From Candidatus Latescibacterota bacterium (lineage in GTDB: Bacteria; Latescibacterota; UBA2968), in NCBI GenBank assembly GCA_022821275.1, contig JAJEDY010000071.1, positions 1 through 62,493 on the forward strand: a stretch of DNA of 62,493 bases. Reading direction: 5' to 3'. Shown here one piece after another: positions 1-62,493 of this stretch. Within the stretch, counting starts at the first letter, position 1. Each line of letters begins with the position of its first letter. The notes under the pieces were generated by a model. That model made no database searches and had not been told where the DNA came from. It worked only from the letters and a program-made list of their open reading frames with translations. The translations under genes were made by a program, and so were the position numbers.

Positions 1-408
1 TGCCCAATCGCAAGCCCTTCTCGTCCAATCGGCAACCGTTGGAAAACTGCGGATACGTGATAGAATCATAGCGATTTTGACCTTTGTATCTGGGAAAACC
101 TGCTTTCTCGCCGGTCTTTGCTCTCTCTTTGAGACGGCGGAAGAACGCTTTGAACGCCAAATCAACACGTACCGCGACTTGTTGTAGGACTTGACTATAG
201 ACCTGGACAAAGCCATTGTGTTGGTGTTTCAGCACCGGCAACATCTTTTGCTGGTCATAGCAGGACAAGGACGCCTTGCTATTCTTATAGGCTTGTACCG
301 GGATGCCACAAGTTGGTTGTATAGCAAGCGACATTCTTCAATATGCACCAGCAAGATTTTCTCTTGCTTTCCCGTTGGACGCAACCTGTATTTGAATGAC
401 TTAAACAT
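1..408 (-). pseudogene. tnpB: IS200/IS605-family TnpB (OrfB) transposon-associated nuclease, frameshifted and cut by the window edge
   Basis: Reading the minus strand from the ATG at 408 gives the usual TnpB N-terminus (MFKSFKYRLRPTGKQE, then CRLLYNQL). That frame then closes at a TGA at 229-231. From about position 300 a second frame continues the family pattern without a stop to base 1 (AYKNSKASLSCYDQQ, QVLQQVAVRVDLAFKAFFRR, GFPRYKGQNRYDS). The two halves join only across a frameshift near 290-310, so the gene is probably dead. The RuvC-like and zinc-finger parts would lie left of the window. TnpB is an RNA-guided nuclease that promotes retention of its element. No tnpA is visible. Confidence 0.8.
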
Positions 409-414
409 ATGTAA

Positions 415-443
415 AATATATATTTATATAAAATTTTTGTCAA
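415..443 (-). promoter_or_regulatory. Consensus-like sigma70 promoter for tnpB
   Basis: On the minus strand, TTGACA (443-438) is followed after exactly 17 bp by TATATT (420-415), only a few bases before the tnpB ATG at 408. The spacing would leave almost no leader. Confidence 0.6.
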
Positions 444-504
444 GCGAAAGTAGCCCGTATTTGGCGACAAGGCAACGTCCATATGCGCTAAAGCTATAAC
501 GGGA

Positions 505-553
505 AGCCCTTCGCCATGCGACCCAACGCTAAAGCAGTTGGGCTTTACGGGCT
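505..553. repeat. Nested hairpin at the presumed end of the tnpB element
   Basis: An inner stem CCCAAC (522-527) / GTTGGG (537-542) is nested inside AGCCC (505-509) / GGGCT (549-553). IS200/IS605 elements carry subterminal imperfect hairpins rather than terminal inverted repeats, and this one sits just beyond the 5' end of tnpB. The rest of 409-617 shows no gene. Confidence 0.4.
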
Positions 554-617
554 ATTAGGTAAATCCATGAGTTCTTTCCAGATCTCGAGTATAGCGGGTA
601 TATCAGATTTGTGAGCT

Positions 618-1463
618 TCAACAACTTCCATTTTCATCCTCTTCAATATACGATGCGTCATTGACCACCTGCGTATATACGCCTGTTTTTGAAACCTCAG
701 AAATCACAAAATCGAGAAAATCTATAGCCTCTTGTCTCGCGTCCAATTCAATACCGTATTTCCACGCCAGAGCATTCCCTACCAGATCACGCCATCTCTC
801 TCCGTAGTTCTCCTGCACCCATGACGCAGCCATCTTCTTCGAGCCAACAACAGAGCAAATCACAGTATGCAGTATTCGACACAGATTCAGGATGAAATAC
901 GCTTCATGGTGGCTATCCCTAAAATGCTCCGGAGTAAATTTTTTCGGCACCCATTCCTGAAACAAATCGCGAACGCATGCTTTTCGCACATCCTCAACAT
1001 CAACCGGGGGCAACAGCTTCTTAAAGCTCGGACCAAATAGCGCGATGGAATGACGATGAAGGAAATAATTGTTGATTATCCATTCATTCCCGTAAGGTGC
1101 TTCCTCATAAAGGGTAAAGTCCCCACCCCAGTACCACGGTCGAGGCTCCGTTGGAGGCATAACGTTTGAAAGCATATCGACAGGCGTATAAGAACACTCT
1201 AATCGCCGCGCCCATTTCTCGAACTTCTCTTCCATCTCTCTGTGTAAACGTCCTATTGAATCGAGTTCACTTTGAGAAACAGGTTGATGCACAATCACAG
1301 TAATATCAATATCACTGCTATGGTAGTTGAACGCATCATAGGACAACGAGCCAGTCAGATATATCCCGAGTACATTTCCATCGAGAACGGGAATAGCGCT
1401 TCTAACGAAAAAGTCTATAATCTCATTCACATCGGGATATTTCGTAAGGCTACTTGCACTCAT
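618..1463 (-). CDS. aadA-like nucleotidyltransferase (ANT family, with C-terminal DUF4111-like domain)
   Basis: A 281-residue protein. The nucleotidyltransferase signature G-S-x(10+)-D-x-D is clear near residues 37-53 (YLTGSLSYDAF, then SDIDITVIV). The C-terminal half has the pattern of aminoglycoside adenylyltransferases (LNLCRILHTV, then KKMAASWVQE). AadA enzymes transfer AMP to streptomycin/spectinomycin and are about 260 residues, so the length fits. It is the last gene of a four-gene run and starts 22 bases after the GNAT gene. The true substrate cannot be read from sequence; other antibiotic or small-molecule nucleotidyltransferases share this fold. Confidence 0.75.
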   Translation of the reverse strand: MSASSLTKYPDVNEIIDFFVRSAIPVLDGNVLGIYLTGSLSYDAFNYHSSDIDITVIVHQPVSQSELDSIGRLHREMEEKFEKWARRLECSYTPVDMLSNVMPPTEPRPWYWGGDFTLYEEAPYGNEWIINNYFLHRHSIALFGPSFKKLLPPVDVEDVRKACVRDLFQEWVPKKFTPEHFRDSHHEAYFILNLCRILHTVICSVVGSKKMAASWVQENYGERWRDLVGNALAWKYGIELDARQEAIDFLDFVISEVSKTGVYTQVVNDASYIEEDENGSC

Positions 1464-1485
1464 TGGATTGCCTTCGTCTATGCTA

Positions 1486-2043
1486 TCACGTCAACTTGCG
1501 TTTCATGAATACAGCAACTTCACCCTCAACATCACGGTTGGTATAATAGGACAGATCAATACCCTCGACTTCAAAACCGACACTGCGATAGAAATCAATA
1601 GCTGGCACATTGGTATTTTGGGTCTCGCAAACCAAAATCCTCAGACCTTCAGCTTTGGCGACTTCAGCTACCTGCCCCATCAATTGTCTGCCGACACCCT
1701 TTCTTCTGTATGACTCGGCAACTCCGAATTCCCTGATCCATAGACTCCTATTCCACTCTATCTTTTCCGAAATAGCGATACCCATAAGCTGACCAGCGTC
1801 GTACGCTCCCAGCGACAGACCCTGATTGACCAATTCACTGTAATTCTTGAAATCCTCTTCTGAGAACGACCAATGCTTTACATAGGGTTCATTCAATTTT
1901 TGACGCTTGAAAATAAAGCAGAACTCATCAGCGGTCTCAGTCTTCGAGACCTGGTACCTATCAGTTGAAACATAACCATCCATTATATGCAGATATTCGC
2001 GCCGTAACTGCTTTAATTTTTTGATTTCGACCATATCGCTCAA
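1486..2043 (-). CDS. GNAT N-acetyltransferase, streptothricin-acetyltransferase (Sat)-like
   Basis: A 185-residue GNAT protein. The acetyl-CoA pyrophosphate loop is visible (RRKGVGRQLM, about residues 113-122). The following stretch, ETQNTNVPAIDFY to VGFEVEGIDLSYY, is close to the pattern I associate with streptothricin acetyltransferases (ETQ-x-NNVPA, GF-x-x-GGIDL). Sat enzymes acetylate the beta-lysine of streptothricin. It lies 14 bases after the AAC(3)-like gene and 22 before the aadA-like gene, so co-transcription is likely. Substrate assignment is by resemblance only. Confidence 0.75.
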   Translation of the reverse strand: MSDMVEIKKLKQLRREYLHIMDGYVSTDRYQVSKTETADEFCFIFKRQKLNEPYVKHWSFSEEDFKNYSELVNQGLSLGAYDAGQLMGIAISEKIEWNRSLWIREFGVAESYRRKGVGRQLMGQVAEVAKAEGLRILVCETQNTNVPAIDFYRSVGFEVEGIDLSYYTNRDVEGEVAVFMKRKLT

Positions 2044-2057
2044 TATCTGGTTTATTG

Positions 2058-2876
2058 CTATCTATTCTCTTCCAACCAGCCGACAGTGAAATCCACGACA
2101 TCGCGTTGTGGCATGAGTTCGCAACTTGCGAGACCAACCTTGCCCTGGCGCACAACTTTCTCCGCGCTCGACCGCAAAAAATCCTCACCTATGCGATCAA
2201 AATCCGAACTATCTGGTTCAACTTCTTCAAAGGTAGTCCATGTCCTTAAACCCGACGCAGAAATCGGTGCGCTATCCTGCACAATGCGCTTAGTAGAAAA
2301 ATTCGCTCGATATTCCGCGAGGTGCATAGACGTATTATTTTTATGTCCCACACCGAGAAGCAGGACAGAACCGTGCAAATCGTAGATTCTCGCAAGCGGC
2401 GAATGCTCACCCATGCCACAAGGCAGTGAATGATTATTCACGACATACGATGCTTGAGGCCCACATGCACAAAACGAGACCTGCGGATGTGAACTGCGGA
2501 GAACCCCTCTCTGCCTGCGGAACGTCTCCGCAATAATGCCCATAGCACGAGTTGGCGTAAGATCAGGATCGTAAGCTGGCATATTCTCGCGTATCACCGG
2601 CCACCACGACTCGGGAACGGGCGGACTTTTCCACTTGCTCGGCTCGCTCAGACCGGTTGAGTGCGCAGGCATCACAAGCGTTCCAGTAGAACCCAGAACT
2701 TTCTGAAGCGCAATAACAACCGCCACGGCGCCTCCACACACCCATCCCATCGCGCTCAAAGACGAATGCACCAACACGACCATCCCCGGTCTAACGCCAA
2801 GCGCACGAAGATCCGTCTGCAACGATTCAACCGTAGCGGGCATTTTCGTTTTTTCAACAACCTTACTTTCACTCAT
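2058..2876 (-). CDS. AAC(3)-family aminoglycoside N-acetyltransferase-like protein
   Basis: A 272-residue protein of the AAC(3) antibiotic acetyltransferase family. Diagnostic stretches are VLVHSSLSAMGWVCGG near the N-terminus, TLVMPAHSTG, and LLLGVGHKNNTSMHLAE, the family's active-site His region. The start at 2876 is chosen because AGGTGG lies 6 bases upstream; an in-frame TTG at 2900 would overlap the RidA gene. AAC(3) enzymes acetylate the 3-amino group of deoxystreptamine aminoglycosides, but many environmental homologues have unknown substrates. Confidence 0.85.
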   Translation of the reverse strand: MSESKVVEKTKMPATVESLQTDLRALGVRPGMVVLVHSSLSAMGWVCGGAVAVVIALQKVLGSTGTLVMPAHSTGLSEPSKWKSPPVPESWWPVIRENMPAYDPDLTPTRAMGIIAETFRRQRGVLRSSHPQVSFCACGPQASYVVNNHSLPCGMGEHSPLARIYDLHGSVLLLGVGHKNNTSMHLAEYRANFSTKRIVQDSAPISASGLRTWTTFEEVEPDSSDFDRIGEDFLRSSAEKVVRQGKVGLASCELMPQRDVVDFTVGWLEENR

Positions 2877-2886
2877 TATGCGCCAC

Positions 2887-3231
2887 CTATTTCGCAGCAA
2901 TCACGACTATCTCTACAAGCGTATCTCCCTCGAGCTTGACCTCTACACAGGCACGCTGGGGCCAGTTGTAAGGACCGATCCAGGCATCCCAAACCGCATT
3001 GAGAACAGGTTTCTTTGACATATCTGTGATATAAATCGTGACGGAAAGAAGACAAGACTTATCGGTTCCAGCCTCAGCGAGATTCGCATCCAACTGTTCG
3101 AGCGCCTGTTGAGTCTGCCCCTTGAGGTCTGCAGACACATCCGGTGCGGTGACAACCGTATAAACGATGCCATTGTGCTCAACAGACTTGCTGCGACCAA
3201 CTGCCTTTCCCGGGTATCGTATAATGGTCAT
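2887..3231 (-). CDS. RidA (YjgF/YER057c/UK114) family enamine/imine deaminase-like protein
   Basis: A 114-residue protein of normal RidA length. The conserved Arg that binds the substrate carboxylate sits in QRACVEVKL near the C-terminus, preceded by SVTIYITDM and PYNWPQRA. RidA proteins hydrolyse reactive enamine/imine intermediates. It ends with TAG and is followed 10 bases later by the AAC(3)-like gene, so it heads the four-gene run. Its relation to antibiotic modification is unclear. Confidence 0.85.
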   Translation of the reverse strand: MTIIRYPGKAVGRSKSVEHNGIVYTVVTAPDVSADLKGQTQQALEQLDANLAEAGTDKSCLLSVTIYITDMSKKPVLNAVWDAWIGPYNWPQRACVEVKLEGDTLVEIVVIAAK

Positions 3232-3275
3232 AAATGCTCCGATAGATAGTGTCTTACAACATAAATTTCACTGAT

Positions 3276-3298
3276 CTTGTGACAATTCTGTCAACAAG
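3276..3298. promoter_or_regulatory. Imperfect dyad, candidate operator in the RidA-ZIP divergent region
   Basis: CTTGT-GACA (3276-3284) and TGTC-A-ACAAG (3289-3298) form an inverted repeat around ATTC. It lies between the divergent RidA and ZIP genes, where a metal-responsive or other repressor could bind. No family is assigned. Bases 3232-3504 hold no gene. Confidence 0.3.
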
Positions 3299-3441
3299 AT
3301 GGTTTCTGTGATACACGCGATAAGTTCTTCTTGGAGGGCGGTTAGTGTAAGAGCCTGTGAATTGTCGAAGGATGAGAGAAGAGAAAAATGTTGGTTTCCA
3401 CTCAGGAAATAAACTATATTGGAGGGCAAGCGAGTCAGAGT

Positions 3442-3476
3442 AGCATCTGAGTTGCGCGTACTCAGATGCTTTTTTT
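3442..3476 (+). terminator. Terminator-like hairpin in the leader of the ZIP gene
   Basis: A perfect 11-bp stem (3442-3452 with 3460-3470), a 7-base loop and a run of seven T (3470-3476) form a textbook intrinsic terminator on the plus strand. It sits 28 bases before the ZIP ATG at 3505. No plus-strand gene lies upstream to be terminated, so attenuation of the ZIP transcript is a reasonable inference. Confidence 0.7.
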
Positions 3477-3504
3477 ATTTTTTACCTTCATTTTTAGTGA
3501 GCCA

Positions 3505-4362
3505 ATGTCACTTCTAACATTCAAATTACTTGCTGCTGCTGCCATCTTAGCCATCGCCATAATCGGCGGCGTGATCCCCCTCTTCGCAGCCCGCCACGAA
3601 TCCAGCCGGCGCTTCTTCTCATTGGGCAATGCTTTTGCTGGAGGACTCTTCCTCGGGGTCGGTTTCATCCACTTGCTGCCCGAAGGGATGGAAAAACTCG
3701 AGGGAGTCGTGGACTACCCACTGGCGGCACTCTTAGCTGCACTGGGCCTTGGTGCCCTGCTGCTGATTGACCGCGTCATTTACGGCGATCACCATGCCGA
3801 TCCGTCACCGGACAAAATGCAAACGCAGCAATCTATCTACCCGTACGTGCTGCTGGCACTCCTATCAATTCACTCAGTCATCGCAGGTATCACTCTCGGA
3901 CTCGAGTCCCACGTAATAGGCTCGTTCGCTATCATGCTCGGGATCCTCTCCCACAAGGGATCGGCCGCCTTTGCCCTCATGGTTAGTATCCACGAAGCTG
4001 GCATACGGGTGAAACAGCAAAAAAACATGCTGGCAATCTTTGCCGCAATGACGCCATTGGGCATCCTGATAGGCCTGGTGGCCGCCTTCTTCCTAACCGA
4101 GAATGAGACGATCACTGCCCTGATTGAGGGGAGTTTTAACGCACTCGCTGCCGGGACCTTTATTTACGTGGCAACTATTGAAATCATCGACGTGGAATTA
4201 TCAACGCGCGAAGTGCGTGTGGCAAAATATGTACTGAGTGCCCTCGCTGGCGACGACGACGTACCCATGCCTGCAAAAGATCACGACCGCGTGGCAAAAT
4301 TTATACTGATCATAGCTGGTATTGCCCTGATGGCATTGCTAACCCAATGGCACATACACTAA
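3505..4362 (+). CDS. ZIP family divalent metal transporter
   Basis: A 285-residue polytopic inner-membrane protein. Segments near residues 2-26, 34-60, 75-95, then about 115 onward match the ZIP fold. Likely metal-site motifs are GVGFIHLLPEG (first half) and SIHSVIAG, LSHKG and SIHEAG (second half). ZIP proteins bring Zn, Fe or Mn into the cytoplasm; which metal is used here cannot be told. The cytoplasmic loop between segments 3 and 4 contains a short GDHHAD stretch. The start at 3505 is preferred over an ATG at 3466 that falls inside the terminator hairpin. Confidence 0.85.
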   Translation: MSLLTFKLLAAAAILAIAIIGGVIPLFAARHESSRRFFSLGNAFAGGLFLGVGFIHLLPEGMEKLEGVVDYPLAALLAALGLGALLLIDRVIYGDHHADPSPDKMQTQQSIYPYVLLALLSIHSVIAGITLGLESHVIGSFAIMLGILSHKGSAAFALMVSIHEAGIRVKQQKNMLAIFAAMTPLGILIGLVAAFFLTENETITALIEGSFNALAAGTFIYVATIEIIDVELSTREVRVAKYVLSALAGDDDVPMPAKDHDRVAKFILIIAGIALMALLTQWHIH

Positions 4363-4373
4363 GGATCTCGCTC

Positions 4374-5108
4374 TTACTTGCGACAAATGATGAAATGTTC
4401 CATCCAGAAATGCCAGATATAATCTACGGAACGAAAGCCCGCCGCTTTTAGCCATTCAGCCTGAGAAGAAAAACGAGATATTCGGTCTCTCTCCGGACTG
4501 TCTTCATCTACCTGCTCAATAATCTCACGCACCCGATTCGCCTCTTCAATATCAATCCCAGCTTCTTCGAACCTCTCCTCTCGGCGAAGATTGAGCCGCC
4601 TTCGCCCCAACCTGTAAACATCGTTGTCAAAGCGCGTGGACATAGCATCGATCAAAAAGAACCAGCCACCTGTCTCAAGCACATCACAAATCTGCCTGAA
4701 TATGCGAGCCTTATTCTCATCTGTAAGATGATGGATAGTCGAAAACGATGCGACAAACTGAAAAGATCCCAAACCTTCTGGCAGCCCCTCATTGAGATCT
4801 CTCTGAAGAAATTCTACGCGATCTGCATGAGTGCTCATTTTCTGAGCCGCAAATTTCATCATCTCATCCGAAAAATCGACAGCGACACACGTTGCTTTTG
4901 GATATTCCATCAGAACACAATTGAGAAATATACCCGTTCCACATCCCAAATCGAGCATCCGAAACTCGGTCTGCTCATCAAACGGAATAAAATCCATAGC
5001 CAGACTGTGATAAAAATCAAACATCTCTATTCGAACTGGTTGCAGGCGATCATAAGCCTCAGCACGGGTTGAGAATTGAACACTTTGAGATTTCTTTTTA
5101 TTTTTCAT
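4374..5108 (-). CDS. Class I SAM-dependent methyltransferase
   Basis: A 244-residue protein with motif I LDLGCGTGIF (about residues 52-61), an acidic motif II (VAVDFSDEM) and the post-motif FVASFSTIHHL. The C-terminal helical region ends FWMEHFIICRK. Similar proteins methylate small molecules or quinone-like precursors; the substrate is unknown. It converges with the ZIP gene with an 11-base gap. Confidence 0.85.
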   Translation of the reverse strand: MKNKKKSQSVQFSTRAEAYDRLQPVRIEMFDFYHSLAMDFIPFDEQTEFRMLDLGCGTGIFLNCVLMEYPKATCVAVDFSDEMMKFAAQKMSTHADRVEFLQRDLNEGLPEGLGSFQFVASFSTIHHLTDENKARIFRQICDVLETGGWFFLIDAMSTRFDNDVYRLGRRRLNLRREERFEEAGIDIEEANRVREIIEQVDEDSPERDRISRFSSQAEWLKAAGFRSVDYIWHFWMEHFIICRK

Positions 5109-5145
5109 CTTCTATCTCAATTCGACCCGAAGATTTTTTTGCACA

Positions 5146-6504
5146 TCAGCGAGTGGTTGATAGTTTGCGGCCATATCTTTTCCCTATGGAAGCTGTGTTT
5201 GTGTTGACACAAACAGCATTATTGATAGCGTCAAGCGCCGATTTCACCTCACACCACGGAACCTCATGAGGCAACCTGTCCGACAGAACGGCTCTGGCCG
5301 CACAAACCCCAGCGGCCTGGCCCATTGCCACGGCATTTCCAGTCACCCGGTAACTCGAATGCGCTATAAAATCGCCACTGATACAACGCCCCGCCATCAG
5401 CAAACCATCGACATCCCGCGCGATCAGCGCCCTGAGAGGGATATCATAGGGCTGGGACCGGTGTGGCTTGGCCTCCACGATCTTCGTTTTCTTCGGGTCA
5501 GTCGAATGCACATCAATCCCCATCGTAACCCGACAAACTGCATCCTCGAACCGCGCACCCCGCAGAAGATCCTCCCCCGTCACCTCATATCGTCCATGAA
5601 TCCGCCGTCCCTCCCGAACACCAATCTGCGCGCCCGTTGCCACCACGCGCATATCCGACCATACACCGCCGTGCGCCCGCAAAGTAGCCACCTGTGTATG
5701 AATCTCCCGACGCGCGCGAATCATCGCCTCTGTAATCGCATTGGCATCGTCGCATTTCACGCCGTACTGGTGATTCGCCATAAGCGCGAACAGATTATCC
5801 CTGATGCGAAATAACGTCGGATGACCATACGAAGGCGAAACACCGATCTCTTCCATCAGCGCGAACAGCCGCTGCTTCGGCTCTGCCATAGACCCGCCCA
5901 CGTAGGGTTCTATCTGATCGAAATGCAACCCCGTAATCAGTGCCATCAGACTCATCGGCTGAACATCCCCGGTCTCCGGATGACCGACATCAAACCCGCA
6001 TCCGCAAAGCGCACCCAGATCACCGTCGCCAGTCGCATCGACAAAAACCCTCGCGTGCCAGGCTTCTCGTCCACTTTTGGACTCCGTAATCACGACCGAA
6101 AGCCTGTTCTCGCTATCCCGCGCAGCCCCAACCACGCGCGTCAACAGCCGAACCTCGACACCCGCCTCGACACACATCTCGTCGAGAAGCAACTTCATCT
6201 CCTCGACATCATACGCGTAGTTCTTTCCTTCAGGAGCGCGAAGCCTGCGCGCATCCCGCGCATCGAGCCGAGACGTGATCTCCGCCATAATACCGGGCTT
6301 GTCCGCCGAATCGATAATCCAACTCAACGCGCCCGTCGTCCACACGCCCCCCAAGCTACCGTGCAACTCGATCAACCGCGTCCTGGCACCTTGCCGCGCA
6401 CACGCAATCGCAGCGGCAATACCAGCCGGACCACCTCCGCAAACCACCACATCCACATTTTCCACAATCGGAATGTCTCTTTTCTCTTCTCTATGAGTCA
6501 ACAT
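5146..6504 (-). CDS. FAD-dependent oxidoreductase (FAD_oxidored-type)
   Basis: A 452-residue flavoprotein. The Rossmann dinucleotide motif VVVCGGGPAGIAAA begins about residue 18, and a second FAD contact VFVDATGDGDLGALCG occurs mid-protein. The C-terminal GLLMAGRCISGDF and VTGNAVAMGQAAG motifs are typical of the family seen beside sugar-degradation genes. Start 6504 has GAGG 5 bases upstream; a longer frame to 6570 lacks a ribosome site. The substrate is unknown, possibly a hydroxylated sugar or polyol. Confidence 0.85.
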   Translation of the reverse strand: MLTHREEKRDIPIVENVDVVVCGGGPAGIAAAIACARQGARTRLIELHGSLGGVWTTGALSWIIDSADKPGIMAEITSRLDARDARRLRAPEGKNYAYDVEEMKLLLDEMCVEAGVEVRLLTRVVGAARDSENRLSVVITESKSGREAWHARVFVDATGDGDLGALCGCGFDVGHPETGDVQPMSLMALITGLHFDQIEPYVGGSMAEPKQRLFALMEEIGVSPSYGHPTLFRIRDNLFALMANHQYGVKCDDANAITEAMIRARREIHTQVATLRAHGGVWSDMRVVATGAQIGVREGRRIHGRYEVTGEDLLRGARFEDAVCRVTMGIDVHSTDPKKTKIVEAKPHRSQPYDIPLRALIARDVDGLLMAGRCISGDFIAHSSYRVTGNAVAMGQAAGVCAARAVLSDRLPHEVPWCEVKSALDAINNAVCVNTNTASIGKRYGRKLSTTR

Positions 6505-6590
6505 GGCAGCCTCTTGATTTTCTAAAACTTCAATCGTGCTATACAAACACCCTGAGTATTTTGACGTCACACGTTATCTGTAAACACGGT

Positions 6591-8588
6591 CTATAGATGC
6601 TCCTTTAACCACGCAAGCATCTCATCGACATAAAGTGCTGGAGGTACTGTATGCGTCGTATTGTACCAGATGATCTTTGTAGGACCCTTTAGTAAATCCA
6701 ACAACCTCAACGTACCCTGCACCGCCCATGGGTTATCATAGTATCCGCTAAATAAAATGACCGGGATTTCACCAATTCGCGCCACGTAATGGAGCGTATC
6801 ATTAATCCGAACCGTGGTATTCCATCTGTCGTGACCCAATCCGGGGCCCCGCATCACAAACGCCTTGATCCGTGGCTCAAAAGCCGCAAGGTAGGAACCA
6901 TGGAATGTCCCCATGCTGCCACCGTATATCCCAATCCGGGTCGTATCGATTTCAGATCGAGTAGCCAGATAGTCCAAAGCCCGCCTGTAATCAACCACTG
7001 TTTGAACGATTGCGTCTCGTCGTCGATAGATCTGACCGGGAAAGTCAGCACCGAATTTTCCGTTCACCTGACGTTCGTTGTAATATTTGGCATCGAGTGC
7101 CAGAACTGCGTATCCAATAGCCGTCAGCCGTCGTCGCAAGAGTTCAAAATCAGATCGATCCTTGCCTGTGTAGGCCCCTGCATGAAGCGTCACCACACAC
7201 GGATAAGGACCATTGTTGCCCCCGGGTAAGGCCAGATAGCCCGGTACGCGCTCATCATGCGTACTGGTAAACACGATCTTTTCGCGTACATATCCCGCGA
7301 TCTGACGTCGCTCTGTGATCTCCGTATCAAAAGGGATCTCCTTATCATATTCAAAGACCTGTTTCATTACCTCAAACACATCGTCTTCTGCGGGCAATCG
7401 GGAAAATGTCTCCGTAGCACGTAAATTTCTCGGAGCCTCCGTCACCGCACCCATTTTCACATGTACGCTTTCAACTGTGTCTCCCATCGCCACTGGACTG
7501 ACCAGATTGTACACGCCTGGATTCAGACCAGTGATCTCATATCGCCCTTGATCGTCTGTGTATGTTCGCGCTCGGACCTCTCTTCCCTGAAGCGCAAGGA
7601 CGCCAGCCAGAGGTATGGGTGTGGTTGCATTTAAGGTCACCCATCCCGCGATAGAGCCTCCTCGCTCACTTAGTTCGAGTTGAAAATCCTGAATGGCCCT
7701 TTCCTCAACCTTTACATCTCGAGGTGCAGACCTCCAATCACCGCTCCAGGCCTCAAGCGTATAGTCACCCGGCAAGACCAATAGATCGAACCGTCCCTCT
7801 GCATCACACAGAGCAGACCCCTTCAGTTTCTCTTCCTGGAATGCATGCACATAGACAGATGACTAGGTGCGCCCACTCACCTGTCCCAAAATTTGGACGG
7901 GATCGACTGTATCACTAACGAACACGAGATCGCCACCTCCAATGCCAGGCAGCGTTAGGGAACCAGGTGCAAAGGCGTAAGTTCCTTCGGGAAACCCATC
8001 GTCATCCTTAGCTGAAAACCCGAATCCATAGGCCATTCCCACCTCCACAGGAAACGGCACTTCCACAGCGGCTTCGTAATATGTCTCACGCTTTTGTGCA
8101 TCTCTGACCACTTTATGTGCGACGAATGTTACACCCCTCGGTGGTTGGGCAAATCGGCCCGACGGCCCGACCATCACGCTATCCCCGGTCGATGAAAGTG
8201 CATACTGCCAACGCAAGACGGCCGTCTGCCACAGATCAGGTGCGTGTTCGGGTATGAACGAAAATCTCACATGGTCTTCATCACTAATGTACGTTCCGAA
8301 CCATCGACATTCGTGAATATCATCTTTTACCCTGGCCGCGAGAAAAATCCGATCTTGATTCCACATCACTGCGAACCAGGCCTGAAAATCGTCTTTATCG
8401 CCCGGTTTTCCGAGAATCTCCTGATAGTGCGTCGCCTCACGCCATACATCTTCGGGCCATTCGTCCAGATTGCCATCCACCTCAATTGCCCGGGTCTCCT
8501 TAGCGAAATAAACATCTCCGGTATGAGTCCAAACAGATACTGGCACTAAAACAAACATGCACACGACGAAGATCTTAAATCTTCCCAT
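6591..8588 (-). pseudogene. Secreted CBM9-like / carboxypeptidase-regulatory / esterase protein, interrupted by an in-frame TAG
   Basis: One frame runs from 8588 to 6591 with a single amber codon at 7865-7863 (codon 242). Before it: a signal peptide (FKIFVVCMFVLVPVSV) and a CBM9/DOMON-like sugar-binding region starting AIEVDGNLDEWPEDVW. The amber falls inside a carboxypeptidase-regulatory-like domain (ILGQVSGRT-stop-SSVYVHAFQ, then DAEGRFDLLVLPGDY). A second such domain (DDQGRYEITGLNPGVYNL) and an alpha/beta-hydrolase follow (IGIYGGSMGTFHG with nucleophile Ser, SGYYDNPW, TTHTVPP). The second part has only a GTG at 7850 with no ribosome site. Nonsense mutation, assembly error or readthrough are all possible. 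A CBM9-esterase suggests extracellular polysaccharide deacetylation. Confidence 0.8.
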
Positions 8589-8610
8589 GTTCAATATCTC
8601 CAATTCTTTT

Positions 8611-10545
8611 TCAACTACAATACCTCTCCAACCACGACAACATCCTATCGAGATATTCCACATGCAGTGCCGGGTGGCCGCTCCTCCTGAACCCGTGAGA
8701 CGACTTTGGAAAGCGCACGAACTCCACCGTCTTGCCCTGTCGTTTCAGCGCGACAAAAAACTGCTCGGCCTGCTCAATAGGACAGCGGTAGTCCTCCTCC
8801 CCGTGCATCAACAATACTGGCGTCTGCACCTCAGAAGCATACGTCAACGGCGACCGCTCCACAAGAGCCTCCACATTCTCCAGAACCGAACCCCGCCACT
8901 GATTCTCTCCGAAAGACACCCCGATATCCGACGTACCGTACATACTGTGCAAATTGATACACGGAGCACCGATCACCGCCGCCTTGAACCGATGATCGTG
9001 ACCGACGATCCAGCTACTCATAAAACCGCCATAGCTATAGCCGTGAACCCCCAACCGGTCCGCATCCACATAGGGCCGCTCGCACAGCAGGTCAACCCCG
9101 GCCATCAAATCCAAAAAATCTTCCCCACCCCAATCCCCCAGCACCGCCTTCAAAAAATCTGGCCCATAAGACGACGACCCCCTCGGATTCACAGCCAGCA
9201 CGATATAGCCCGCACCCGCCAGAACCTGATGCGTGACATCGTACGAATCCGAGAACCGGCCGTTTGGTCCCCCGTGAATATCCAGCACCAGCGGATACGA
9301 CCTCGCCTCGTCGAAACCCTGGGGAAACAGCACCCGTGCCTGAATCGTCTCCCCTCCTCGATCAAACACCAGTTTCTCCACGCGCGCACCGGGATGCGCC
9401 TCCAAAAACCCGGCATTAACAGCCGTCACTGCGCGTTGACGCTTCGCACCCACATCCATCACCACCACATCGCCTGGACAAACAGGCGAAGACATCACCA
9501 TCGCGACACATGCACCCGTGTGGTCAACCGACAAACCCGTACAAACCCGACCGCCCCCATCCACAACTTCGGTCTCCAGGGAAGGATCATCGGGATTCAC
9601 CCGACACAAAAACGACTCACCCGCCCTGTCACCGATAAACAAAATCTCGCCCTTTGGCGTCCAGCACCGCGGCGCAAGAGGTTGCACAACCGTATAAACA
9701 TCACCCGCCACGCACACTGGCACCTCGTCTTCCCCGAGCACAAACAACCACGACTGCCTCGAATCCCACACATCCGCATCCTGCGATCCCGCAACCACCA
9801 GCCGCTCCCCATCCGGAGACCACGCCACGGACTCCACGCGGCTCAACCCATGCGACCAGCACTGCGATCTCCCACCCGTCTTATCCATCACATGGACCGC
9901 TGAACCCCGCACAAAATCGCGCCCCTCAACACAATCCGTCACAAACGCAATGCGACTTCCATCGGGCGACCACACCGGTGATCCGTGGTCGCCTTCCCCA
10001 TCTGTAATCTGCTCAGCCTCGCCCGTTACGGCATCTACCAGAAACAACTGCGAAAATGCGTCACCTCGCCAGCCACCTTCGTCATCGCGATACCGCACGC
10101 GACGGGCGACCTGCGTCCTCGGCATCTTCTCCTCATCATGGTCTTCTTCCACGCGATCTGGATCCACCCGCGACACAACGACAAACGCCGAACCATCGGG
10201 CGACCACGCCATATCCTTTACACCATCGGGAAGCGTCGTCACCTGCCTCGTATCTCTGCCACCAACCGGCATCACCCAGACCTGCTTTTTATCATCCTCT
10301 CCCGAACGCAAAAACGCCAGACGCTTCCCATCAGCCGAAAGTCTGGGCGCACTGTCCCCAGACTTCTTCGCCACATCGACAGCATCCCCATCCACAAGCG
10401 ACTGCACCACAATCCGCGACTCCCGCTTCATCGTCTCCTTGTTGATCTCCTGCCGCACAAAAACCACAGCCGACCCATCTGCCGCGATCTCCACTGCCGA
10501 TACTTCGATCAAATCGTATATATGCTCGGGTTTAATTGGCGACAT
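8611..10545 (-). CDS. S9 family serine peptidase (acylaminoacyl-peptidase/prolyl oligopeptidase type)
   Basis: A 644-residue protein. The N-terminal two thirds form a beta-propeller with repeated WSPDG motifs (MAWSPDGSAF, VWSPDGSRIAF, AWSPDGERLVV). The C-terminal alpha/beta-hydrolase domain has nucleophile Ser in VHGYSYGGFMSSW, an Asp region LLMHGEEDYRCP and His in SSHGFRRSG. S9 enzymes cleave short peptides or N-acylated amino acids. There is no signal peptide, so it is probably cytoplasmic. GGGAG lies 6 bases before the ATG, and the downstream amidohydrolase gene ends 2 bases away on the same strand. Confidence 0.92.
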   Translation of the reverse strand: MSPIKPEHIYDLIEVSAVEIAADGSAVVFVRQEINKETMKRESRIVVQSLVDGDAVDVAKKSGDSAPRLSADGKRLAFLRSGEDDKKQVWVMPVGGRDTRQVTTLPDGVKDMAWSPDGSAFVVVSRVDPDRVEEDHDEEKMPRTQVARRVRYRDDEGGWRGDAFSQLFLVDAVTGEAEQITDGEGDHGSPVWSPDGSRIAFVTDCVEGRDFVRGSAVHVMDKTGGRSQCWSHGLSRVESVAWSPDGERLVVAGSQDADVWDSRQSWLFVLGEDEVPVCVAGDVYTVVQPLAPRCWTPKGEILFIGDRAGESFLCRVNPDDPSLETEVVDGGGRVCTGLSVDHTGACVAMVMSSPVCPGDVVVMDVGAKRQRAVTAVNAGFLEAHPGARVEKLVFDRGGETIQARVLFPQGFDEARSYPLVLDIHGGPNGRFSDSYDVTHQVLAGAGYIVLAVNPRGSSSYGPDFLKAVLGDWGGEDFLDLMAGVDLLCERPYVDADRLGVHGYSYGGFMSSWIVGHDHRFKAAVIGAPCINLHSMYGTSDIGVSFGENQWRGSVLENVEALVERSPLTYASEVQTPVLLMHGEEDYRCPIEQAEQFFVALKRQGKTVEFVRFPKSSHGFRRSGHPALHVEYLDRMLSWLERYCS

Positions 10546-10547
10546 AT

Positions 10548-11693
10548 CTATCTCCCACGCGACGTATAAACGCGACCGCCCTTCACAACCACAACCGGCA
10601 CCAGATTCTGCCGACCCGTCCTCACTTCTCCGCGCGAATCCTCAAGCTGAAATGCCCCTTCTCGCAACTCAAACACGACCGCATCCCCAAACGCTCCCTT
10701 CGCCAGCGTCCCCACCTCACCTTTCATCCCAATGACCTCGGAAGGCACAGACGTCACGCGCGAGATCGCCTCTTCCATCGACAGACCCAGATGCAAAAAC
10801 TTAGTCACCACAGACGCGAGATCGTAAACAGGACCATCTACATTGTAAATATGCAAATCCGATGAAATCGTAGTCGGCAGAACACCCTGCGACATCGCCG
10901 CCTCGACAATCCCCCACGAAAAAGATCCCGCCCCGTGACCCACATCAAACACAACACCCCGCTCAATCGCGTCCAGAACCGAATCGCGGATGCGACCTTC
11001 GCCATTGAGAATCCCGCACGGAAAGTCGTGAAAACAATGCGTCAAAATATCTCCACCCTTCATCACCTTCAAAATATCGTCAATCGAATCGCACCACGCA
11101 TCCTGCGGATGCACCATAATCGGCAATCCAGCCGCATCTGCCGCCTCTCTCGCCCTGTGCAAAGGCAACATCCCGGACCGCTCGCTGACAATACTATTCC
11201 GCGTCAGCCGAACCTTCACCCCGAGAACAATATCGCGGTGCTGCTCAATCATGCGGCAAGCCTTATCGACATCCGCGTATTCGGGAATCTCGAACTCGCC
11301 GATCTCGGCAGTCAGCATACCCTGAGACGAGATATTCATCTGCGCCAGAATTCGCGTCTCGCTCACATCGATCACGTACTTCCGGAACCCCGGAAAAATA
11401 TCTGCACCCGCAGATCCCGCATCGACCACAGTCGTCGCGCCTCGGGCAAGACACGTAGGGTCGGGTTCAATGCCGAAATGGCTGACACCGGTAAACACAT
11501 GGACGTGAATATCGATCAACCCCGGCGTCACCACACAACCCGTCGCGTCAATCACCTCGCGGGCATCGCCCGTCTCCAGATCTTCCCCAACAGCAGCAAC
11601 CCTGCCTCCCTCGAATGCCACATCCCGCACGCCGCTGAGGCCTTCCGCCGGATCGACCAGCATCCCGCCCTTGATGAGCAAATCGTACTTCAT
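10548..11693 (-). CDS. Amidohydrolase/deacetylase family metallohydrolase (dihydroorotase-like)
   Basis: A 381-residue TIM-barrel hydrolase. The metal-binding HxH is in GLIDIHVHVFTG, a probable carboxylated Lys in VLGVKVRLTRN, and further His in IMVHPQDAW and LTHCFHDF. The catalytic Asp is in TTISSDLHIYN. The pattern matches the EF_0837/AHA_3915-type deacetylase family, whose substrates include N-acetylated amino acids or sugars. Start 11693 follows GGGAG. It lies between an S9 peptidase and a PhyH gene in a same-strand run. Confidence 0.85.
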   Translation of the reverse strand: MKYDLLIKGGMLVDPAEGLSGVRDVAFEGGRVAAVGEDLETGDAREVIDATGCVVTPGLIDIHVHVFTGVSHFGIEPDPTCLARGATTVVDAGSAGADIFPGFRKYVIDVSETRILAQMNISSQGMLTAEIGEFEIPEYADVDKACRMIEQHRDIVLGVKVRLTRNSIVSERSGMLPLHRAREAADAAGLPIMVHPQDAWCDSIDDILKVMKGGDILTHCFHDFPCGILNGEGRIRDSVLDAIERGVVFDVGHGAGSFSWGIVEAAMSQGVLPTTISSDLHIYNVDGPVYDLASVVTKFLHLGLSMEEAISRVTSVPSEVIGMKGEVGTLAKGAFGDAVVFELREGAFQLEDSRGEVRTGRQNLVPVVVVKGGRVYTSRGR

Positions 11694-11723
11694 CGCAAAC
11701 TCCCCTCTCGTAAACTCCTTCAT

Positions 11724-12506
11724 TCACCCGGCGTGTACGCGCGGCATGATCAGGCGGCGGTTGCGCGCCAGGGGCAACCCGGCAAAAGCGCAGCGGTTAT
11801 TCCACTGATCTATAGCCGCAGCACTTTTGTATTCGTTAATAATGGCGTGGCGGCCCCGCTGGGTGTAGTTGTGCCCGGCTCTATGCACAACCAGCACGTG
11901 AATAATCGCCACATCGCCGGGTTGCGCGCTCAGAACAATCGGACGTTCGGGCGCAATCAAATCATCTGCAATCGTATGGCCCTTATAGGTGGGAAACTCG
12001 CCCTCGCGATGAGAACCGGGCACCACCTCAGTGGCTCCGGCCTCAAAATCAGTGGGATCGAGATACGTGATAGCCGCAGCCAGATCTGGAATCGTGTGAC
12101 GCTCGTACGGCCAATCCTGATGCCAGCTCTGCTCACAAAAAAAACCGGGCGGTTTATTGCGGATCTTCCCATTGTGAAAATCGAGATCAGGTCCCAAAAG
12201 ATCGACCATAACCGAAACAATGCGCGGCTCGGTAAACTGATCGAACCAGTAGTCATCCGCCAACGTCTGATCCATCATACCGACGACATTTTTGGGATTA
12301 AAAGAATCGGGCTGATACCCCTCGGACACCTCCATAAAACTGTAGCGCATATTTTGAGGACGACCTTCGGTACGGGTGACCAACTCGTGGAAACGACGGC
12401 GCATCTCCTCCATTTCTCGGGAATCGTAAAAACCCTTTAGAAAAAGGAAACCATCGTCGTCAAACGCGCGCTTCTGCTCTGGCGTCAGAATTAAAAGATC
12501 GGACAT
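11724..12506 (-). CDS. Phytanoyl-CoA dioxygenase (PhyH) family Fe(II)/2-oxoglutarate oxygenase
   Basis: A 260-residue double-stranded beta-helix oxygenase. The proximal iron ligands HxD are in QSWHQDWPYE, the distal His in VLVVHRAGHN, and the 2-oxoglutarate-binding Arg follows in GRHAIIN. ATEVVPGSH is typical of the family. PhyH-like proteins hydroxylate diverse small molecules; the substrate is unknown. AGGAGG lies 7 bases before the ATG at 12506. Confidence 0.88.
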   Translation of the reverse strand: MSDLLILTPEQKRAFDDDGFLFLKGFYDSREMEEMRRRFHELVTRTEGRPQNMRYSFMEVSEGYQPDSFNPKNVVGMMDQTLADDYWFDQFTEPRIVSVMVDLLGPDLDFHNGKIRNKPPGFFCEQSWHQDWPYERHTIPDLAAAITYLDPTDFEAGATEVVPGSHREGEFPTYKGHTIADDLIAPERPIVLSAQPGDVAIIHVLVVHRAGHNYTQRGRHAIINEYKSAAAIDQWNNRCAFAGLPLARNRRLIMPRVHAG

Positions 12507-12545
12507 GCACAACCCTCCTACAACCGCTGATTAACAGGTATTTCG

Positions 12546-13526
12546 TCAATGGGGATGAGCTATTTCATGGAGATAGGGCAGCAAATAGGCGATGCCAACG
12601 CTGATTAACAGGCCAAAAGTAATCTTGGCAAAATCCGAAAGCACCAGACGCGATACCTCCCGGCGGCTGCGGTGCTTTTCATTCCATGCAACGGCGATCT
12701 CGCGTCCAGCCAACAGACCGACGAAAACCCAGGTCGTACTCATCGGGAGCTTGCTAACTTCCTTGAACAAAAACAGCACGATGCCATAGATCAGATCTAC
12801 AAAAGTTGCCGAACGGATATCAGTAGTATTTGTCTTCGTCAACACCACTTTCTGGATCGCGCCACCGTGTGTATAAAAGATAATGGCTTGCATAGCCAGC
12901 ATCGCGACGATGGATAAAATGAACCACTCCACGGCTATATCTGGCGTACGAGTGACCGGATCGCGCGGCAGGAAAACATAGATATTGGCCAGATCCTGTA
13001 TCAGCTACTGGCTCCACAGAAAACCCGTTGAACACCACTGGGCCACCACCCACCACGGGCTTTTCGGGCCATCCGTCTGCCTGAAACGGGACTCTAACCC
13101 TCGCGTAACCAGCCTGTAAATAAAGATAGCAGCCACGAATGCCGTTGCATACCCCGCCAACGACTTGATCAGCATGCTCGGCAATGCCTTTGGTGCAAAC
13201 ACCGTCAGCGTCAGAAACGTAGTACTAACCGGAATACCCCCGCGGGTCAGCAAAAGCAGTACAAAAGGCGGAATACAGTAAACCCAGTTAAAGTGGTCTG
13301 GCACTTCAATCGCCGTGAGCCTCCCATACGAGACATCGCCGTCATAAACCACCCACCCATACACGAGGACCACAGTCAGAATGCCGCCGCCAAAGAGCCA
13401 CAGCACCCACCAGGGGCGGTGGGAATTAGAACTGAGAAATGTCCCCAACGTCTGAATTGCGTCGTTGCCGACAATAGAATACGCACCGAGCAAAAAGCCG
13501 ATGACCATTAAAACTTCCAGACTCAT
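12546..13526 (-). pseudogene. PiT-like inorganic phosphate transporter, interrupted by an in-frame TAG
   Basis: A single 326-codon frame is cut by one TAG at 13007-13005 (codon 174). The first half carries the PiT-type GNDAIQ motif (GAYSIVGNDAIQTLG) and GIPVSTTFLTL; the second half repeats it as KLPMSTTWVFVGLLAGRE. Both halves are strongly hydrophobic with the expected internal symmetry. Across the stop the sequence reads FLWSQ-stop-LIQDLANIYV, where a TGG Trp codon would need only one base change. No start with a ribosome site exists for the second half. PiT proteins move phosphate with protons or sodium. Confidence 0.75.
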
Positions 13527-13595
13527 TAATCCCTCCCTGTAAGTTAAATTTGAGTTATGTCAGGCATTCAGCGAACGATTGCGATAATAACAATA

Positions 13596-15065
13596 TCACG
13601 CAATCGAAAAATCAAACCTGACATGCGACTGATCGGGTGCAACCGTAAATATGACATTTGCCGTAGTATCTGTAATCTCAACGGCTCGCTGAGCGATATC
13701 CGTCTCAATACCAATCTCGAGACCATCCAAACACCACACATCCTCTTCGAACACAGCTTCATCCGCTCCGGGCGAAAAAATCTCGAACACAAACTCCCGC
13801 GGATGCCCTGCCTCTGTCTGCTGTTCACCTCTAATATCAGCCTCAATCGACAGACGGCCCGCTTCTGCCTTTGCCGCAACCTGTCCAATATGCCGCAACG
13901 CGAGCCAGCCAGTCTCTCCATCTGACATGCGCCAGTGGACCGTCGCCGGATGGTATTGGAAACTGCGACCGGAATAGCCACCCGAATCCTCCGCGCCGAT
14001 CATGTAATGCGCATCTATCCACGCGGTTGCAACGCGCTCATCCGTGATCCGTTTCTCAATCCTTCGCGGATCTTCGAACGCCGAGAAAGCAACAGCGATC
14101 TCTGGCGGCGCATCAACTCCCAGAATCGCAAGACAAGGTCCATAATTGAACTCGGCATTAATCTCTTCACCACTCGGAAACGGTGTCACCTCACGGCCAA
14201 ACGCGAGCCAAATATGCAGACTCGTAAGCGCGGTATAATGCTTCATATCCATCCCATAGCTACGCGAAAAAGGCCCACACAGATTGCCCAATCCCGCGTG
14301 ATAATAACGCGCAATATCCCGCCAGAGTTCTGCCTCCATATACGCGCCCAATTCGTGGAGCGAACTGCTCGCCAAATAGCGTCGCCAGAAGCCGAGCGCA
14401 TAAAGATTGACACCGTAATACGTCGGTGAATTGTACTCCGCAAAAGCATTATTCTGTGCGAACAGACGATAGACCTCACCGCCAAACTCCTCGCCGTACA
14501 AAACCATCTCATCATTTCCAATCCGCTTCCCAACCCACACAGACAGCGCGGCCTTCATCAAAGCGATATTCGAATACGTCGGCGGACAGCGATCCGGCGG
14601 CTCACCCACAACAGCCATCTCCAGAGATCGGACCATCCGATCAATCAATCTCTGGGGCAACCGATCCCCGTACTCCTCGAGCGCAGTCGCAAACCCAAGC
14701 CCGATAAACTGACGCCAGTTCGGATCATAAGTTCGCCACATCACGGCATCGCCCTCTGAGGGATGTGGCTCGCCCACATAGCGATAAAAAGTACCGTGGT
14801 ATGGCGTCCCCGGCTCGTCGAACTGATTGTCGATAATCGCATCAATCGTACGACACGCCCGCTCGACATCATCACCTTGATTGCGAAGAAGAAGCCCCAC
14901 CGCGAACCAGACCGAATTCCGAACCATCAGCACCGCATCATCCTGGCGGTGAGACCACAACAACGCACCACCGGGATCCCAGAATCCCTCTGACCACTCG
15001 AGCGACTCAGTTGCAAGATGTCTTGCATGAGGCGACAGATCGGATAAAGAAATACCTTCAAACAT
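13596..15065 (-). CDS. Hypothetical protein, probable helical-toroid glycan-active or structural protein
   Basis: A 489-residue protein without a recognised family. The first ~330 residues are Trp/Tyr-rich and predicted helical (MVRNSVWFAVGLLL, PTYSNIALMKAAL, YYGVNLYALGFWRRYL), a pattern like alpha/alpha-barrel glycan lyases or hydrolases. The remainder looks like beta strands (TGWLALRHIGQVAA, FVFEIFSPGADEAVF), as in the C-terminal sheets of polysaccharide lyases. No signal peptide is seen. Start 15065 has GGAG 8 bases upstream. The lyase idea is inference from composition only. Confidence 0.7.
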   Translation of the reverse strand: MFEGISLSDLSPHARHLATESLEWSEGFWDPGGALLWSHRQDDAVLMVRNSVWFAVGLLLRNQGDDVERACRTIDAIIDNQFDEPGTPYHGTFYRYVGEPHPSEGDAVMWRTYDPNWRQFIGLGFATALEEYGDRLPQRLIDRMVRSLEMAVVGEPPDRCPPTYSNIALMKAALSVWVGKRIGNDEMVLYGEEFGGEVYRLFAQNNAFAEYNSPTYYGVNLYALGFWRRYLASSSLHELGAYMEAELWRDIARYYHAGLGNLCGPFSRSYGMDMKHYTALTSLHIWLAFGREVTPFPSGEEINAEFNYGPCLAILGVDAPPEIAVAFSAFEDPRRIEKRITDERVATAWIDAHYMIGAEDSGGYSGRSFQYHPATVHWRMSDGETGWLALRHIGQVAAKAEAGRLSIEADIRGEQQTEAGHPREFVFEIFSPGADEAVFEEDVWCLDGLEIGIETDIAQRAVEITDTTANVIFTVAPDQSHVRFDFSIA

Positions 15066-15152
15066 CGCGTGTCTCCATGTTCCAATTCTCGTCCTGCATA
15101 ATATACGCTTTCCCTGCAAATCCTTTGCCGAAAAATTCCGTTGAGCAATGGG

Positions 15153-15857
15153 CTACGACTGCGCCTTGTATTCCCGCAACACTTCGGCAATACGTGTAAA
15201 GCGCGTATCGTCGGGAAATTGTGCAAGCCATTCCAGCAACGTCTTATTGTCCTCTGTAAACTTCGCATCGGGATCGGCACCACTTTCCAAAAGCAACTTT
15301 ACCGTATCGAGGTGCCCGTGCCCGCCAGCGCAATACAAAACCGTATGCCCGCGGTCATTTGCAACATTGACATCTGCACCATGCGAGATCAACAAACGCA
15401 CAATCTCCGTATCGCCATTGCGTGCCGCGTGATGAACAGGCTGATCGCCGCGACCATCTACCGCCGTCGCCAGGTGCGGATGCCTGTTGAGCAATGCCTT
15501 CACCCGCGCAGCATCTGCAAGAAAAACCGACACCAGAAATTGCCGCGACAAATCATCAGTCGGACGAACATGGGCATCCAGCGCACCGTATTGAATAAGC
15601 AGCCAAACAATATTTTTATTATTCGGAACCTCGCCAGCGTAGTGCAACACATAGCCATCATGAGCAGATAGGTCGGCACCCGCCTCAATAAGCAGACGCA
15701 CGATATCCTCGTGTCGCCACAATCCCGCGTGAAAAATAGGCCGCCATTCGTATTCATCATCTGCGTCAACAACAGCGGGATCGGCTGCAATCATTTCGCG
15801 CACAGCGTCGATATCCCCGCGCCTGCATGCATCGTGAATTGTTAGTGTATCACTCAT
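15153..15857 (-). CDS. Ankyrin-repeat protein
   Basis: A 234-residue protein built mostly of ankyrin repeats. Clear units are DACRRGDIDAVREMI, GLWRHEDIVRLLIEAGADL, HHAARNGDTEIVRLLISHGADV and CAGGHGHLDTVKLLLESGADP. Ankyrin repeats bind other proteins; the partner is unknown. The gene ends in TAG. AGGGG lies just upstream of tandem ATGs at 15860 and 15857. Confidence 0.85.
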   Translation of the reverse strand: MSDTLTIHDACRRGDIDAVREMIAADPAVVDADDEYEWRPIFHAGLWRHEDIVRLLIEAGADLSAHDGYVLHYAGEVPNNKNIVWLLIQYGALDAHVRPTDDLSRQFLVSVFLADAARVKALLNRHPHLATAVDGRGDQPVHHAARNGDTEIVRLLISHGADVNVANDRGHTVLYCAGGHGHLDTVKLLLESGADPDAKFTEDNKTLLEWLAQFPDDTRFTRIAEVLREYKAQS

Positions 15858-15878
15858 CATTCCCCTCAATTATTTGTG

Positions 15879-16487
15879 TTAAAAGCGTCTTCGAGCAATA
15901 ATAGAATGAAAACAAATGCCATCTCGGGGTTCTAATCTGCGATAATACTCCAATCTAAATGACTTATGCAAAACTTTCAGAAGCGTCTCCGTCCTTCTCA
16001 AAGAAAAAAACCGCTTCGGCTCATAAGTATCCCGCTCCAAAATCCCCTCAAAATCTTCGCCTCCCCACACGCCAACATACATCAACCCATCCTCTATGAG
16101 CCGCGCCGCAATCAAATCGAAAATCTCATCTATATCTGCCTGAGGAATATGCAATAGACAATTCATAGAATACACCGCATCAAAAGTCTCGCTCAACTGA
16201 TTGAGATTATAGCAATCCAGAACGCGAGCAGAAATACCCTTCTCTCTCGCCAGCTTTACCATCGTCGGCGCATTGTCAACCGCAAAAACCCGGAAACCCT
16301 GCGCTTGAAAAAATTTCGCTTCGTGACCGGGACCACATCCCAGTTCGAGAATAGAACTGCGTTGTTCATCTCTCAAACACCGCAAAAACCCGCTTCGCTC
16401 TCGAACCTTAAACTCATCCGTGGAACTATGCTCCCTCTCCAGCGCATGTCTTTCATACGAGGCAATCAAGTCGTTGGTGAACTTCAT
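15879..16487 (-). CDS. Class I SAM-dependent methyltransferase
   Basis: A 202-residue protein with motif I ILELGCGPGHEAKFF (about residues 42-56), motif II VFAVDNAP and post-motif FDAVYSMNCLLHIP. Start 16487 is chosen for a strong GAGGAGG 5 bases upstream; the open frame continues to 17069 only as a shadow of the glutamine-synthetase-like gene on the other strand. The substrate is unknown. Confidence 0.85.
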   Translation of the reverse strand: MKFTNDLIASYERHALEREHSSTDEFKVRERSGFLRCLRDEQRSSILELGCGPGHEAKFFQAQGFRVFAVDNAPTMVKLAREKGISARVLDCYNLNQLSETFDAVYSMNCLLHIPQADIDEIFDLIAARLIEDGLMYVGVWGGEDFEGILERDTYEPKRFFSLRRTETLLKVLHKSFRLEYYRRLEPRDGICFHSIIARRRF

Positions 16488-16538
16488 GAAAGCCTCCTCA
16501 AAATGGAATTGGCGGATAGATAATAAGAGTATTGGTTC

Positions 16539-16567
16539 TTGATTTTCAGCCACTGCCTCCTTATTAT
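16539..16567 (+). promoter_or_regulatory. Candidate sigma70 promoter for the glutamine-synthetase-like gene
   Basis: TTGATT (16539-16544), 17 bp, TATTAT (16562-16567), about 55 bases before the ATG at 16623, in the divergent spacer with the methyltransferase gene. Confidence 0.4.
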
Positions 16568-16622
16568 GCTTTGCAACCTCCACAAAATCAAAACATTTTT
16601 TGTAGATAGGGCAAAGAACTTT

Positions 16623-17987
16623 ATGACAACAGATCAAATCAAAGCGCGTCTTGAAAGCGACAAAATTCAAAAAATTAAACTCGCTGGCTTCGACATCGAC
16701 GGCGTCATGCGCGGCAAATACATATCGCTCGACAAGTTCTTTTCCGCCATCGAAAAGGGCCTGGGCTTCTGTGATGTGACATTTGGATGGGACATGATTG
16801 ATCAACTCTACGAACAACCCACTGTCACGGGCTGGCATACCGGGTACCCGGATCTCCTCGCCAAAATTGACCTCAGTACCTATCGCGTAATACCCTGGGA
16901 ACAGAATACCGCGTTGTTCTTGCTCGACTTTTACGAAAACGAAAATCAGCCACTTGCGGTATCCCCGCGCCAACTGCTCCAAACAGTCGTTCGCAAAGCG
17001 AATGACATGGGATTCCAGCCATACATGTCCGCGGAATACGAATACTTCATCTTCCGGGAAACGCCCCATTCTCTGGAAGACAAAGGGTTTGAGAACATGA
17101 CCCCACTCTCACCCGGCTGGTTTGGCTACAGTGTATTGCGGGCATCTGCGGCTTCAGAATTTGTTCACGCAATAATCGACGGAATGGAAGCGTATGACGT
17201 GGAACTGGAAGGAATACACACCGAAACCGGACCCGGCGTATATGAAACTGCGATTCAGTACGACACGGCATGTAACGCCGCAGACAAAGCCGCGCTATTC
17301 AAAACTGGCGTCAAAGAAATACTATCCAGACACGAACTCGTCGCAACCTTTATGGCGAGATGGAGTCCAGACTACCCCGGTTGCAGCGGACACCTGCACC
17401 AGAGCTTGTGGAATTTAGAGGGAAACACAAATCTATTTGCCGACGAATCAGATCCGCAGGGCATATCTCAAATCATGAAACACTATATCGCGGGACAAAT
17501 CGCTGCAATGCCCCACATGATGGCGTTGATATGCCCAACCATCAACGCCTACAAGCGGACAGTCCCCGGAGCCTGGGCACCGACCAACGCCTCCTGGGGA
17601 ATTGAAAACCGAACCGCATCTCTCCGCGCAATCCCCGGTACATCCCCCAAATCCACACGCACCGAATATCGACTGGCTGGCTCTGACGCCAATCCCCATA
17701 TCTCAATGGCTGCCAGCCTTGCCGCCGGACTATACGGCATAGAGCATCAACTCGACCCCGGCGAACCATTCCTGGGAAATGCCTACGAAGCCCCCGAAGG
17801 GCGATTCGAACCACTGCCAAAATCACTTGAAGAAGCAACAGATCGACTAAAAAATAGCGAAATTATCCGCACTTGCCTCGGCGACGCATTTGTCGATCAC
17901 TTCGCAATCACCCGCGAACACGAAATTGCGGAATATCGCCGCGCCATAACGGATTGGGAACTCAAACGATACTTTGAGATCATCTGA
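16623..17987 (+). CDS. Glutamine synthetase family protein (GlnA-like gamma-glutamyl ligase)
   Basis: A 454-residue enzyme of the type I GS fold. The N-terminal beta-grasp has the family opening IKLAGFDIDGVMRGKYI. Metal and glutamate-site motifs are AEYEYFIFRE, ETGPGVYE, GCSGHLHQSLW and IENRTASLRAIPG. The adenylylation-site region of true GlnA is not obvious, and the sequence looks more like GS-family ligases for amines or amino-sugar compounds. The substrate is therefore uncertain. The last 8 bases overlap the convergent GMC oxidoreductase gene. Confidence 0.85.
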   Translation: MTTDQIKARLESDKIQKIKLAGFDIDGVMRGKYISLDKFFSAIEKGLGFCDVTFGWDMIDQLYEQPTVTGWHTGYPDLLAKIDLSTYRVIPWEQNTALFLLDFYENENQPLAVSPRQLLQTVVRKANDMGFQPYMSAEYEYFIFRETPHSLEDKGFENMTPLSPGWFGYSVLRASAASEFVHAIIDGMEAYDVELEGIHTETGPGVYETAIQYDTACNAADKAALFKTGVKEILSRHELVATFMARWSPDYPGCSGHLHQSLWNLEGNTNLFADESDPQGISQIMKHYIAGQIAAMPHMMALICPTINAYKRTVPGAWAPTNASWGIENRTASLRAIPGTSPKSTRTEYRLAGSDANPHISMAASLAAGLYGIEHQLDPGEPFLGNAYEAPEGRFEPLPKSLEEATDRLKNSEIIRTCLGDAFVDHFAITREHEIAEYRRAITDWELKRYFEII

Positions 17988-19482
17988 ACGCCGCCACAAT
18001 ATAGTTCCCCACCCGCAGGGCATTTGCCGCAATTGTCAAACTCGGATTGACGCCGCCAGATGTGGGAAACACGCTCCCATCTGTCACAAACAAATTGTCA
18101 ATCCCCCGAAACTGGCAATTCTCATCCAGCACACTCGTATCTTCATCATCGCCCATACGCACAGACCCCACACCGTGGGAAAATGTATCAATGCGATACG
18201 TGTGAAAAAAAAACGCGCCCGACGCGCGCAAAATCCCTTTGGCCTTCTCCACGAGATAATCGCGGCGTTCGCAATCTCGCGCAGTGTACTGATGCACAAC
18301 CTGTGCGCGGCTGATGCCATAAACATCCTTCTCATCTGACAGCACAACGCGATTCTCAAACTGCGGCTCATCCTCTGCAACACACAACAGATTCTGCAAA
18401 AAGCCAGCAGCTATTGCCGTCAGATTTTTAAGCCCAAAAGGCGCGTGGTGCTTCAGGGCTATAGGCGACGGCGTATAAATATCCTGAATCACCCCAACGG
18501 CGCGGCCGTCCTGCCCTCGACAATCCTCGTAAAAATCCGAAAAACACACCTGCTTGTGAAACACCTGTTCGGGATTCGTGCGAAACGGAAACACCCCCGC
18601 CACAACAGCATTGCAATGACGCATCAAAAAACGACCAATCAAATCGCCCTGCGGAAACGAATGCAACTCTGACCGCAACAAAATAGCCGGACTTTGCAGT
18701 GCCCCCGCAGCGACAACAGCAACAGGCGCAGACACGTCAAACGCCTTTTTCGTTCTCCGATCCACACACGCCACAGCGCGCACGCGCCCCCCTTCGCAAA
18801 CAACACGCGCGACCTGCACACCCGTCAAAATATCAGCCCCTGCATCCTGCGCCAACTTGAGCAACGTCATCGTCAGATCATTTTTAGCCTCAATCTGACA
18901 CGGAAAACCATCGCAGGTCAAACATCGAATACACACTGTGCGCGCCTGATCCGAAAAATTGATCGCCAGTGGCATGCGAAAAGGCCGATATCTCAATGCG
19001 CGGCCAGCATCCCAAATGCGTTGTGCAGGGCGGGTCAGTTCAATAGGCGGAAACAAATAGTCGCCCGTCCGCGGCGGTTCGCAAGGATCAGCACCCGCCT
19101 CCCCATGCACCTCCAACAAACGCTCGACACAATCGTAATGCGGAGCAAGATCCCCATACAAAATTGGCCACGCGACCAGATCTTCTTCGCGCAGCCTCAG
19201 CGATGCCCCGCCGTAAAACACGGACATCCCACCAACCACTTCATTTTCAACCACATCTGAAAAATCGCGGTCTTCATATTGCCTGACGCGAAGCGGCGAT
19301 GGACCCTGGTAGCGTTTCTCAACCAGCACAGAACGAGGATCCCAATCCATTGCATCGCGCCTTGCCCAATCGCCCCGTTCCAACAGCAAAACCTTCATAC
19401 CCGCCGCAGCCAACACATAAGCGCAGGCACTACCTCCAAATCCCGTACCGATAATAACGGCGTCGTAATCGTTAAAATTCAT
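17980..19482 (-). CDS. GMC-family FAD oxidoreductase with a Cys-rich motif
   Basis: A 500-residue flavoprotein. The N-terminal ADP-binding motif is VIIGTGFGGSACAYVL, the second GMC signature VAAGALQSPAILLRS, and the C-terminal active-site region FSHGVGSVRMG and PTSGGVNPSLTIAANA. CIRCLTCDGFPC near residues 190-201 is a four-Cys cluster known in a subset of these enzymes and possibly metal-binding. Substrates could be sterol-, hopanoid- or sugar-like alcohols. It starts 3 bases after the membrane-protein gene and closes the lipid-export run. Confidence 0.85.
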   Translation of the reverse strand: MNFNDYDAVIIGTGFGGSACAYVLAAAGMKVLLLERGDWARRDAMDWDPRSVLVEKRYQGPSPLRVRQYEDRDFSDVVENEVVGGMSVFYGGASLRLREEDLVAWPILYGDLAPHYDCVERLLEVHGEAGADPCEPPRTGDYLFPPIELTRPAQRIWDAGRALRYRPFRMPLAINFSDQARTVCIRCLTCDGFPCQIEAKNDLTMTLLKLAQDAGADILTGVQVARVVCEGGRVRAVACVDRRTKKAFDVSAPVAVVAAGALQSPAILLRSELHSFPQGDLIGRFLMRHCNAVVAGVFPFRTNPEQVFHKQVCFSDFYEDCRGQDGRAVGVIQDIYTPSPIALKHHAPFGLKNLTAIAAGFLQNLLCVAEDEPQFENRVVLSDEKDVYGISRAQVVHQYTARDCERRDYLVEKAKGILRASGAFFFHTYRIDTFSHGVGSVRMGDDEDTSVLDENCQFRGIDNLFVTDGSVFPTSGGVNPSLTIAANALRVGNYIVAAFR

Positions 19483-19485
19483 TGT

Positions 19486-20295
19486 TCAATAATCGGCAAC
19501 CTCAAACACATACAAAACAATTAACCCAACAATAATGACGAGTGCCCCATAGTGAAATTTTTCTCGGGTATCAATACACCGCTGAATCCGCGGCAAATCG
19601 GGGCGAAATTTGCCCGACATCGTGCGCTGAATATAAGTCTTGTAATACTCCACAACAAAACGCTCCAACCCACCATTCATATAAACCAGAAATCCCAACG
19701 ATATGGGATGCAGGGAATCATTGAGAAAATAGAATAACGGCGAACAAACCGCCAGCACCAGGCCCGACCGCTGAAACTTCAAAATTTTAAACCCCTCAAA
19801 CGGCGCATCTTTATACGCCCCGCCAAGCGACACCAGCAGACCCGTAATATAAGCCGTCAGGAGAAAAACCCAGAAACTCGTCACAGGCGCGGGAATCAAC
19901 AACACGGCAAAAACGCCCAGCACCAGCACAGTTCCCACAGCATAGCGCAACAAATCGCTCGCCACATACCGCCCAAAAAACGTAATGCGCGAAGGCACAA
20001 AATACTTATCCTGATCTTCCGTGCGAAAAAACCCCTTGTAAAGCTCGGCCAAAAACCGTTCCAATCCCATAATCAGAAAAAAAATCTGAACCCATCCCAA
20101 CGCAGAAAAATTCGCCTTAAAAATCGGGACAAAATACAACACCGCAAAAATCACAACATGAAAATAAATACTTCGCGGAAAAGTTCTGGACTTAAAATCC
20201 TCGTAAGGCGAATCTTTGAACGCCCCCCACAAAGACGTATAAAGTCCCGACACAATACTCACACCCAGGGCAATATAAAAATTCATAGCTATCAT
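19486..20295 (-). CDS. Integral membrane protein with an internal duplication, function unknown
   Basis: A 269-residue protein with about seven to eight hydrophobic segments. Two halves are recognisably related: GLYTSLWGAFKDSPYEDF matches GLLVSLGGAYKDAPFEGF, and MGLERFLAELYKGF matches NGGLERFVVEYYKTY. I do not recognise the family. The ATG overlaps the stop of the upstream MMPL gene in an ATGA arrangement, so translation is probably coupled, and the GMC oxidoreductase follows 3 bases later. A role as partner of the exporter or a membrane-bound lipid enzyme is inferred from context only. Confidence 0.8.
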   Translation of the reverse strand: MIAMNFYIALGVSIVSGLYTSLWGAFKDSPYEDFKSRTFPRSIYFHVVIFAVLYFVPIFKANFSALGWVQIFFLIMGLERFLAELYKGFFRTEDQDKYFVPSRITFFGRYVASDLLRYAVGTVLVLGVFAVLLIPAPVTSFWVFLLTAYITGLLVSLGGAYKDAPFEGFKILKFQRSGLVLAVCSPLFYFLNDSLHPISLGFLVYMNGGLERFVVEYYKTYIQRTMSGKFRPDLPRIQRCIDTREKFHYGALVIIVGLIVLYVFEVADY

Positions 20296-22733
20296 TCCGA
20301 TTCGTCTAATTCCTCCACATCACCTTTTTTTGGCACCTTGTCCCCTTCAAGCACTTCCAAAATAGCGGGCAGCACCAGCACGGCAGCCACAAAACAGGTC
20401 AACAAACCAATCAACGCCAACCGCCCAATTGAGTTGAGACCGGGGTGCGTCGCCATCATTAATCCAAAAAAGCCGATCATCGTAGTCAACATGGAAATGA
20501 ACATCGCCCCACCCGTGCTCCTGATCACCACCGGCATCGACCCGGGACCCTCCTCTCGATATCGGTGATAGAGATGCACCCCATTGTCAATCCCCATGCC
20601 AATAATAGTGGGCAACGCGACCATATTGTAGAAATTGAGCTTCAAATCCTGCAAATACAGCGAACCACACATCCACACAGTGCCACAGGTAAGGGGAAAG
20701 ATCACCAATAAAGCAGAGCGCAAACTGCGAAAATCAGTCAGCACAATGAGAAACACGACAATCACCGTCAGCGAGATCGCACGCGGACTATCGCGCAGCA
20801 TCAGACGCAACATATCGGCAAAAATAATATTGGCACTCGACGAATAAAACACCTTGCCCGATTCGGTATGAATCTCGTGTGAATCTTCGGCAAATGCAAT
20901 GGCATTTTTCCCGTCGCGCAACTGCACACTCGGCAAAATTTGCGCAAAATACGCCTGACTGCCATCAATCGTCTCAAATTTTCTCAACAAATTTTCGGGC
21001 AAATCCTCAACCGAAAGTCTCTCGACATCCAACAAATCGCGCAGAGAATCGAGCTTTGCCTTTTGTGCGCCCTTGATCAACTTCGCGCTCTCACCATTGA
21101 CCAGCGCGCGAATTTCTCCAATAATATCCAGCTTCTCGTCCTGGCCCCGCAACTCTGTCCAGAGCGTTTTGACTTTATCAATCGTCGGCGTTGGATCATC
21201 TTCGGCTATCTTCTTTTCCAATGCATCCACAATTTCATCGAGTTCCGCCTTGCTATCCGCCAGCACGATACCATAAGACTGTGATTCACTGCCGTATCTC
21301 GGAATCGTCGCCATCTTTTGTTTGACCTTGACCGATGCGGGCAAGTTAGAGCGCAAATTGGTAAAATCGTATTCAAAATCTATATCGCGCAAATGAATAC
21401 CCAGATATACCGTAAGGATCAGCGCGCCGGCAATCACCAGCTTTGGATATGGGAAATGCCCCCGGCTACCGCCCCAATTGTGTCCCCACACATGCCGCAT
21501 GCGAATCCACATAAACCTTTGATCTGCCAGCACCAGCACAGCGGGCAACACAGTCGTCATAGAGACCAGCGACATCAAAATGCCCGTACCCACAATAAAA
21601 CCAAACTCGGAAAAACCCCTGAAATCTGTCAGCGTCAGAGAAAAGAACGCAATAGACGTGGTAATCGCCGCCGTCAAAATAGCCTGTCCAGTCTGGCTCA
21701 GCATCGTCTCTATGGATAGCTGCACATTCGTTTTATCCATGCGAACTTCGAGATATCGCGCAAACATGTGAATGCCAAAATCGATCCCCAGACCAAACAA
21801 AATCACAAATAAGAAAGCCGTCATAGTATTCAAATTGCCGATAACCCAGTACGTAATCGCAAACGCCCATATCAAACCCATCGCCAGCGGAATAGCCACA
21901 AAAAAAGCCGCCAATGGTTGGCGGAAATAAAACGTCAAAAGCGCGACAATACCCACGACACCAAATATCAACGTCGAACGGACATCGCTTAAAATGGTAT
22001 CGTATTCGTCAATTTTATTCTTAAACGGTCCTCCGTATTCAACCAACATCTGAGGGTGATACGCGCGCGGATTCACCTTCTTGACCGCCTGCTGAATAAC
22101 CTTCTGCATATCCTTGGCAAAACCGATATTGCTCACCGTACCCGCTGCCATTGCCTCCAATGCCAGGATGGTACGGTCAGGATTGGTATAATACGTCTCG
22201 TCCCCATTATCTGCCGTGCGATACTTCGACTCAATATCCGAAAAATCGAGCACGACTTCTTCGTCATCAAGAGAAATATACAACGGCGACAGCTTCAACT
22301 TTTCCTGGATGATATAATCATCTATACGCGTGAGAACCTCATCCAAATCATCCGTTTCCATGAACAACAGCGCATTTTTGCGATAAAATTCCGCATCTCG
22401 CTTGTAATCGACAAAGTTGATATAGGTCTCGTATTTCGCGTCCTGTAACTCATGTGCGAGATCCTCGGCAAAACGCCTATTTGCCTCAAAATCGGGACTC
22501 TGTACCAAAACCACCAGACTACCCACACCACCCACGCGCTGTTTGATCTCATTGAGCGTCTTCACACTCTGATAATTTTCCGGAATCAGGACAACGAGAT
22601 CCGTATCGAGCTTCCGTCCGAGCCTGTACACAAAAATACTGCAAAAGGCTGTCAACAAAATCGACACCACAAGAATACCTCTGTAGTGTCGATAAGTCCA
22701 CCCCGCCAAAAAACGAAGCCCCACTTCAACCAA
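20292..22733 (-). CDS. MMPL/RND-type lipid exporter (HpnN-like)
   Basis: An 813-residue inner-membrane transporter with the two-fold RND plan: one N-terminal helix, a periplasmic loop, a bundle of helices, then the same again. Both bundles carry the proton-relay region (GLGIDFGIHMFARY and GMGIDNGVHLYHRY). HpnN-type proteins move hopanoids or other lipids toward the outer membrane. The start is TTG at 22733 with AGGTGG 6 bases upstream. It follows the MlaC-like gene by 14 bases. Confidence 0.88.
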   Translation of the reverse strand: MVEVGLRFLAGWTYRHYRGILVVSILLTAFCSIFVYRLGRKLDTDLVVLIPENYQSVKTLNEIKQRVGGVGSLVVLVQSPDFEANRRFAEDLAHELQDAKYETYINFVDYKRDAEFYRKNALLFMETDDLDEVLTRIDDYIIQEKLKLSPLYISLDDEEVVLDFSDIESKYRTADNGDETYYTNPDRTILALEAMAAGTVSNIGFAKDMQKVIQQAVKKVNPRAYHPQMLVEYGGPFKNKIDEYDTILSDVRSTLIFGVVGIVALLTFYFRQPLAAFFVAIPLAMGLIWAFAITYWVIGNLNTMTAFLFVILFGLGIDFGIHMFARYLEVRMDKTNVQLSIETMLSQTGQAILTAAITTSIAFFSLTLTDFRGFSEFGFIVGTGILMSLVSMTTVLPAVLVLADQRFMWIRMRHVWGHNWGGSRGHFPYPKLVIAGALILTVYLGIHLRDIDFEYDFTNLRSNLPASVKVKQKMATIPRYGSESQSYGIVLADSKAELDEIVDALEKKIAEDDPTPTIDKVKTLWTELRGQDEKLDIIGEIRALVNGESAKLIKGAQKAKLDSLRDLLDVERLSVEDLPENLLRKFETIDGSQAYFAQILPSVQLRDGKNAIAFAEDSHEIHTESGKVFYSSSANIIFADMLRLMLRDSPRAISLTVIVVFLIVLTDFRSLRSALLVIFPLTCGTVWMCGSLYLQDLKLNFYNMVALPTIIGMGIDNGVHLYHRYREEGPGSMPVVIRSTGGAMFISMLTTMIGFFGLMMATHPGLNSIGRLALIGLLTCFVAAVLVLPAILEVLEGDKVPKKGDVEELDESE

Positions 22734-22747
22734 TGAGAGCCACCTTT

Positions 22748-23344
22748 CTAATCCGACTTATCTTCACTTAGTTTTTCTTTCAACTTATCCATTAAGCCAG
22801 CAAAAGAAGACCTGCGAATCTCCCGGCGAAACTGCGACCGGTTGCTGCGCGCAACACTCAACTCATCGATGACCATATCGTAAATCAACCACTTGTCATC
22901 AACGAGATGCAATTTATAGTCAATCGTACTCGACTCCCGCCTGTAATACACCACCGTCTTGACAATAGCCTGTGTGCTGTCAACCTCGACACCCGTATAA
23001 TCGATCTTTTCCGCTTTCGTATATAACGCGGGATCGGCGTAATTTTTCTCGATCAACTGCCTGTTCACAGCCACAAAATCAGCCCGCTCTTCTTCTGTTC
23101 GCGCTGCCCAATCCCGGCCGAGAGACTCCCGGCTAAAGGTTTCAAAATCGAACAACTCACCGACGATAGCTTTAAGCGCGGCACGCTCTTCAGCCGTATC
23201 GCCCCCGGTTTCTGAACGCACGATATCCTGAATCGCCCGATCGCGGCCCTTCACCATCTCGAGCAGCGCATCGCCCTGATCAGACGCACCCGCCACCCCC
23301 ATCAACACGAGCATCAGAAACGCAGATCTGAGTAATAAAATCAT
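22748..23344 (-). CDS. MlaC/Ttg2D (HpnM)-like periplasmic lipid carrier
   Basis: A 198-residue protein with a short signal peptide (LLLRSAFLMLVLMGVAGAS). The mature part follows the MlaC pattern: an early helical IVGELFDFETFSRESLG, then RADFVAVNRQLIEKNYA, YTGVEVDSTQAIVKT and DDKWLIYDMVIDELS. MlaC proteins ferry phospholipids across the periplasm; paired with an HpnN-like exporter, the homologue is often called HpnM. Adjacent placement supports a joint role. Confidence 0.85.
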   Translation of the reverse strand: MILLLRSAFLMLVLMGVAGASDQGDALLEMVKGRDRAIQDIVRSETGGDTAEERAALKAIVGELFDFETFSRESLGRDWAARTEEERADFVAVNRQLIEKNYADPALYTKAEKIDYTGVEVDSTQAIVKTVVYYRRESSTIDYKLHLVDDKWLIYDMVIDELSVARSNRSQFRREIRRSSFAGLMDKLKEKLSEDKSD

Positions 23345-23537
23345 AACATATCGCCTATGAATATCAACAACTTGTTTGCAGACAGAATCTCCGTCAATTT
23401 TAGTCTTTTTCTTTCACAAAGTCAAGACAGCGACAGACTGTCATAAAAAAGAGAACCTGAGTATTAACAAAAAGAAAGAACGCCCTATTTTGCAACAAAA
23501 TTCTCTAATTATTTTTCAAAAAATACCGCGTACAAAC

Positions 23538-23577
23538 AAACTTCTGTTGAAGTTATACACCCCTCCAACAGAAGTTT
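23538..23577. repeat. Perfect 12-bp inverted repeat before the MlaC-like gene
   Basis: AAACTTCTGTTG (23538-23549) and CAACAGAAGTTT (23566-23577) are exact inverse copies around a 16-base spacer. There is no T-run on either side, so it is not a classic terminator. An operator or mRNA hairpin in the 257-base spacer between the fusion gene and the MlaC-like gene is possible. Nothing else is seen in 23345-23601. Confidence 0.6.
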
Positions 23578-23601
23578 ATCCCAATCCAGACAAAATTTGC
23601 A

Positions 23602-25047
23602 TCAATCCGCTTTCTCTCCCACATCCACATTCAAAGCACTTCGCGCGCGCAGCATCTGCCCGCCAAAGCCAAAAATACCCGCCGTCAACAGCGCGGAACC
23701 AATCACGAGGAACCAGTACATCCCCTCAATACTATTGGCGACAGCCAGCGTACAAAAGAAAGCGGCAAAAAAATCGCGGCGGCTCACAAATTTGAGCGAC
23801 ATACAAAAACGGTGAAACCACCCGCGTTCACTCTCGGGAACATCGCTCGAAAACGCCATATTAAAACTCACAATACTGCCGGATCCCACCAGTTTCATAT
23901 ACAGAAAAATCAGCAACACCCCCAACGCATCCAGAAAAACCATCACACCGCCCAGCAGGGGATAAAATGCCTCGCCCGTATATTCATACATCCCGGCGAG
24001 CACCGCCATAAAAAACACGAGATAGGACATATTATCCGCCAGCGTATCGACCCACTCGCCCAGGCGAGAACCCATAAATTTTAACTTCGCAATCTCACCA
24101 TCGCACCCATCCACAATAGACGCAAACTGAAACAACAGCCCACCCAGTGCCAGATGCAAATAACTCGCACTCCCCTTAAAAACCAGCCATGCCGACAAAA
24201 AACTCAACAACATCGTCGCAATCGACAACTGATTTGGTGTAACAGGTGTATGCACGAGCAAACGAGAAATGCGCGTAGAAATTTTGCGATTGAAATAGCG
24301 CGACACAAAACCATCGGTAGGCTTGCCAAGCCTGCGAAACATCTCCTGCTCGGCGTGAACATGTGCCTCGGGCGTATCCACATCGAGCCAAAACGCGCCA
24401 TCGATATCCGCAGTCCGCATACTGCCTCTATCAGCCAGAACGCGAATCCCCCCCGACAACGACCCCTCGCCCTCTGCAATAGACTGCTCGAGCGCGTTGA
24501 ACAAAAACGGACTACACAGAAAAATCCCCATATCCACCGCATTGAAATCGGCCAACTCTTTTCCAATTTTGACCACGTGACGGTTCTGTGCCATCACCTT
24601 CGTAGCATCTTCCATATCAAAAATGCCATCGATATCTGTATCGACACACAGCACGGCTTCATCTTGTCCAACCGGCATACGACGCAACTTGACCAGTATC
24701 TCGGGATCAAACAGATGATCGGACATCAAAAGAATAAACGGCTCATCGACATATTCCCTGGCACTCAATACCGACACCCCATTGCCGCGCGCCCATTCCT
24801 TATTCTGAACCCAGTCAATCGCCACACCCGAAAGTTGCGGATCATCGGCAAGCGCGTGCATAATCTCGTGGCCCCGATACCCTACCACAACCACAAACTC
24901 CGAAATGCCCGCGCGCATAGCCGACAAAATCGTGCGCTTGAGCAATGGCACACCGGCCAGGGGCACGAGAGGCTTGGGCAAATCCGCCCCATAACCTCTC
25001 AACCGACTACCCATACCAGCGGCAATAATTACAGCTTTATTCACCAT
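23602..25047 (-). CDS. Bifunctional sugar-phosphate nucleotidyltransferase / CDP-alcohol phosphatidyltransferase (IPCT-DIPPS-like)
   Basis: A 481-residue fusion. Residues 1 to about 230 are a nucleotidyltransferase (AVIIAAGMGSRLRG, DLPKPLVPL). Residues from about 245 are a membrane CDP-alcohol phosphotransferase with the family signature in the form VDGCDGEIAKL then GEWVDTLADN. This layout matches inositol-1-phosphate cytidylyltransferase fused to di-myo-inositol-phosphate phosphate synthase. In non-thermophiles such fusions may make a phospholipid head group or phosphodiester solute instead. Start 25047 is the ATG just before VNKAVII. Confidence 0.85.
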   Translation of the reverse strand: MVNKAVIIAAGMGSRLRGYGADLPKPLVPLAGVPLLKRTILSAMRAGISEFVVVVGYRGHEIMHALADDPQLSGVAIDWVQNKEWARGNGVSVLSAREYVDEPFILLMSDHLFDPEILVKLRRMPVGQDEAVLCVDTDIDGIFDMEDATKVMAQNRHVVKIGKELADFNAVDMGIFLCSPFLFNALEQSIAEGEGSLSGGIRVLADRGSMRTADIDGAFWLDVDTPEAHVHAEQEMFRRLGKPTDGFVSRYFNRKISTRISRLLVHTPVTPNQLSIATMLLSFLSAWLVFKGSASYLHLALGGLLFQFASIVDGCDGEIAKLKFMGSRLGEWVDTLADNMSYLVFFMAVLAGMYEYTGEAFYPLLGGVMVFLDALGVLLIFLYMKLVGSGSIVSFNMAFSSDVPESERGWFHRFCMSLKFVSRRDFFAAFFCTLAVANSIEGMYWFLVIGSALLTAGIFGFGGQMLRARSALNVDVGEKAD

Positions 25048-25081
25048 AACTTCTACAACCTTTCGCAATATCCCGAACGAT

Positions 25082-26437
25082 TTACAAAAGACTGCGTCCA
25101 ACAGCCCGTTGTAATCTCGCCCAGGAACGGTTAAAATTAAACACTGCTTCGTAATACTTGGCGCGAATAACGCCGTACTCTTTTGCGGCATCAATCATAT
25201 CCGATGCCTCTTCAAGCCCGGCATTAAATCCATCGCGAACCGATATAAACCACCGGCGGGTCGCCCGCCGCGCCGCGCTGGCAGCCGCCATATTTTTCTG
25301 TGCCTCGATCAACTCGCGATAAATCTTCTCAATTTCAATTGCCACGCCCTTCTCGGCCAATTGCTTTTGATACAACAACTTCTGGTATTCCAAACTCGCT
25401 TTCCGCGCCTTCGCCGACGTAAGCCCAAACGACAGCGACTGCCGAACACCTATCACCGCCCCTGCCTGCAAAATATTGAAATCATCTCTGGCAAAAGGAC
25501 TTAGTTGATCGTCGCGGTTCGGTGCGTAGCCATACTTAAATTGACCCGCAATAAAGACCTGGGGATATTGCTCGCCTTTTGCCACCTGCATCAGGGATTC
25601 ACGCACCTGCACAACAGCCTGTAACTGCTGCATATCCTCGCGCGCTCCCGCGCGCTGAAGATAAAACTCAAGCGGCTCAATCTCCACATCAACAGGCGTT
25701 AGTGGACCAGCGAGAGTCAGCGAATCCCCCTCGCTCAATCCCAAAAGCAGGCGCAGGGCAGACTCGGCAAGTGCTTTTGTTTTTGCTGCCTCGTGTACTT
25801 TTTCGCGCACATCAAAGGCAAACCGATCAATGCGGCCCAGATCGGCATACGTAAAATCGCCTTCATCTGCCTCCAGCTTCTCCACCACAAAATCGCGCGC
25901 CGTTTGAAAATCACTTTGCGCCTCCAGTGCCAGCGCCCACAAATCCTGCGTCAGTTGCAACCCAAAATACACCTCGGCAACCTGAAGCTCCAGGTCGCCT
26001 CGCGCTTTGCGCAACCCCGCCTGCTGAGCCGTCACCCCTGCCATAGCCGCTGATTTGGCTCCGGATAAATAGCCAAATGTGAACAGAGGTTGCACCACCG
26101 TCGCTTCTGTACGCGTAAAAATACTCAAATGACTCAGCATAGTATCGCCAGTGAGCGCGTCACCGCGCGCCTCGGGCGAGGGACCAATAACGGATCGCAG
26201 TTCAAACTGCGGCAAAAAGCGGATGGCATTGGCCTGATCCAATTGCGCCCGCGCAATATCGACATCAACCGCAGCGGCACGCACGCCGGGATGCACGCGC
26301 ATCGCCTGTGCAATACTCGCGGACAAATCATAAGTTTCGGCGCGAAGAGAATGCACACAAATAAAAATCCCCAAATAGGACACACATAGCTTGAACATGT
26401 GTGAAAAAACAACACACCTGTTGCAATTTAACAACAT
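25082..26437 (-). CDS. TolC-family outer-membrane efflux channel protein
   Basis: A 451-residue protein with a signal peptide (LCVSYLGIFICVHSLRAE) followed by the two-fold helical/barrel pattern of outer-membrane efflux proteins: DIARAQLDQANAIRFLPQF, LRKARGDLELQVAEVYFGL, and in the second half ARKASLEYQKLLYQKQ and VAIEIEKIYRELIEAQK. GGAG lies 4 bases before the ATG at 26437. It starts the transcript that continues through the fusion gene. Confidence 0.88.
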   Translation of the reverse strand: MLLNCNRCVVFSHMFKLCVSYLGIFICVHSLRAETYDLSASIAQAMRVHPGVRAAAVDVDIARAQLDQANAIRFLPQFELRSVIGPSPEARGDALTGDTMLSHLSIFTRTEATVVQPLFTFGYLSGAKSAAMAGVTAQQAGLRKARGDLELQVAEVYFGLQLTQDLWALALEAQSDFQTARDFVVEKLEADEGDFTYADLGRIDRFAFDVREKVHEAAKTKALAESALRLLLGLSEGDSLTLAGPLTPVDVEIEPLEFYLQRAGAREDMQQLQAVVQVRESLMQVAKGEQYPQVFIAGQFKYGYAPNRDDQLSPFARDDFNILQAGAVIGVRQSLSFGLTSAKARKASLEYQKLLYQKQLAEKGVAIEIEKIYRELIEAQKNMAAASAARRATRRWFISVRDGFNAGLEEASDMIDAAKEYGVIRAKYYEAVFNFNRSWARLQRAVGRSLL

Positions 26438-26468
26438 ATATCTCCTGAATACCGGCGAAAAACTCAGC

Positions 26469-26498
26469 AATATAAAAATCTATATCTATATTAAACAA
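26469..26498 (-). promoter_or_regulatory. Candidate promoter for the tolC-like gene
   Basis: On the minus strand, TTGTTT (26498-26493), 18 bp, TATATT (26474-26469), within a very AT-rich stretch about 30 bases before the ATG. Confidence 0.4.
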
Positions 26499-26579
26499 AT
26501 AGTTAAAAAAAGACCATCCAAACAGGCACAAAATATCTTCTCCCTATATAAGCGAAAACCGTGCCAGTGTAAAAATATA

Positions 26580-26606
26580 CAAAAAACCCGGACAAAAGTC
26601 CGGGTT
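26580..26606 (-). terminator. Intrinsic terminator after the flippase-like gene
   Basis: A perfect 9-bp stem (26606-26598 with 26593-26585), 4-base loop and T-run on the minus strand (26585-26580). It separates the flippase-like gene from the TolC transcript. Confidence 0.8.
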
Positions 26607-26701
26607 AGATATACTAACGTTTTGATCCGCGAGAAGTTCCTTCCCATCCACCCACACGTAGCACAACGAAGCCGCCAACCGCTGATCGCTAAATATTAGC
26701 C

Positions 26702-26736
26702 TCTGTGTTTATCGGTGTTCATCTGTGGTTGCTTTT
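26702..26736 (-). repeat. 10-bp-periodic stop-codon-linked repeat tract (copy A)
   Basis: The minus strand reads AAAAGCAACCAC followed by three units of the form CACnGATnAA. All 35 bases are identical to 59059-59093. The tract supplies the last codons (KSNHR) and TGA stop of the flippase-like gene. Confidence 0.85.
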
Positions 26737-27675
26737 CACCGCCATCAAAACAAATCCAAAAGACACCCAGAAAATTTTCCGGATGCGCCGGATCAATGCA
26801 ACGCCCAATCCCAATTCTGGCGTCAGCCCCAACAATTGAAAAAGAAACACATGCCCGCTCTCAAAAACACCGACACCAGATGGAATAAAGAAAAACGCCG
26901 TATTGATAATCAACGACAAAGACGTGAGTAAAAAAGCAGTCAAAAAAGATTGTGGCTGTCCCAACAAACCGAGAATCGCATACACCTCAAAAGTTCCCAA
27001 AACCCAGCTCAGTATGTGCAATGCCATACACACCCAGAACCCCTGGCGATTCTGCCGATAAAATGCCGCAATCGTCCGATCAACTTCTTCAAACTTTTCA
27101 CGCCTCGACTCCAGAAAAGAGAGACGCAACTTCTTCAAAACATCCAGCAACCACACAGATGCCCGCTGGCGCTGAGACATATAAGCCGCCACAATTCCAA
27201 CCGTGCCCAACACCAGGGCAGCCCCCAAACCAATCTGCACTTCTACAGAAAGCGGAAACATGCCCACTGCCAACCCCGTGCCAACCAGCGCGAAGACCAG
27301 GCCACTCACCAGTTCAACCGTCTTATTGATCACCAGAGAGGGTACGCCCTGCGTCACAGAAATCCGATCGCGCAACATATACGCTTTGGCCACCTCACCG
27401 CCCACATGAGAAGCCGGTGTGACATTGCCAATGGCTTCTCCCGACAACTTCGTACAAAAAAGCGACCAAAAATGCGGACGGTCGCCATCAAAACACATCG
27501 CCCATGCCCACGTATTGCTCACATGCCAGCCCAATGCAATGAGCAAAACAGGTACATAGCCCCATCCCATCTGCCGCACTTGCGTCCAGGCAGCAATAAT
27601 CCCAACCTCGTAGATCAACACCGCCAGCAGCGTTAACCCAATGCCCCATAACATCACCCGGCGCGCAGTTTTCAT
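26719..27675 (-). CDS. Lysylphosphatidylglycerol synthase transmembrane-domain (AglD/MprF-type flippase-like) protein
   Basis: A 318-residue polytopic membrane protein (first helix MLWGIGLTLLAVLIYEVG). It matches the LPG-synthase TM region family through SHVGGEVAKAYMLRD, LVINKTVELVSGL and IPSGVGVFESGHVFLFQLLG. These proteins translocate or modify polar lipids. The C-terminal KSNHR and the stop lie within a dispersed repeat tract, so the original end may have been different. The ATG at 27675 is chosen over an upstream TTG at 27708. Confidence 0.8.
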   Translation of the reverse strand: MKTARRVMLWGIGLTLLAVLIYEVGIIAAWTQVRQMGWGYVPVLLIALGWHVSNTWAWAMCFDGDRPHFWSLFCTKLSGEAIGNVTPASHVGGEVAKAYMLRDRISVTQGVPSLVINKTVELVSGLVFALVGTGLAVGMFPLSVEVQIGLGAALVLGTVGIVAAYMSQRQRASVWLLDVLKKLRLSFLESRREKFEEVDRTIAAFYRQNRQGFWVCMALHILSWVLGTFEVYAILGLLGQPQSFLTAFLLTSLSLIINTAFFFIPSGVGVFESGHVFLFQLLGLTPELGLGVALIRRIRKIFWVSFGFVLMAVKSNHR

Positions 27676-27748
27676 TCGCTTATCTATCCCAAAAGAAACG
27701 GCGACCAAAATGCGCCGCCGTTCGTCGATAGTGTCTAATAGAACACCG

Positions 27749-29257
27749 TCAATTAACCCGCATAATCACGTGATAGCCCAGAGGGGTTTTGACAACCCCA
27801 CTGACTTCATTGGGTTTGAGTTTCATCACTGCAGCTTCAAAATCCGGATGCAAATCGCCCTTAGAGAAAAACCCCGTACTTCCGCCATTTTCTTTTGAAG
27901 GATCAATAGAATAACTCCTCGCCAAAGTGGCAAAATCTTCTCCGGCTTTGAGCTTATTTAAAATTTCCTGAGCTTCGGGTTCCGTCTTCACCAGAATATG
28001 CCGCACCCGCATCTTGCCCGCCTGAATCGACTTAATAATATCCAGATTGCCCTGTGCATCGCGCAGCGTACTGGCATCCTTGCTTTCGGCCATTGCCGTT
28101 TCATACGCTCTTCGCGCCTTATCAAAATCTCCCCGAGCCGAATAAATAAACCCCAGATTGTTGTGAACTTCGGCATCTTTGGAATCAATCGCCAATGCCT
28201 TCTCGTAAATCACACCTGCAGAATCGACCTTCTCCTCACCCAAATACAGCAATGCCAACCGCTTATAGGGCGCAATCCACTTGGGAGCGCGCGAAATACA
28301 GGTCAACAGTTCGGCCTTGGCCTGTGCAACATCGCCCTTAGCCACATAGACTTCTGCCAGCCGAAATCGCACCAGATTGCCATCGGGCGCGCGTTCCAAA
28401 ATACCTATCATCTCGCCAATACTGGCGTCAAAATTACCCCTGGCCGCGTACAACTGGGCAAGTGCATCGCGCACTTCGAGATCCTCCGGAGCGAGATCGC
28501 GCACTTTTTCCCATGCTGCCTGTGCAATATCTAAAGAATCCACTTCTGCACTCATAAAACCGAGCGCGCGATACACAGATGGATCTTCTGGTGCAGCCTC
28601 AACAGCCTGTCGATATGCCGAAAATGCCTGCTGCGTCATCCCCAGCGCGTGAAAAACCCCACCCCGATTGACCATCAACATCACATTGTCCGGATTGGCA
28701 GCAAGGCCGCGATCCATAACGGCGATTGCACTGAGTGTATCTCCAACCTCAATATGGGTCAGCGCCAGAGATTGATACGCCTCAATAAAATCGGGACGGC
28801 GTTTGAGTGCCGCTTCAAAATCGGCAATCGCTTCTCCAGGCTTGCCCAGATCGCTATTGAGAGAGGCGCGTTCTGCCAGAAGCAAAGCGGGTTCATCGCT
28901 TTGCCCAATACCCCGACTCAGCGCAGATAGAGCCTGAGAAATTTTGCCCTGCCGGGCGAACACCAGCGCCAGATCGCGATATCCGCGAACAGAACTCGGT
29001 TTTATCTCCACGACCTTTTGAAAAGCAGCAGCCGCAGCGTCCAATTGCCCGGCCTCTGCGTAAAGCGTACCCAAAAACCCGTGCGCTCCCACACTATCGG
29101 CATGTGCCTCGGCAAAAGCGCGCGCCACCGCGAGCGCCTCGTCAATTTTGCCGTCGCTGTAATGCGCCTCAATCTCTTTCAAAAAATCCCGCGCATCCAC
29201 AACCGAGGCCTGAAAAAAGATCATACCCCATACAAAACACAGCATCCACCGTTTCAA
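27749..29257 (-). CDS. Secreted TPR protein with C-terminal PpiC-type peptidyl-prolyl isomerase domain
   Basis: A 502-residue protein. A signal peptide (MLCFVWGMIFFQASVVDA) is followed by about ten TPR units (GAHGFLGTLYAEAGQLDAA, VHNNLGFIYSARGDFDKA) and then a parvulin domain (MRVRHILVKTEPEAQ, DFATLARSYSIDPSKENGG, PLGYHVI). Such proteins assist folding of exported or outer-membrane proteins. The start is probably TTG at 29257, since GGAGG lies 7 bases upstream; ATG 29245 is the alternative. Confidence 0.85.
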   Translation of the reverse strand: MKRWMLCFVWGMIFFQASVVDARDFLKEIEAHYSDGKIDEALAVARAFAEAHADSVGAHGFLGTLYAEAGQLDAAAAAFQKVVEIKPSSVRGYRDLALVFARQGKISQALSALSRGIGQSDEPALLLAERASLNSDLGKPGEAIADFEAALKRRPDFIEAYQSLALTHIEVGDTLSAIAVMDRGLAANPDNVMLMVNRGGVFHALGMTQQAFSAYRQAVEAAPEDPSVYRALGFMSAEVDSLDIAQAAWEKVRDLAPEDLEVRDALAQLYAARGNFDASIGEMIGILERAPDGNLVRFRLAEVYVAKGDVAQAKAELLTCISRAPKWIAPYKRLALLYLGEEKVDSAGVIYEKALAIDSKDAEVHNNLGFIYSARGDFDKARRAYETAMAESKDASTLRDAQGNLDIIKSIQAGKMRVRHILVKTEPEAQEILNKLKAGEDFATLARSYSIDPSKENGGSTGFFSKGDLHPDFEAAVMKLKPNEVSGVVKTPLGYHVIMRVN

Positions 29258-29273
29258 AACGCAACCTCCATCC

Positions 29274-29302
29274 TTGACAACTTCAACACAACACAATATA
29301 CT
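29274..29302 (+). promoter_or_regulatory. Near-consensus promoter giving a leaderless mRNA
   Basis: TTGACA (29274-29279), exactly 17 bp, TATACT (29297-29302). The ATG at 29311 falls 8 bases after the -10 hexamer, at the expected transcription start, and no Shine-Dalgarno fits between. Confidence 0.65.
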
Positions 29303-29310
29303 CACATTTC

Positions 29311-29868
29311 ATGAACTCTTTAAAACAAAACATCGTTCCACTCATAGCTTTTCTAATCGCTGGAAACACAGCGATACTCGCTTACGACCACTTGCCCTAC
29401 GTGATCCCCTATGTGGTCTTTAAGTATCCCATCGCCATTATCGTGCTCTACGCATTTTTTCGGCTCATCGCATTCGCAGAGCGTCGCCGCAGTGCCCAAC
29501 TCGACGAAGTGGGCTTGCTTCGTCCACTGCGCGACGGCGCATTCCTCGTATGCCTGCACGCACACCTGCGCGACCTCGGCATAGACCTGAACCTCTTATC
29601 GCCAGCGTCCAGCATGCACCTCGGCCTGTTATCATGGGCGATCACCCTCATCGGATATTACGCCCTTGAGCAACCCGGGGGACTCCCCGGTCGCGCAATC
29701 GATATCCTGTCCTCTTCTGCCACGCGCATCACAGTCTGCCGCGGATTCATCGTCTCGGGACTAATAGGCGTAATCGGCACATTCACGGCAATCGCGCAAC
29801 CCCTCTGGCTCGGCCTCCCCCTGCTTCTCGTATTCATTCGCGCCTATGCGTTCCGGAGAGGCTCGTGA
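29311..29868 (+). CDS. Small polytopic membrane protein, function unknown
   Basis: A 185-residue protein with about five hydrophobic segments (IVPLIAFLIAGNTAILAY, YPIAIIVLYAFFRLIAF, LGLLSWAITLIGYYAL, GFIVSGLIGVIGTFTAI, WLGLPLLLVFIRAYAF). I do not recognise it. Its stop overlaps the GTG start of the DMT transporter by 4 bases, so the two are probably translated together. It diverges from the TPR-PpiC gene. Confidence 0.75.
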   Translation: MNSLKQNIVPLIAFLIAGNTAILAYDHLPYVIPYVVFKYPIAIIVLYAFFRLIAFAERRRSAQLDEVGLLRPLRDGAFLVCLHAHLRDLGIDLNLLSPASSMHLGLLSWAITLIGYYALEQPGGLPGRAIDILSSSATRITVCRGFIVSGLIGVIGTFTAIAQPLWLGLPLLLVFIRAYAFRRGS

Positions 29869-30749
29869 ACGTACAGAACGAACGCCTCAACACCCGCGCA
29901 GCCCTGCTCAACCTCTTGACAGCAATCCTATGGGGTGGAAATTCCGTATCCATCAAACTCGGGCTATCTGGTATCCCACCACTTTGCCTGGCCGGCATGC
30001 GTTTTTTGCTCGGCGGCCTCGTCGTCTATATATGGACGCGCCCCCTGAAAATCGACCTGAAACTCAAATCCAACGAGCGACGAGGCATTATCGGCCTCAT
30101 TTTTCTTTTTCTCGCACAGATCTACCTGCTCAATGCGGGAACCGATTACACCCTCGCCAGCCGCTCAACCATCTTTATCTCGGCCTATCCCTTCTTCACC
30201 GCCTCGTTTGCACACCTCTTTATACCAGGCGACAAAATCAGCACGCGCAAAATGATCGGCATGGCATTGTCTTTTCTCGGCGTAATACTCATCTTTGCCG
30301 AAAGCCTATCACTCGGCGAACTTCAACACCTCCTGGGCGACATCCTCGTGCTCGCAAGTGCCGCTCTGCTCGGTGCCCGCCAGGTTTATCTCAAGCGCCT
30401 CGTCCAGAACATACACCCCGGAAAAGTCTTGATCTGGCAATCCGCACCCAGCGTACCCATCTTTTTTCTACTCAGCGCACTATTTGAAACACAGGCCATC
30501 CAACTCGATATCCGCGTCCTGAGTGCTGTTCTCTATCAGGGGCTCGTCGTCGCGGGATTCTGCTTTATCCTCCTCACCAGCCTGCTAAAACGCTATTCGG
30601 CCAGCCGCCTCTCTGTTTTTGGGTTCATCACCCCAATTGTCGGCGTCATCGTCAGCAATCTTCTCCTCGGCGACCCCATCTCACCCGCCATTCTCCTCAG
30701 CCTCGCACTCGTCGGCATCGGCATCACCATTGTCAATACGTCACAATGA
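29865..30749 (+). CDS. EamA/DMT-superfamily transporter
   Basis: A 294-residue protein with ten predicted helices and two EamA repeats: the first opens LLTAILWGGNSVSIKLGL, the second LLGDILVLASAALLGARQVYL. The C-terminal helices end in ALVGIGITIVNTSQ. DMT proteins export or import small metabolites. The start is GTG at 29865, overlapping the upstream stop. Confidence 0.88.
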   Translation: MNVQNERLNTRAALLNLLTAILWGGNSVSIKLGLSGIPPLCLAGMRFLLGGLVVYIWTRPLKIDLKLKSNERRGIIGLIFLFLAQIYLLNAGTDYTLASRSTIFISAYPFFTASFAHLFIPGDKISTRKMIGMALSFLGVILIFAESLSLGELQHLLGDILVLASAALLGARQVYLKRLVQNIHPGKVLIWQSAPSVPIFFLLSALFETQAIQLDIRVLSAVLYQGLVVAGFCFILLTSLLKRYSASRLSVFGFITPIVGVIVSNLLLGDPISPAILLSLALVGIGITIVNTSQ

Positions 30750-30832
30750 AGCCCCTCCCAAAACGCACAGCCTATCAATTTAGGCGGTCTCATTATACGC
30801 CGCAAGAAAAAACTGGTTTCAGAACCCAAAAC

Positions 30833-30914
30833 GAATCAGCGAATCTACGAATCAGCGAACACCGCCCATCCCTCCAAAATCAGTATGTACTGCCATTCGT
30901 CTATTCGTCTATTC
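30833..30914. repeat. Paired degenerate CGAAT tracts between convergent genes
   Basis: The plus strand has CGAATCAGCGAATC with a repeat of the unit (about 30833-30862). The opposite strand has GCGAATAGACGAATAGACG (about 30914-30894), starting two to three bases after the sulfatase stop. Each tract points in the direction of the gene it follows. Nothing else is seen in 30750-30919. Confidence 0.6.
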
Positions 30915-30919
30915 GCGCT

Positions 30920-32299
30920 TTACTCCAGCCGAATATCCGGCAACTCAAAATCATCGCCCGTGTCTTCAATCCACTGCGCGAGACGCTCGTGGCACCGCTC
31001 CTTCTCCTTCTGGAACGCCCTGTTATAAACGTAATTCGCCTGCTCATACGGATCATCCGCCGTATTGAAAAGCAACCAATCATTATTCGGCGTACAGGCA
31101 TATTTCCATCCATCTCGCATCACCACAGCCCGCCATGCCTTGTTCACAGTGTGCGAATGCATCTTTCGGGGAATCTGCTGTAAATACGCCGAATCGGGTT
31201 CTGCATTTCTACTGGGTTTCCCCTTGAACTCGGCGGCATTGCTGGAAATACAGTGACCCGAATAATCGTACCCGACCATACCCTCGGGAACGGGAATACC
31301 ACAAAGGCCCAGCGTAGTAGGTGCAATATCCACGTGATTGATCACCGCATCAGTAGAGCCCGTATTCATATTAGCACCACCCCCCACCTTACCGATAATA
31401 AACGGAATGCGGATCGACTCTTCCCACGGCGATGACTTGCCCGTCTGCGCGTGGCTCCACAGCATATCGCCGTGATCGGAAAAGAAAATCACATAAGTCT
31501 CCCGATCAACACCCATATCTTTGAGAGCCATGCGAATCCGCCCCACATTGTAATCCAGATTCTCCACCATCGCGTAATAACCCGCATGATCCAGGGCTGC
31601 CCGCTCGCGGATTCGGGGAACATTCGGCACATTGTGCCGAAGCTGGATATCCGACGGATGAATCCGGGGTGCCCCGCGGTCCGGATTTGTAGGCGGCACA
31701 AAGGGACTGTGGGGCGGTTGCACCGAAAGCACGGCAAAAAACGGCTGATAATCTTCTTCCTCGCCCACATGATCCACAAGATGGTCTAAAAATAAGGTCG
31801 TCAGGCTATCGGTTTCGTACCCGTCCAAACGCCGGGGCGTTTCGCCCTCCGAACCATAAACATAGCACTCGTTCTGATTGTTGTTATTCTCATACCCCAT
31901 CCAGTACTGAAAATTCCCCCTGCGCTCGGGAGGAACACAGTTCTCCCGAGCATTGGAACCGTCCAAATGCCACTTGCCGACATAAGCCGTGTGATACCCC
32001 GCATCATTAAAAGGCATGGCAACAGTCGGAATCGCTGGATCCAGTGGAGACGGCGTCTGCGTCACCCCATTTTGATGCGGATAAGTACCCGTCAACAGCG
32101 CACCGCGAAAAGGCGAGCACCACGGCGCACCGGAAACCGCGCAGTCAAAGCGCATACCCTCGCGCGCGAGATTGTCAATATTCGGCGTAAACACATTGGG
32201 ATCGCCCCGATAGCTCAATGCGTGCACGCGGTGCTGATCCCCAAAAATCCAGATGACATTCGGTTTGCGAACAGGGCGAAACGAAAATTGCTCATTCAT
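30920..32299 (-). CDS. Type I sulfatase (formylglycine-dependent)
   Basis: A 459-residue alkaline-phosphatase-fold protein. It opens with NVIWIFGDQHR (metal-site Asp) and has the sulfatase CxPxR motif as CSPFR about residue 61, whose Cys becomes formylglycine. Further site residues are in YVGKWHLDGSN and VIFFSDHGDMLW. There is no signal peptide, so it is probably cytoplasmic. GAGAGG lies 7 bases upstream. It is the last gene of the long catabolic run. Confidence 0.92.
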   Translation of the reverse strand: MNEQFSFRPVRKPNVIWIFGDQHRVHALSYRGDPNVFTPNIDNLAREGMRFDCAVSGAPWCSPFRGALLTGTYPHQNGVTQTPSPLDPAIPTVAMPFNDAGYHTAYVGKWHLDGSNARENCVPPERRGNFQYWMGYENNNNQNECYVYGSEGETPRRLDGYETDSLTTLFLDHLVDHVGEEEDYQPFFAVLSVQPPHSPFVPPTNPDRGAPRIHPSDIQLRHNVPNVPRIRERAALDHAGYYAMVENLDYNVGRIRMALKDMGVDRETYVIFFSDHGDMLWSHAQTGKSSPWEESIRIPFIIGKVGGGANMNTGSTDAVINHVDIAPTTLGLCGIPVPEGMVGYDYSGHCISSNAAEFKGKPSRNAEPDSAYLQQIPRKMHSHTVNKAWRAVVMRDGWKYACTPNNDWLLFNTADDPYEQANYVYNRAFQKEKERCHERLAQWIEDTGDDFELPDIRLE

Positions 32300-32311
32300 A
32301 GTAAAACCTCT

Positions 32312-34858
32312 CTAATGCTCATGCCCGTGATCGTGTAAGGGCGTATGATCGTGATAAATACCGTGCTTATGCATCTGCTGATGCAAGCGATTGTGCGCGG
32401 CCTCCAGCGTAGCGCGCATCTGTTTCAGACGCCTCGCCTCGGGTCGCGGTGCGAGCGTATCCAGATAGGCAATAGCCCCTTCAATCTGTTCCAAAACCGT
32501 CGTAGCATCCGCCTGTGAAAAAATGGACCTTCCCTCCACAACCACCTGCACAGCACTCGTATGTGCGGCAATCTCGCCGTGCTGTCCCTTATAACTTCCG
32601 CGCACCCTCAGGGCAATCCACGTCGAATCCTCCACCCGTACCTCTGCACGCCCCGACGCCGACAGACGCTTATCCACATTCACCTGCTCGTGCGTCAGCC
32701 CGCCCACAACGATCTCGACCTGATCAATCGGCAAACGCACCGACGCCACCTCCCACGTCACATTGACCGTCCCGCCAGAAGCAGGCAACTGCACCCGTGA
32801 ACCCGGAGCCTTTCCCTCCACCTGAATCTCTGCGAGCGGTCCCACCGTCACAAACGTATGACCCGCTTTTGTCGCCGCCATCCAGTTCTCATAGCTAAAC
32901 TCGCGATCTCCCAAATGCGTATAAGTACGCACCCCGCCGAGTTGCGACGCAGCCGCCATCTTATCCGAACCACCCACAACCGGAATGTGGTATCCCAAAT
33001 TCAAATAGCGATACCAATCGGCAATCCCATAGGGATTGATCTGTGCATTGTGCGGATTAAACGTCATCATCTCCATCGCGTGGATCAGACCCAGCACAAT
33101 ATCTGCCGCGCGTTCGCACTGTGGATTTGGACCGTGCGGCATCACCACCAGCCCACCCTGATCAATGCACTGCTGCGCCCACTCTGCCATCGTGACTTCC
33201 TGTGCATCGCCCAGCGCGGATTCCGACGGACCACCCGAACACAGCGGATGAATCATAAGCCCCGAATAACCCAGCAGCGAAATATGCCCGAGCACCTGCA
33301 TGCGATTCTCGGTGCCAACGCGCACGAGAAACTCCCCATCCCCACCAAAATCCCGTGCGCCAAAAGTCGTCTTCCCATCAAAATCCGACACATTGCTGAA
33401 CATTTCACCCCACTGGCTCGCCAGCAAATTCACCACATTCACACCCTCGCCCTCGCCTTCCAGAAGCGCCGTTTGCGGACTCAAAAAATGCACATGCGTA
33501 TCGGCAGTCACCCACCCCTTTTCCCGCCACTTGAGCACGCAGTCAATTTCAAAAGTAATCACATCAGTATCGGGACCAACCGTGAACTTCTCGCGGATCG
33601 GCGCAATCTCATATCCCTTCTGAATATCGGCATACACATCGCCCAAAGGCAGATCTGCCACGCATTCCCCCGGGATATAACAATACTGATTCAACCCATT
33701 GACGTGTTCGCCGTAATTGTCCTCAAACCAGTGCGGGTTCACCTTGCGATGATACCCCTTAGGCGGCAAATATTCCCCAGCCTCACCGTGCATGTGCAAC
33801 CGCACAGCAACCGGCGTCTCCGTCCCTTTCTCCACCACGCGAATTGCGACCGGACGATGTGCGGATCGCACCTCCACGATCTGCTTTGCATCTGTCAGAT
33901 CGTAAGCCTGCGCCTCCCCATCCCCTTCCACACCCACGTAAAGCTTCCCCTGTGGGTGTGCGATATACTCGACAACCACCGCAGAAGAAGACCGCTCGGG
34001 CTGCACATCTACCTCTGCACCCAACCAGCGTTCCGCATCGTAATCCAGCACAGCCCGCGCCGACATCACCACGCCCAGGTCAATATCTATATCCTCAAGC
34101 TCGCCATTCCCGTTCAACTGCGCGCCCTCGGGCAATTCCAACCTCAATTTTTGGCGCACACCCGGCCGCAACGGATGATCTTCGACCTGCGTATGCGTTA
34201 TCCCCAGCACCAGCGACCGCTCCTTCCTGGGAACCAATGTCAGATGCCCAATAGGTTTCTCCGGATGGGGATTGGGCAACGCATAAACCCACAGTTTTAT
34301 GCGCCCGCCATCTCGCCCAGAACTGTGCCGCGTCTCAGCGCGACCATAAGCCGAAGCAGGACGACGCCCCAGACCGTGTTCATCCGTCGCACCCATCACA
34401 ACCCCCGGTTTCGCCGCAGGCATCGCTGCAAACGCACTTGCCCCCCACCCAATACGGGACTGTTGAATCGCAAACCGGCGCAAAATGCGCGTCGCCTCAG
34501 TCTCGCCACCTTCATACGCCAGCACGTAATCCGACACGTGATCACCCAATTCATTGCCATCCATAGCAAAATCGGCCAACTCCTCCTGGTAATTACTCAC
34601 GCGATTTTCAACCCCGTGCAAAAACACCACATAGCTCGCCTTCACACCGCCCATATCAACGCGCACAGCATCGCTGTCGAGCAATATCCCATTGGGTTCG
34701 CCTGACGCGCCCAGATCAAATGGCATTCCCAGAATGGATTGCCTACCATACACTGCCCCTAAATCTTCACCACCAAACCCATCCAATTGCACGCGATCCA
34801 CATTGTAATTTTCCGCCAGCGAAACCGGCGTAAAATGTTCAGATGGGGGAATATTCAT
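32312..34858 (-). CDS. CehA/McbA-family metallohydrolase with a His-rich tail
   Basis: An 848-residue protein. A long beta-rich N-terminal region precedes a PHP-like hydrolase core with WVTADTHVHFLSP, IHPLCSGG, VVMPHGPN and VVGGSDKMAA as likely metal-site segments. CehA and McbA hydrolyse carbaryl esters, but most homologues are uncharacterised. The last 27 residues hold ten His (for example MHKHGIYHDHTPLHDHGHEH), suggesting metal binding or storage. GAGGTG lies 5 bases upstream. Confidence 0.85.
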   Translation of the reverse strand: MNIPPSEHFTPVSLAENYNVDRVQLDGFGGEDLGAVYGRQSILGMPFDLGASGEPNGILLDSDAVRVDMGGVKASYVVFLHGVENRVSNYQEELADFAMDGNELGDHVSDYVLAYEGGETEATRILRRFAIQQSRIGWGASAFAAMPAAKPGVVMGATDEHGLGRRPASAYGRAETRHSSGRDGGRIKLWVYALPNPHPEKPIGHLTLVPRKERSLVLGITHTQVEDHPLRPGVRQKLRLELPEGAQLNGNGELEDIDIDLGVVMSARAVLDYDAERWLGAEVDVQPERSSSAVVVEYIAHPQGKLYVGVEGDGEAQAYDLTDAKQIVEVRSAHRPVAIRVVEKGTETPVAVRLHMHGEAGEYLPPKGYHRKVNPHWFEDNYGEHVNGLNQYCYIPGECVADLPLGDVYADIQKGYEIAPIREKFTVGPDTDVITFEIDCVLKWREKGWVTADTHVHFLSPQTALLEGEGEGVNVVNLLASQWGEMFSNVSDFDGKTTFGARDFGGDGEFLVRVGTENRMQVLGHISLLGYSGLMIHPLCSGGPSESALGDAQEVTMAEWAQQCIDQGGLVVMPHGPNPQCERAADIVLGLIHAMEMMTFNPHNAQINPYGIADWYRYLNLGYHIPVVGGSDKMAAASQLGGVRTYTHLGDREFSYENWMAATKAGHTFVTVGPLAEIQVEGKAPGSRVQLPASGGTVNVTWEVASVRLPIDQVEIVVGGLTHEQVNVDKRLSASGRAEVRVEDSTWIALRVRGSYKGQHGEIAAHTSAVQVVVEGRSIFSQADATTVLEQIEGAIAYLDTLAPRPEARRLKQMRATLEAAHNRLHQQMHKHGIYHDHTPLHDHGHEH

Positions 34859-34870
34859 AGCACACCTCGT

Positions 34871-36739
34871 CTAAAAGAAATACCGCTCATTCTTCACCAT
34901 AACCTCAAATTCTTCTCTCGCCTTCTGCACCTCTTCCACCGTCGAAACCTCGGCAACTGGTACATCCCACCAACTCTCATAGCCCGGCACGCGCACATCG
35001 CGATCTACCTCCACGGCAATCACCGTCGTGCGATCCACAGATCGCGCCTCCTCAATCGCCCTCATCAACCCTTCTCTGCCTTCGGGCCGCAACACACACG
35101 CACCCAAACTCTCGGCATTTGTCGCCAAATCGGTCGGCACATTCTCGCCATCCAATTGCCCCGTCTGCTCATCGCGCATCTTATAACTTGTCCCAAACTC
35201 ATGCGCGCCCACAGCATCTGACAAACCCCCAATACTCGCAAAACCGTGATTATCCAGCAGCACAATATTCAGCTTAATCCCTTCCTGCACCGCCGTCGCA
35301 ATCTCCTGTGCCATCATCAAATACGACCCATCCCCAACCATCACATACACCTCCCGGGAGGGATCGGCCATCTTAATGCCCAAACCTCCGGCAATCTCGT
35401 ATCCCATGCACGAGTATCCATACTCGAGGTGGTACCCCTTGGGATTGCGCGTCCGCCACAACTTGTGAAGATCGCCCGGCATACTGCCCGCCGCACAAAT
35501 CATGACATCCTCCGGCGCCGAACCTTCATTTACCGCGCCAATCACCTCACCCTGGCTCAAAACGGGCCGATGCCCCAAATTGTAAATGCGATCCACCTCG
35601 GCCTCCCACCCCTCTCGAAATGCGGCAACCCGCTGTGTCAAATCCCCCGACACGCGATACCCCTGCACCGCCTCTGCAAGCTCCTCCAACACCACCCGCG
35701 CATCGCCCACCAGCGGCAGCGCACCGTGCTTAGCCGCATCAAATTCCGCCACATTAATCGCGATAAATTTCACATCCGGATTTTGAAACGCCGTCTTTGA
35801 AGCCGTCGTAAAATCGCTCAATCGCGTACCAATAGCGATCACCAGATCCGCTTCCCGCGCAACAATATTCGCCCCCGGTGTCCCCGTCACGCCCACCGCA
35901 CCTAAATTATTGGCGTGGTCGTAACTAAGCGACCCCTTGCCCGCCTGTGTCTCGCCCACGGGAATACCCGTCTGCTCGACAAATGCCGCCAGCGCGTCTG
36001 TCGCCTCGCTGTACAACACTCCCCCGCCCGCAATCACCATGGGCTGCACACTCTCCCGAATCCACGCCGCTGCTTTTGACACCAGATCGCGATCCGCCCG
36101 ATTGCGCGGCACCACCCACACCCGTTTATCAAACAACGCCTCGGGATAATCAAACGCCTCTGTCTGTGTATCCTGCGGACAACACAGCGTCACAGCGCCC
36201 GTCTCAACAGGCGAAGTCAAAACCCGCATCGCCTCGGGCAGTGCCAAAATCGCCTGATCTGCCCGATTCAACCGATCCCAGTACCGCGACACCGGCTTAA
36301 AACAATCATTCACAGAAATATCCTGTGACGCACTGGACTCCAACTGTTGCAACACAGGCGCCACATTTCGCCGCGCAAAAATATCACCCGGCAGCAGCAA
36401 CACCGGCAAACGATTAATCGTCGCCGTCGCCGCGCCCGTCACCATATTAGTCGCCCCCGGTCCAATCGACGTCGTACACGCCAGTGTGCCCAACCGATTC
36501 TTCATCTTGGCATAAGCCGCAGCCGTATGCACCATCGCCTGTTCATTGCGCGTCTGGTAATACCGAAACTCATCGCGATACTCGTGCAGCGCCTGACCGA
36601 TCCCCGCCACATTCCCATGCCCAAAAATACCCGACATCCCCGCAAAAAAGGGCTGCTCAACCCCATCGCGCGAAACGTACTGCGCCTTTAAAAACTGAAC
36701 AATCGCCTGTGCCATTGTCAATCGTCGCGTCTTTCCCAT
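34871..36739 (-). CDS. iolD: ThDP-dependent trihydroxycyclohexanedione hydrolase (IolD-like)
   Basis: A 622-residue enzyme of the acetolactate-synthase fold. It matches IolD: RLTMAQAIVQFLKAQYV, GIFGHGNVAGIGQAL, the catalytic Glu in RNEQAMVHTA, TTSIGPGATNMVTGAA, and the ThDP motif GDGSYLMM to VLLDNHG. IolD opens the ring of the diketone in myo-inositol catabolism. No other iol gene is in the window, so the substrate could be a related ring compound. It starts one base after the PhyH stop. Confidence 0.88.
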   Translation of the reverse strand: MGKTRRLTMAQAIVQFLKAQYVSRDGVEQPFFAGMSGIFGHGNVAGIGQALHEYRDEFRYYQTRNEQAMVHTAAAYAKMKNRLGTLACTTSIGPGATNMVTGAATATINRLPVLLLPGDIFARRNVAPVLQQLESSASQDISVNDCFKPVSRYWDRLNRADQAILALPEAMRVLTSPVETGAVTLCCPQDTQTEAFDYPEALFDKRVWVVPRNRADRDLVSKAAAWIRESVQPMVIAGGGVLYSEATDALAAFVEQTGIPVGETQAGKGSLSYDHANNLGAVGVTGTPGANIVAREADLVIAIGTRLSDFTTASKTAFQNPDVKFIAINVAEFDAAKHGALPLVGDARVVLEELAEAVQGYRVSGDLTQRVAAFREGWEAEVDRIYNLGHRPVLSQGEVIGAVNEGSAPEDVMICAAGSMPGDLHKLWRTRNPKGYHLEYGYSCMGYEIAGGLGIKMADPSREVYVMVGDGSYLMMAQEIATAVQEGIKLNIVLLDNHGFASIGGLSDAVGAHEFGTSYKMRDEQTGQLDGENVPTDLATNAESLGACVLRPEGREGLMRAIEEARSVDRTTVIAVEVDRDVRVPGYESWWDVPVAEVSTVEEVQKAREEFEVMVKNERYFF

Positions 36740-36740
36740 G

Positions 36741-37520
36741 TTATCCCTCGTCTATTCGCACATCCGGCCGGTCGTGTACACCGGGAGACAACAAAATCCG
36801 CTTCTGTTGCTCAGTCAGCCCCTCATAAACCGAACTATCGTACCCCTTTGGCGCAGAAATCAAATGCCCCGGACCGTATTTGTAAAGCAACACCCTGCGC
36901 TCGTGGTCTGCCCGCCACGGCAACGTACCGTGTACCAGAGCCTCCGTAAAAAAAATCGCATCCCCCGCCTTTGCCTCTGGCTGCACAACATAGTGCGGAA
37001 CCCGATCAAACCGCTGCACATCGCGCGGCAAATCCATCCTGAAATTGCTCTTGTGACTGCCTCGCACACAGGCAAACCCCCCATCTCCCGCATTGGCGTC
37101 CGACAACACATATGTCAACACCGACAAACCACACTGCATCACGCCATCTCGATACCTGTAATAATGGTGAAACAAATCCGGTTTGCCGCCGTGCAAACTG
37201 CCACGCCTCCCATTCTTCAGCATAAAAATGGCATAATCGTGATCCAGACGAAACTTCGGTCCCAGTAAGTCAACGAGATAAGGCACCACTTTGGGATGAT
37301 CGATTAAATCTCGACACGCCACATCCCAATCCACAATACTCGGTGCGCGACGCACACCTTTGGCATTGCCAAATTCATTATCTGCCTCCACATCCCCGTA
37401 ATCCCTGGGAAATTCTCGATCTGCCACCGCATTGAGCACATCCAATTCCTCTTGACTCAACACATCTTTAATCACCAGATACCCGTCGAGATCAAACATA
37501 AATTTTTCTTCTGGGGTCAT
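36741..37520 (-). CDS. Phytanoyl-CoA dioxygenase (PhyH) family protein
   Basis: A 259-residue oxygenase. The proximal iron site is probably in GSLHGGKPDLFHHY, unlike the HQD of the other PhyH gene in this window, and the distal His in EALVHGTLPW. GGFACVRGSHKSNF is typical of the family. GGAG lies 9 bases upstream. It sits between an SGNH hydrolase and the IolD-like gene. Confidence 0.85.
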   Translation of the reverse strand: MTPEEKFMFDLDGYLVIKDVLSQEELDVLNAVADREFPRDYGDVEADNEFGNAKGVRRAPSIVDWDVACRDLIDHPKVVPYLVDLLGPKFRLDHDYAIFMLKNGRRGSLHGGKPDLFHHYYRYRDGVMQCGLSVLTYVLSDANAGDGGFACVRGSHKSNFRMDLPRDVQRFDRVPHYVVQPEAKAGDAIFFTEALVHGTLPWRADHERRVLLYKYGPGHLISAPKGYDSSVYEGLTEQQKRILLSPGVHDRPDVRIDEG

Positions 37521-37531
37521 ATCGCATACTC

Positions 37532-38668
37532 CTATCGATAGGGCAATGGCTTAGGATCGAGCCATTCTACAATTCGATCTTTAATCGCCCATGCAAAAAA
37601 GAAATTTCCACGCGGCGTGTGATGCCCGATATAATACGGTTTCAAAAACGCCTGTGCATCCCCCCGATATGTCGCGTACGCCTCCCGGAAAGCATCGCGC
37701 AAATCGATCACCGGCACATCCTTTGTCGCCAACCAATCCAAAAACGTCTGGTCAAAAAGCGGCTCACCTTCTAATGCCCGAGTCACATTACCCGAACCAA
37801 ATGACAAAATAACCAGTAGCTTCTTCCCATTGGCCTTTGTAAATGCCTCGGCCTTTTCAATAACAAACCGCGTCGCAAACAAAGCCGCCTCGGTATGCAG
37901 ACTATAAACCTCGGCATCCGATCCCGCATTCTCGAGTTCTCCCCCCATACCCTGCGCCATAGCCGACGCATCTTCCACACTGCCCTTGCGCGCCATAGCC
38001 GCGTGCAAAATCGGATCATCGCCAAAAGTCTCCCACACCCAATCCGCATCGCATAGTCGATAGAGTTCCTCGGGCGTCTTGCACAAATTCTCGCGCTCTT
38101 CCACAGTTCCACTTTCCAGATTCACGCGCAAATACGGCAGCGTAAACCGCCCCTGTCGTCCCATGCGAATGGATCGCCACGCGTCCAAATTGCGAAAGTG
38201 ATCGTCATCCCACACATTCAAAATCACATACTCGGCGGGATAGTCCCGCTCCACAATCAACATTCGGCGATACGCCTGATACACACTGTGCCCGCCAATG
38301 CCGTAATTGCGAACGGGTTCCAGCAAATGCGCTGCCAAATACTCCTGCCACGTCTCCCCATTGCTCACCTGATCGCAATGCGTAAAACTATTCCCATACG
38401 TATGAATGCGACACGGGCGATCCGCATAATTGACCACCTGTCGCGCACCGTCTTTCTCGTACGCGTAAAACCCGCGCGAATCATCCACACCACCCCCGCG
38501 AAACCCATCGCAAACCACCCATCCAATCTCGGGATCAAACGCCGACTGTGCATTATTACACATAATCCTCGCCAACTCCGCCGGCACATCTGCCCTGACA
38601 GGCGTCACAAAATGATCCACCATCTCGCGCGTTGGCATAATCGACTCCAAATACTCGCGTCCTGTCAT
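37532..38668 (-). CDS. SGNH/GDSL-type hydrolase
   Basis: A 378-residue protein. Block I with the nucleophile Ser is HTYGNSFTHCDQV (G-N-S), the oxyanion Gly block is NYGIGGHSVYQAY, and block III VILNVWDDDHF. The catalytic His is probably in IGHHTPRGNFFFAWAI (DxxH-like position). Such proteins deacylate glycans or lipids. Start 38668 has GAGG 8 bases upstream. Next to a hexapeptide acyltransferase, it may act on the same acyl group. Confidence 0.75.
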   Translation of the reverse strand: MTGREYLESIMPTREMVDHFVTPVRADVPAELARIMCNNAQSAFDPEIGWVVCDGFRGGGVDDSRGFYAYEKDGARQVVNYADRPCRIHTYGNSFTHCDQVSNGETWQEYLAAHLLEPVRNYGIGGHSVYQAYRRMLIVERDYPAEYVILNVWDDDHFRNLDAWRSIRMGRQGRFTLPYLRVNLESGTVEERENLCKTPEELYRLCDADWVWETFGDDPILHAAMARKGSVEDASAMAQGMGGELENAGSDAEVYSLHTEAALFATRFVIEKAEAFTKANGKKLLVILSFGSGNVTRALEGEPLFDQTFLDWLATKDVPVIDLRDAFREAYATYRGDAQAFLKPYYIGHHTPRGNFFFAWAIKDRIVEWLDPKPLPYR

Positions 38669-38710
38669 TGCTATATCCTCGTATCTTCGGGCGGGCACTT
38701 CTCACGCCTT

Positions 38711-38742
38711 TCATCTGTGTACATCTGCGTTCATCTGCGGAT
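38711..38742 (-). repeat. 10-bp-periodic stop-codon-linked repeat tract (copy B)
   Basis: The minus strand reads ATCCGCAGATGAACGCAGAT then a related unit. The AGATGA provides the last Arg codon and stop of the acyltransferase gene. Same family as copy A, with CGCAGATGnA units. Confidence 0.75.
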
Positions 38743-39222
38743 CCGCTTCCTGATCAGCCGCGCCGGTGCGCCTCCAACCACCGAATACGGCTCCACATCG
38801 CGCGTCACAACCGCGCCCGCCCCCACAATACTGTGCGCGCCAATACGCACCCCGCCAATAACCACGGCATTGGCGCCAAACCACACGTCATCCTCCACGA
38901 CAATCTCCCGCTTTTGCACCTTTTGTTTCACCATCGGAATATCAATTCGATCGTACCCGTGTCCCACACTGGCAAAAACCACATGTGCCGCCACCGCCAC
39001 ATAATTGCCAATGGTCAAAGGCCCGTACAACACGCTATACGGCGCGAAATGCGTATGGCTACCAATATCGACCCACGCGCCACAGGGATTCACAAAAACC
39101 CCATTGTGAAACGCCACATCATCCCCAATACGCACCAATTCCGGATGCCGAATATCGACCAGCGGATCAAAGTGAACCGACTCGCCAATCGCCTTAAATG
39201 CCGATCGGTCTATCTCTAACAT
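38731..39222 (-). CDS. Hexapeptide-repeat O-acyltransferase (LbH, maltose/galactoside acetyltransferase type)
   Basis: A 163-residue left-handed beta-helix protein. Repeats are visible as VRIGDDVAFHNGVFV, VDIGSHTHFAPYSVLYG, LTIGNYVAVAAHVVFA, IVVEDDVWFGANAVVIGG and RIGAHSIVGAGAVVT. The terminal RKRIRR and stop lie within a repeat tract. These enzymes acetylate sugars. Start 39222 has GAGG 8 bases upstream. Confidence 0.88.
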   Translation of the reverse strand: MLEIDRSAFKAIGESVHFDPLVDIRHPELVRIGDDVAFHNGVFVNPCGAWVDIGSHTHFAPYSVLYGPLTIGNYVAVAAHVVFASVGHGYDRIDIPMVKQKVQKREIVVEDDVWFGANAVVIGGVRIGAHSIVGAGAVVTRDVEPYSVVGGAPARLIRKRIRR

Positions 39223-39232
39223 AAGCACATCC

Positions 39233-40669
39233 TCACAGCGTCCCAAAATGGGCCAGGTGCTCATCGAGAGCAACGCTCAGCCGCTGAAAGACCTGGGGAA
39301 ATTCATCGGCGACATCGTCCCTCTCACTGCGCCTCAGATCGAACAGCAACTGGGGACGCTCGCGCTGAAGGCGCTCTGTCTCACCGTGCGGCACATGCAT
39401 CGGTTCGAAGACATTGCCCCCGATGCGCTTTGTCGGATCATAGCCGCGAACCAGTTTGAAACGCCCATCGAAAACCATGCGCCAGGCACTCAGACCGGAA
39501 AATACCAGATCTCGATGCCTGCGCGTGCGGGCACCGAGATAATCGACGAGCGAACGGCTATCGAGATCATCACCGGGGGTCAGGCCGCTCCACTCGAGGA
39601 AGCTGGCGGTCAGATCGAGCGTCGTCATCGGAGCGTCATCGCGTCCGGAAGCCGCCACGCCCGGTCCAGCGATCACCAGCGGAACTCCCACCGAAGCCTG
39701 CAGGGGCGACAACTTTTGCCACTGGTCGTAATCGCCGAGCATCTCGCCATGGTCACTGGTAAAGACAATAATAGTCTCATCGAGATCACCCCGCTCGCGC
39801 ACGCGCTCAACGAGACGCCCGAGGCAGAGATCGAGATGTTCGACAGTAGCAGCCCAGTTGCGGCGCACCTCCTGATGCGTCTCCGGCGCAATATCCTCGG
39901 TGTTGAACGCGGGAAGAGAAAACTCCACGGGCGGCTCGCGGTACCATCGGTGCATCGACTCGGTAATGTCCCAAGGATGATGGGGATTCTGCAGATTGAC
40001 CTCCAAATACCACGGCCTGTCGTCGGACGCCCGATCCAGAAGGGTGAGCGCATTGTTGGTGATCCAGGTATCGAAGTACGCATCGTCGGGAAGCGTCGTC
40101 GGAAAAGTAGCCGTCCACACGCCCTCCCGGCTTCGGCGCATGTAATCGGCAATATGCTCCTCTGCCAGGCCGCGCGCATGCAAAAACGCCATATACGCAT
40201 CCTGAGGCATCATCTCATTGTTCCGCATCAAAATGGTCGCCTGGTTCAGCCCCGCATTGAAAATAGCATCGGAAAACCCCCATGCCTCCATGCCCTGCTG
40301 CCCATCTACACCACAGTGGAGCGCAGGTGGGCTTCCCGATTGATTATTACCCACATGGTGTTTGCCTGCGCCCATAACGTGGTATCCGGCCTCATCGCGC
40401 AGGCGCAGGTGGTACTTGAACATATTTTCGGGGGCATAAGTGCTATTGCCCCACACGCGGGTGCGATCGTACTCCTGTCCAGACACCAGACATGCGCGCG
40501 ACGGAGCGCAAACGGGCGACGGGCAGACTGCGTTGGCAAGCCAAGTGCCGCGCTCGGCGAGTTCCCGCAAATGCGGCGTGCGCACCGGAATATCGGGATT
40601 CATCTCGACCCACTCGGGCCGCTGCTGATCCGTTTGGACAAAAAGTATGTTGGGGCGTTTGTATGTCAT
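39233..40669 (-). CDS. Type I sulfatase (formylglycine-dependent)
   Basis: A 478-residue sulfatase. It opens NILFVQTDQQR and carries CxPxR as CAPSR about residue 53. Other site segments are GAGKHHVGNNQS, IIVFTSDHGEMLGDY and DLVFSGL. No signal peptide is seen. It is only distantly like the sulfatase at 30920-32299, so the two probably have different sulfate esters. It starts 19 bases after the hicB-like stop. Confidence 0.92.
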   Translation of the reverse strand: MTYKRPNILFVQTDQQRPEWVEMNPDIPVRTPHLRELAERGTWLANAVCPSPVCAPSRACLVSGQEYDRTRVWGNSTYAPENMFKYHLRLRDEAGYHVMGAGKHHVGNNQSGSPPALHCGVDGQQGMEAWGFSDAIFNAGLNQATILMRNNEMMPQDAYMAFLHARGLAEEHIADYMRRSREGVWTATFPTTLPDDAYFDTWITNNALTLLDRASDDRPWYLEVNLQNPHHPWDITESMHRWYREPPVEFSLPAFNTEDIAPETHQEVRRNWAATVEHLDLCLGRLVERVRERGDLDETIIVFTSDHGEMLGDYDQWQKLSPLQASVGVPLVIAGPGVAASGRDDAPMTTLDLTASFLEWSGLTPGDDLDSRSLVDYLGARTRRHRDLVFSGLSAWRMVFDGRFKLVRGYDPTKRIGGNVFEPMHVPHGETERLQRERPQLLFDLRRSERDDVADEFPQVFQRLSVALDEHLAHFGTL

Positions 40670-40688
40670 GCGCGTTCACCTTTTCTTT

Positions 40689-40856
40689 TTAAAATAACGC
40701 TTCTTGACCAAACGTCTCAATATGAAACTGAATGGCAGATTTTACATCCGCCAATGCCTCTTCATAAGTATCTCCCTGCCCAACGACGACCCCCTTCAAA
40801 CCGAGCGGATATCCCACATAACCATCAGAATATCTTTCAACGATAATTCTAATCAT
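40689..40856 (-). CDS. HicB-like small antitoxin-type protein without a HicA partner
   Basis: A 55-residue protein too short for most ORF cut-offs. MIRIIVERYSDGYVGYP and GQGDTYEEALADVKSAI match the HicB fold (partial RNase H-like). AAGGAG lies 7 bases before the ATG, an excellent ribosome site. HicB normally neutralises the HicA mRNA interferase; no hicA is next to it. It sits 13 bases after the PLP-enzyme gene. Confidence 0.75.
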   Translation of the reverse strand: MIRIIVERYSDGYVGYPLGLKGVVVGQGDTYEEALADVKSAIQFHIETFGQEALF

Positions 40857-40869
40857 GTTTTATCTCCTT

Positions 40870-41961
40870 TCACGCCCCCTCCAACACCTCGCGCAATCGC
40901 CTTGCAACAATTACATCCTCCCCTTGCTCCATCATATAGGGCATCACTTCCACGCCATTATCGTGGGTGAACATCTCAATGCGCGGATCGCCATCTGACA
41001 ACTGCTGCTGGACCTCCTCTGGCGCAATCGGCAACACCGCCTGATCCCAGTGAACCTCCAGAATCGGCGCCACATTAGACCGCCCGGGATCTCGCACCTT
41101 TGTCGTCACCGACGGCAAATCCGCAACCGCACTGCCAATCGCCTGCAACCATCGCTCCCACTCTGCCCACTCGGCACCGTGATCGCGCTGCACCCACTTC
41201 TCCACCGCCGCCAGCAACCCCATCACCTCCTCCTTGCCCGCCTTCATCGCCCGCCCCAGCGAATGGTGCGGCGCGCCATTGGCAAACGCCGCCTGCAAAA
41301 TATCCTTTCGCCCCAACACCAACCCCGACGACTGTGGACCTCGCAAACACTTACCCCCGCTATAAGCCACAACATCTGCACCCGCCTGCAAATACGCATT
41401 GGGCACATCTGGCCGCTCTGCCGCGGCATCCACAAACACCGGCACGCCTTTGCGATGGCAAATCGCCACCACATCTTCAAGCGGAATATCGCTATGATCC
41501 GTTTGATCTCCAAAAAACGCAAACATCGCCGTGCGATCATCAATCGCTACAGAAAGTGCATCGTGATCTTCCACCTCCACCATCTCCACACCCACCGCGC
41601 GAATCGCATGCGTATAAATGTGCAAATGCCACGGCTGGTACAACACCCGATTCTTCATCCCCGTCGTATCGGGCAATTGCGCGATCTTATCCGGATCATC
41701 ACCCGCCACACACGCCGACGTCACTTGCGTCAGTGCCGCCGCGCATCCATTTGTCACCAGCCCCCACTCGCACTGCATCAACTCGGCAATACGCGCGCCC
41801 ACCGCATCCATCAACTCATCCAGATGCACATACGCCTTCGCCGCTTCCATCATCGCATCGCACACCTCGGGCAACATCAGCGAACCACTGATAATCGTAT
41901 AGGTCCCGCGACAGTTAATCAACGGACGCACACCAATTGAACGATAGGTAGGAATAGCCAT
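40870..41961 (-). CDS. SelA-fold PLP-dependent enzyme (D-glucosaminate-6-phosphate ammonia-lyase-like)
   Basis: A 363-residue aminotransferase-V/SelA-like protein. It opens GVRPLINCRGTYTIISGS, has LVTNGCAAALTQ, FVDAAAERPD and the PLP Lys in YSGGKCLRGPQSSG. These lyases or aldolases act on amino or hydroxy acids rather than making selenocysteine; no selenium genes are here. Start 41961 has GGAGG 6 bases upstream. Confidence 0.8.
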   Translation of the reverse strand: MAIPTYRSIGVRPLINCRGTYTIISGSLMLPEVCDAMMEAAKAYVHLDELMDAVGARIAELMQCEWGLVTNGCAAALTQVTSACVAGDDPDKIAQLPDTTGMKNRVLYQPWHLHIYTHAIRAVGVEMVEVEDHDALSVAIDDRTAMFAFFGDQTDHSDIPLEDVVAICHRKGVPVFVDAAAERPDVPNAYLQAGADVVAYSGGKCLRGPQSSGLVLGRKDILQAAFANGAPHHSLGRAMKAGKEEVMGLLAAVEKWVQRDHGAEWAEWERWLQAIGSAVADLPSVTTKVRDPGRSNVAPILEVHWDQAVLPIAPEEVQQQLSDGDPRIEMFTHDNGVEVMPYMMEQGEDVIVARRLREVLEGA

Positions 41962-41975
41962 AATCGCCCTCCACA

Positions 41976-43385
41976 TCATGTGAAATAGCGCGTGTACAAA
42001 ATATAAACCGCCAGACCAATCATCAGGAGAAAACAGAACCACAACAGCAGATCCGTCTTCAAAGACGGCTTCAGGCGTTGATCGAGATGTCTATAGCGCA
42101 AATACAGCGTCCCCCCGGCAATTAGAGGAAACTTAATCGCCCCAAACAAATGCCCGATAGTCAGCATCCAAACCGGATTTTGAAAAAAGAAATACGCCAG
42201 AGAAGTCACCAGAGGAGAAACCACCGCCCAAACGCGCAAAATGCGAACCCGCGTCTTGTAATCATTGCGCTCGACCAAACCCATAACAGACATCCCATCG
42301 GCAAAAATGCGCACCCCACCGCCCAAACCGGATATCGCCGTCGAATAAAGCACAAAAAAAGCACCCACCATAAACAACCAGAACGCCCATTCGCCAAGCG
42401 TCTGCGTGTACATATTGGAAAGCACGGGAATCGTCTCCAGACCATCGGGTTGTTTATTGAGCCGATACAACACCCCCGCACCCAACATATAAAACGGAAT
42501 CGTCGCACAAGTCAGCAACCCCAGTGTCAAAAGCACATCGGTTTGCATCACCCGAATCCATCCCCTCGCGCGCTGAACCCATGCCTCGGACTGATCTGTC
42601 GGTCCGGAAAAACGCGCATAGCCCTTTTCCACACACCAATACGTATAAGCCATTTGTTCTCCCGAACCCACCCCGGTGCCGCCATACATCGCCAGCGCGG
42701 CCAACAGCGCAAAAGCCGGAAAACCAAACGTCAGCCCACCGCGCACCTCTTCCCAGGTAATCGCATATTCGGTCAACTGCAACAAAACAGCACAGGCAAT
42801 CGTGATAAACGTAAACATCACCACCAGAACCGTCATCAGCCTTTCGAGAAATCGATACGTCCCGGTCAGAATAATCACAGACGCCGTACCAGCCAGAATA
42901 ACCGTCCACCACTCCGACCCGAGAGAAGGCAGCGCCATGTGAATCGCCTGACCGGCACCCCCGTAAATACCACCGCTGATCAACTGCCCGGGAATAATCC
43001 AGAGCAACCAAAAATAGATATACCACGACACCTTCCGCCCGTTAAACGCGGGCAGCTTTCCGGGCAAACGGTTAAAAGCGTGCAAAAAAGGTTCGCCAGA
43101 AGAAACCGAAAAACGCGCCAACTCCGCCTGAACAATATTCTTGCTCCAGCAACTCACCAGCACAAACCAGAGCATTGAAAATCCGACAATAGAACCCAAA
43201 TTCGTCGTCAGAATAATCTCACCAGACCCCACCACAGACCCCACGAGAATCAGCCCTGGACCGAGAAACTTCAGCGTACTGCGAAGCCCTTGCGGGGGAT
43301 TCTGAACCGCCCGTGGATCCAGCGCGTAGAGATCTGGATTTTCATCTTCTCTCGATGGTTGCACAGTTTTGGACTCTTCTGGCAT
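41976..43385 (-). CDS. Nramp-family-like membrane transporter lacking the canonical metal motifs
   Basis: A 469-residue protein with about eleven helices. LGPGLILVGSVVGSGEI aligns with the Nramp first helix, but the metal-binding DPGN is GSGE here. The helix-6 MPH is replaced by AMYGGTG. NIVQAELARFSVSSGE is otherwise Nramp-like. It may carry Mg, Al or another substrate, as some Nramp-related proteins without DPGN do. It precedes the PLP-enzyme gene on the same strand. Confidence 0.75.
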   Translation of the reverse strand: MPEESKTVQPSREDENPDLYALDPRAVQNPPQGLRSTLKFLGPGLILVGSVVGSGEIILTTNLGSIVGFSMLWFVLVSCWSKNIVQAELARFSVSSGEPFLHAFNRLPGKLPAFNGRKVSWYIYFWLLWIIPGQLISGGIYGGAGQAIHMALPSLGSEWWTVILAGTASVIILTGTYRFLERLMTVLVVMFTFITIACAVLLQLTEYAITWEEVRGGLTFGFPAFALLAALAMYGGTGVGSGEQMAYTYWCVEKGYARFSGPTDQSEAWVQRARGWIRVMQTDVLLTLGLLTCATIPFYMLGAGVLYRLNKQPDGLETIPVLSNMYTQTLGEWAFWLFMVGAFFVLYSTAISGLGGGVRIFADGMSVMGLVERNDYKTRVRILRVWAVVSPLVTSLAYFFFQNPVWMLTIGHLFGAIKFPLIAGGTLYLRYRHLDQRLKPSLKTDLLLWFCFLLMIGLAVYILYTRYFT

Positions 43386-43421
43386 ATACCCTCCCTTTGA
43401 ATTGACTTACCCTGCGAAAAC

Positions 43422-43512
43422 AAAAAGCCACCCGGTATGCACAGCGCATTTTCAGGCAGTCCCATGCCATTGGCGCTACTGACATCGTGCTGTGCGTGCG
43501 ACTTGCGGGTGG
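43422..43512 (-). terminator. Long structured hairpin with T-run after infA, possible ncRNA or riboswitch
   Basis: On the minus strand two perfect 7-bp stems are nested: CCACCCG (43512-43506) with CGGGTGG (43434-43428), and GCACAGC (43495-43489) with GCTGTGC (43445-43439). A shorter CAGT/ACTG and GCC/GGC pair lies inside. The outer stem is followed by TTTTT (43426-43422). It is more elaborate than an ordinary terminator and lies between infA and the Nramp-like gene. Confidence 0.6.
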
Positions 43513-43540
43513 TTATTTATTTAAGTACGATTTTGAGTAT

Positions 43541-43849
43541 TTAACGGCGGCGACGCGACCTGCTGCGTCCACCGCGACCGGGACGCCTGCCCCCGCCTCC
43601 TTGCGTACTCGGAGGGGGTGGACCACCTGTTCCGGAATCGCGGAATGTAATACGCCCCCGATTGAGGTCATAAGGAGAGGTCTCAATCGTGACGGTATCG
43701 CCAACAACAATGCGAATATTAAAACGGCGCATTTTGCCCGACGTATAACCGAGAATCTGATGCCCTCCCTCAATCTCAACCTTGTATTGCCCATCGGGCA
43801 AAATATCGACAATCGTTCCTTCCAGTACAACCTTTTCTTCTTTTGCCAT
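43541..43849 (-). CDS. infA: Translation initiation factor IF-1 with an Arg/Gly-rich C-terminal extension
   Basis: A 102-residue protein. Residues 1 to about 70 are IF-1 (VVLEGTIVDILPDGQYKVE, GYTSGKMRRFNIRIVVGDTV, SPYDLNRGRITFR). The usual length is about 72. The extra ~32 residues read DSGTGGPPPPSTQGGGGRRP followed by alternating Gly/Arg/Ser, ending in RRRR. IF-1 blocks the ribosomal A site during initiation; the tail would add RNA affinity. GGAGG lies 4 bases before the ATG. No ribosomal-protein genes are nearby. Confidence 0.9.
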   Translation of the reverse strand: MAKEEKVVLEGTIVDILPDGQYKVEIEGGHQILGYTSGKMRRFNIRIVVGDTVTIETSPYDLNRGRITFRDSGTGGPPPPSTQGGGGRRPGRGGRSRSRRRR

Positions 43850-43930
43850 AAAACCTCCAACTATGGGATGGATAAACTCGTACCTTACACAAATTGGGAT
43901 GCATGTAAGCTAAAAATAAAACCTTTTAAT

Positions 43931-43959
43931 AAGATATGAGAGAAAATTTATGTTCACAA
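43931..43959 (-). promoter_or_regulatory. Candidate promoter for infA
   Basis: On the minus strand, TTGTGA (43959-43954), 17 bp, TATCTT (43936-43931), leaving a leader of about 75 bases. 43850-44009 shows nothing else. Confidence 0.35.
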
Positions 43960-44009
43960 GTATTTTTGGCACGCGACCAATCTCCAAATTTTGCACCTGA
44001 TCACACAAC

Positions 44010-45194
44010 TCAAAAAATGCGATAACTCAAGGCAAAATGAAGACTCTGTCTAAAAGGCAACCCTTCTTCTTTGGAAATTTGCTCAATAGCTGTCAGACTA
44101 ATTTTATTTTCAATAAAAAATGTGAAACTAATATTTGAAATATGTCTAAACCTCGCATCTTGATCGCGTTCTTTGTTGATGTGCAGTGTATTAGAGGACA
44201 CAAAGGCAATTCTATTGGTAATTTCATAAATAAAATCGATATTCTGACGGATATTATACTCGCGCCTGAAATAGTCCCTCTTGAATGGGGTATCCAGTTT
44301 GAAATCCGTATTGACCTGCATCCGCCAACTGATAGGTCGAGAATACCGCACATTAATCGCTAAAGCTGCAGGAGGTCGTTCTATATCTTTATCCCTGGTC
44401 TGCAATTGATACTGAACCCCCGCATTGACATCCCAACCAAAAAACCGGTCGCTGATCTGCTCCTGTGTAAGTACCTCGCGCATGCGAAAAAGACCGATAG
44501 ACCCAATATTACCACCCCCGGTCACAAGACCGGTTTTGTCAATTTCACTGCTCATATCTTCATACCAGTAGTGCAGATAGGTACGATCGCCGTAGATATT
44601 GCGGTATTCATCTTCTTTTTCAATAATCTGTCCAAGCGCGATCATCGTGTCTTTGGGCAGGAAATCGCTAATAACGCCTTCTTCAAACAAAAAGTCTTCG
44701 ATACGCACGGCTTTGCGCAGGGCGGTAGCATTGATAAACCGACCATAACCAAGACCTAAAATGACATCACTCTGAGGACGTCCAAAACCCTTGCGCATCA
44801 AAGCATCGGGACTGACAAAATAGAAAAACTTATTGGTTTCCTGAAAATACTTTTGAACCTGTATATCGAGATTCATTTCATAAGTACCCGTGCGTTCAGA
44901 ATCTTCAAATGAAAATTGGCGAAAATACGACGCCGAACTGAGCGCGTCGATAAAATATGCAAACGGCAGGGAACTGTAGAACTTCTTGTACACAAGGCCA
45001 ACTTCGCCCTGTTCGTGTATAACTTCCGTGCCCTCGGTCGTAAAATTAAAACTCAACGCATCAATGCGTAGATTATCCACCCGGCTCACCGGCACTTTGT
45101 AGTCAGTGACCGAAACATTTTGCGCCTTTGCCGATGTCGTAATTGCTGTAAGCATACAGCAGACAAGTGCCTTTAAGAAATATTGTGTATTCAT
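44010..45194 (-). CDS. Probable outer-membrane beta-barrel protein, family unknown
   Basis: A 394-residue protein with a signal peptide (FLKALVCCMLTAITTSAKAQ). The last half alternates hydrophobic and polar residues with aromatic girdles and ends in FALSYRIF, the C-terminal Phe signature of barrels. GGAGG lies 6 bases before the ATG at 45194. It follows a secreted DUF3047 protein gene. The function is unknown; transport or assembly are guesses. Confidence 0.75.
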   Translation of the reverse strand: MNTQYFLKALVCCMLTAITTSAKAQNVSVTDYKVPVSRVDNLRIDALSFNFTTEGTEVIHEQGEVGLVYKKFYSSLPFAYFIDALSSASYFRQFSFEDSERTGTYEMNLDIQVQKYFQETNKFFYFVSPDALMRKGFGRPQSDVILGLGYGRFINATALRKAVRIEDFLFEEGVISDFLPKDTMIALGQIIEKEDEYRNIYGDRTYLHYWYEDMSSEIDKTGLVTGGGNIGSIGLFRMREVLTQEQISDRFFGWDVNAGVQYQLQTRDKDIERPPAALAINVRYSRPISWRMQVNTDFKLDTPFKRDYFRREYNIRQNIDFIYEITNRIAFVSSNTLHINKERDQDARFRHISNISFTFFIENKISLTAIEQISKEEGLPFRQSLHFALSYRIF

Positions 45195-45265
45195 GAGTAG
45201 CCTCCGCGTTAGGCTATTTGTCGGGCCAACAGATTGTCCCCAGGATGAACGAGCATGACTGTTCT

Positions 45266-46201
45266 TCATTCTGTATCCTCCGGATTCATTTCAACTGTGG
45301 GCCTTGGAATAATGAAGGTAATATCATCGTAATCCGCTGCGACAACTGTCTCCGTATTATTTGAATCGGTGAGCAGTGCTAAAAAATCGACTGGACGGGG
45401 ATCACCACCGAACAGACGGCGATAGTCCTGATACGCATCCACCTCTTCCCAAACCCATTTTTCTCTTTCTTCTGTACCGCTACGCAAAACAATAGTATAT
45501 TGATTCCACCCTTTAATGACTGTGCCTTTGGGAAGTGTTGCACTCCAAATATATTTAAGCCTTTTGGCAAACATATTTGTACCAAAGACCAGACGCACGG
45601 CAGCGGCACTGTCATTTTTGTCGTCGTCGGTTTCATCAGACCCCTCGGGAAAATCGTGTACGCGCCAGCGCCAGCGCAAATTTCGGAACAAACGCAAACT
45701 GGCGTTGATTTCTCTGCCGCGAAACGTGACCTTTGCTTCTCTCCCAAAATTTACGGCACCGCCTTTTGTTTTCGCGCTCAGATAATGATTATCGACTTCT
45801 CTTAAAATCCGATAGTAAACATCTTCTTTTTTTGTTTTGTGCCCCCTCCAAATCTTGTCGGGATAAGAATTCAAAAATTGAGGATAATCAAAAGTCTCAA
45901 GTACACGTGTGGAATCTCCCGCAGGCGTGACCCAGTGAGAAGGGGGCTGTGAGGGATCTGTTATTTCAAGAGTTGTCGAAGGATCGTGACCTGACCTGGA
46001 CGGATCGGTCATCGCAGGATCAACAGAGAGAAGCGAGTCAACGACTGTAGAATTAACAGAGGTAGCCGTAGAATCGGGACCGGCAGCAAAGCAGACGCTG
46101 TATCTGAGATCAATAACAAATACCACGAGCACGCACAGCCTGAGCACCATGTTTATCAAGTATATGCTGATAAAGTCAGTATGGGAACGCAACCCCATCA
46201 T
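45266..46201 (-). CDS. DUF3047-containing exported protein
   Basis: A 311-residue protein. A hydrophobic segment (LRLCVLVVFVIDLRYSVCFA) near residues 20-39 may be a signal peptide. Residues after about 110 match DUF3047: SYPDKIWRGH, DVYYRILREVDNHYLSAKT, LRWRWRVHDFP and RLVFGTNMF, ending YDDITFIIPRP. The ATG overlaps the asparaginase stop, suggesting coupling; an ATG at 46150 without a ribosome site would give a more normal signal peptide. Confidence 0.75.
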   Translation of the reverse strand: MMGLRSHTDFISIYLINMVLRLCVLVVFVIDLRYSVCFAAGPDSTATSVNSTVVDSLLSVDPAMTDPSRSGHDPSTTLEITDPSQPPSHWVTPAGDSTRVLETFDYPQFLNSYPDKIWRGHKTKKEDVYYRILREVDNHYLSAKTKGGAVNFGREAKVTFRGREINASLRLFRNLRWRWRVHDFPEGSDETDDDKNDSAAAVRLVFGTNMFAKRLKYIWSATLPKGTVIKGWNQYTIVLRSGTEEREKWVWEEVDAYQDYRRLFGGDPRPVDFLALLTDSNNTETVVAADYDDITFIIPRPTVEMNPEDTE

Positions 46202-47076
46202 CCAACCCCGCCGTGACCAATAAAATACCGGCTTTTGTGAAGTTGATTTTCCGCATTGCTGGTGACAGCCGATAGAAACCCAGAACGGGCTGAAGCCGCA
46301 CCCCAATTGCCATATTTGTCAATGGCGATATAGGCCATCTGGTAGGATCGCGCAGAGGGAACGCGCGCAATGAGATGTTGTACAACAGCCTCGCAGGCTT
46401 CCTGCGGTGATTTGCCCTGCCGCATGCGATCAACAACGGCAAACGATCCACAAGTACGGGCGATCTCCTCACCGCGTCCAGTGGCCGCGGCAGCACCTGC
46501 GTCATTATCCGCATAAAGCCCCGAACCAATAAGCGGTGAATCGCCAACGCGACCGGGCAACTTAAAAGCCGCACCACTTGTAGTACAGGCAGCCGCGAGA
46601 TTCCCGTGCTGGTCAAGAGCGACCAGACCAATGGTATCGTGGGCATCTGCGGGAGGACCCGATCGCTCCCTTTTCCACTTTTCCCAGGCTTCTCGCCCAT
46701 GCGCTGTGAGCATATTGCACGCTTCAAAACCCTGTGCGCGAGCAAACTTCAGCGCGCCATTGCCCACGAGAAAAACGCGATCGGTCTTCTCCATCACGCA
46801 CCGCGCCACAGCAGTAGCCGTAGCAATATTTCTAAGCCCAGCCACCGCACCATAACCGAGAGCAAGTCCGTCCATAACCGCGGCATCGACTTCGACCTCG
46901 CCCTCGGCATTGGGATACCCGCCGAACCCAACGCTTTTGACCGCAGGATCCCGTTCCGCCACTTCTGCACCCCGCACAACAGCATCGAGTGCAGAGCCAC
47001 CGCGCTTCAAAATTTCCCAGGCGGGCTGATTAGAAGCGAGACCAAAGCGCCAGGTGGAAACGACAATAGGTAACAT
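46198..47076 (-). CDS. Ntn-hydrolase asparaginase (N4-(beta-N-acetylglucosaminyl)-L-asparaginase/isoaspartyl peptidase type)
   Basis: A 292-residue protein. The autocleavage and nucleophile Thr lies in DAHDTIGLVALD, followed by GNLAAACTTSGAAFKLPGR and GSGLYADNDAGAAAATG. These enzymes are made as a precursor split before that Thr. The family cleaves glycosyl-asparagine or isoaspartyl bonds. No signal peptide is seen. Start 47076 is the ATG before LPIVVSTW. Confidence 0.9.
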   Translation of the reverse strand: MLPIVVSTWRFGLASNQPAWEILKRGGSALDAVVRGAEVAERDPAVKSVGFGGYPNAEGEVEVDAAVMDGLALGYGAVAGLRNIATATAVARCVMEKTDRVFLVGNGALKFARAQGFEACNMLTAHGREAWEKWKRERSGPPADAHDTIGLVALDQHGNLAAACTTSGAAFKLPGRVGDSPLIGSGLYADNDAGAAAATGRGEEIARTCGSFAVVDRMRQGKSPQEACEAVVQHLIARVPSARSYQMAYIAIDKYGNWGAASARSGFLSAVTSNAENQLHKSRYFIGHGGVG

Positions 47077-47116
47077 CGCCTTCTTTCTATTTGAGAATTT
47101 TTGTCTGGCCCTGGAG

Positions 47117-48412
47117 CTATTTTCCCATCGCCCGATAAATCGCATCCCGCGTACCCTCGAGATCAAAACACTCGTACTGGTTATCGTACATCACACGCGA
47201 AGCAATATGCATAGCCTGCGATTCGGTAAGATAGCCTTCTTCTACTTCGGCCTGGAGCGTCTTGCCAAGCCAAAACCGGGTTTGAAATGCGTAGGCCGCG
47301 GCACTGGTGGGCCAGCGCGTATCGCCGCCAAAAACAAAGAGCTTATTGATGGGCGCACCGTGGATAAATCGACGTACAAAATCGCCTGAGGCGTAGGGAT
47401 TAATAGACCAGGCCCAGCACAGATCTGCCCAAACATTTTTGTAGTGCTTGGTCAGCGCGATGAGTTCATCGCTATAGGGATAGGCAATGTGCATAAGCAC
47501 AAAACGGGCGTCGAGATACTTGGCCAAAAGCCCGCAAAGATTGCCAGCTTTGATGCGGTCAACCGGCATGCGATTGTTACCAGCGTAATAGCCCGTATGG
47601 ATTTTGAAAGGCAAATTGTGTTCAATAGTCAGTTCCACACCGCGTGCCCAGCACCAATCGCCAAGACACAATCGCATAGATTCGGAAACATTGTTATTCG
47701 AGCTAAGCGTAGCGTAAAGCGCGCGTTCGACATCGCCGCGCGCGCGCGATTGCCAATTGAGGGTGCGATTGTACGCATGTTGGGCTTTAACCGCAATAGC
47801 ACAAGGCGCGTGTTTTTCAAATATCGACTCCATCGCCCTCTGAAGCGAATCGAGATCAACAACAGCAATACCAGTATCTTCGGCAATGGCTTCCTGATCT
47901 ATCTGCCCACTGCAAAATCCCGCCCATGAAAGATCGTAAAGAAAAAAATCGGGACCAGATTCGTCGGGGTCACAGGGCCAGGAGGAATCATCGGTTTGAA
48001 TATGATCGAGATTGGCGACTTCGCGCAGCAAATTGTAGCGACCGCCGGGAGTACGCAGTTCGGTCAGTTTCTCCTGTGCGGGCGCGAGCACATCGGGTGT
48101 GAATTCATCAAAACCATATACATCGGTAACAATCCGCCGCACGGCCTCGCCATAACCCGTGTATTGCGTGGCCTCCCACGCTGCGCGAACGCCTTCAAAA
48201 CGCCCGGCGAGGTCTGGGTCTGAAGCATCTATGAGACGCCTCAGAGCTTCCTGCGATGCACCAGCCGTAATGAGGTCCGCAGGCACATAATTGCCAAAAA
48301 GGTCCTGTAATACGTCGGGACCGTCGTCAAGCCAGTCAGGCTCCCGACGAAGATGTTCGTGCGTATCGCACAGCGCGGTCTGTTTGATATGTTCAGACAA
48401 GTTGGTGCTCAT
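47117..48412 (-). CDS. Amidohydrolase-superfamily protein (uronate-isomerase-like)
   Basis: A 431-residue TIM-barrel protein. The metal-site HxH is in CDTHEHLRREPDW near residue 17, and later segments include FKIHTGYYAGN, FVLMHIAYPYSDE and VFGGDTRWP. The plan resembles uronate isomerases and related decarboxylases. AGGA lies 8 bases before the ATG. It follows the SDR gene by 16 bases. Confidence 0.8.
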   Translation of the reverse strand: MSTNLSEHIKQTALCDTHEHLRREPDWLDDGPDVLQDLFGNYVPADLITAGASQEALRRLIDASDPDLAGRFEGVRAAWEATQYTGYGEAVRRIVTDVYGFDEFTPDVLAPAQEKLTELRTPGGRYNLLREVANLDHIQTDDSSWPCDPDESGPDFFLYDLSWAGFCSGQIDQEAIAEDTGIAVVDLDSLQRAMESIFEKHAPCAIAVKAQHAYNRTLNWQSRARGDVERALYATLSSNNNVSESMRLCLGDWCWARGVELTIEHNLPFKIHTGYYAGNNRMPVDRIKAGNLCGLLAKYLDARFVLMHIAYPYSDELIALTKHYKNVWADLCWAWSINPYASGDFVRRFIHGAPINKLFVFGGDTRWPTSAAAYAFQTRFWLGKTLQAEVEEGYLTESQAMHIASRVMYDNQYECFDLEGTRDAIYRAMGK

Positions 48413-48428
48413 GTATTTATTCCTTTCA

Positions 48429-49196
48429 TCATCTCGCAACTTTCAACCAATATCCCCCATCCACACTCAACACCGTCCCCGTAATATAGTCGGCAGCATC
48501 GGAACAGAGAAACGCAGCTGCATTGGCAATATCATCCGGTGTCCCCAGGCGCTTCCAGGGCAGCGTAGTGGCAGCCTCTCGGATTTGTTCTTCAGTCGCA
48601 TATTGACGCTCACCGGGCGTATCGATGTAACCTGGTGTAATCACATTGGCGCGAATACGGTGATCGGTCAACTCGTTGGCAATAGTCGCCGACATCTGAT
48701 TGATCCCCGCCTTCGCCGAATTATAGGGCAACGAGGTCGAAAAGGGAATATTGGACAAAACAGAACTGATAAAGAGAATCGCACCGCCTTCGCCCTGTTT
48801 GACCATCTGTCGGGCACCAGCCTGAGCCATATGGAAAGCCCCCCAAAACGTGACATCAAGCGTACGCCGCGCGCCATCCAATTCCAGATCGAGAAAAGGT
48901 TCACGCTTACTGTAATACGCATTGGAAACCACAATATCGAGACGCCCAAATTGTTCAACCGTGGCGGCGACCATCGCATCCACCGCATCGCGGTCAGAGA
49001 CATCTGCGCCATAGACGAGCGCGTCGGACCCCGCATCGCGAATCTCAGCGGCAACTTCCTCTGCCTCGTCGGGATGCGTGCGATAATTGACCGCGACCTT
49101 TGCGCCCGAACGCCCCATCCGAAGGGCAATACCGCGCCCAATACCGCGCGACGCACCAGAGATAAGCGCGACCTTTCCATCCAAATTGATATTCAT
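48429..49196 (-). CDS. Short-chain dehydrogenase/reductase (SDR)
   Basis: A 255-residue classical SDR: cofactor motif LISGASRGIGRG, NNAG-like VVSNAYYS, catalytic Ser/Tyr/Lys in LFISSVLS and YNSAKAGINQM, and the C-terminal SVDGGYWL. It resembles sugar or 3-oxoacyl reductases. AAGGAG lies 6 bases before the ATG. Confidence 0.92.
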   Translation of the reverse strand: MNINLDGKVALISGASRGIGRGIALRMGRSGAKVAVNYRTHPDEAEEVAAEIRDAGSDALVYGADVSDRDAVDAMVAATVEQFGRLDIVVSNAYYSKREPFLDLELDGARRTLDVTFWGAFHMAQAGARQMVKQGEGGAILFISSVLSNIPFSTSLPYNSAKAGINQMSATIANELTDHRIRANVITPGYIDTPGERQYATEEQIREAATTLPWKRLGTPDDIANAAAFLCSDAADYITGTVLSVDGGYWLKVAR

Positions 49197-49215
49197 AGAG
49201 AACTCCTTATTCAAC

Positions 49216-49635
49216 TCAATCCGCGGGCAGACCGGTACCCGGCCACTGATCATCGCTGGAAGTAATATCCACAGTGATACCATCGGGATCCTCTACTTTG
49301 AAGGCACCCTCTTCGAGCTTATCCGGAGCCAGGGGCTCTTTACCGCCCAGACCATCGGAAAAAATCTCGTAACCCATCTCAGTCAAACGCCGCGCCGCAG
49401 CCTCCAGATCGGGAACCCGAATGCCAATATGCAGATAATCCAGCATCCCGCTAACGTGCTCTGGACGGGAAGGCCCATTGTGCTGAAAAATGCGAAAATT
49501 GTGATAGCCATCGGTCAGATCAAAAGATTGACCCCGATCTTGAACGAGACGCAAACCCAGGCCATCTCGCCAGAAGCGGATGGTCTCATCGATATCTGTG
49601 GCGCGCACGCCAATATGAACAAGTGCAGTAGCCAT
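49216..49635 (-). CDS. VOC-family (glyoxalase/dioxygenase fold) protein
   Basis: A 139-residue protein with two beta-alpha-beta-beta-beta units: ALVHIGVRATDIDETIRFW and YLHIGIRVPDLEAAARRL. Metal-site His are near residues 6 and 69 and Glu in KVEDPDGITVDI is replaced by Asp. Substrates are unknown. GGAGGAA precedes the ATG. Confidence 0.85.
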   Translation of the reverse strand: MATALVHIGVRATDIDETIRFWRDGLGLRLVQDRGQSFDLTDGYHNFRIFQHNGPSRPEHVSGMLDYLHIGIRVPDLEAAARRLTEMGYEIFSDGLGGKEPLAPDKLEEGAFKVEDPDGITVDITSSDDQWPGTGLPAD

Positions 49636-49674
49636 AATGGTATTCCTCCTGTTAAAATGTAATCTGTGTATTCT

Positions 49675-49694
49675 GGGCGAGGCATGCCTCGCCC
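49675..49694. repeat. Perfect 20-nt GC palindrome
   Basis: The palindrome reads GGGCGAGGCA then TGCCTCGCCC. It lies beyond the 3' end of the ABC exporter operon and resembles intergenic palindromes I recall from many bacterial genomes. It could form a cruciform or a transcription-end hairpin. Confidence 0.8.
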
Positions 49695-49732
49695 CTACGC
49701 CTGTGTGGTTCTTCGCCTTTCGCCTTTTGCTT

Positions 49733-49773
49733 TTATCTGCATCTATCTGCGTCCATCTGCGTCATCTGCGGAT
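49733..49773 (-). repeat. 10-bp-periodic stop-codon-linked repeat tract (copy C)
   Basis: The minus strand reads ATCCGCAGATGACGCAGATG followed by two related units, starting 7-8 bases after the stop of the ABC exporter gene. Same family as copies A and B. Apart from this and the palindrome, nothing is seen in 49636-49779. Confidence 0.7.
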
Positions 49774-49779
49774 TATCTT

Positions 49780-51531
49780 TCACCGCTGATCCCACAACTG
49801 CCGCATTTCCTCACTCGACTCGAGCAACTCGTCCAGCGTGCCCACGCCCTCGATGCGACCATTTTTGAGAACGACAATTTGATCTGCACGGCGAAGCGCG
49901 GGACGGCGGTGAGAAACCACGAGACAGGTAGCCCGGCGGTGTTCAAAAACGCGACGCCAAAGAATGCGCTCGGTTTCGACATCCAGCGCAGAAGACAGAT
50001 CGTCAAAAACCAGAAGTTCGGGATCGCGAATAAACATGCGGGCGGCGGCAGTGCGCTGAATTTGTCCCCCGGAAAGCTTGACACCGCGTGGTCCCACAAT
50101 CGTATCCAGGCCATTTTCGAGGGTAGAAATATCGGTCTCCATAACACCATTGTAAAGTGCGTGTTCGAGTGCTTGCGAATCATCGGGCAACCCCAAAAGA
50201 ATATTATCGCGCAGAGACTCACTAAAAAGATGTGGGATTTGCGGCGTATATGCACAGCGCGGAGGCGTAAAAAAAGTTTTGGGATCCGCAACCTTCTCAC
50301 CATTCCAATAAATATCCCCGCTCGCAAGTGGAAGAACACCGATAAGCGCGCGGATAAGCGTGGTCTTGCCCGATCCGATTTGCCCCGTAATAACCGTGAA
50401 TGATCCAGCGGGAATGAAGAGATCAATATTGTAAACACCATTTGTGGATTTGGGATAGGTATATGTCATATTGCGAATGGTAAGAGCGTTGAGCCTGTCC
50501 GATTCCGCGCGGGCTGGCAACACCAGTCCACCGGGTTCTCTGCCGAGATAAACATCCGTGTGTTGAGAAATGCGTTCGCGGGGCATATCTTCAATCGTAT
50601 AAGCCATTCGAAAATAAGAAACTTCGGCGCGCTTGTGGTTGGTGAGAATGGTCCCCAGCAAAGAACCGCTTCGGGCGACCTGACCGACATAAGTAGCAAA
50701 AAGGGCCATATCGCCAACCGTGAATGCACCCGACTTCATTTTTTCCGCCACGAGAATCAGGATAACGCCCGTGGCAATATGCCCCAGATTGAAATTAATA
50801 GAACTTAGAATTTGAGTAAAAAGATTATCGATAAGAGTGGATACGCGGCGCGCATCATTGAGTTGCCGAAAGCGGTCAATCACATGGGCTTGCGTGGTGG
50901 CAACTTTGACAGCGAGGATAGATTGAAACATCTCATTGATAAAATTGGTGGATCGCTCGGTTGCAACGCGCTGTGCAGTGCGGTATTTGTGAATATAGTT
51001 GCGGGCAAAATCCACAACAATAACCACGCCTATCGCCGGTATAATCGTGATAAAAGTGATATAGGGATCAATTCTCGACATATAAAAAATGGCGAGCACC
51101 GCAAATACGAGATTGCCCCACATGTGGATATATCGATTGAGGTATTGAATAATACCCAACACATCGTCTCGAAATCGGTTGGTCACCTCGCCAGAGACGG
51201 TGGAAATCTTTCCCGGATCTCGAACTTCCAGAATAGCACGCATAAGATTTTTCCGCAAAAGCGTTTCAATAGCATACCACCAGCGCGGCCAGACAAAAGC
51301 CGAACCAAAAAGGGCGATGCGGTCGCCAATCTCAACAGCAACAAAAAGCGCGACGAGCGACCAGGCGGTGAACCCCGCTTCTGCCTGACCGGTGAGCGCA
51401 TCAAAAAAGCCCTTCATAATAACGCCCGCGAGGAAGGGCGCGATATCGTCAATACCTCGAAAAAATATCGTGGCAAAAAAAAGGCCGGGACGGAACTTGA
51501 GCAGGTGCCATGTCGTTTGACCCATCGTCAT
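49780..51531 (-). CDS. ABC exporter half-transporter (permease-ATPase), degenerate catalytic Glu
   Basis: A 583-residue protein with six N-terminal helices and a C-terminal nucleotide-binding domain. Walker A is GQIGSGKTT, the signature LSGGQ is canonical, but the Walker B end is LLVFDDLSS, with Asp where the catalytic Glu should be. This is the asymmetry of heterodimeric exporters. Its ATG overlaps the partner's stop by 4 bases (ATGA). Confidence 0.92.
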
Positions 51532-53354
51532 GCGATAAGTTCCTCCAGACCCGTATTGAGCAGGCGCGAAAACTGCGAATTTGGATCCGCAACGAGATCT
51601 GCGCGAAGGCCAAATTCACCCACCTGTCCGTTGTCGAGGATGAGAATATTATCCACGCGCTCTACGGTCTCAAGGCGATGCGCGATAATAATCCCCGTGC
51701 GATTCTTCAACAGACGTTCGACTGCTAAATTGATATTCTGCTCGGTTGCGGGATCGAGCCGCGATGAAGGCTCATCCAAAATGACCAGACCGGGATCTTT
51801 GAGAAAAACGCGGGTAAAGGCGAGCAACTGGGCTTCGCCAGCCGAGAGACTGCCAGAGACGAGTTCGGTATCCAAACCATTGGACAATGACGCATACCAT
51901 GCACCAAGGCCGAGATCCTCGAGTGTGGCAACGATTTTTTTATCCGAAACATCGGGCTGAAAAAGGGTGAGATTGTCGCGTACGCTGGCATTGAAAAGTT
52001 GCACATCCTGCGTAACGAGACCGACGTGCTGCCGCAAATCATCGAGCAAAATATTCCGGATATTTTGATCACCAATGCGAATTTGTCCGCGCTGAATATC
52101 GTAAAAGCGAAAGAGCAAGCGAGTAATAGTGGTCTTGCCACTGCCCGTGCGCCCCAACAGGCCGAGGGTTTTACCCGGATCGAGAGAAAAGGAAATATTC
52201 CGCAGAACGGGGTCGTCGGGCGTGTACGCAAAATGGACATTGTCAAACGCAATGCCCAAAGGCATTACCTCGAGTTTGCCTGAAGAAGCAGATAGTTTTT
52301 CATTTCCATCCCGAATGCGGGTCTGGATGCGGTGAAGTTCTTCAATGCGTTTAAGCCCGGCGGTTGCGCGTTGCAAATCGTTGATTTGCTGGCTAATTTG
52401 AAAAAGCGGTTCCCGCAACATCGACGTATAGTGAAAAACGAGAAAAACCGCGCCAATTGTAAACGTACCCTCCCGATAAAGCCAGATACCCATGCCCATT
52501 GCAAGCGCGTAACCGAGCGCGAACATAATACCGGTAATCGCACGCAATCCTTCACTCATAAACTCGGACTTTTTTATGCGGGCAAAAACGCCGTTATTGA
52601 CCCCGTAAAACCGATTCACAGTATAATCGCCTGCGCCATTTGTGCGGATGTCTTCAAGGCCGAGCAATCGCTCTTCGATAAACCCGTACAAACGCGCATA
52701 ACTTTCGCGTTCCGCCGTGTAAATGGGCACGGCAATATTGCGCGTGAGATTAAAAACAACAAAGGCGAGAATCGAAAAAGCAGTCAGCGCTGCGCCCACG
52801 CGCCAATCTTCGCGGAAGACGAGAATGAGGACGCCCAAAAGAAAAAATGAGCTTCCAATAACATGGATGACAAATTGCGAAAAAAAATTGGAAAGTGCCG
52901 TTGTATCGCCGTCAACGCGCTCGATCATCTCGCCCGGAGTGTGCGCGTGATGAAAGCCCATATCGAGGTTGAGGCAGTGGTGCGCGAGCGTATTCCGCAT
53001 CTGATTCGTTGCGCGCCAACCCACGTCCTGGCCGAGATAAGAACTCACAATTTGCACGCCCTGGCGAATAATGCCAATAGCGAGAAACGCGATACCCGCC
53101 CACATCAGATTTTGCACGGCACCATCTGCCTGCGCCGTATCGATGAAATATCGAATAATTTGGGGATTGAGCAGATTGAGACCAATACCGGTAAACATGA
53201 AAACGCCAAGAAAAACAACGCGCTTCCAATGAGGGCGAAGATAGTGTATCAGGAGGGTGGCATAATGCCTGAGAGGGACGCGTTCCAAGAGGATTCCCGA
53301 AGTGGGTGAAAAAAATGGGCATCCAAATCGCTCAAAGTTCTTGAAAATTACCAT
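51528..53354 (-). CDS. ABC exporter half-transporter (permease-ATPase), degenerate signature
   Basis: A 608-residue partner. Walker A is GRTGSGKTT, Walker [10 protein letters not shown] with normal Glu, but the signature is LSAGE rather than LSGGQ. Combined with the other half, one composite ATP site is intact (this Glu, the partner's LSGGQ) and one is degenerate. Exported substrates may be lipids or drugs. The start is uncertain; 53354 lacks a strong ribosome site and a TTG about 22 codons in is an alternative. Confidence 0.9.
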
Positions 53355-53420
53355 GTCGCATGTTAATTTCCAAACAAAATTTAATCACTAACACGGTAAT
53401 CCAACTTGTCTTTTCGTGAA

Positions 53421-54707
53421 ATGCCCCCTAAACTCATCCCCATACTAAAAAACACGGGCCTCGACATCCATTGGGAAAAATCCGTCGTAACCTTCCCCGG
53501 CAACCTATCCTTTCTTCAGCCCGAAGCCATCCGCGAAAACGGCGACTGGGCAAATCTGCCACCCGACGCCATAGACTTTGCAATTCGCGCCGCCAAACAA
53601 ATCGCCACAGCCCCCGACCTCGCGCACCTGGCCTGGCATGCCCATCGCCTCCTCTTCATCGACAAAAGCACCCAGAACTCAGCAACCCGCGACTGGCCCC
53701 TCCTCACCCCCGTACTCGACAATTACTGCGGTGCCTTTTATCTCCTCATCGCACTCTCGGGCATACCACAACTCCGCACCTACCACCAATCGCGCAACAT
53801 CCCCGAACACATCACCCGATTGACCTGCCGCGATACGTACGTCTGGGCGCAGCAATACCACGACATCGGCATTTTCAAAAACGATCGTTTTCTTCACCCG
53901 GGCGACCCCGGTGCCTGGGGGCTGTGCACGCGCATCTTGCCCTGGCTGCTCGGCCATCTCAACGGCGACCTCTACCGCATAGGACGCTTGCAATACAAAA
54001 TCGGACCCTTTCGCCAGAAAATGCGCGCGTACCGCCATCGCACCTCTACACATCTGTGTCTCCTGTGCGAATCCGGGTTGGAATTTCGCACCGACGGCAA
54101 CTTCAATGGCGCGGGCGGACGGGAAGATTCAGAGGCCTGGACATCCGAATACACCGAGACCTCGACCCATATCACCGGCAACCCCATACACCCCAACGGC
54201 CACGCACAACGCCAGCCGGTCAGCCTCCCGCGCTCCCACTGGAATTGCGTCCTCACCGAAGGCGATCCCATCCTCGAAATTCACATCCCCGAAGACGGAC
54301 CCATGGCATTTGAAAATTGCGGCGAATCCCTCCGCCAGGTCGCCGAATTCTTTCCCAAACACTTCCCCGACCGACCCTTTAAAGCGATCTGTTGCACATC
54401 CTGGTTGCTCGACCCCACATACCAGCACTTGCTCGCCAAAAATTCCAACATCGTCCGCTTCCAGCGCGAATGTTATCTCTTCCCACTCAACTCGCGCAGC
54501 AAATACAGCAGCCTCGACCGCATCTTCGGTCCCTATGTCCACGATCTCTCCACAGCCCCGCGCGACAGCAGCATGAGAGCCGCAGTACTCGATCACATCG
54601 ACAACGGCGGCGCCCTCATCAGCGGAGGATGCCTCATCTGGACAGACCACCTCGACAAGTGGGGCACCCAATTTTATCTCCATCAATCTTCTACTTCCCA
54701 AAGTTGA
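53421..54707 (+). CDS. Acyltransferase-like protein with GNAT_C/DUF5596-type regions
   Basis: A 428-residue protein. The second half reads EIHIPEDGPM, VAEFFPKHFP, FKAICCTSWLLDPTYQHLL and NSNIVRFQRECYLF, a pattern I associate with the DUF5596/GNAT_C acyltransferase-like family. The N-terminal half is helical. The substrate is unknown. It has no clear ribosome site at either ATG (53406 or 53421). It is followed by an ABC-2 exporter triad. Confidence 0.65.
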   Translation: MPPKLIPILKNTGLDIHWEKSVVTFPGNLSFLQPEAIRENGDWANLPPDAIDFAIRAAKQIATAPDLAHLAWHAHRLLFIDKSTQNSATRDWPLLTPVLDNYCGAFYLLIALSGIPQLRTYHQSRNIPEHITRLTCRDTYVWAQQYHDIGIFKNDRFLHPGDPGAWGLCTRILPWLLGHLNGDLYRIGRLQYKIGPFRQKMRAYRHRTSTHLCLLCESGLEFRTDGNFNGAGGREDSEAWTSEYTETSTHITGNPIHPNGHAQRQPVSLPRSHWNCVLTEGDPILEIHIPEDGPMAFENCGESLRQVAEFFPKHFPDRPFKAICCTSWLLDPTYQHLLAKNSNIVRFQRECYLFPLNSRSKYSSLDRIFGPYVHDLSTAPRDSSMRAAVLDHIDNGGALISGGCLIWTDHLDKWGTQFYLHQSSTSQS

Positions 54708-54732
54708 CATCTCTCCAAACGCACATTACCTT
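54704..54732 (+). promoter_or_regulatory. Candidate promoter for the ABC-2 triad, probably leaderless
   Basis: TTGACA (54704-54709) overlaps the upstream stop; 17 bp on, TACCTT (54727-54732) is a weak -10. The ATG at 54739 lies 6 bases beyond, with no Shine-Dalgarno. Confidence 0.4.
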
Positions 54733-54738
54733 TCGCCC

Positions 54739-55713
54739 ATGTCCAACATCCCCGACATCACCGTCCAGAACCTCGGAAAAACTTATGAAGTGCCCCAGCG
54801 AGAACCCGGATTGGGCGCGGCGATCAAAAGCCTCGTCTCGCGCACTACGCGCGATGTCGAAGCCGTCAAAAACATCTCCTTTGATGTTGCCCCCGGCGAA
54901 ATCGTCGGATTCTTGGGACCCAATGGCGCAGGCAAAACCACCACCCTCAAAATGCTATCGGGCTTGCTCCACCCCACAGCCGGCGAAATCTCAGTCATTG
55001 GACACACCCCTTATGCGCGCCACAAAGACTTCCTCAACCGCATCACCCTCGTCATGGGCCAGCGCAACCAGCTCATGTGGGACATCCCCGTAGCCGACTC
55101 TTTTGAACGCAACCGCGCAATCTACCGCATTTCTCACGACGAATACAAAAAAACCCTCGACGAACTCAGCACCTTACTCGACTTGAGCGATCTGCTCTCC
55201 AAACCCGTGCGCAATCTCTCATTGGGCGAACGCATGAAATGCGAAATCGCCGCAGCCCTGCTCCATCGTCCACAGGTCCTCTTCCTCGACGAACCCACCA
55301 TTGGCCTCGACGTCACCATGCAGCGCCGAATTCGCGCCTTTCTGGGCGAATACAACCGCCGCCACAGCGCGACCGTATTGCTCACCTCGCACTACATGGC
55401 CGATGTGGAAGCCCTGTGCAAACGCGTCATTATCATTCACCACGGCGAATTGCTCTTCGATGGCGATTTGAATGCCCTTATCGAACGCTTTTCACCCCAC
55501 AAAACCATAGTTGTCGATCTCGAAACCGAACGCGCCGATCTCTCCTCCTACGGCGAAGTCATCACCGCTGAAGGCAACAGCGTAACCCTCCGCGTCCCCA
55601 AAACAAAAACCGCCGATGTCACCGGGAAATTACTCGCCAATCTACCCGTCATCGACCTCACAGTTGAAGATCCACCCATAGAAGAAGTCATCGAACAGGT
55701 GTTCTCAAATTGA
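54739..55713 (+). CDS. ABC-2-type exporter ATPase
   Basis: A 324-residue ATPase: Walker A GPNGAGKTTTLK about residues 61-72, signature LSLGERMKCE, Walker B VLFLDEPTIGLD and the switch LLTSHYMADVEAL. The C-terminal extension is like that of NatA-type exporters. It precedes two permeases, so the complex probably has one ATPase pair and two different permeases. Confidence 0.92.
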   Translation: MSNIPDITVQNLGKTYEVPQREPGLGAAIKSLVSRTTRDVEAVKNISFDVAPGEIVGFLGPNGAGKTTTLKMLSGLLHPTAGEISVIGHTPYARHKDFLNRITLVMGQRNQLMWDIPVADSFERNRAIYRISHDEYKKTLDELSTLLDLSDLLSKPVRNLSLGERMKCEIAAALLHRPQVLFLDEPTIGLDVTMQRRIRAFLGEYNRRHSATVLLTSHYMADVEALCKRVIIIHHGELLFDGDLNALIERFSPHKTIVVDLETERADLSSYGEVITAEGNSVTLRVPKTKTADVTGKLLANLPVIDLTVEDPPIEEVIEQVFSN

Positions 55714-56513
55714 AACATTATACCGCCACATACTGGGCCTTTTTCAAGACCTCATTGCTCGAACAATTTCAATATCGCGTAGCCATGGCGATATGGATGA
55801 TCGGTCGCATACTCGAACCCATCATCTACCTCACCGTATGGACGACAGTCGCCCATGCGCGCGGGGGTAGCGTGGGATCCTATTCACCAGCCGACTTTGC
55901 CGCTTATTACATCGTACTCATGCTCGTCAACCAATTCACCTTTTCCTGGATCATGCACACATACGACTTCCGCATTCGCCAGGGCGAACTCTCCAACTTC
56001 TTGCTCAAACCCATACACCCCATACACGCCGACATAGCCGAGAATATCGCGTACAAAGTCATGACCGCTGTCATCATTTTTCCCACGGCAATATTGCTCT
56101 ACTTTCTCTTTGAACCCAATCTCGCCTTTCACATCCAGACATTCGCCGTCTTTTTACTCGCGCTGGGCATAGCGTTCCTCATGCGATTCTTCATCGAATG
56201 GACCCTCGCCCTCGTCGCCTTTTGGACCACGCGCAACGAAGCCATCAACCAAATGTACTTCACACTCGGCCTATTTCTCTCTGGACGCATCGCACCCATT
56301 GACCTGCTGCCGGGTGCTATCCAGACCCTCGCCGATGCGCTCCCCTTTCGCTGGGCGATCGCCTTTCCCGTCGAACTCATGCTCGGTCGTCTCTCTCAAG
56401 AACAAATACTAAACGGATTCACCATGCAAGCCGTCTGGTTGCTCGCGGGTTTTCTGTTAATCCAACTCACCTGGCGGTCAGGCGTCAAAAAATACTCGGC
56501 AGTTGGATCATAG
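55710..56513 (+). CDS. ABC-2-type permease (ABC2_membrane_6-like)
   Basis: A 267-residue membrane protein with six helices (RVAMAIWMIGRILEPIIYL, YYIVLMLVNQFTFSWIM, FAVFLLALGIAFLMRFFI). The start is TTG at 55710, overlapping the ATPase stop. It is paired with the next permease. The exported compound is unknown. Confidence 0.85.
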   Translation: MKHYTATYWAFFKTSLLEQFQYRVAMAIWMIGRILEPIIYLTVWTTVAHARGGSVGSYSPADFAAYYIVLMLVNQFTFSWIMHTYDFRIRQGELSNFLLKPIHPIHADIAENIAYKVMTAVIIFPTAILLYFLFEPNLAFHIQTFAVFLLALGIAFLMRFFIEWTLALVAFWTTRNEAINQMYFTLGLFLSGRIAPIDLLPGAIQTLADALPFRWAIAFPVELMLGRLSQEQILNGFTMQAVWLLAGFLLIQLTWRSGVKKYSAVGS

Positions 56514-56524
56514 GTACTTCACCC

Positions 56525-57310
56525 ATGTACTACTTAAAACTGATATGGACCTTCTTCCGCATCGGCATTCTCAACGAAATGGCCTATCGCGTGAACTTCT
56601 ATGTCCAACTCCTGCAATCCCTCCTCAACCTGGGCACAGCCATCGCGGGCCTGGCAATCGTATTTTCACACACCGACACCCTCGGCGGGTGGCAAGCCGT
56701 TGATATCCTCGCACTACTCGGCGTATTTATGTTCGTCGGTGGCGTAATTGGCATGGTCATAAATCCCAGCATGAGCCAGCTCATGGACGATGTCCTACGC
56801 GGTCTATTCGACTACACCCTCACCAAACCGTGCGACGCGCAATTCCTCGCCAGCATCTCGCAAATCCGCATATGGCGCCTCACCGATATTCTACTCGGCG
56901 CAGGCGTGCTTATTGCCGCGCTAATCTACCGGGGACTCGATATTGGTCCACGTGAAGCCCTCGCCTTCGCCTTTGTTCTCTGTACTGGAGGCAGCATCAT
57001 CTACAGCTTCTGGCTCATGCTCGCCACCCTCACCTTCTGGTTCTTGCGCATCGAAAACATCCTCCACATCTTCCAGAGCATGTACGAAGCTGGCCGCTGG
57101 CCCATTGGCATCTACCCCCACTGGCTGCGTTATATCCTCACATTTCTCGTACCCGTGGCATTTGCCATCACAGTACCCGCCGAAGCACTCTCGGGTCGCC
57201 TGACACCCGAAAGCATGGTCACATCTAGCCTGCTGTGTGCGATTCTCATCGCCTTCTCGCGCTGGTTCTGGAAACGCGGCTTAAAAAATTACTCCGGCGC
57301 ATCGGCATAA
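56525..57310 (+). CDS. ABC-2-type permease, second subunit
   Basis: A 261-residue membrane protein with six helices ([56 protein letters not shown]). It is related to but clearly different from the first permease. The gap is 11 bases. Confidence 0.85.
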
Positions 57311-57395
57311 TAGTCCTGCTCGTTTGACTTTCCAAATTCTATCGGCTATTTTATCCCTGCTTTCAACACCAGACATCTTCATAAGGAGTTTCACG

Positions 57396-59051
57396 ATGGC
57401 TTACCAACTTCCCGAACTCGCCGAACCCGAAGCACCTGAAAAGAACGAAGTCGTACTCATTGCCAACGGCGACCTGCGCCTATCTGCCAACCAGATGTGC
57501 TGGCCCGCACAAGAAGCAATGGAAAAAACCATCATAGCGGCAATCCAACGCGAAGGATGGAAAGTTCGCCGCGGACACCCCTACAAACAAGACGAGGAAC
57601 ACGGCTTTATCGGATCGCAAAAAGAAGGCATGGCCGTCTTCAAAAATATCCATCCCGACGCCCCCCTCATCGTAGCCGAAGCCGTCTGGCAATACAGCCA
57701 TCACGTGCTTCACGGCCTGATCTCACACCGCGGCCCCATCCTCACCCTTGCAAACTGGTCTGGGCAGTGGCCCGGCCTCGTCGGCATGCTCAACCTCAAC
57801 GGCTCCCTCACCAAAGCCGGAGTTGAATACAGCACCCTGTGGAGCCTGGACTTTACCGACGACTTCTTCAAACGCGGCCTGCGCGAATGGCTCACCAGCG
57901 GCAGCGTCACCCACGACACCTCCCATGTACACGGCGCCAACACCTTCCGCCTGCCCGAAGCCGAAGCGCAACTCGGACAGGCACTGGCCGAACAACTCCA
58001 GCGCGAAAAAGCCATTATGGGCGTCTTTGACGAAGGCTGCATGGGCATGTTCAACGCCATCATCCCCGACCACTTGCTCAATCCCACAGGCGTCTTCAAA
58101 GAACGCCTCTCACAATCTGCTCTCTGGGCAGAAATGCAAACCGTCACAGATGCAGAAGCAAGTGCTGTTCGCACCTATCTCGAGCGCAAGGGCCTCACCT
58201 TTGTCACCGGCACAAACGCCACCGATGAACTCACCGACGACCAGATTGCAATGCAATGCAAAATGTACATTGCCGCCGTACGCATTGCCGATGATTTTGG
58301 TTGCGCCACCATTGGCATTCAATATCAACAGGGCCTCAAAGACCTGTGCCCGGCATCTGATCTGGTCGAAGGCATTCTCAACAACGTAGATCGTCCCCCG
58401 GTCACAGCGCGCGCCAATGGTCAAATCCTCTACGAAGGCGAAGCACTCCCGCATTTCAACGAAGTCGATGAATGCGCGGGCCTCGACGGCCTGATCACCA
58501 ACCGCATATGGAAAGCTCTGGGACAGCCCCCCGAAAACACCTTGCACGACCTGCGCTGGGGCGAACACTATCGGGAAAATGGCATCGACGACTACGTATG
58601 GGTCTTCCTCATCTCAGGTGGCGCACCGCCCGCACACTATATCGACGGGTACAAAGGCACCTCTTCCGAACGTCAGCCCAACATGTATTTCCCACTCGGC
58701 GGCGGCACCTGCAAAGGCGTGAGCAAACCCGGCGAAATCGTCTGGAGTCGCATCTTCGTTCAAAATGACGAACTGCACATGGACATTGGCCGCGGTGGCG
58801 TCGTCGAACTCCCACAAACAGAAACCGACCGCCGCTGGCGTGCCACCACCCCGCAATGGCCCATCATGCACGCCGTCACCTATGGGATCTCCCGCGATCA
58901 GATGATGGCACGCCACAAAGCCAATCACATCCAGGTCGCATACGCCGAGTCAGCACAAGCCGCCAACAACGCGCTGGCCGTAAAAATCGCCATGATGCAA
59001 GCATTGGGCGTCAACGTTCATCTGTGTGGCACAAATAACGGACTTGTATAA
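57396..59051 (+). CDS. L-fucose/arabinose-isomerase-family protein
   Basis: A 551-residue protein matching the FucI-like superfamily. [15 protein letters not shown], the FSHHVLHG-like YSHHVLHGL, and the C-terminal [13 protein letters not shown] are consistent. Such enzymes interconvert aldoses and ketoses with Mn. AAGGAG lies 8 bases before the ATG at 57396. With the UxuA-like gene it may form a sugar-acid route. Confidence 0.8.
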
Positions 59052-59058
59052 AAAAATC

Positions 59059-59573
59059 AAAAGCAACCACAGATGAACACCGATAAACACAGATAAAAGG
59101 CACCCCTCCCACCAACCCAAAGCCCAAAGACACGGCGCAGGCATGGCGTAGCGAGAAAAAAACCAATGCATAATACCGATCAGATTACAAGGGAAATCAT
59201 CCGTTGTGCAATAAAAGTGAGCAATACGTTGGGAATTGGGTTTCTTGAAAAGGTGTATGAGAATGCGCTTGTTATCGAATTGAAATGCGCGGGTTTAGCT
59301 GTTGAACAGCAAAAATCACTGTCTGTTTTGTATGAAGGTGAAGTTGTCGGTGAGTATATGGCTGATGTTGTTGTCGAAGAACTGGTCATTTTGGAATTAA
59401 AGGCTGCAAAAGCCATTGATAAGATCCATCAAGCACAACTGATCAACTATCTCAGAGCAACCGGTATTCATACTGGATTGATTTTGAACTTCGGCACACC
59501 TCGACTTGGCATCAAACGTATGGTCTTTTGACGTCCTATCCGTGTCCATCTGTGTTTATCGGTGGTTGCTTTT
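59059..59573 (+). mobile_element. Candidate minimal element: GxxExxY gene enclosed by inverted repeat tracts
   Basis: AAAAGCAACCAC (59059-59070) and GTGGTTGCTTTT (59562-59573) are perfect 12-nt inverted ends of a 515-bp unit. Inside each end lie CACnGATnnA units of 10 bp (59069-59098 and 59540-59563). The only gene between is the GxxExxY gene. The unit starts 7 bases after the FucI-like stop. A second, damaged copy lies at 60553-61032. Confidence 0.55.
59166..59531 (+). CDS. GxxExxY family protein (PD-(D/E)XK nuclease-like)
   Basis: A 121-residue protein. The name-giving motif is GIGFLEKVYENAL (G-x-x-E-x-x-Y), and YMADVVVEELVILELKAAK is the likely D-x-n-ExK nuclease core. Function in the family is unknown. 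There is no strong ribosome site. It differs from the second copy at about nine of 121 residues. Confidence 0.88.
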   Translation: MHNTDQITREIIRCAIKVSNTLGIGFLEKVYENALVIELKCAGLAVEQQKSLSVLYEGEVVGEYMADVVVEELVILELKAAKAIDKIHQAQLINYLRATGIHTGLILNFGTPRLGIKRMVF

Positions 59574-59605
59574 CGCTTTTCATCTCTTAATAAGGATATA
59601 ATACC

Positions 59606-60550
59606 ATGAGAATCGCGCTCGTCATCCGCCCGTTCACCAATGAAAACCTCCAGACCGCGCTTCAAATGGGCGTGGAAGACGTCGTAACGGTCTTACCCAA
59701 TGCGGGTCCCGTCTGGGATTATCTCGCCATCTTGCGCCACAAAAAGCGCATTGAAGACCAGGGCTTGCGCTGGTCTGTGGTCGAATCTGTTCCCATCTCG
59801 GACACCATTAAACTGGGCCTTGAAGGTCGCGACCAGGAAATCGACCAATACTGTCAGACCATTCGCAACCTCGGCGCAGCGGGCATTCCCGTAATGTGTT
59901 ACAACTGGATGGCTGTCTTCAACTGGATGCGCACCTCAATGACCACTCGCACGCGCGGCGATGCCCTGACCAGTACCTATGATCACAGCGACATAGAAGA
60001 CGCGCCACCCATCACCGACTACGGCGACATCACCGAAGAACGCCTCTGGGAAAATCTCGAATACTTCCTCAAAAGAGTGATACCCGTTGCCGAAGAAGCC
60101 GGCGTCAAACAGGGCCTGCATCCCGACGACCCGCCGCTCTCGCCCATTCGCGGTGTTGCCCGCATCATCACCAGTTCCGAAGCCTACGACCGCGTCATCT
60201 CCTTTATCCCCAGCGAATACAATGGCCTCACCTATTGTCAGGGCAACTTCAAAGCCATGGGTGCCGATATTCCAGCCACCATACACCACTTCAAAGACCA
60301 CATTCACTTCGCCCACTTCCGCGACCTTCACGGCCAGGTACCCACCTTCTCCGAATCCTTTCACGACGACGGCGACACCGACATGGCAGAAGCCATTCGC
60401 GCGTACAAAGCAATCGGATTTAAGGGCGTCGTCCGCCCCGACCACACACCCACCTTTGCGATAGACGAGGAGGATATAGGAGGCTACAACTTCCTCGGAC
60501 GGCTCTATGCGGTCGGGTATATGCGCGGGTTAATACATGGGACGGAGTGA
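59606..60550 (+). CDS. Mannonate dehydratase (UxuA)-like TIM-barrel protein
   Basis: A 314-residue protein. Characteristic UxuA stretches are VMCYNWMAVFNWMR, GLHPDDPPLSPI, HIHFAHFRDLHG and VVRPDHTPTFA, with His and Asp metal ligands. UxuA dehydrates D-mannonate to 2-keto-3-deoxygluconate. It is shorter than the E. coli enzyme, about 394 residues. It is sandwiched between the two GxxExxY units. Confidence 0.88.
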   Translation: MRIALVIRPFTNENLQTALQMGVEDVVTVLPNAGPVWDYLAILRHKKRIEDQGLRWSVVESVPISDTIKLGLEGRDQEIDQYCQTIRNLGAAGIPVMCYNWMAVFNWMRTSMTTRTRGDALTSTYDHSDIEDAPPITDYGDITEERLWENLEYFLKRVIPVAEEAGVKQGLHPDDPPLSPIRGVARIITSSEAYDRVISFIPSEYNGLTYCQGNFKAMGADIPATIHHFKDHIHFAHFRDLHGQVPTFSESFHDDGDTDMAEAIRAYKAIGFKGVVRPDHTPTFAIDEEDIGGYNFLGRLYAVGYMRGLIHGTE

Positions 60551-60552
60551 AA

Positions 60553-60600
60553 ATCAAAAGCAAATGCAACCACAGATGAACACGGATGAACACAGATAAG
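60553..60600 (+). repeat. 10-bp-periodic stop-codon-linked repeat tract (copy D)
   Basis: AAAAGCAAATGCAACCAC then CACAGATGAA, CACGGATGAA and CACAGATAAG units start 2 bases after the UxuA-like stop. Same family as 59059-59098, with a short insertion (ATGCA-like) in the leading part. The matching inverted end beyond the second GxxExxY gene is missing. Confidence 0.8.
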
Positions 60601-60666
60601 AGGTACCCCTCCCACCGCCCTAAAGCATGGAGACGACGCAGGCAGGGCAAAAAAAATAAAAAACCA

Positions 60667-61032
60667 ATGCATAATACCGATCAAGTCACAAAGGAAATTA
60701 TCCGTTGTGCCATAAAAGTGAGCAATACGTTGGGGATTGGATTTTTGGAGAAGGTGTATGAGAATGCGCTTGTTATCGAATTGAAACGCGCTGGGCTATC
60801 TGTTGAACAGCAAAAATCATTGTCTGTTTTGTATGAGGGTGAAGTTGTCGGTGAATATCTGGCTGATGTTGTTGTCGAAAGACAGGTCATTTTGGAATTA
60901 AAGGCTGCAAAAGCCATTGATAAGATCCATCAAGCACAACTGATCAACTATCTCAGAGCAGCCAGTATTCATACTGGACTGATTTTGAACTTCGGCACGC
61001 CTCGACTTGGCATCAAGCGTATGGTATTTTGA
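60667..61032 (+). CDS. GxxExxY family protein, second copy
   Basis: A 121-residue near-duplicate of the protein at 59166-59531, with the same GIGFLEKVYENAL and LADVVVERQVILELKAAK segments. About 110 bases upstream are also related to the first copy, so the duplication covers more than the gene. Differences include Cys/Arg, Ala/Ser and EL/RQ changes. It has no strong ribosome site. Confidence 0.88.
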   Translation: MHNTDQVTKEIIRCAIKVSNTLGIGFLEKVYENALVIELKRAGLSVEQQKSLSVLYEGEVVGEYLADVVVERQVILELKAAKAIDKIHQAQLINYLRAASIHTGLILNFGTPRLGIKRMVF

Positions 61033-61058
61033 CTCTTTATCAGTATCCAATTTTGGCG

Positions 61059-61092
61059 AAAAAAAAGGGACGCGAGTGCTTCGCGTCCCTTT
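61059..61092 (-). terminator. Intrinsic terminator overlapping the end of the toxin gene
   Basis: An 11-bp stem (61092-61082 with 61074-61064) with a 7-base loop and eight T on the minus strand (61066-61059). The plus strand has only a three-T tail, so minus-strand use is favoured. Confidence 0.8.
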
Positions 61093-61462
61093 AATCATGA
61101 TCATGGTACTGCTCGTAGAAATTTTTTATTTTTTTTGGCGTGTTGGGTGATTCGCATAGCCCTCGGCAGATTCTCTGCAACAGATCCGGGGATATATCTG
61201 GTTGATATATCCCATTGCGGAGAATGGCGGGAACCATCCGTTCAGCAAACAAGCAAGCATGCTGATAAAGAACGACGGACTTTCTGATAATAAATGGGTG
61301 GTCATCTGGATGCAACACACAGGTATCATCTATTCCAAAACGCCATGAACTGACATTCACCATAATTATTTGTGGTGGTATCCCTGCGCCGTCCGTTATT
61401 ACAATCCATAAATGACTACTGCCTGAATCGTCAAGTAAGACACATTTCCCCGCAAATGCCAT
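61091..61462 (-). CDS. Candidate toxin paired with a Panacea-type antitoxin
   Basis: A 123-residue protein downstream of the Panacea-like gene. HLWIVITDGAGIPP, CVLHPDDHPFIIRKSVVLYQHA are its most distinctive stretches; I recall a similar CVLNPGDHPF pattern in small proteins beside DUF4065 genes, but cannot name the toxin. AAGGTG lies 9 bases before the ATG. Toxic activity is inferred from position. Confidence 0.6.
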   Translation of the reverse strand: MAFAGKCVLLDDSGSSHLWIVITDGAGIPPQIIMVNVSSWRFGIDDTCVLHPDDHPFIIRKSVVLYQHACLFAERMVPAILRNGIYQPDISPDLLQRICRGLCESPNTPKKIKNFYEQYHDHD

Positions 61463-61475
61463 ATAGTATTGCACC

Positions 61476-62072
61476 TTACTCTATTGTATTGTCCATCATG
61501 TTTTCAAATGTTGCTATGGCATTAAATTCTTTTCTGATTGCGACTAAGTCATCACCAGTCCACCCCACAGCCTTGAGCAGTCTATTCCACTCCATAGGCG
61601 CAGAAGAGTGACCCGGATCATCAAATTCTGGCAAAGAATGAACATATTTTTTCAATTCACTAAACGATTTATTTCCAAATTCTTCATATATCTCACTGAT
61701 TAAATCTATCTCAAATGGGGATAATTCTCCGTCATCTGTATCATTATTGAGTAACCTGATAATATTTTTTTTCGGAAGTGAAAAAGACTGAGGCCAATAC
61801 TCCCCGTCCCACGGGTTCCAAATCAAATGATACGTATGACTCGGCGTGGGTCCCAACGGAAGGTTATAGGGACGATCAAACGTTACGGGATGGCCTCGGC
61901 GTTTCAACGACTCTCTATCAATAAGATAAATTAGCTTAATCAGCTTATACATATCTATTTTGCCACTACTATACTTTGCTAATAAAGCTGCGACTTGAGT
62001 CGCTTTATGCTCTTTGAACCGGGGAACAGCCATCTCTGAAACTGATTCTTCAGTAAAAACTGGAGGCTTCAT
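61476..62072 (-). CDS. Panacea/SocA-like (DUF4065) antitoxin domain protein
   Basis: A 198-residue protein. ALLAKYSSGKIDMYKLIKLIYLI, SLKRRGHPVTFDRPYNLPLGP and SHTYHLIWNP match the Panacea fold, and a helical tail (EIDLISEIYEEFG) follows. Panacea proteins neutralise many unrelated toxins encoded next to them. The start is uncertain; 62072 is chosen, but 62132 and 62033 are possible. The region is more AT-rich than its neighbours, consistent with transfer. Confidence 0.75.
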   Translation of the reverse strand: MKPPVFTEESVSEMAVPRFKEHKATQVAALLAKYSSGKIDMYKLIKLIYLIDRESLKRRGHPVTFDRPYNLPLGPTPSHTYHLIWNPWDGEYWPQSFSLPKKNIIRLLNNDTDDGELSPFEIDLISEIYEEFGNKSFSELKKYVHSLPEFDDPGHSSAPMEWNRLLKAVGWTGDDLVAIRKEFNAIATFENMMDNTIE

Positions 62073-62292
62073 GGTACTGTCCGAGATTATGGATTGATTT
62101 CCACGATTAGATTTGTTCTGAAAAAATATCATATATCAAATTTTATGCAAGCCCTTAAACATTCTGCCCATATCAGAGTGATCGTGTTAGGGATGCCGCG
62201 ATGGCGGCTTTTATGTTGTTTTGCTGACCGCTGACCGCTTGTTTTCTCGCCTTTCATCAGCGAAATCCAAAAATCCGCGAAAATCCGCGATC

Positions 62293-62328
62293 AAAAAAAA
62301 GGCTGCGATCTTGTGACCGCAGCCTTTT
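62293..62328 (-). terminator. Intrinsic terminator after the outer-membrane protein gene
   Basis: Stem of 11 bp (62328-62318 with 62307-62297), loop of about 10 and eight T on the minus strand (62300-62293). Next to it, 62264-62290 holds a degenerate CGCGGATTTT-type tract. No gene is seen in 62133-62354. Confidence 0.85.
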
Positions 62329-62354
62329 GTGTATCTGGTGGGAAAGTGCTTCAC

Positions 62355-62493
62355 TTAGAAGCCAATGGCAACAGAGACGCGAACCGGATATTCATCAAGT
62401 GCCTCAGCCCTTGAATACGATACATCCACACCCACACTCTGATCGCCTAACTTCTGACGCAAGCCTGCACCCACTGTCCACGACTCGGAATCA
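62355..62493 (-). CDS. Outer-membrane beta-barrel protein, C-terminal 45 residues only
   Basis: The fragment reads WTVGAGLRQKLGDQSVGVDV, then SRAEALDEYPVRVSVAIGF and TAA. Alternating strands and a terminal Phe are the mark of an outer-membrane barrel. It continues beyond the window edge. Confidence 0.7.
   Translation of the reverse strand, partial: DSESWTVGAGLRQKLGDQSVGVDVSYSRAEALDEYPVRVSVAIGF

Follow-up and report, generated by a model that had tools for sequence, protein, structure and literature searches.

The 515-bp unit at positions 59059–59573 of the window (the whole stretch analysed, 62,493 nucleotides from a Candidatus Latescibacterota bacterium) is probably a member, in the form that carries the gene, of a mobile repeat family that would be moved in trans by its own nuclease. 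A GxxExxY gene lies between inverted arrays of short units, and arrays of the same kind that carry no gene are scattered in genomes; together, these features suggest a mobile repeat, previously undescribed, that is run by a nuclease.

Anatomy of the unit and the encoded protein

The repeat, hereafter the tract, consists of units of about 10 nt in a non-palindromic array, and two convergent tracts bracket the gene:

59059–59101, + strand: left tract, composed of AAAAGC, three units of about 10 nt and AAAAGGC, facing the gene
59166–59531, + strand: GxxExxY gene, encoding a 121-aa PD-(D/E)XK (Cas4/RecB-like) protein
59538–59573, − strand: right tract, the left tract inverted

The left tract reads AAAAGC AACCACAGAT GAACACAGAT GAACACAGAT AAAAGGC, and it is for this tract that the AAAAGGC following the three 10-nt units was noted. 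An earlier note on this DNA had described perfect 12-nt inverted ends with internal 10-bp units, and this description is borne out: AAAAGCAACCAC occurs exactly at 59059–59070 (+) and 59562–59573 (−), and either end is an array of three units of about 10 nt. The inverted likeness reaches much further, with arms of 44 nt (59052–59095/59537–59580) that are 80% complementary and also a perfect inverted match of 17 nt, and the 12-nt ends are the outer tips of these longer tracts. The third exact copy of AAAAGCAACCAC, at 26725–26736 (−), is the solo end to which the earlier note had pointed. Sites with at most one mismatch number 7 against 0.5 expected, a count reached in 0 of 100 shuffles. A search of positions 58000–61500 against Rfam returned no convincing RNA-family match.

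The one gene of the unit encodes a PD-(D/E)XK-like protein, as had been proposed. Its sole Pfam match, PF13366 (PDDEXK_3), has an E-value of 8e-42 (142.7 bits, cut-off 22), and TIGR04256 (GxxExxY) is matched at 9e-43 (145.3 bits, curated cut-off 35); both scores thus place the protein within the respective family. The AlphaFold2 model (pLDDT 94.9) was compared with the PDB using Foldseek, and the best match was the Cas4 protein SSO0001 (8e-4), followed by lambda exonuclease, LHK-Exo, MGME1 and AddAB. Residues G25, E28, Y31, D67, E77, K79, Q91, N108 and F109 are invariant among 99 proteins, and Y95 is nearly so. The fold and the E, D, ExK and QxxxY residues, invariant in 98–99 of the 99 proteins, correspond to those of RecB/Cas4-like PD-(D/E)XK enzymes, and the protein is predicted to be a minimal nuclease core of the Cas4/RecB/lambda-exonuclease type with an invariant active site. 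The gene is under purifying selection, with dN/dS between copies of 0.10–0.16. No published function for TIGR04256 was found in the open-access literature searched, though the family is annotated in many genomes; the cognate repeat provides a testable candidate substrate.

Further features of the window include two additions to what the earlier note observed, namely a second copy of the unit and a solo tract at 38705–38744:

60562–60604, + strand: left tract belonging to the second copy of the unit
60667–61032, + strand: second GxxExxY gene, with a reading frame open from 60586 too; the right tract is absent
26701–26736, − strand: solo tract of the same class as the 59059–59573 unit, missing in six congeners, its outer edge meeting the conserved flank exactly
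38705–38744, − strand: CCGCAGAT-class solo tract with the wording of the flanks of the third GxxExxY gene of the genome (L003), missing in congener G005

The second copy (60562–61032), 1 kb downstream of the first and 88% identical to it at the DNA level, retains the left tract and the gene without the right tract. At the corresponding place in the relative G004 there is a derivative of about 380 bp that has both tracts and no GxxExxY gene. An ATG inside the tract (window 60586–60594) can open the GxxExxY frame in copy 2 and in Nostoc linckia (L150), and not in copy 1. Copy 2 is adjoined by a SocA_Panacea (PF13274) antitoxin-like gene and an unclassified 127-aa partner (window 61091–62132), and 88% identical copies of this pair occur elsewhere in G001 and G010.

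Such an arrangement could conceivably reflect a selfish nuclease, of homing type or akin to toxin-antitoxin systems, for which pre-existing tracts serve as insertion sites or as protection, as the single small nuclease gene, its patchy presence and the antitoxin-like neighbour might indicate. This explanation appears very improbable: a tract split by insertion would give halves in direct orientation, whereas the flanks are inverted; the Panacea pair stands beside one copy only and is found elsewhere without the unit; and PADLOC reports weak Cas4-like similarity for GxxExxY and nothing more.

Tract populations and their association with GxxExxY genes

The draft genome that contains the window (G000, 5.66 Mb) has three GxxExxY genes. 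Pattern searches, with the reversed pattern as control, identified at least 63 strict tract-core matches in this genome and 83 in G004, and the control gave 0 in both. Within this one genus the copy number ranges from 3 to 83, and congeners G003, G005 and G006 are without any GxxExxY gene. The 65 distinct tracts that were collected have a sharp outer boundary (AAAA/TGCAACC) and a unit spacing of 10 nt, with variation restricted to set positions within otherwise invariant units. Because the search pattern already limits the first two units to one mismatch at most, it is the third unit that gives fair evidence on conservation; here the ACAC letters are kept in 62–65 of the 65 tracts, and the base preceding GAT is A in 38, G in 14, C in 11 and T in 2.

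Where two tracts on opposite strands lie close together they are convergent in all 32 pairs and divergent in none. The pairs were counted by hand from listings that include G000 and G004, and since these two genomes have some in common, about 29 are independent. Same-strand neighbours occur as well. No bias of tract strand relative to GC skew was evident in G007 (6+/8− in the positive-skew arc, 14+/12− in the rest), a genome with weak skew and ill-defined replichores; for replication-coupled movement of tracts this is a weak test. In the genome represented by loci L021 and L023 (about 1550–1640), further REP-like palindromes (CTGGATCGCGGC...GCCGCGATGAC) are found repeatedly beside tracts.

Whether GxxExxY genes elsewhere are flanked by similar tracts was a check suggested in the earlier note, and the outcome was positive. 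An inverted flank similarity score of at least 20 was obtained for 57 of 76 GxxExxY loci from many phyla (75%) versus 20 of 427 neighbouring genes (5%; P=6e-34), and two of the high-scoring neighbour controls turned out to be GxxExxY genes themselves. About a quarter of the 76 loci have no detectable tract pair. In a set of 80 loci from many phyla, found with a closer protein alignment and biased to the GFLEKVYE clade, inverted similarity of the 250-nt flanks exceeded that of sliding controls on the same contig, where 305 of 4126 windows reach the value of the locus. The tracts are dispersed, as the earlier note had supposed of the ends, in 21 of the 26 genomes reached via named loci, with zero control matches. 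Several other short repeat families are present in these genomes, and repeat-rich intergenic DNA might happen to flank the gene; coincidence of this kind is scarcely credible given the difference between 75% and 5% and the empty reversed-pattern controls.

Within the phylum, the wording of the flanks differs from one protein clade to another: CACAGAT, CGCAGAT, CACGAAT, CACGAAGG, ACGCAAAG, ACAGGATTA, CTACGAA, CAGGATG and CACAAAGG. The more alike two proteins are, the more alike their tracts tend to be (rho 0.39, against at most 0.20 in permutations), and the relation holds when the cross-phylum set is taken by itself (rho 0.27 versus a permutation maximum of 0.22). For genes of different clades that share a genome, the resemblance of their tracts does not exceed background (13.3 versus 13.6). 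Gene and tract class are therefore linked, which by itself does not prove recognition, as joint travel of gene and tract would be enough to give the same correlation.

In five of seven plasmid records with GxxExxY, tract units can be recognised next to the gene, and two have clear inverted pairs. A plasmid origin was rejected, these seven being the only plasmid records and none being predicted mobilizable; so was a phage origin, there being no match among 50,697 phage records and no PHROG. In Sphingomonas parapaucimobilis (L388, 1501–1929) fabD and fabG closely flank the GxxExxY gene, which has a tract only upstream and has possibly been domesticated.

Inverted repeats also flank genes of two other families. 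At L126 (3924–4275) inverted CCCTCACCC/CCCTCTCCCC repeats enclose a DUF559 (PF04480) gene, which may be a parallel case. The 23S_rRNA_IVP (PF05635) gene at L151 (7939–8314) has inverted AATTCAAAATTCAAAATT repeats on either side; such flanks are missing in seven Nostoc relatives of this family. There may be several families of small genes that are each enclosed by phrase-like repeats of their own, with GxxExxY the first to be described.

Site comparisons and a proposed mechanism

Corresponding sites were compared among relatives, each comparison covering one genus. At the first, the 26.7-kb solo tract of the window is missing in six congeners in which both flanks are readable, giving a near-clean empty site; the outer edge of the tract coincides exactly with the conserved flank, and extra sequence is found on the inner side. 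Site B is likewise near-empty, with the tract missing in G005, G009 and G003, and with the inner sequence but no tract in G002. Site C (contig C56 of G000, near 47.8 kb) has a 51-bp insertion in G000 and G004 between TTTCACA and TTTTATGGG; congeners have TTTCACATTTTATGGG, which is a clean empty site for a solo tract. A-run microhomology is seen at the junctions of sites B and C. The target duplications sought at the suggestion of the earlier note were not seen at the 26.7-kb site or at sites B and C, and site C presents just T-run microhomology.

Presence and absence among congeners, with the outer edge at the junction, provide good support for the mobility of single tracts. They also bear on the view that the tracts are binding sites of a host-serving nuclease (acting in repair, fork processing or autoregulation), kept for function and spread only occasionally. 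The purifying selection on the gene, the strict positions and helical 10-nt spacing of the units, and the tight operon setting of some genes, such as that between fabD and fabG in Sphingomonas, would all suit this view. The polymorphism of tract positions among congeners, the spread of copy number within a single genus and the three congeners without the gene do not, and we judge it distinctly unlikely.

The gene-bearing sites present a different picture. At the 59-kb site six congeners carry an oxidoreductase-like gene and G007 has a deletion, and in Nostoc linckia the unit occupies the place of the 23S_rRNA_IVP gene of most related species, with its right end at the breakpoint. Presence and absence of exactly the 515-bp unit, which the earlier note proposed to look for, was thus not seen: neither of these two sites yielded a clean empty site, and both are replacements. 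Gene-bearing units therefore look like replacements, or like old insertions followed by loss. The likeness to a minimal mobile element drawn in the earlier note is well supported for the repeat, since single tracts are present in some genomes and missing in others, their outer end lying at the junction; for the whole unit, we infer it.

The two replacements would also be compatible with spread of the tracts by another enzyme, or by recombination, GxxExxY being a passenger caught between two of them. G007 is consistent with this, as it has about 37 tracts, yet both its GxxExxY genes carry other tract wordings and none of the same class is present. G002 has 40 tracts, the wording having been checked for one of its two GxxExxY genes. 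The counts in these two genomes indicate that tracts remain in the absence of the gene or move by other means. A chance passenger, however, would not be expected to have the observed association, or tract wording that follows the GxxExxY clade across phyla and within genomes, and RAYT, the obvious other mover, is missing where tracts are most numerous. We consider a passenger unlikely. RAYT itself was rejected as the mover, since the tract-richest genome, G004 with 83 tracts, has no PF01797 (Y1) match and intact Y1 loci are without a tract; one weak two-mismatch match near a Y1 fragment is the sole tract match by Y1 genes.

Under the preferred reading, in which the repeat is moved by its own nuclease, the mobile entity would be a tract of about three 10-nt units, spaced by roughly one DNA helical turn, and its outer edge would be fixed. 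The small nuclease whose gene a convergent tract pair encloses would recognise, bind and cut tracts of its own class and, acting in trans, would cause insertion of tract-bounded DNA at intergenic sites; the DNA moved could be a solo tract, a convergent pair or, occasionally, a gene-bearing unit. Given the relatives of the nuclease, its substrate is perhaps single-stranded or hairpin tract DNA. The released DNA would then be joined at intergenic breaks through repair, without target duplication, sometimes via A/T-run microhomology at the outer edge; in some cases sequence would be added on the inner side, or part of the target lost. It is possible, though somewhat doubtful, that a Cas4/RecB-type GxxExxY nuclease of 120 aa alone recognises and spreads the arrays of 10-nt units, making of these widespread single-gene mobile elements a mechanistically new class among prokaryotic mobile repeats.

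Comparison with known systems

The link between gene and tract explains a kind of short intergenic repeat found again and again across phyla; the tract sequences themselves were not found in the open-access literature searched. To our knowledge, the Cas4/RecB-type nuclease fold has not been described as a stand-alone transposase. The window protein resembles the Cas4/RecB/lambda-exonuclease nucleases (PDB codes: 4ic1, 6m9k, 5zyt, 4ceh) in its predicted fold and in the D, ExK and QxxxY residues. It differs from them in comprising about 120 aa, in having two Cys where the Cas4 iron-sulphur cluster has four, and in being encoded by a stand-alone gene bracketed by repeats, whose locus includes neither CRISPR nor recombination partners.

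Insertion sequences and MITEs share with the unit one gene between terminal inverted repeats, and short two-ended derivatives without the gene. The unit differs from these in having no DDE transposase, in the lack of any target duplication seen, in the prevalence of single-ended copies, and in that the gene-bearing form gives no clean presence or absence at the two sites compared.

In REP/REPIN-RAYT systems, a few nuclease genes are flanked by a short extragenic repeat that also occurs in many solo or inverted paired copies without a gene (PMC3116915, PMC2817692). Solo and convergent paired tracts together with a few gene-bearing copies repeat this pattern. The enzyme here is a predicted PD-(D/E)XK nuclease of the Cas4/RecB type rather than HUH/Y1, and the repeat is an array of units of about 10 nt rather than a palindrome. 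The arrangement is, by analogy, best read as RAYT/REPIN-like, yet outside that family; if this is true, populations of REP-like repeats have originated twice, here with a nuclease of unrelated fold.
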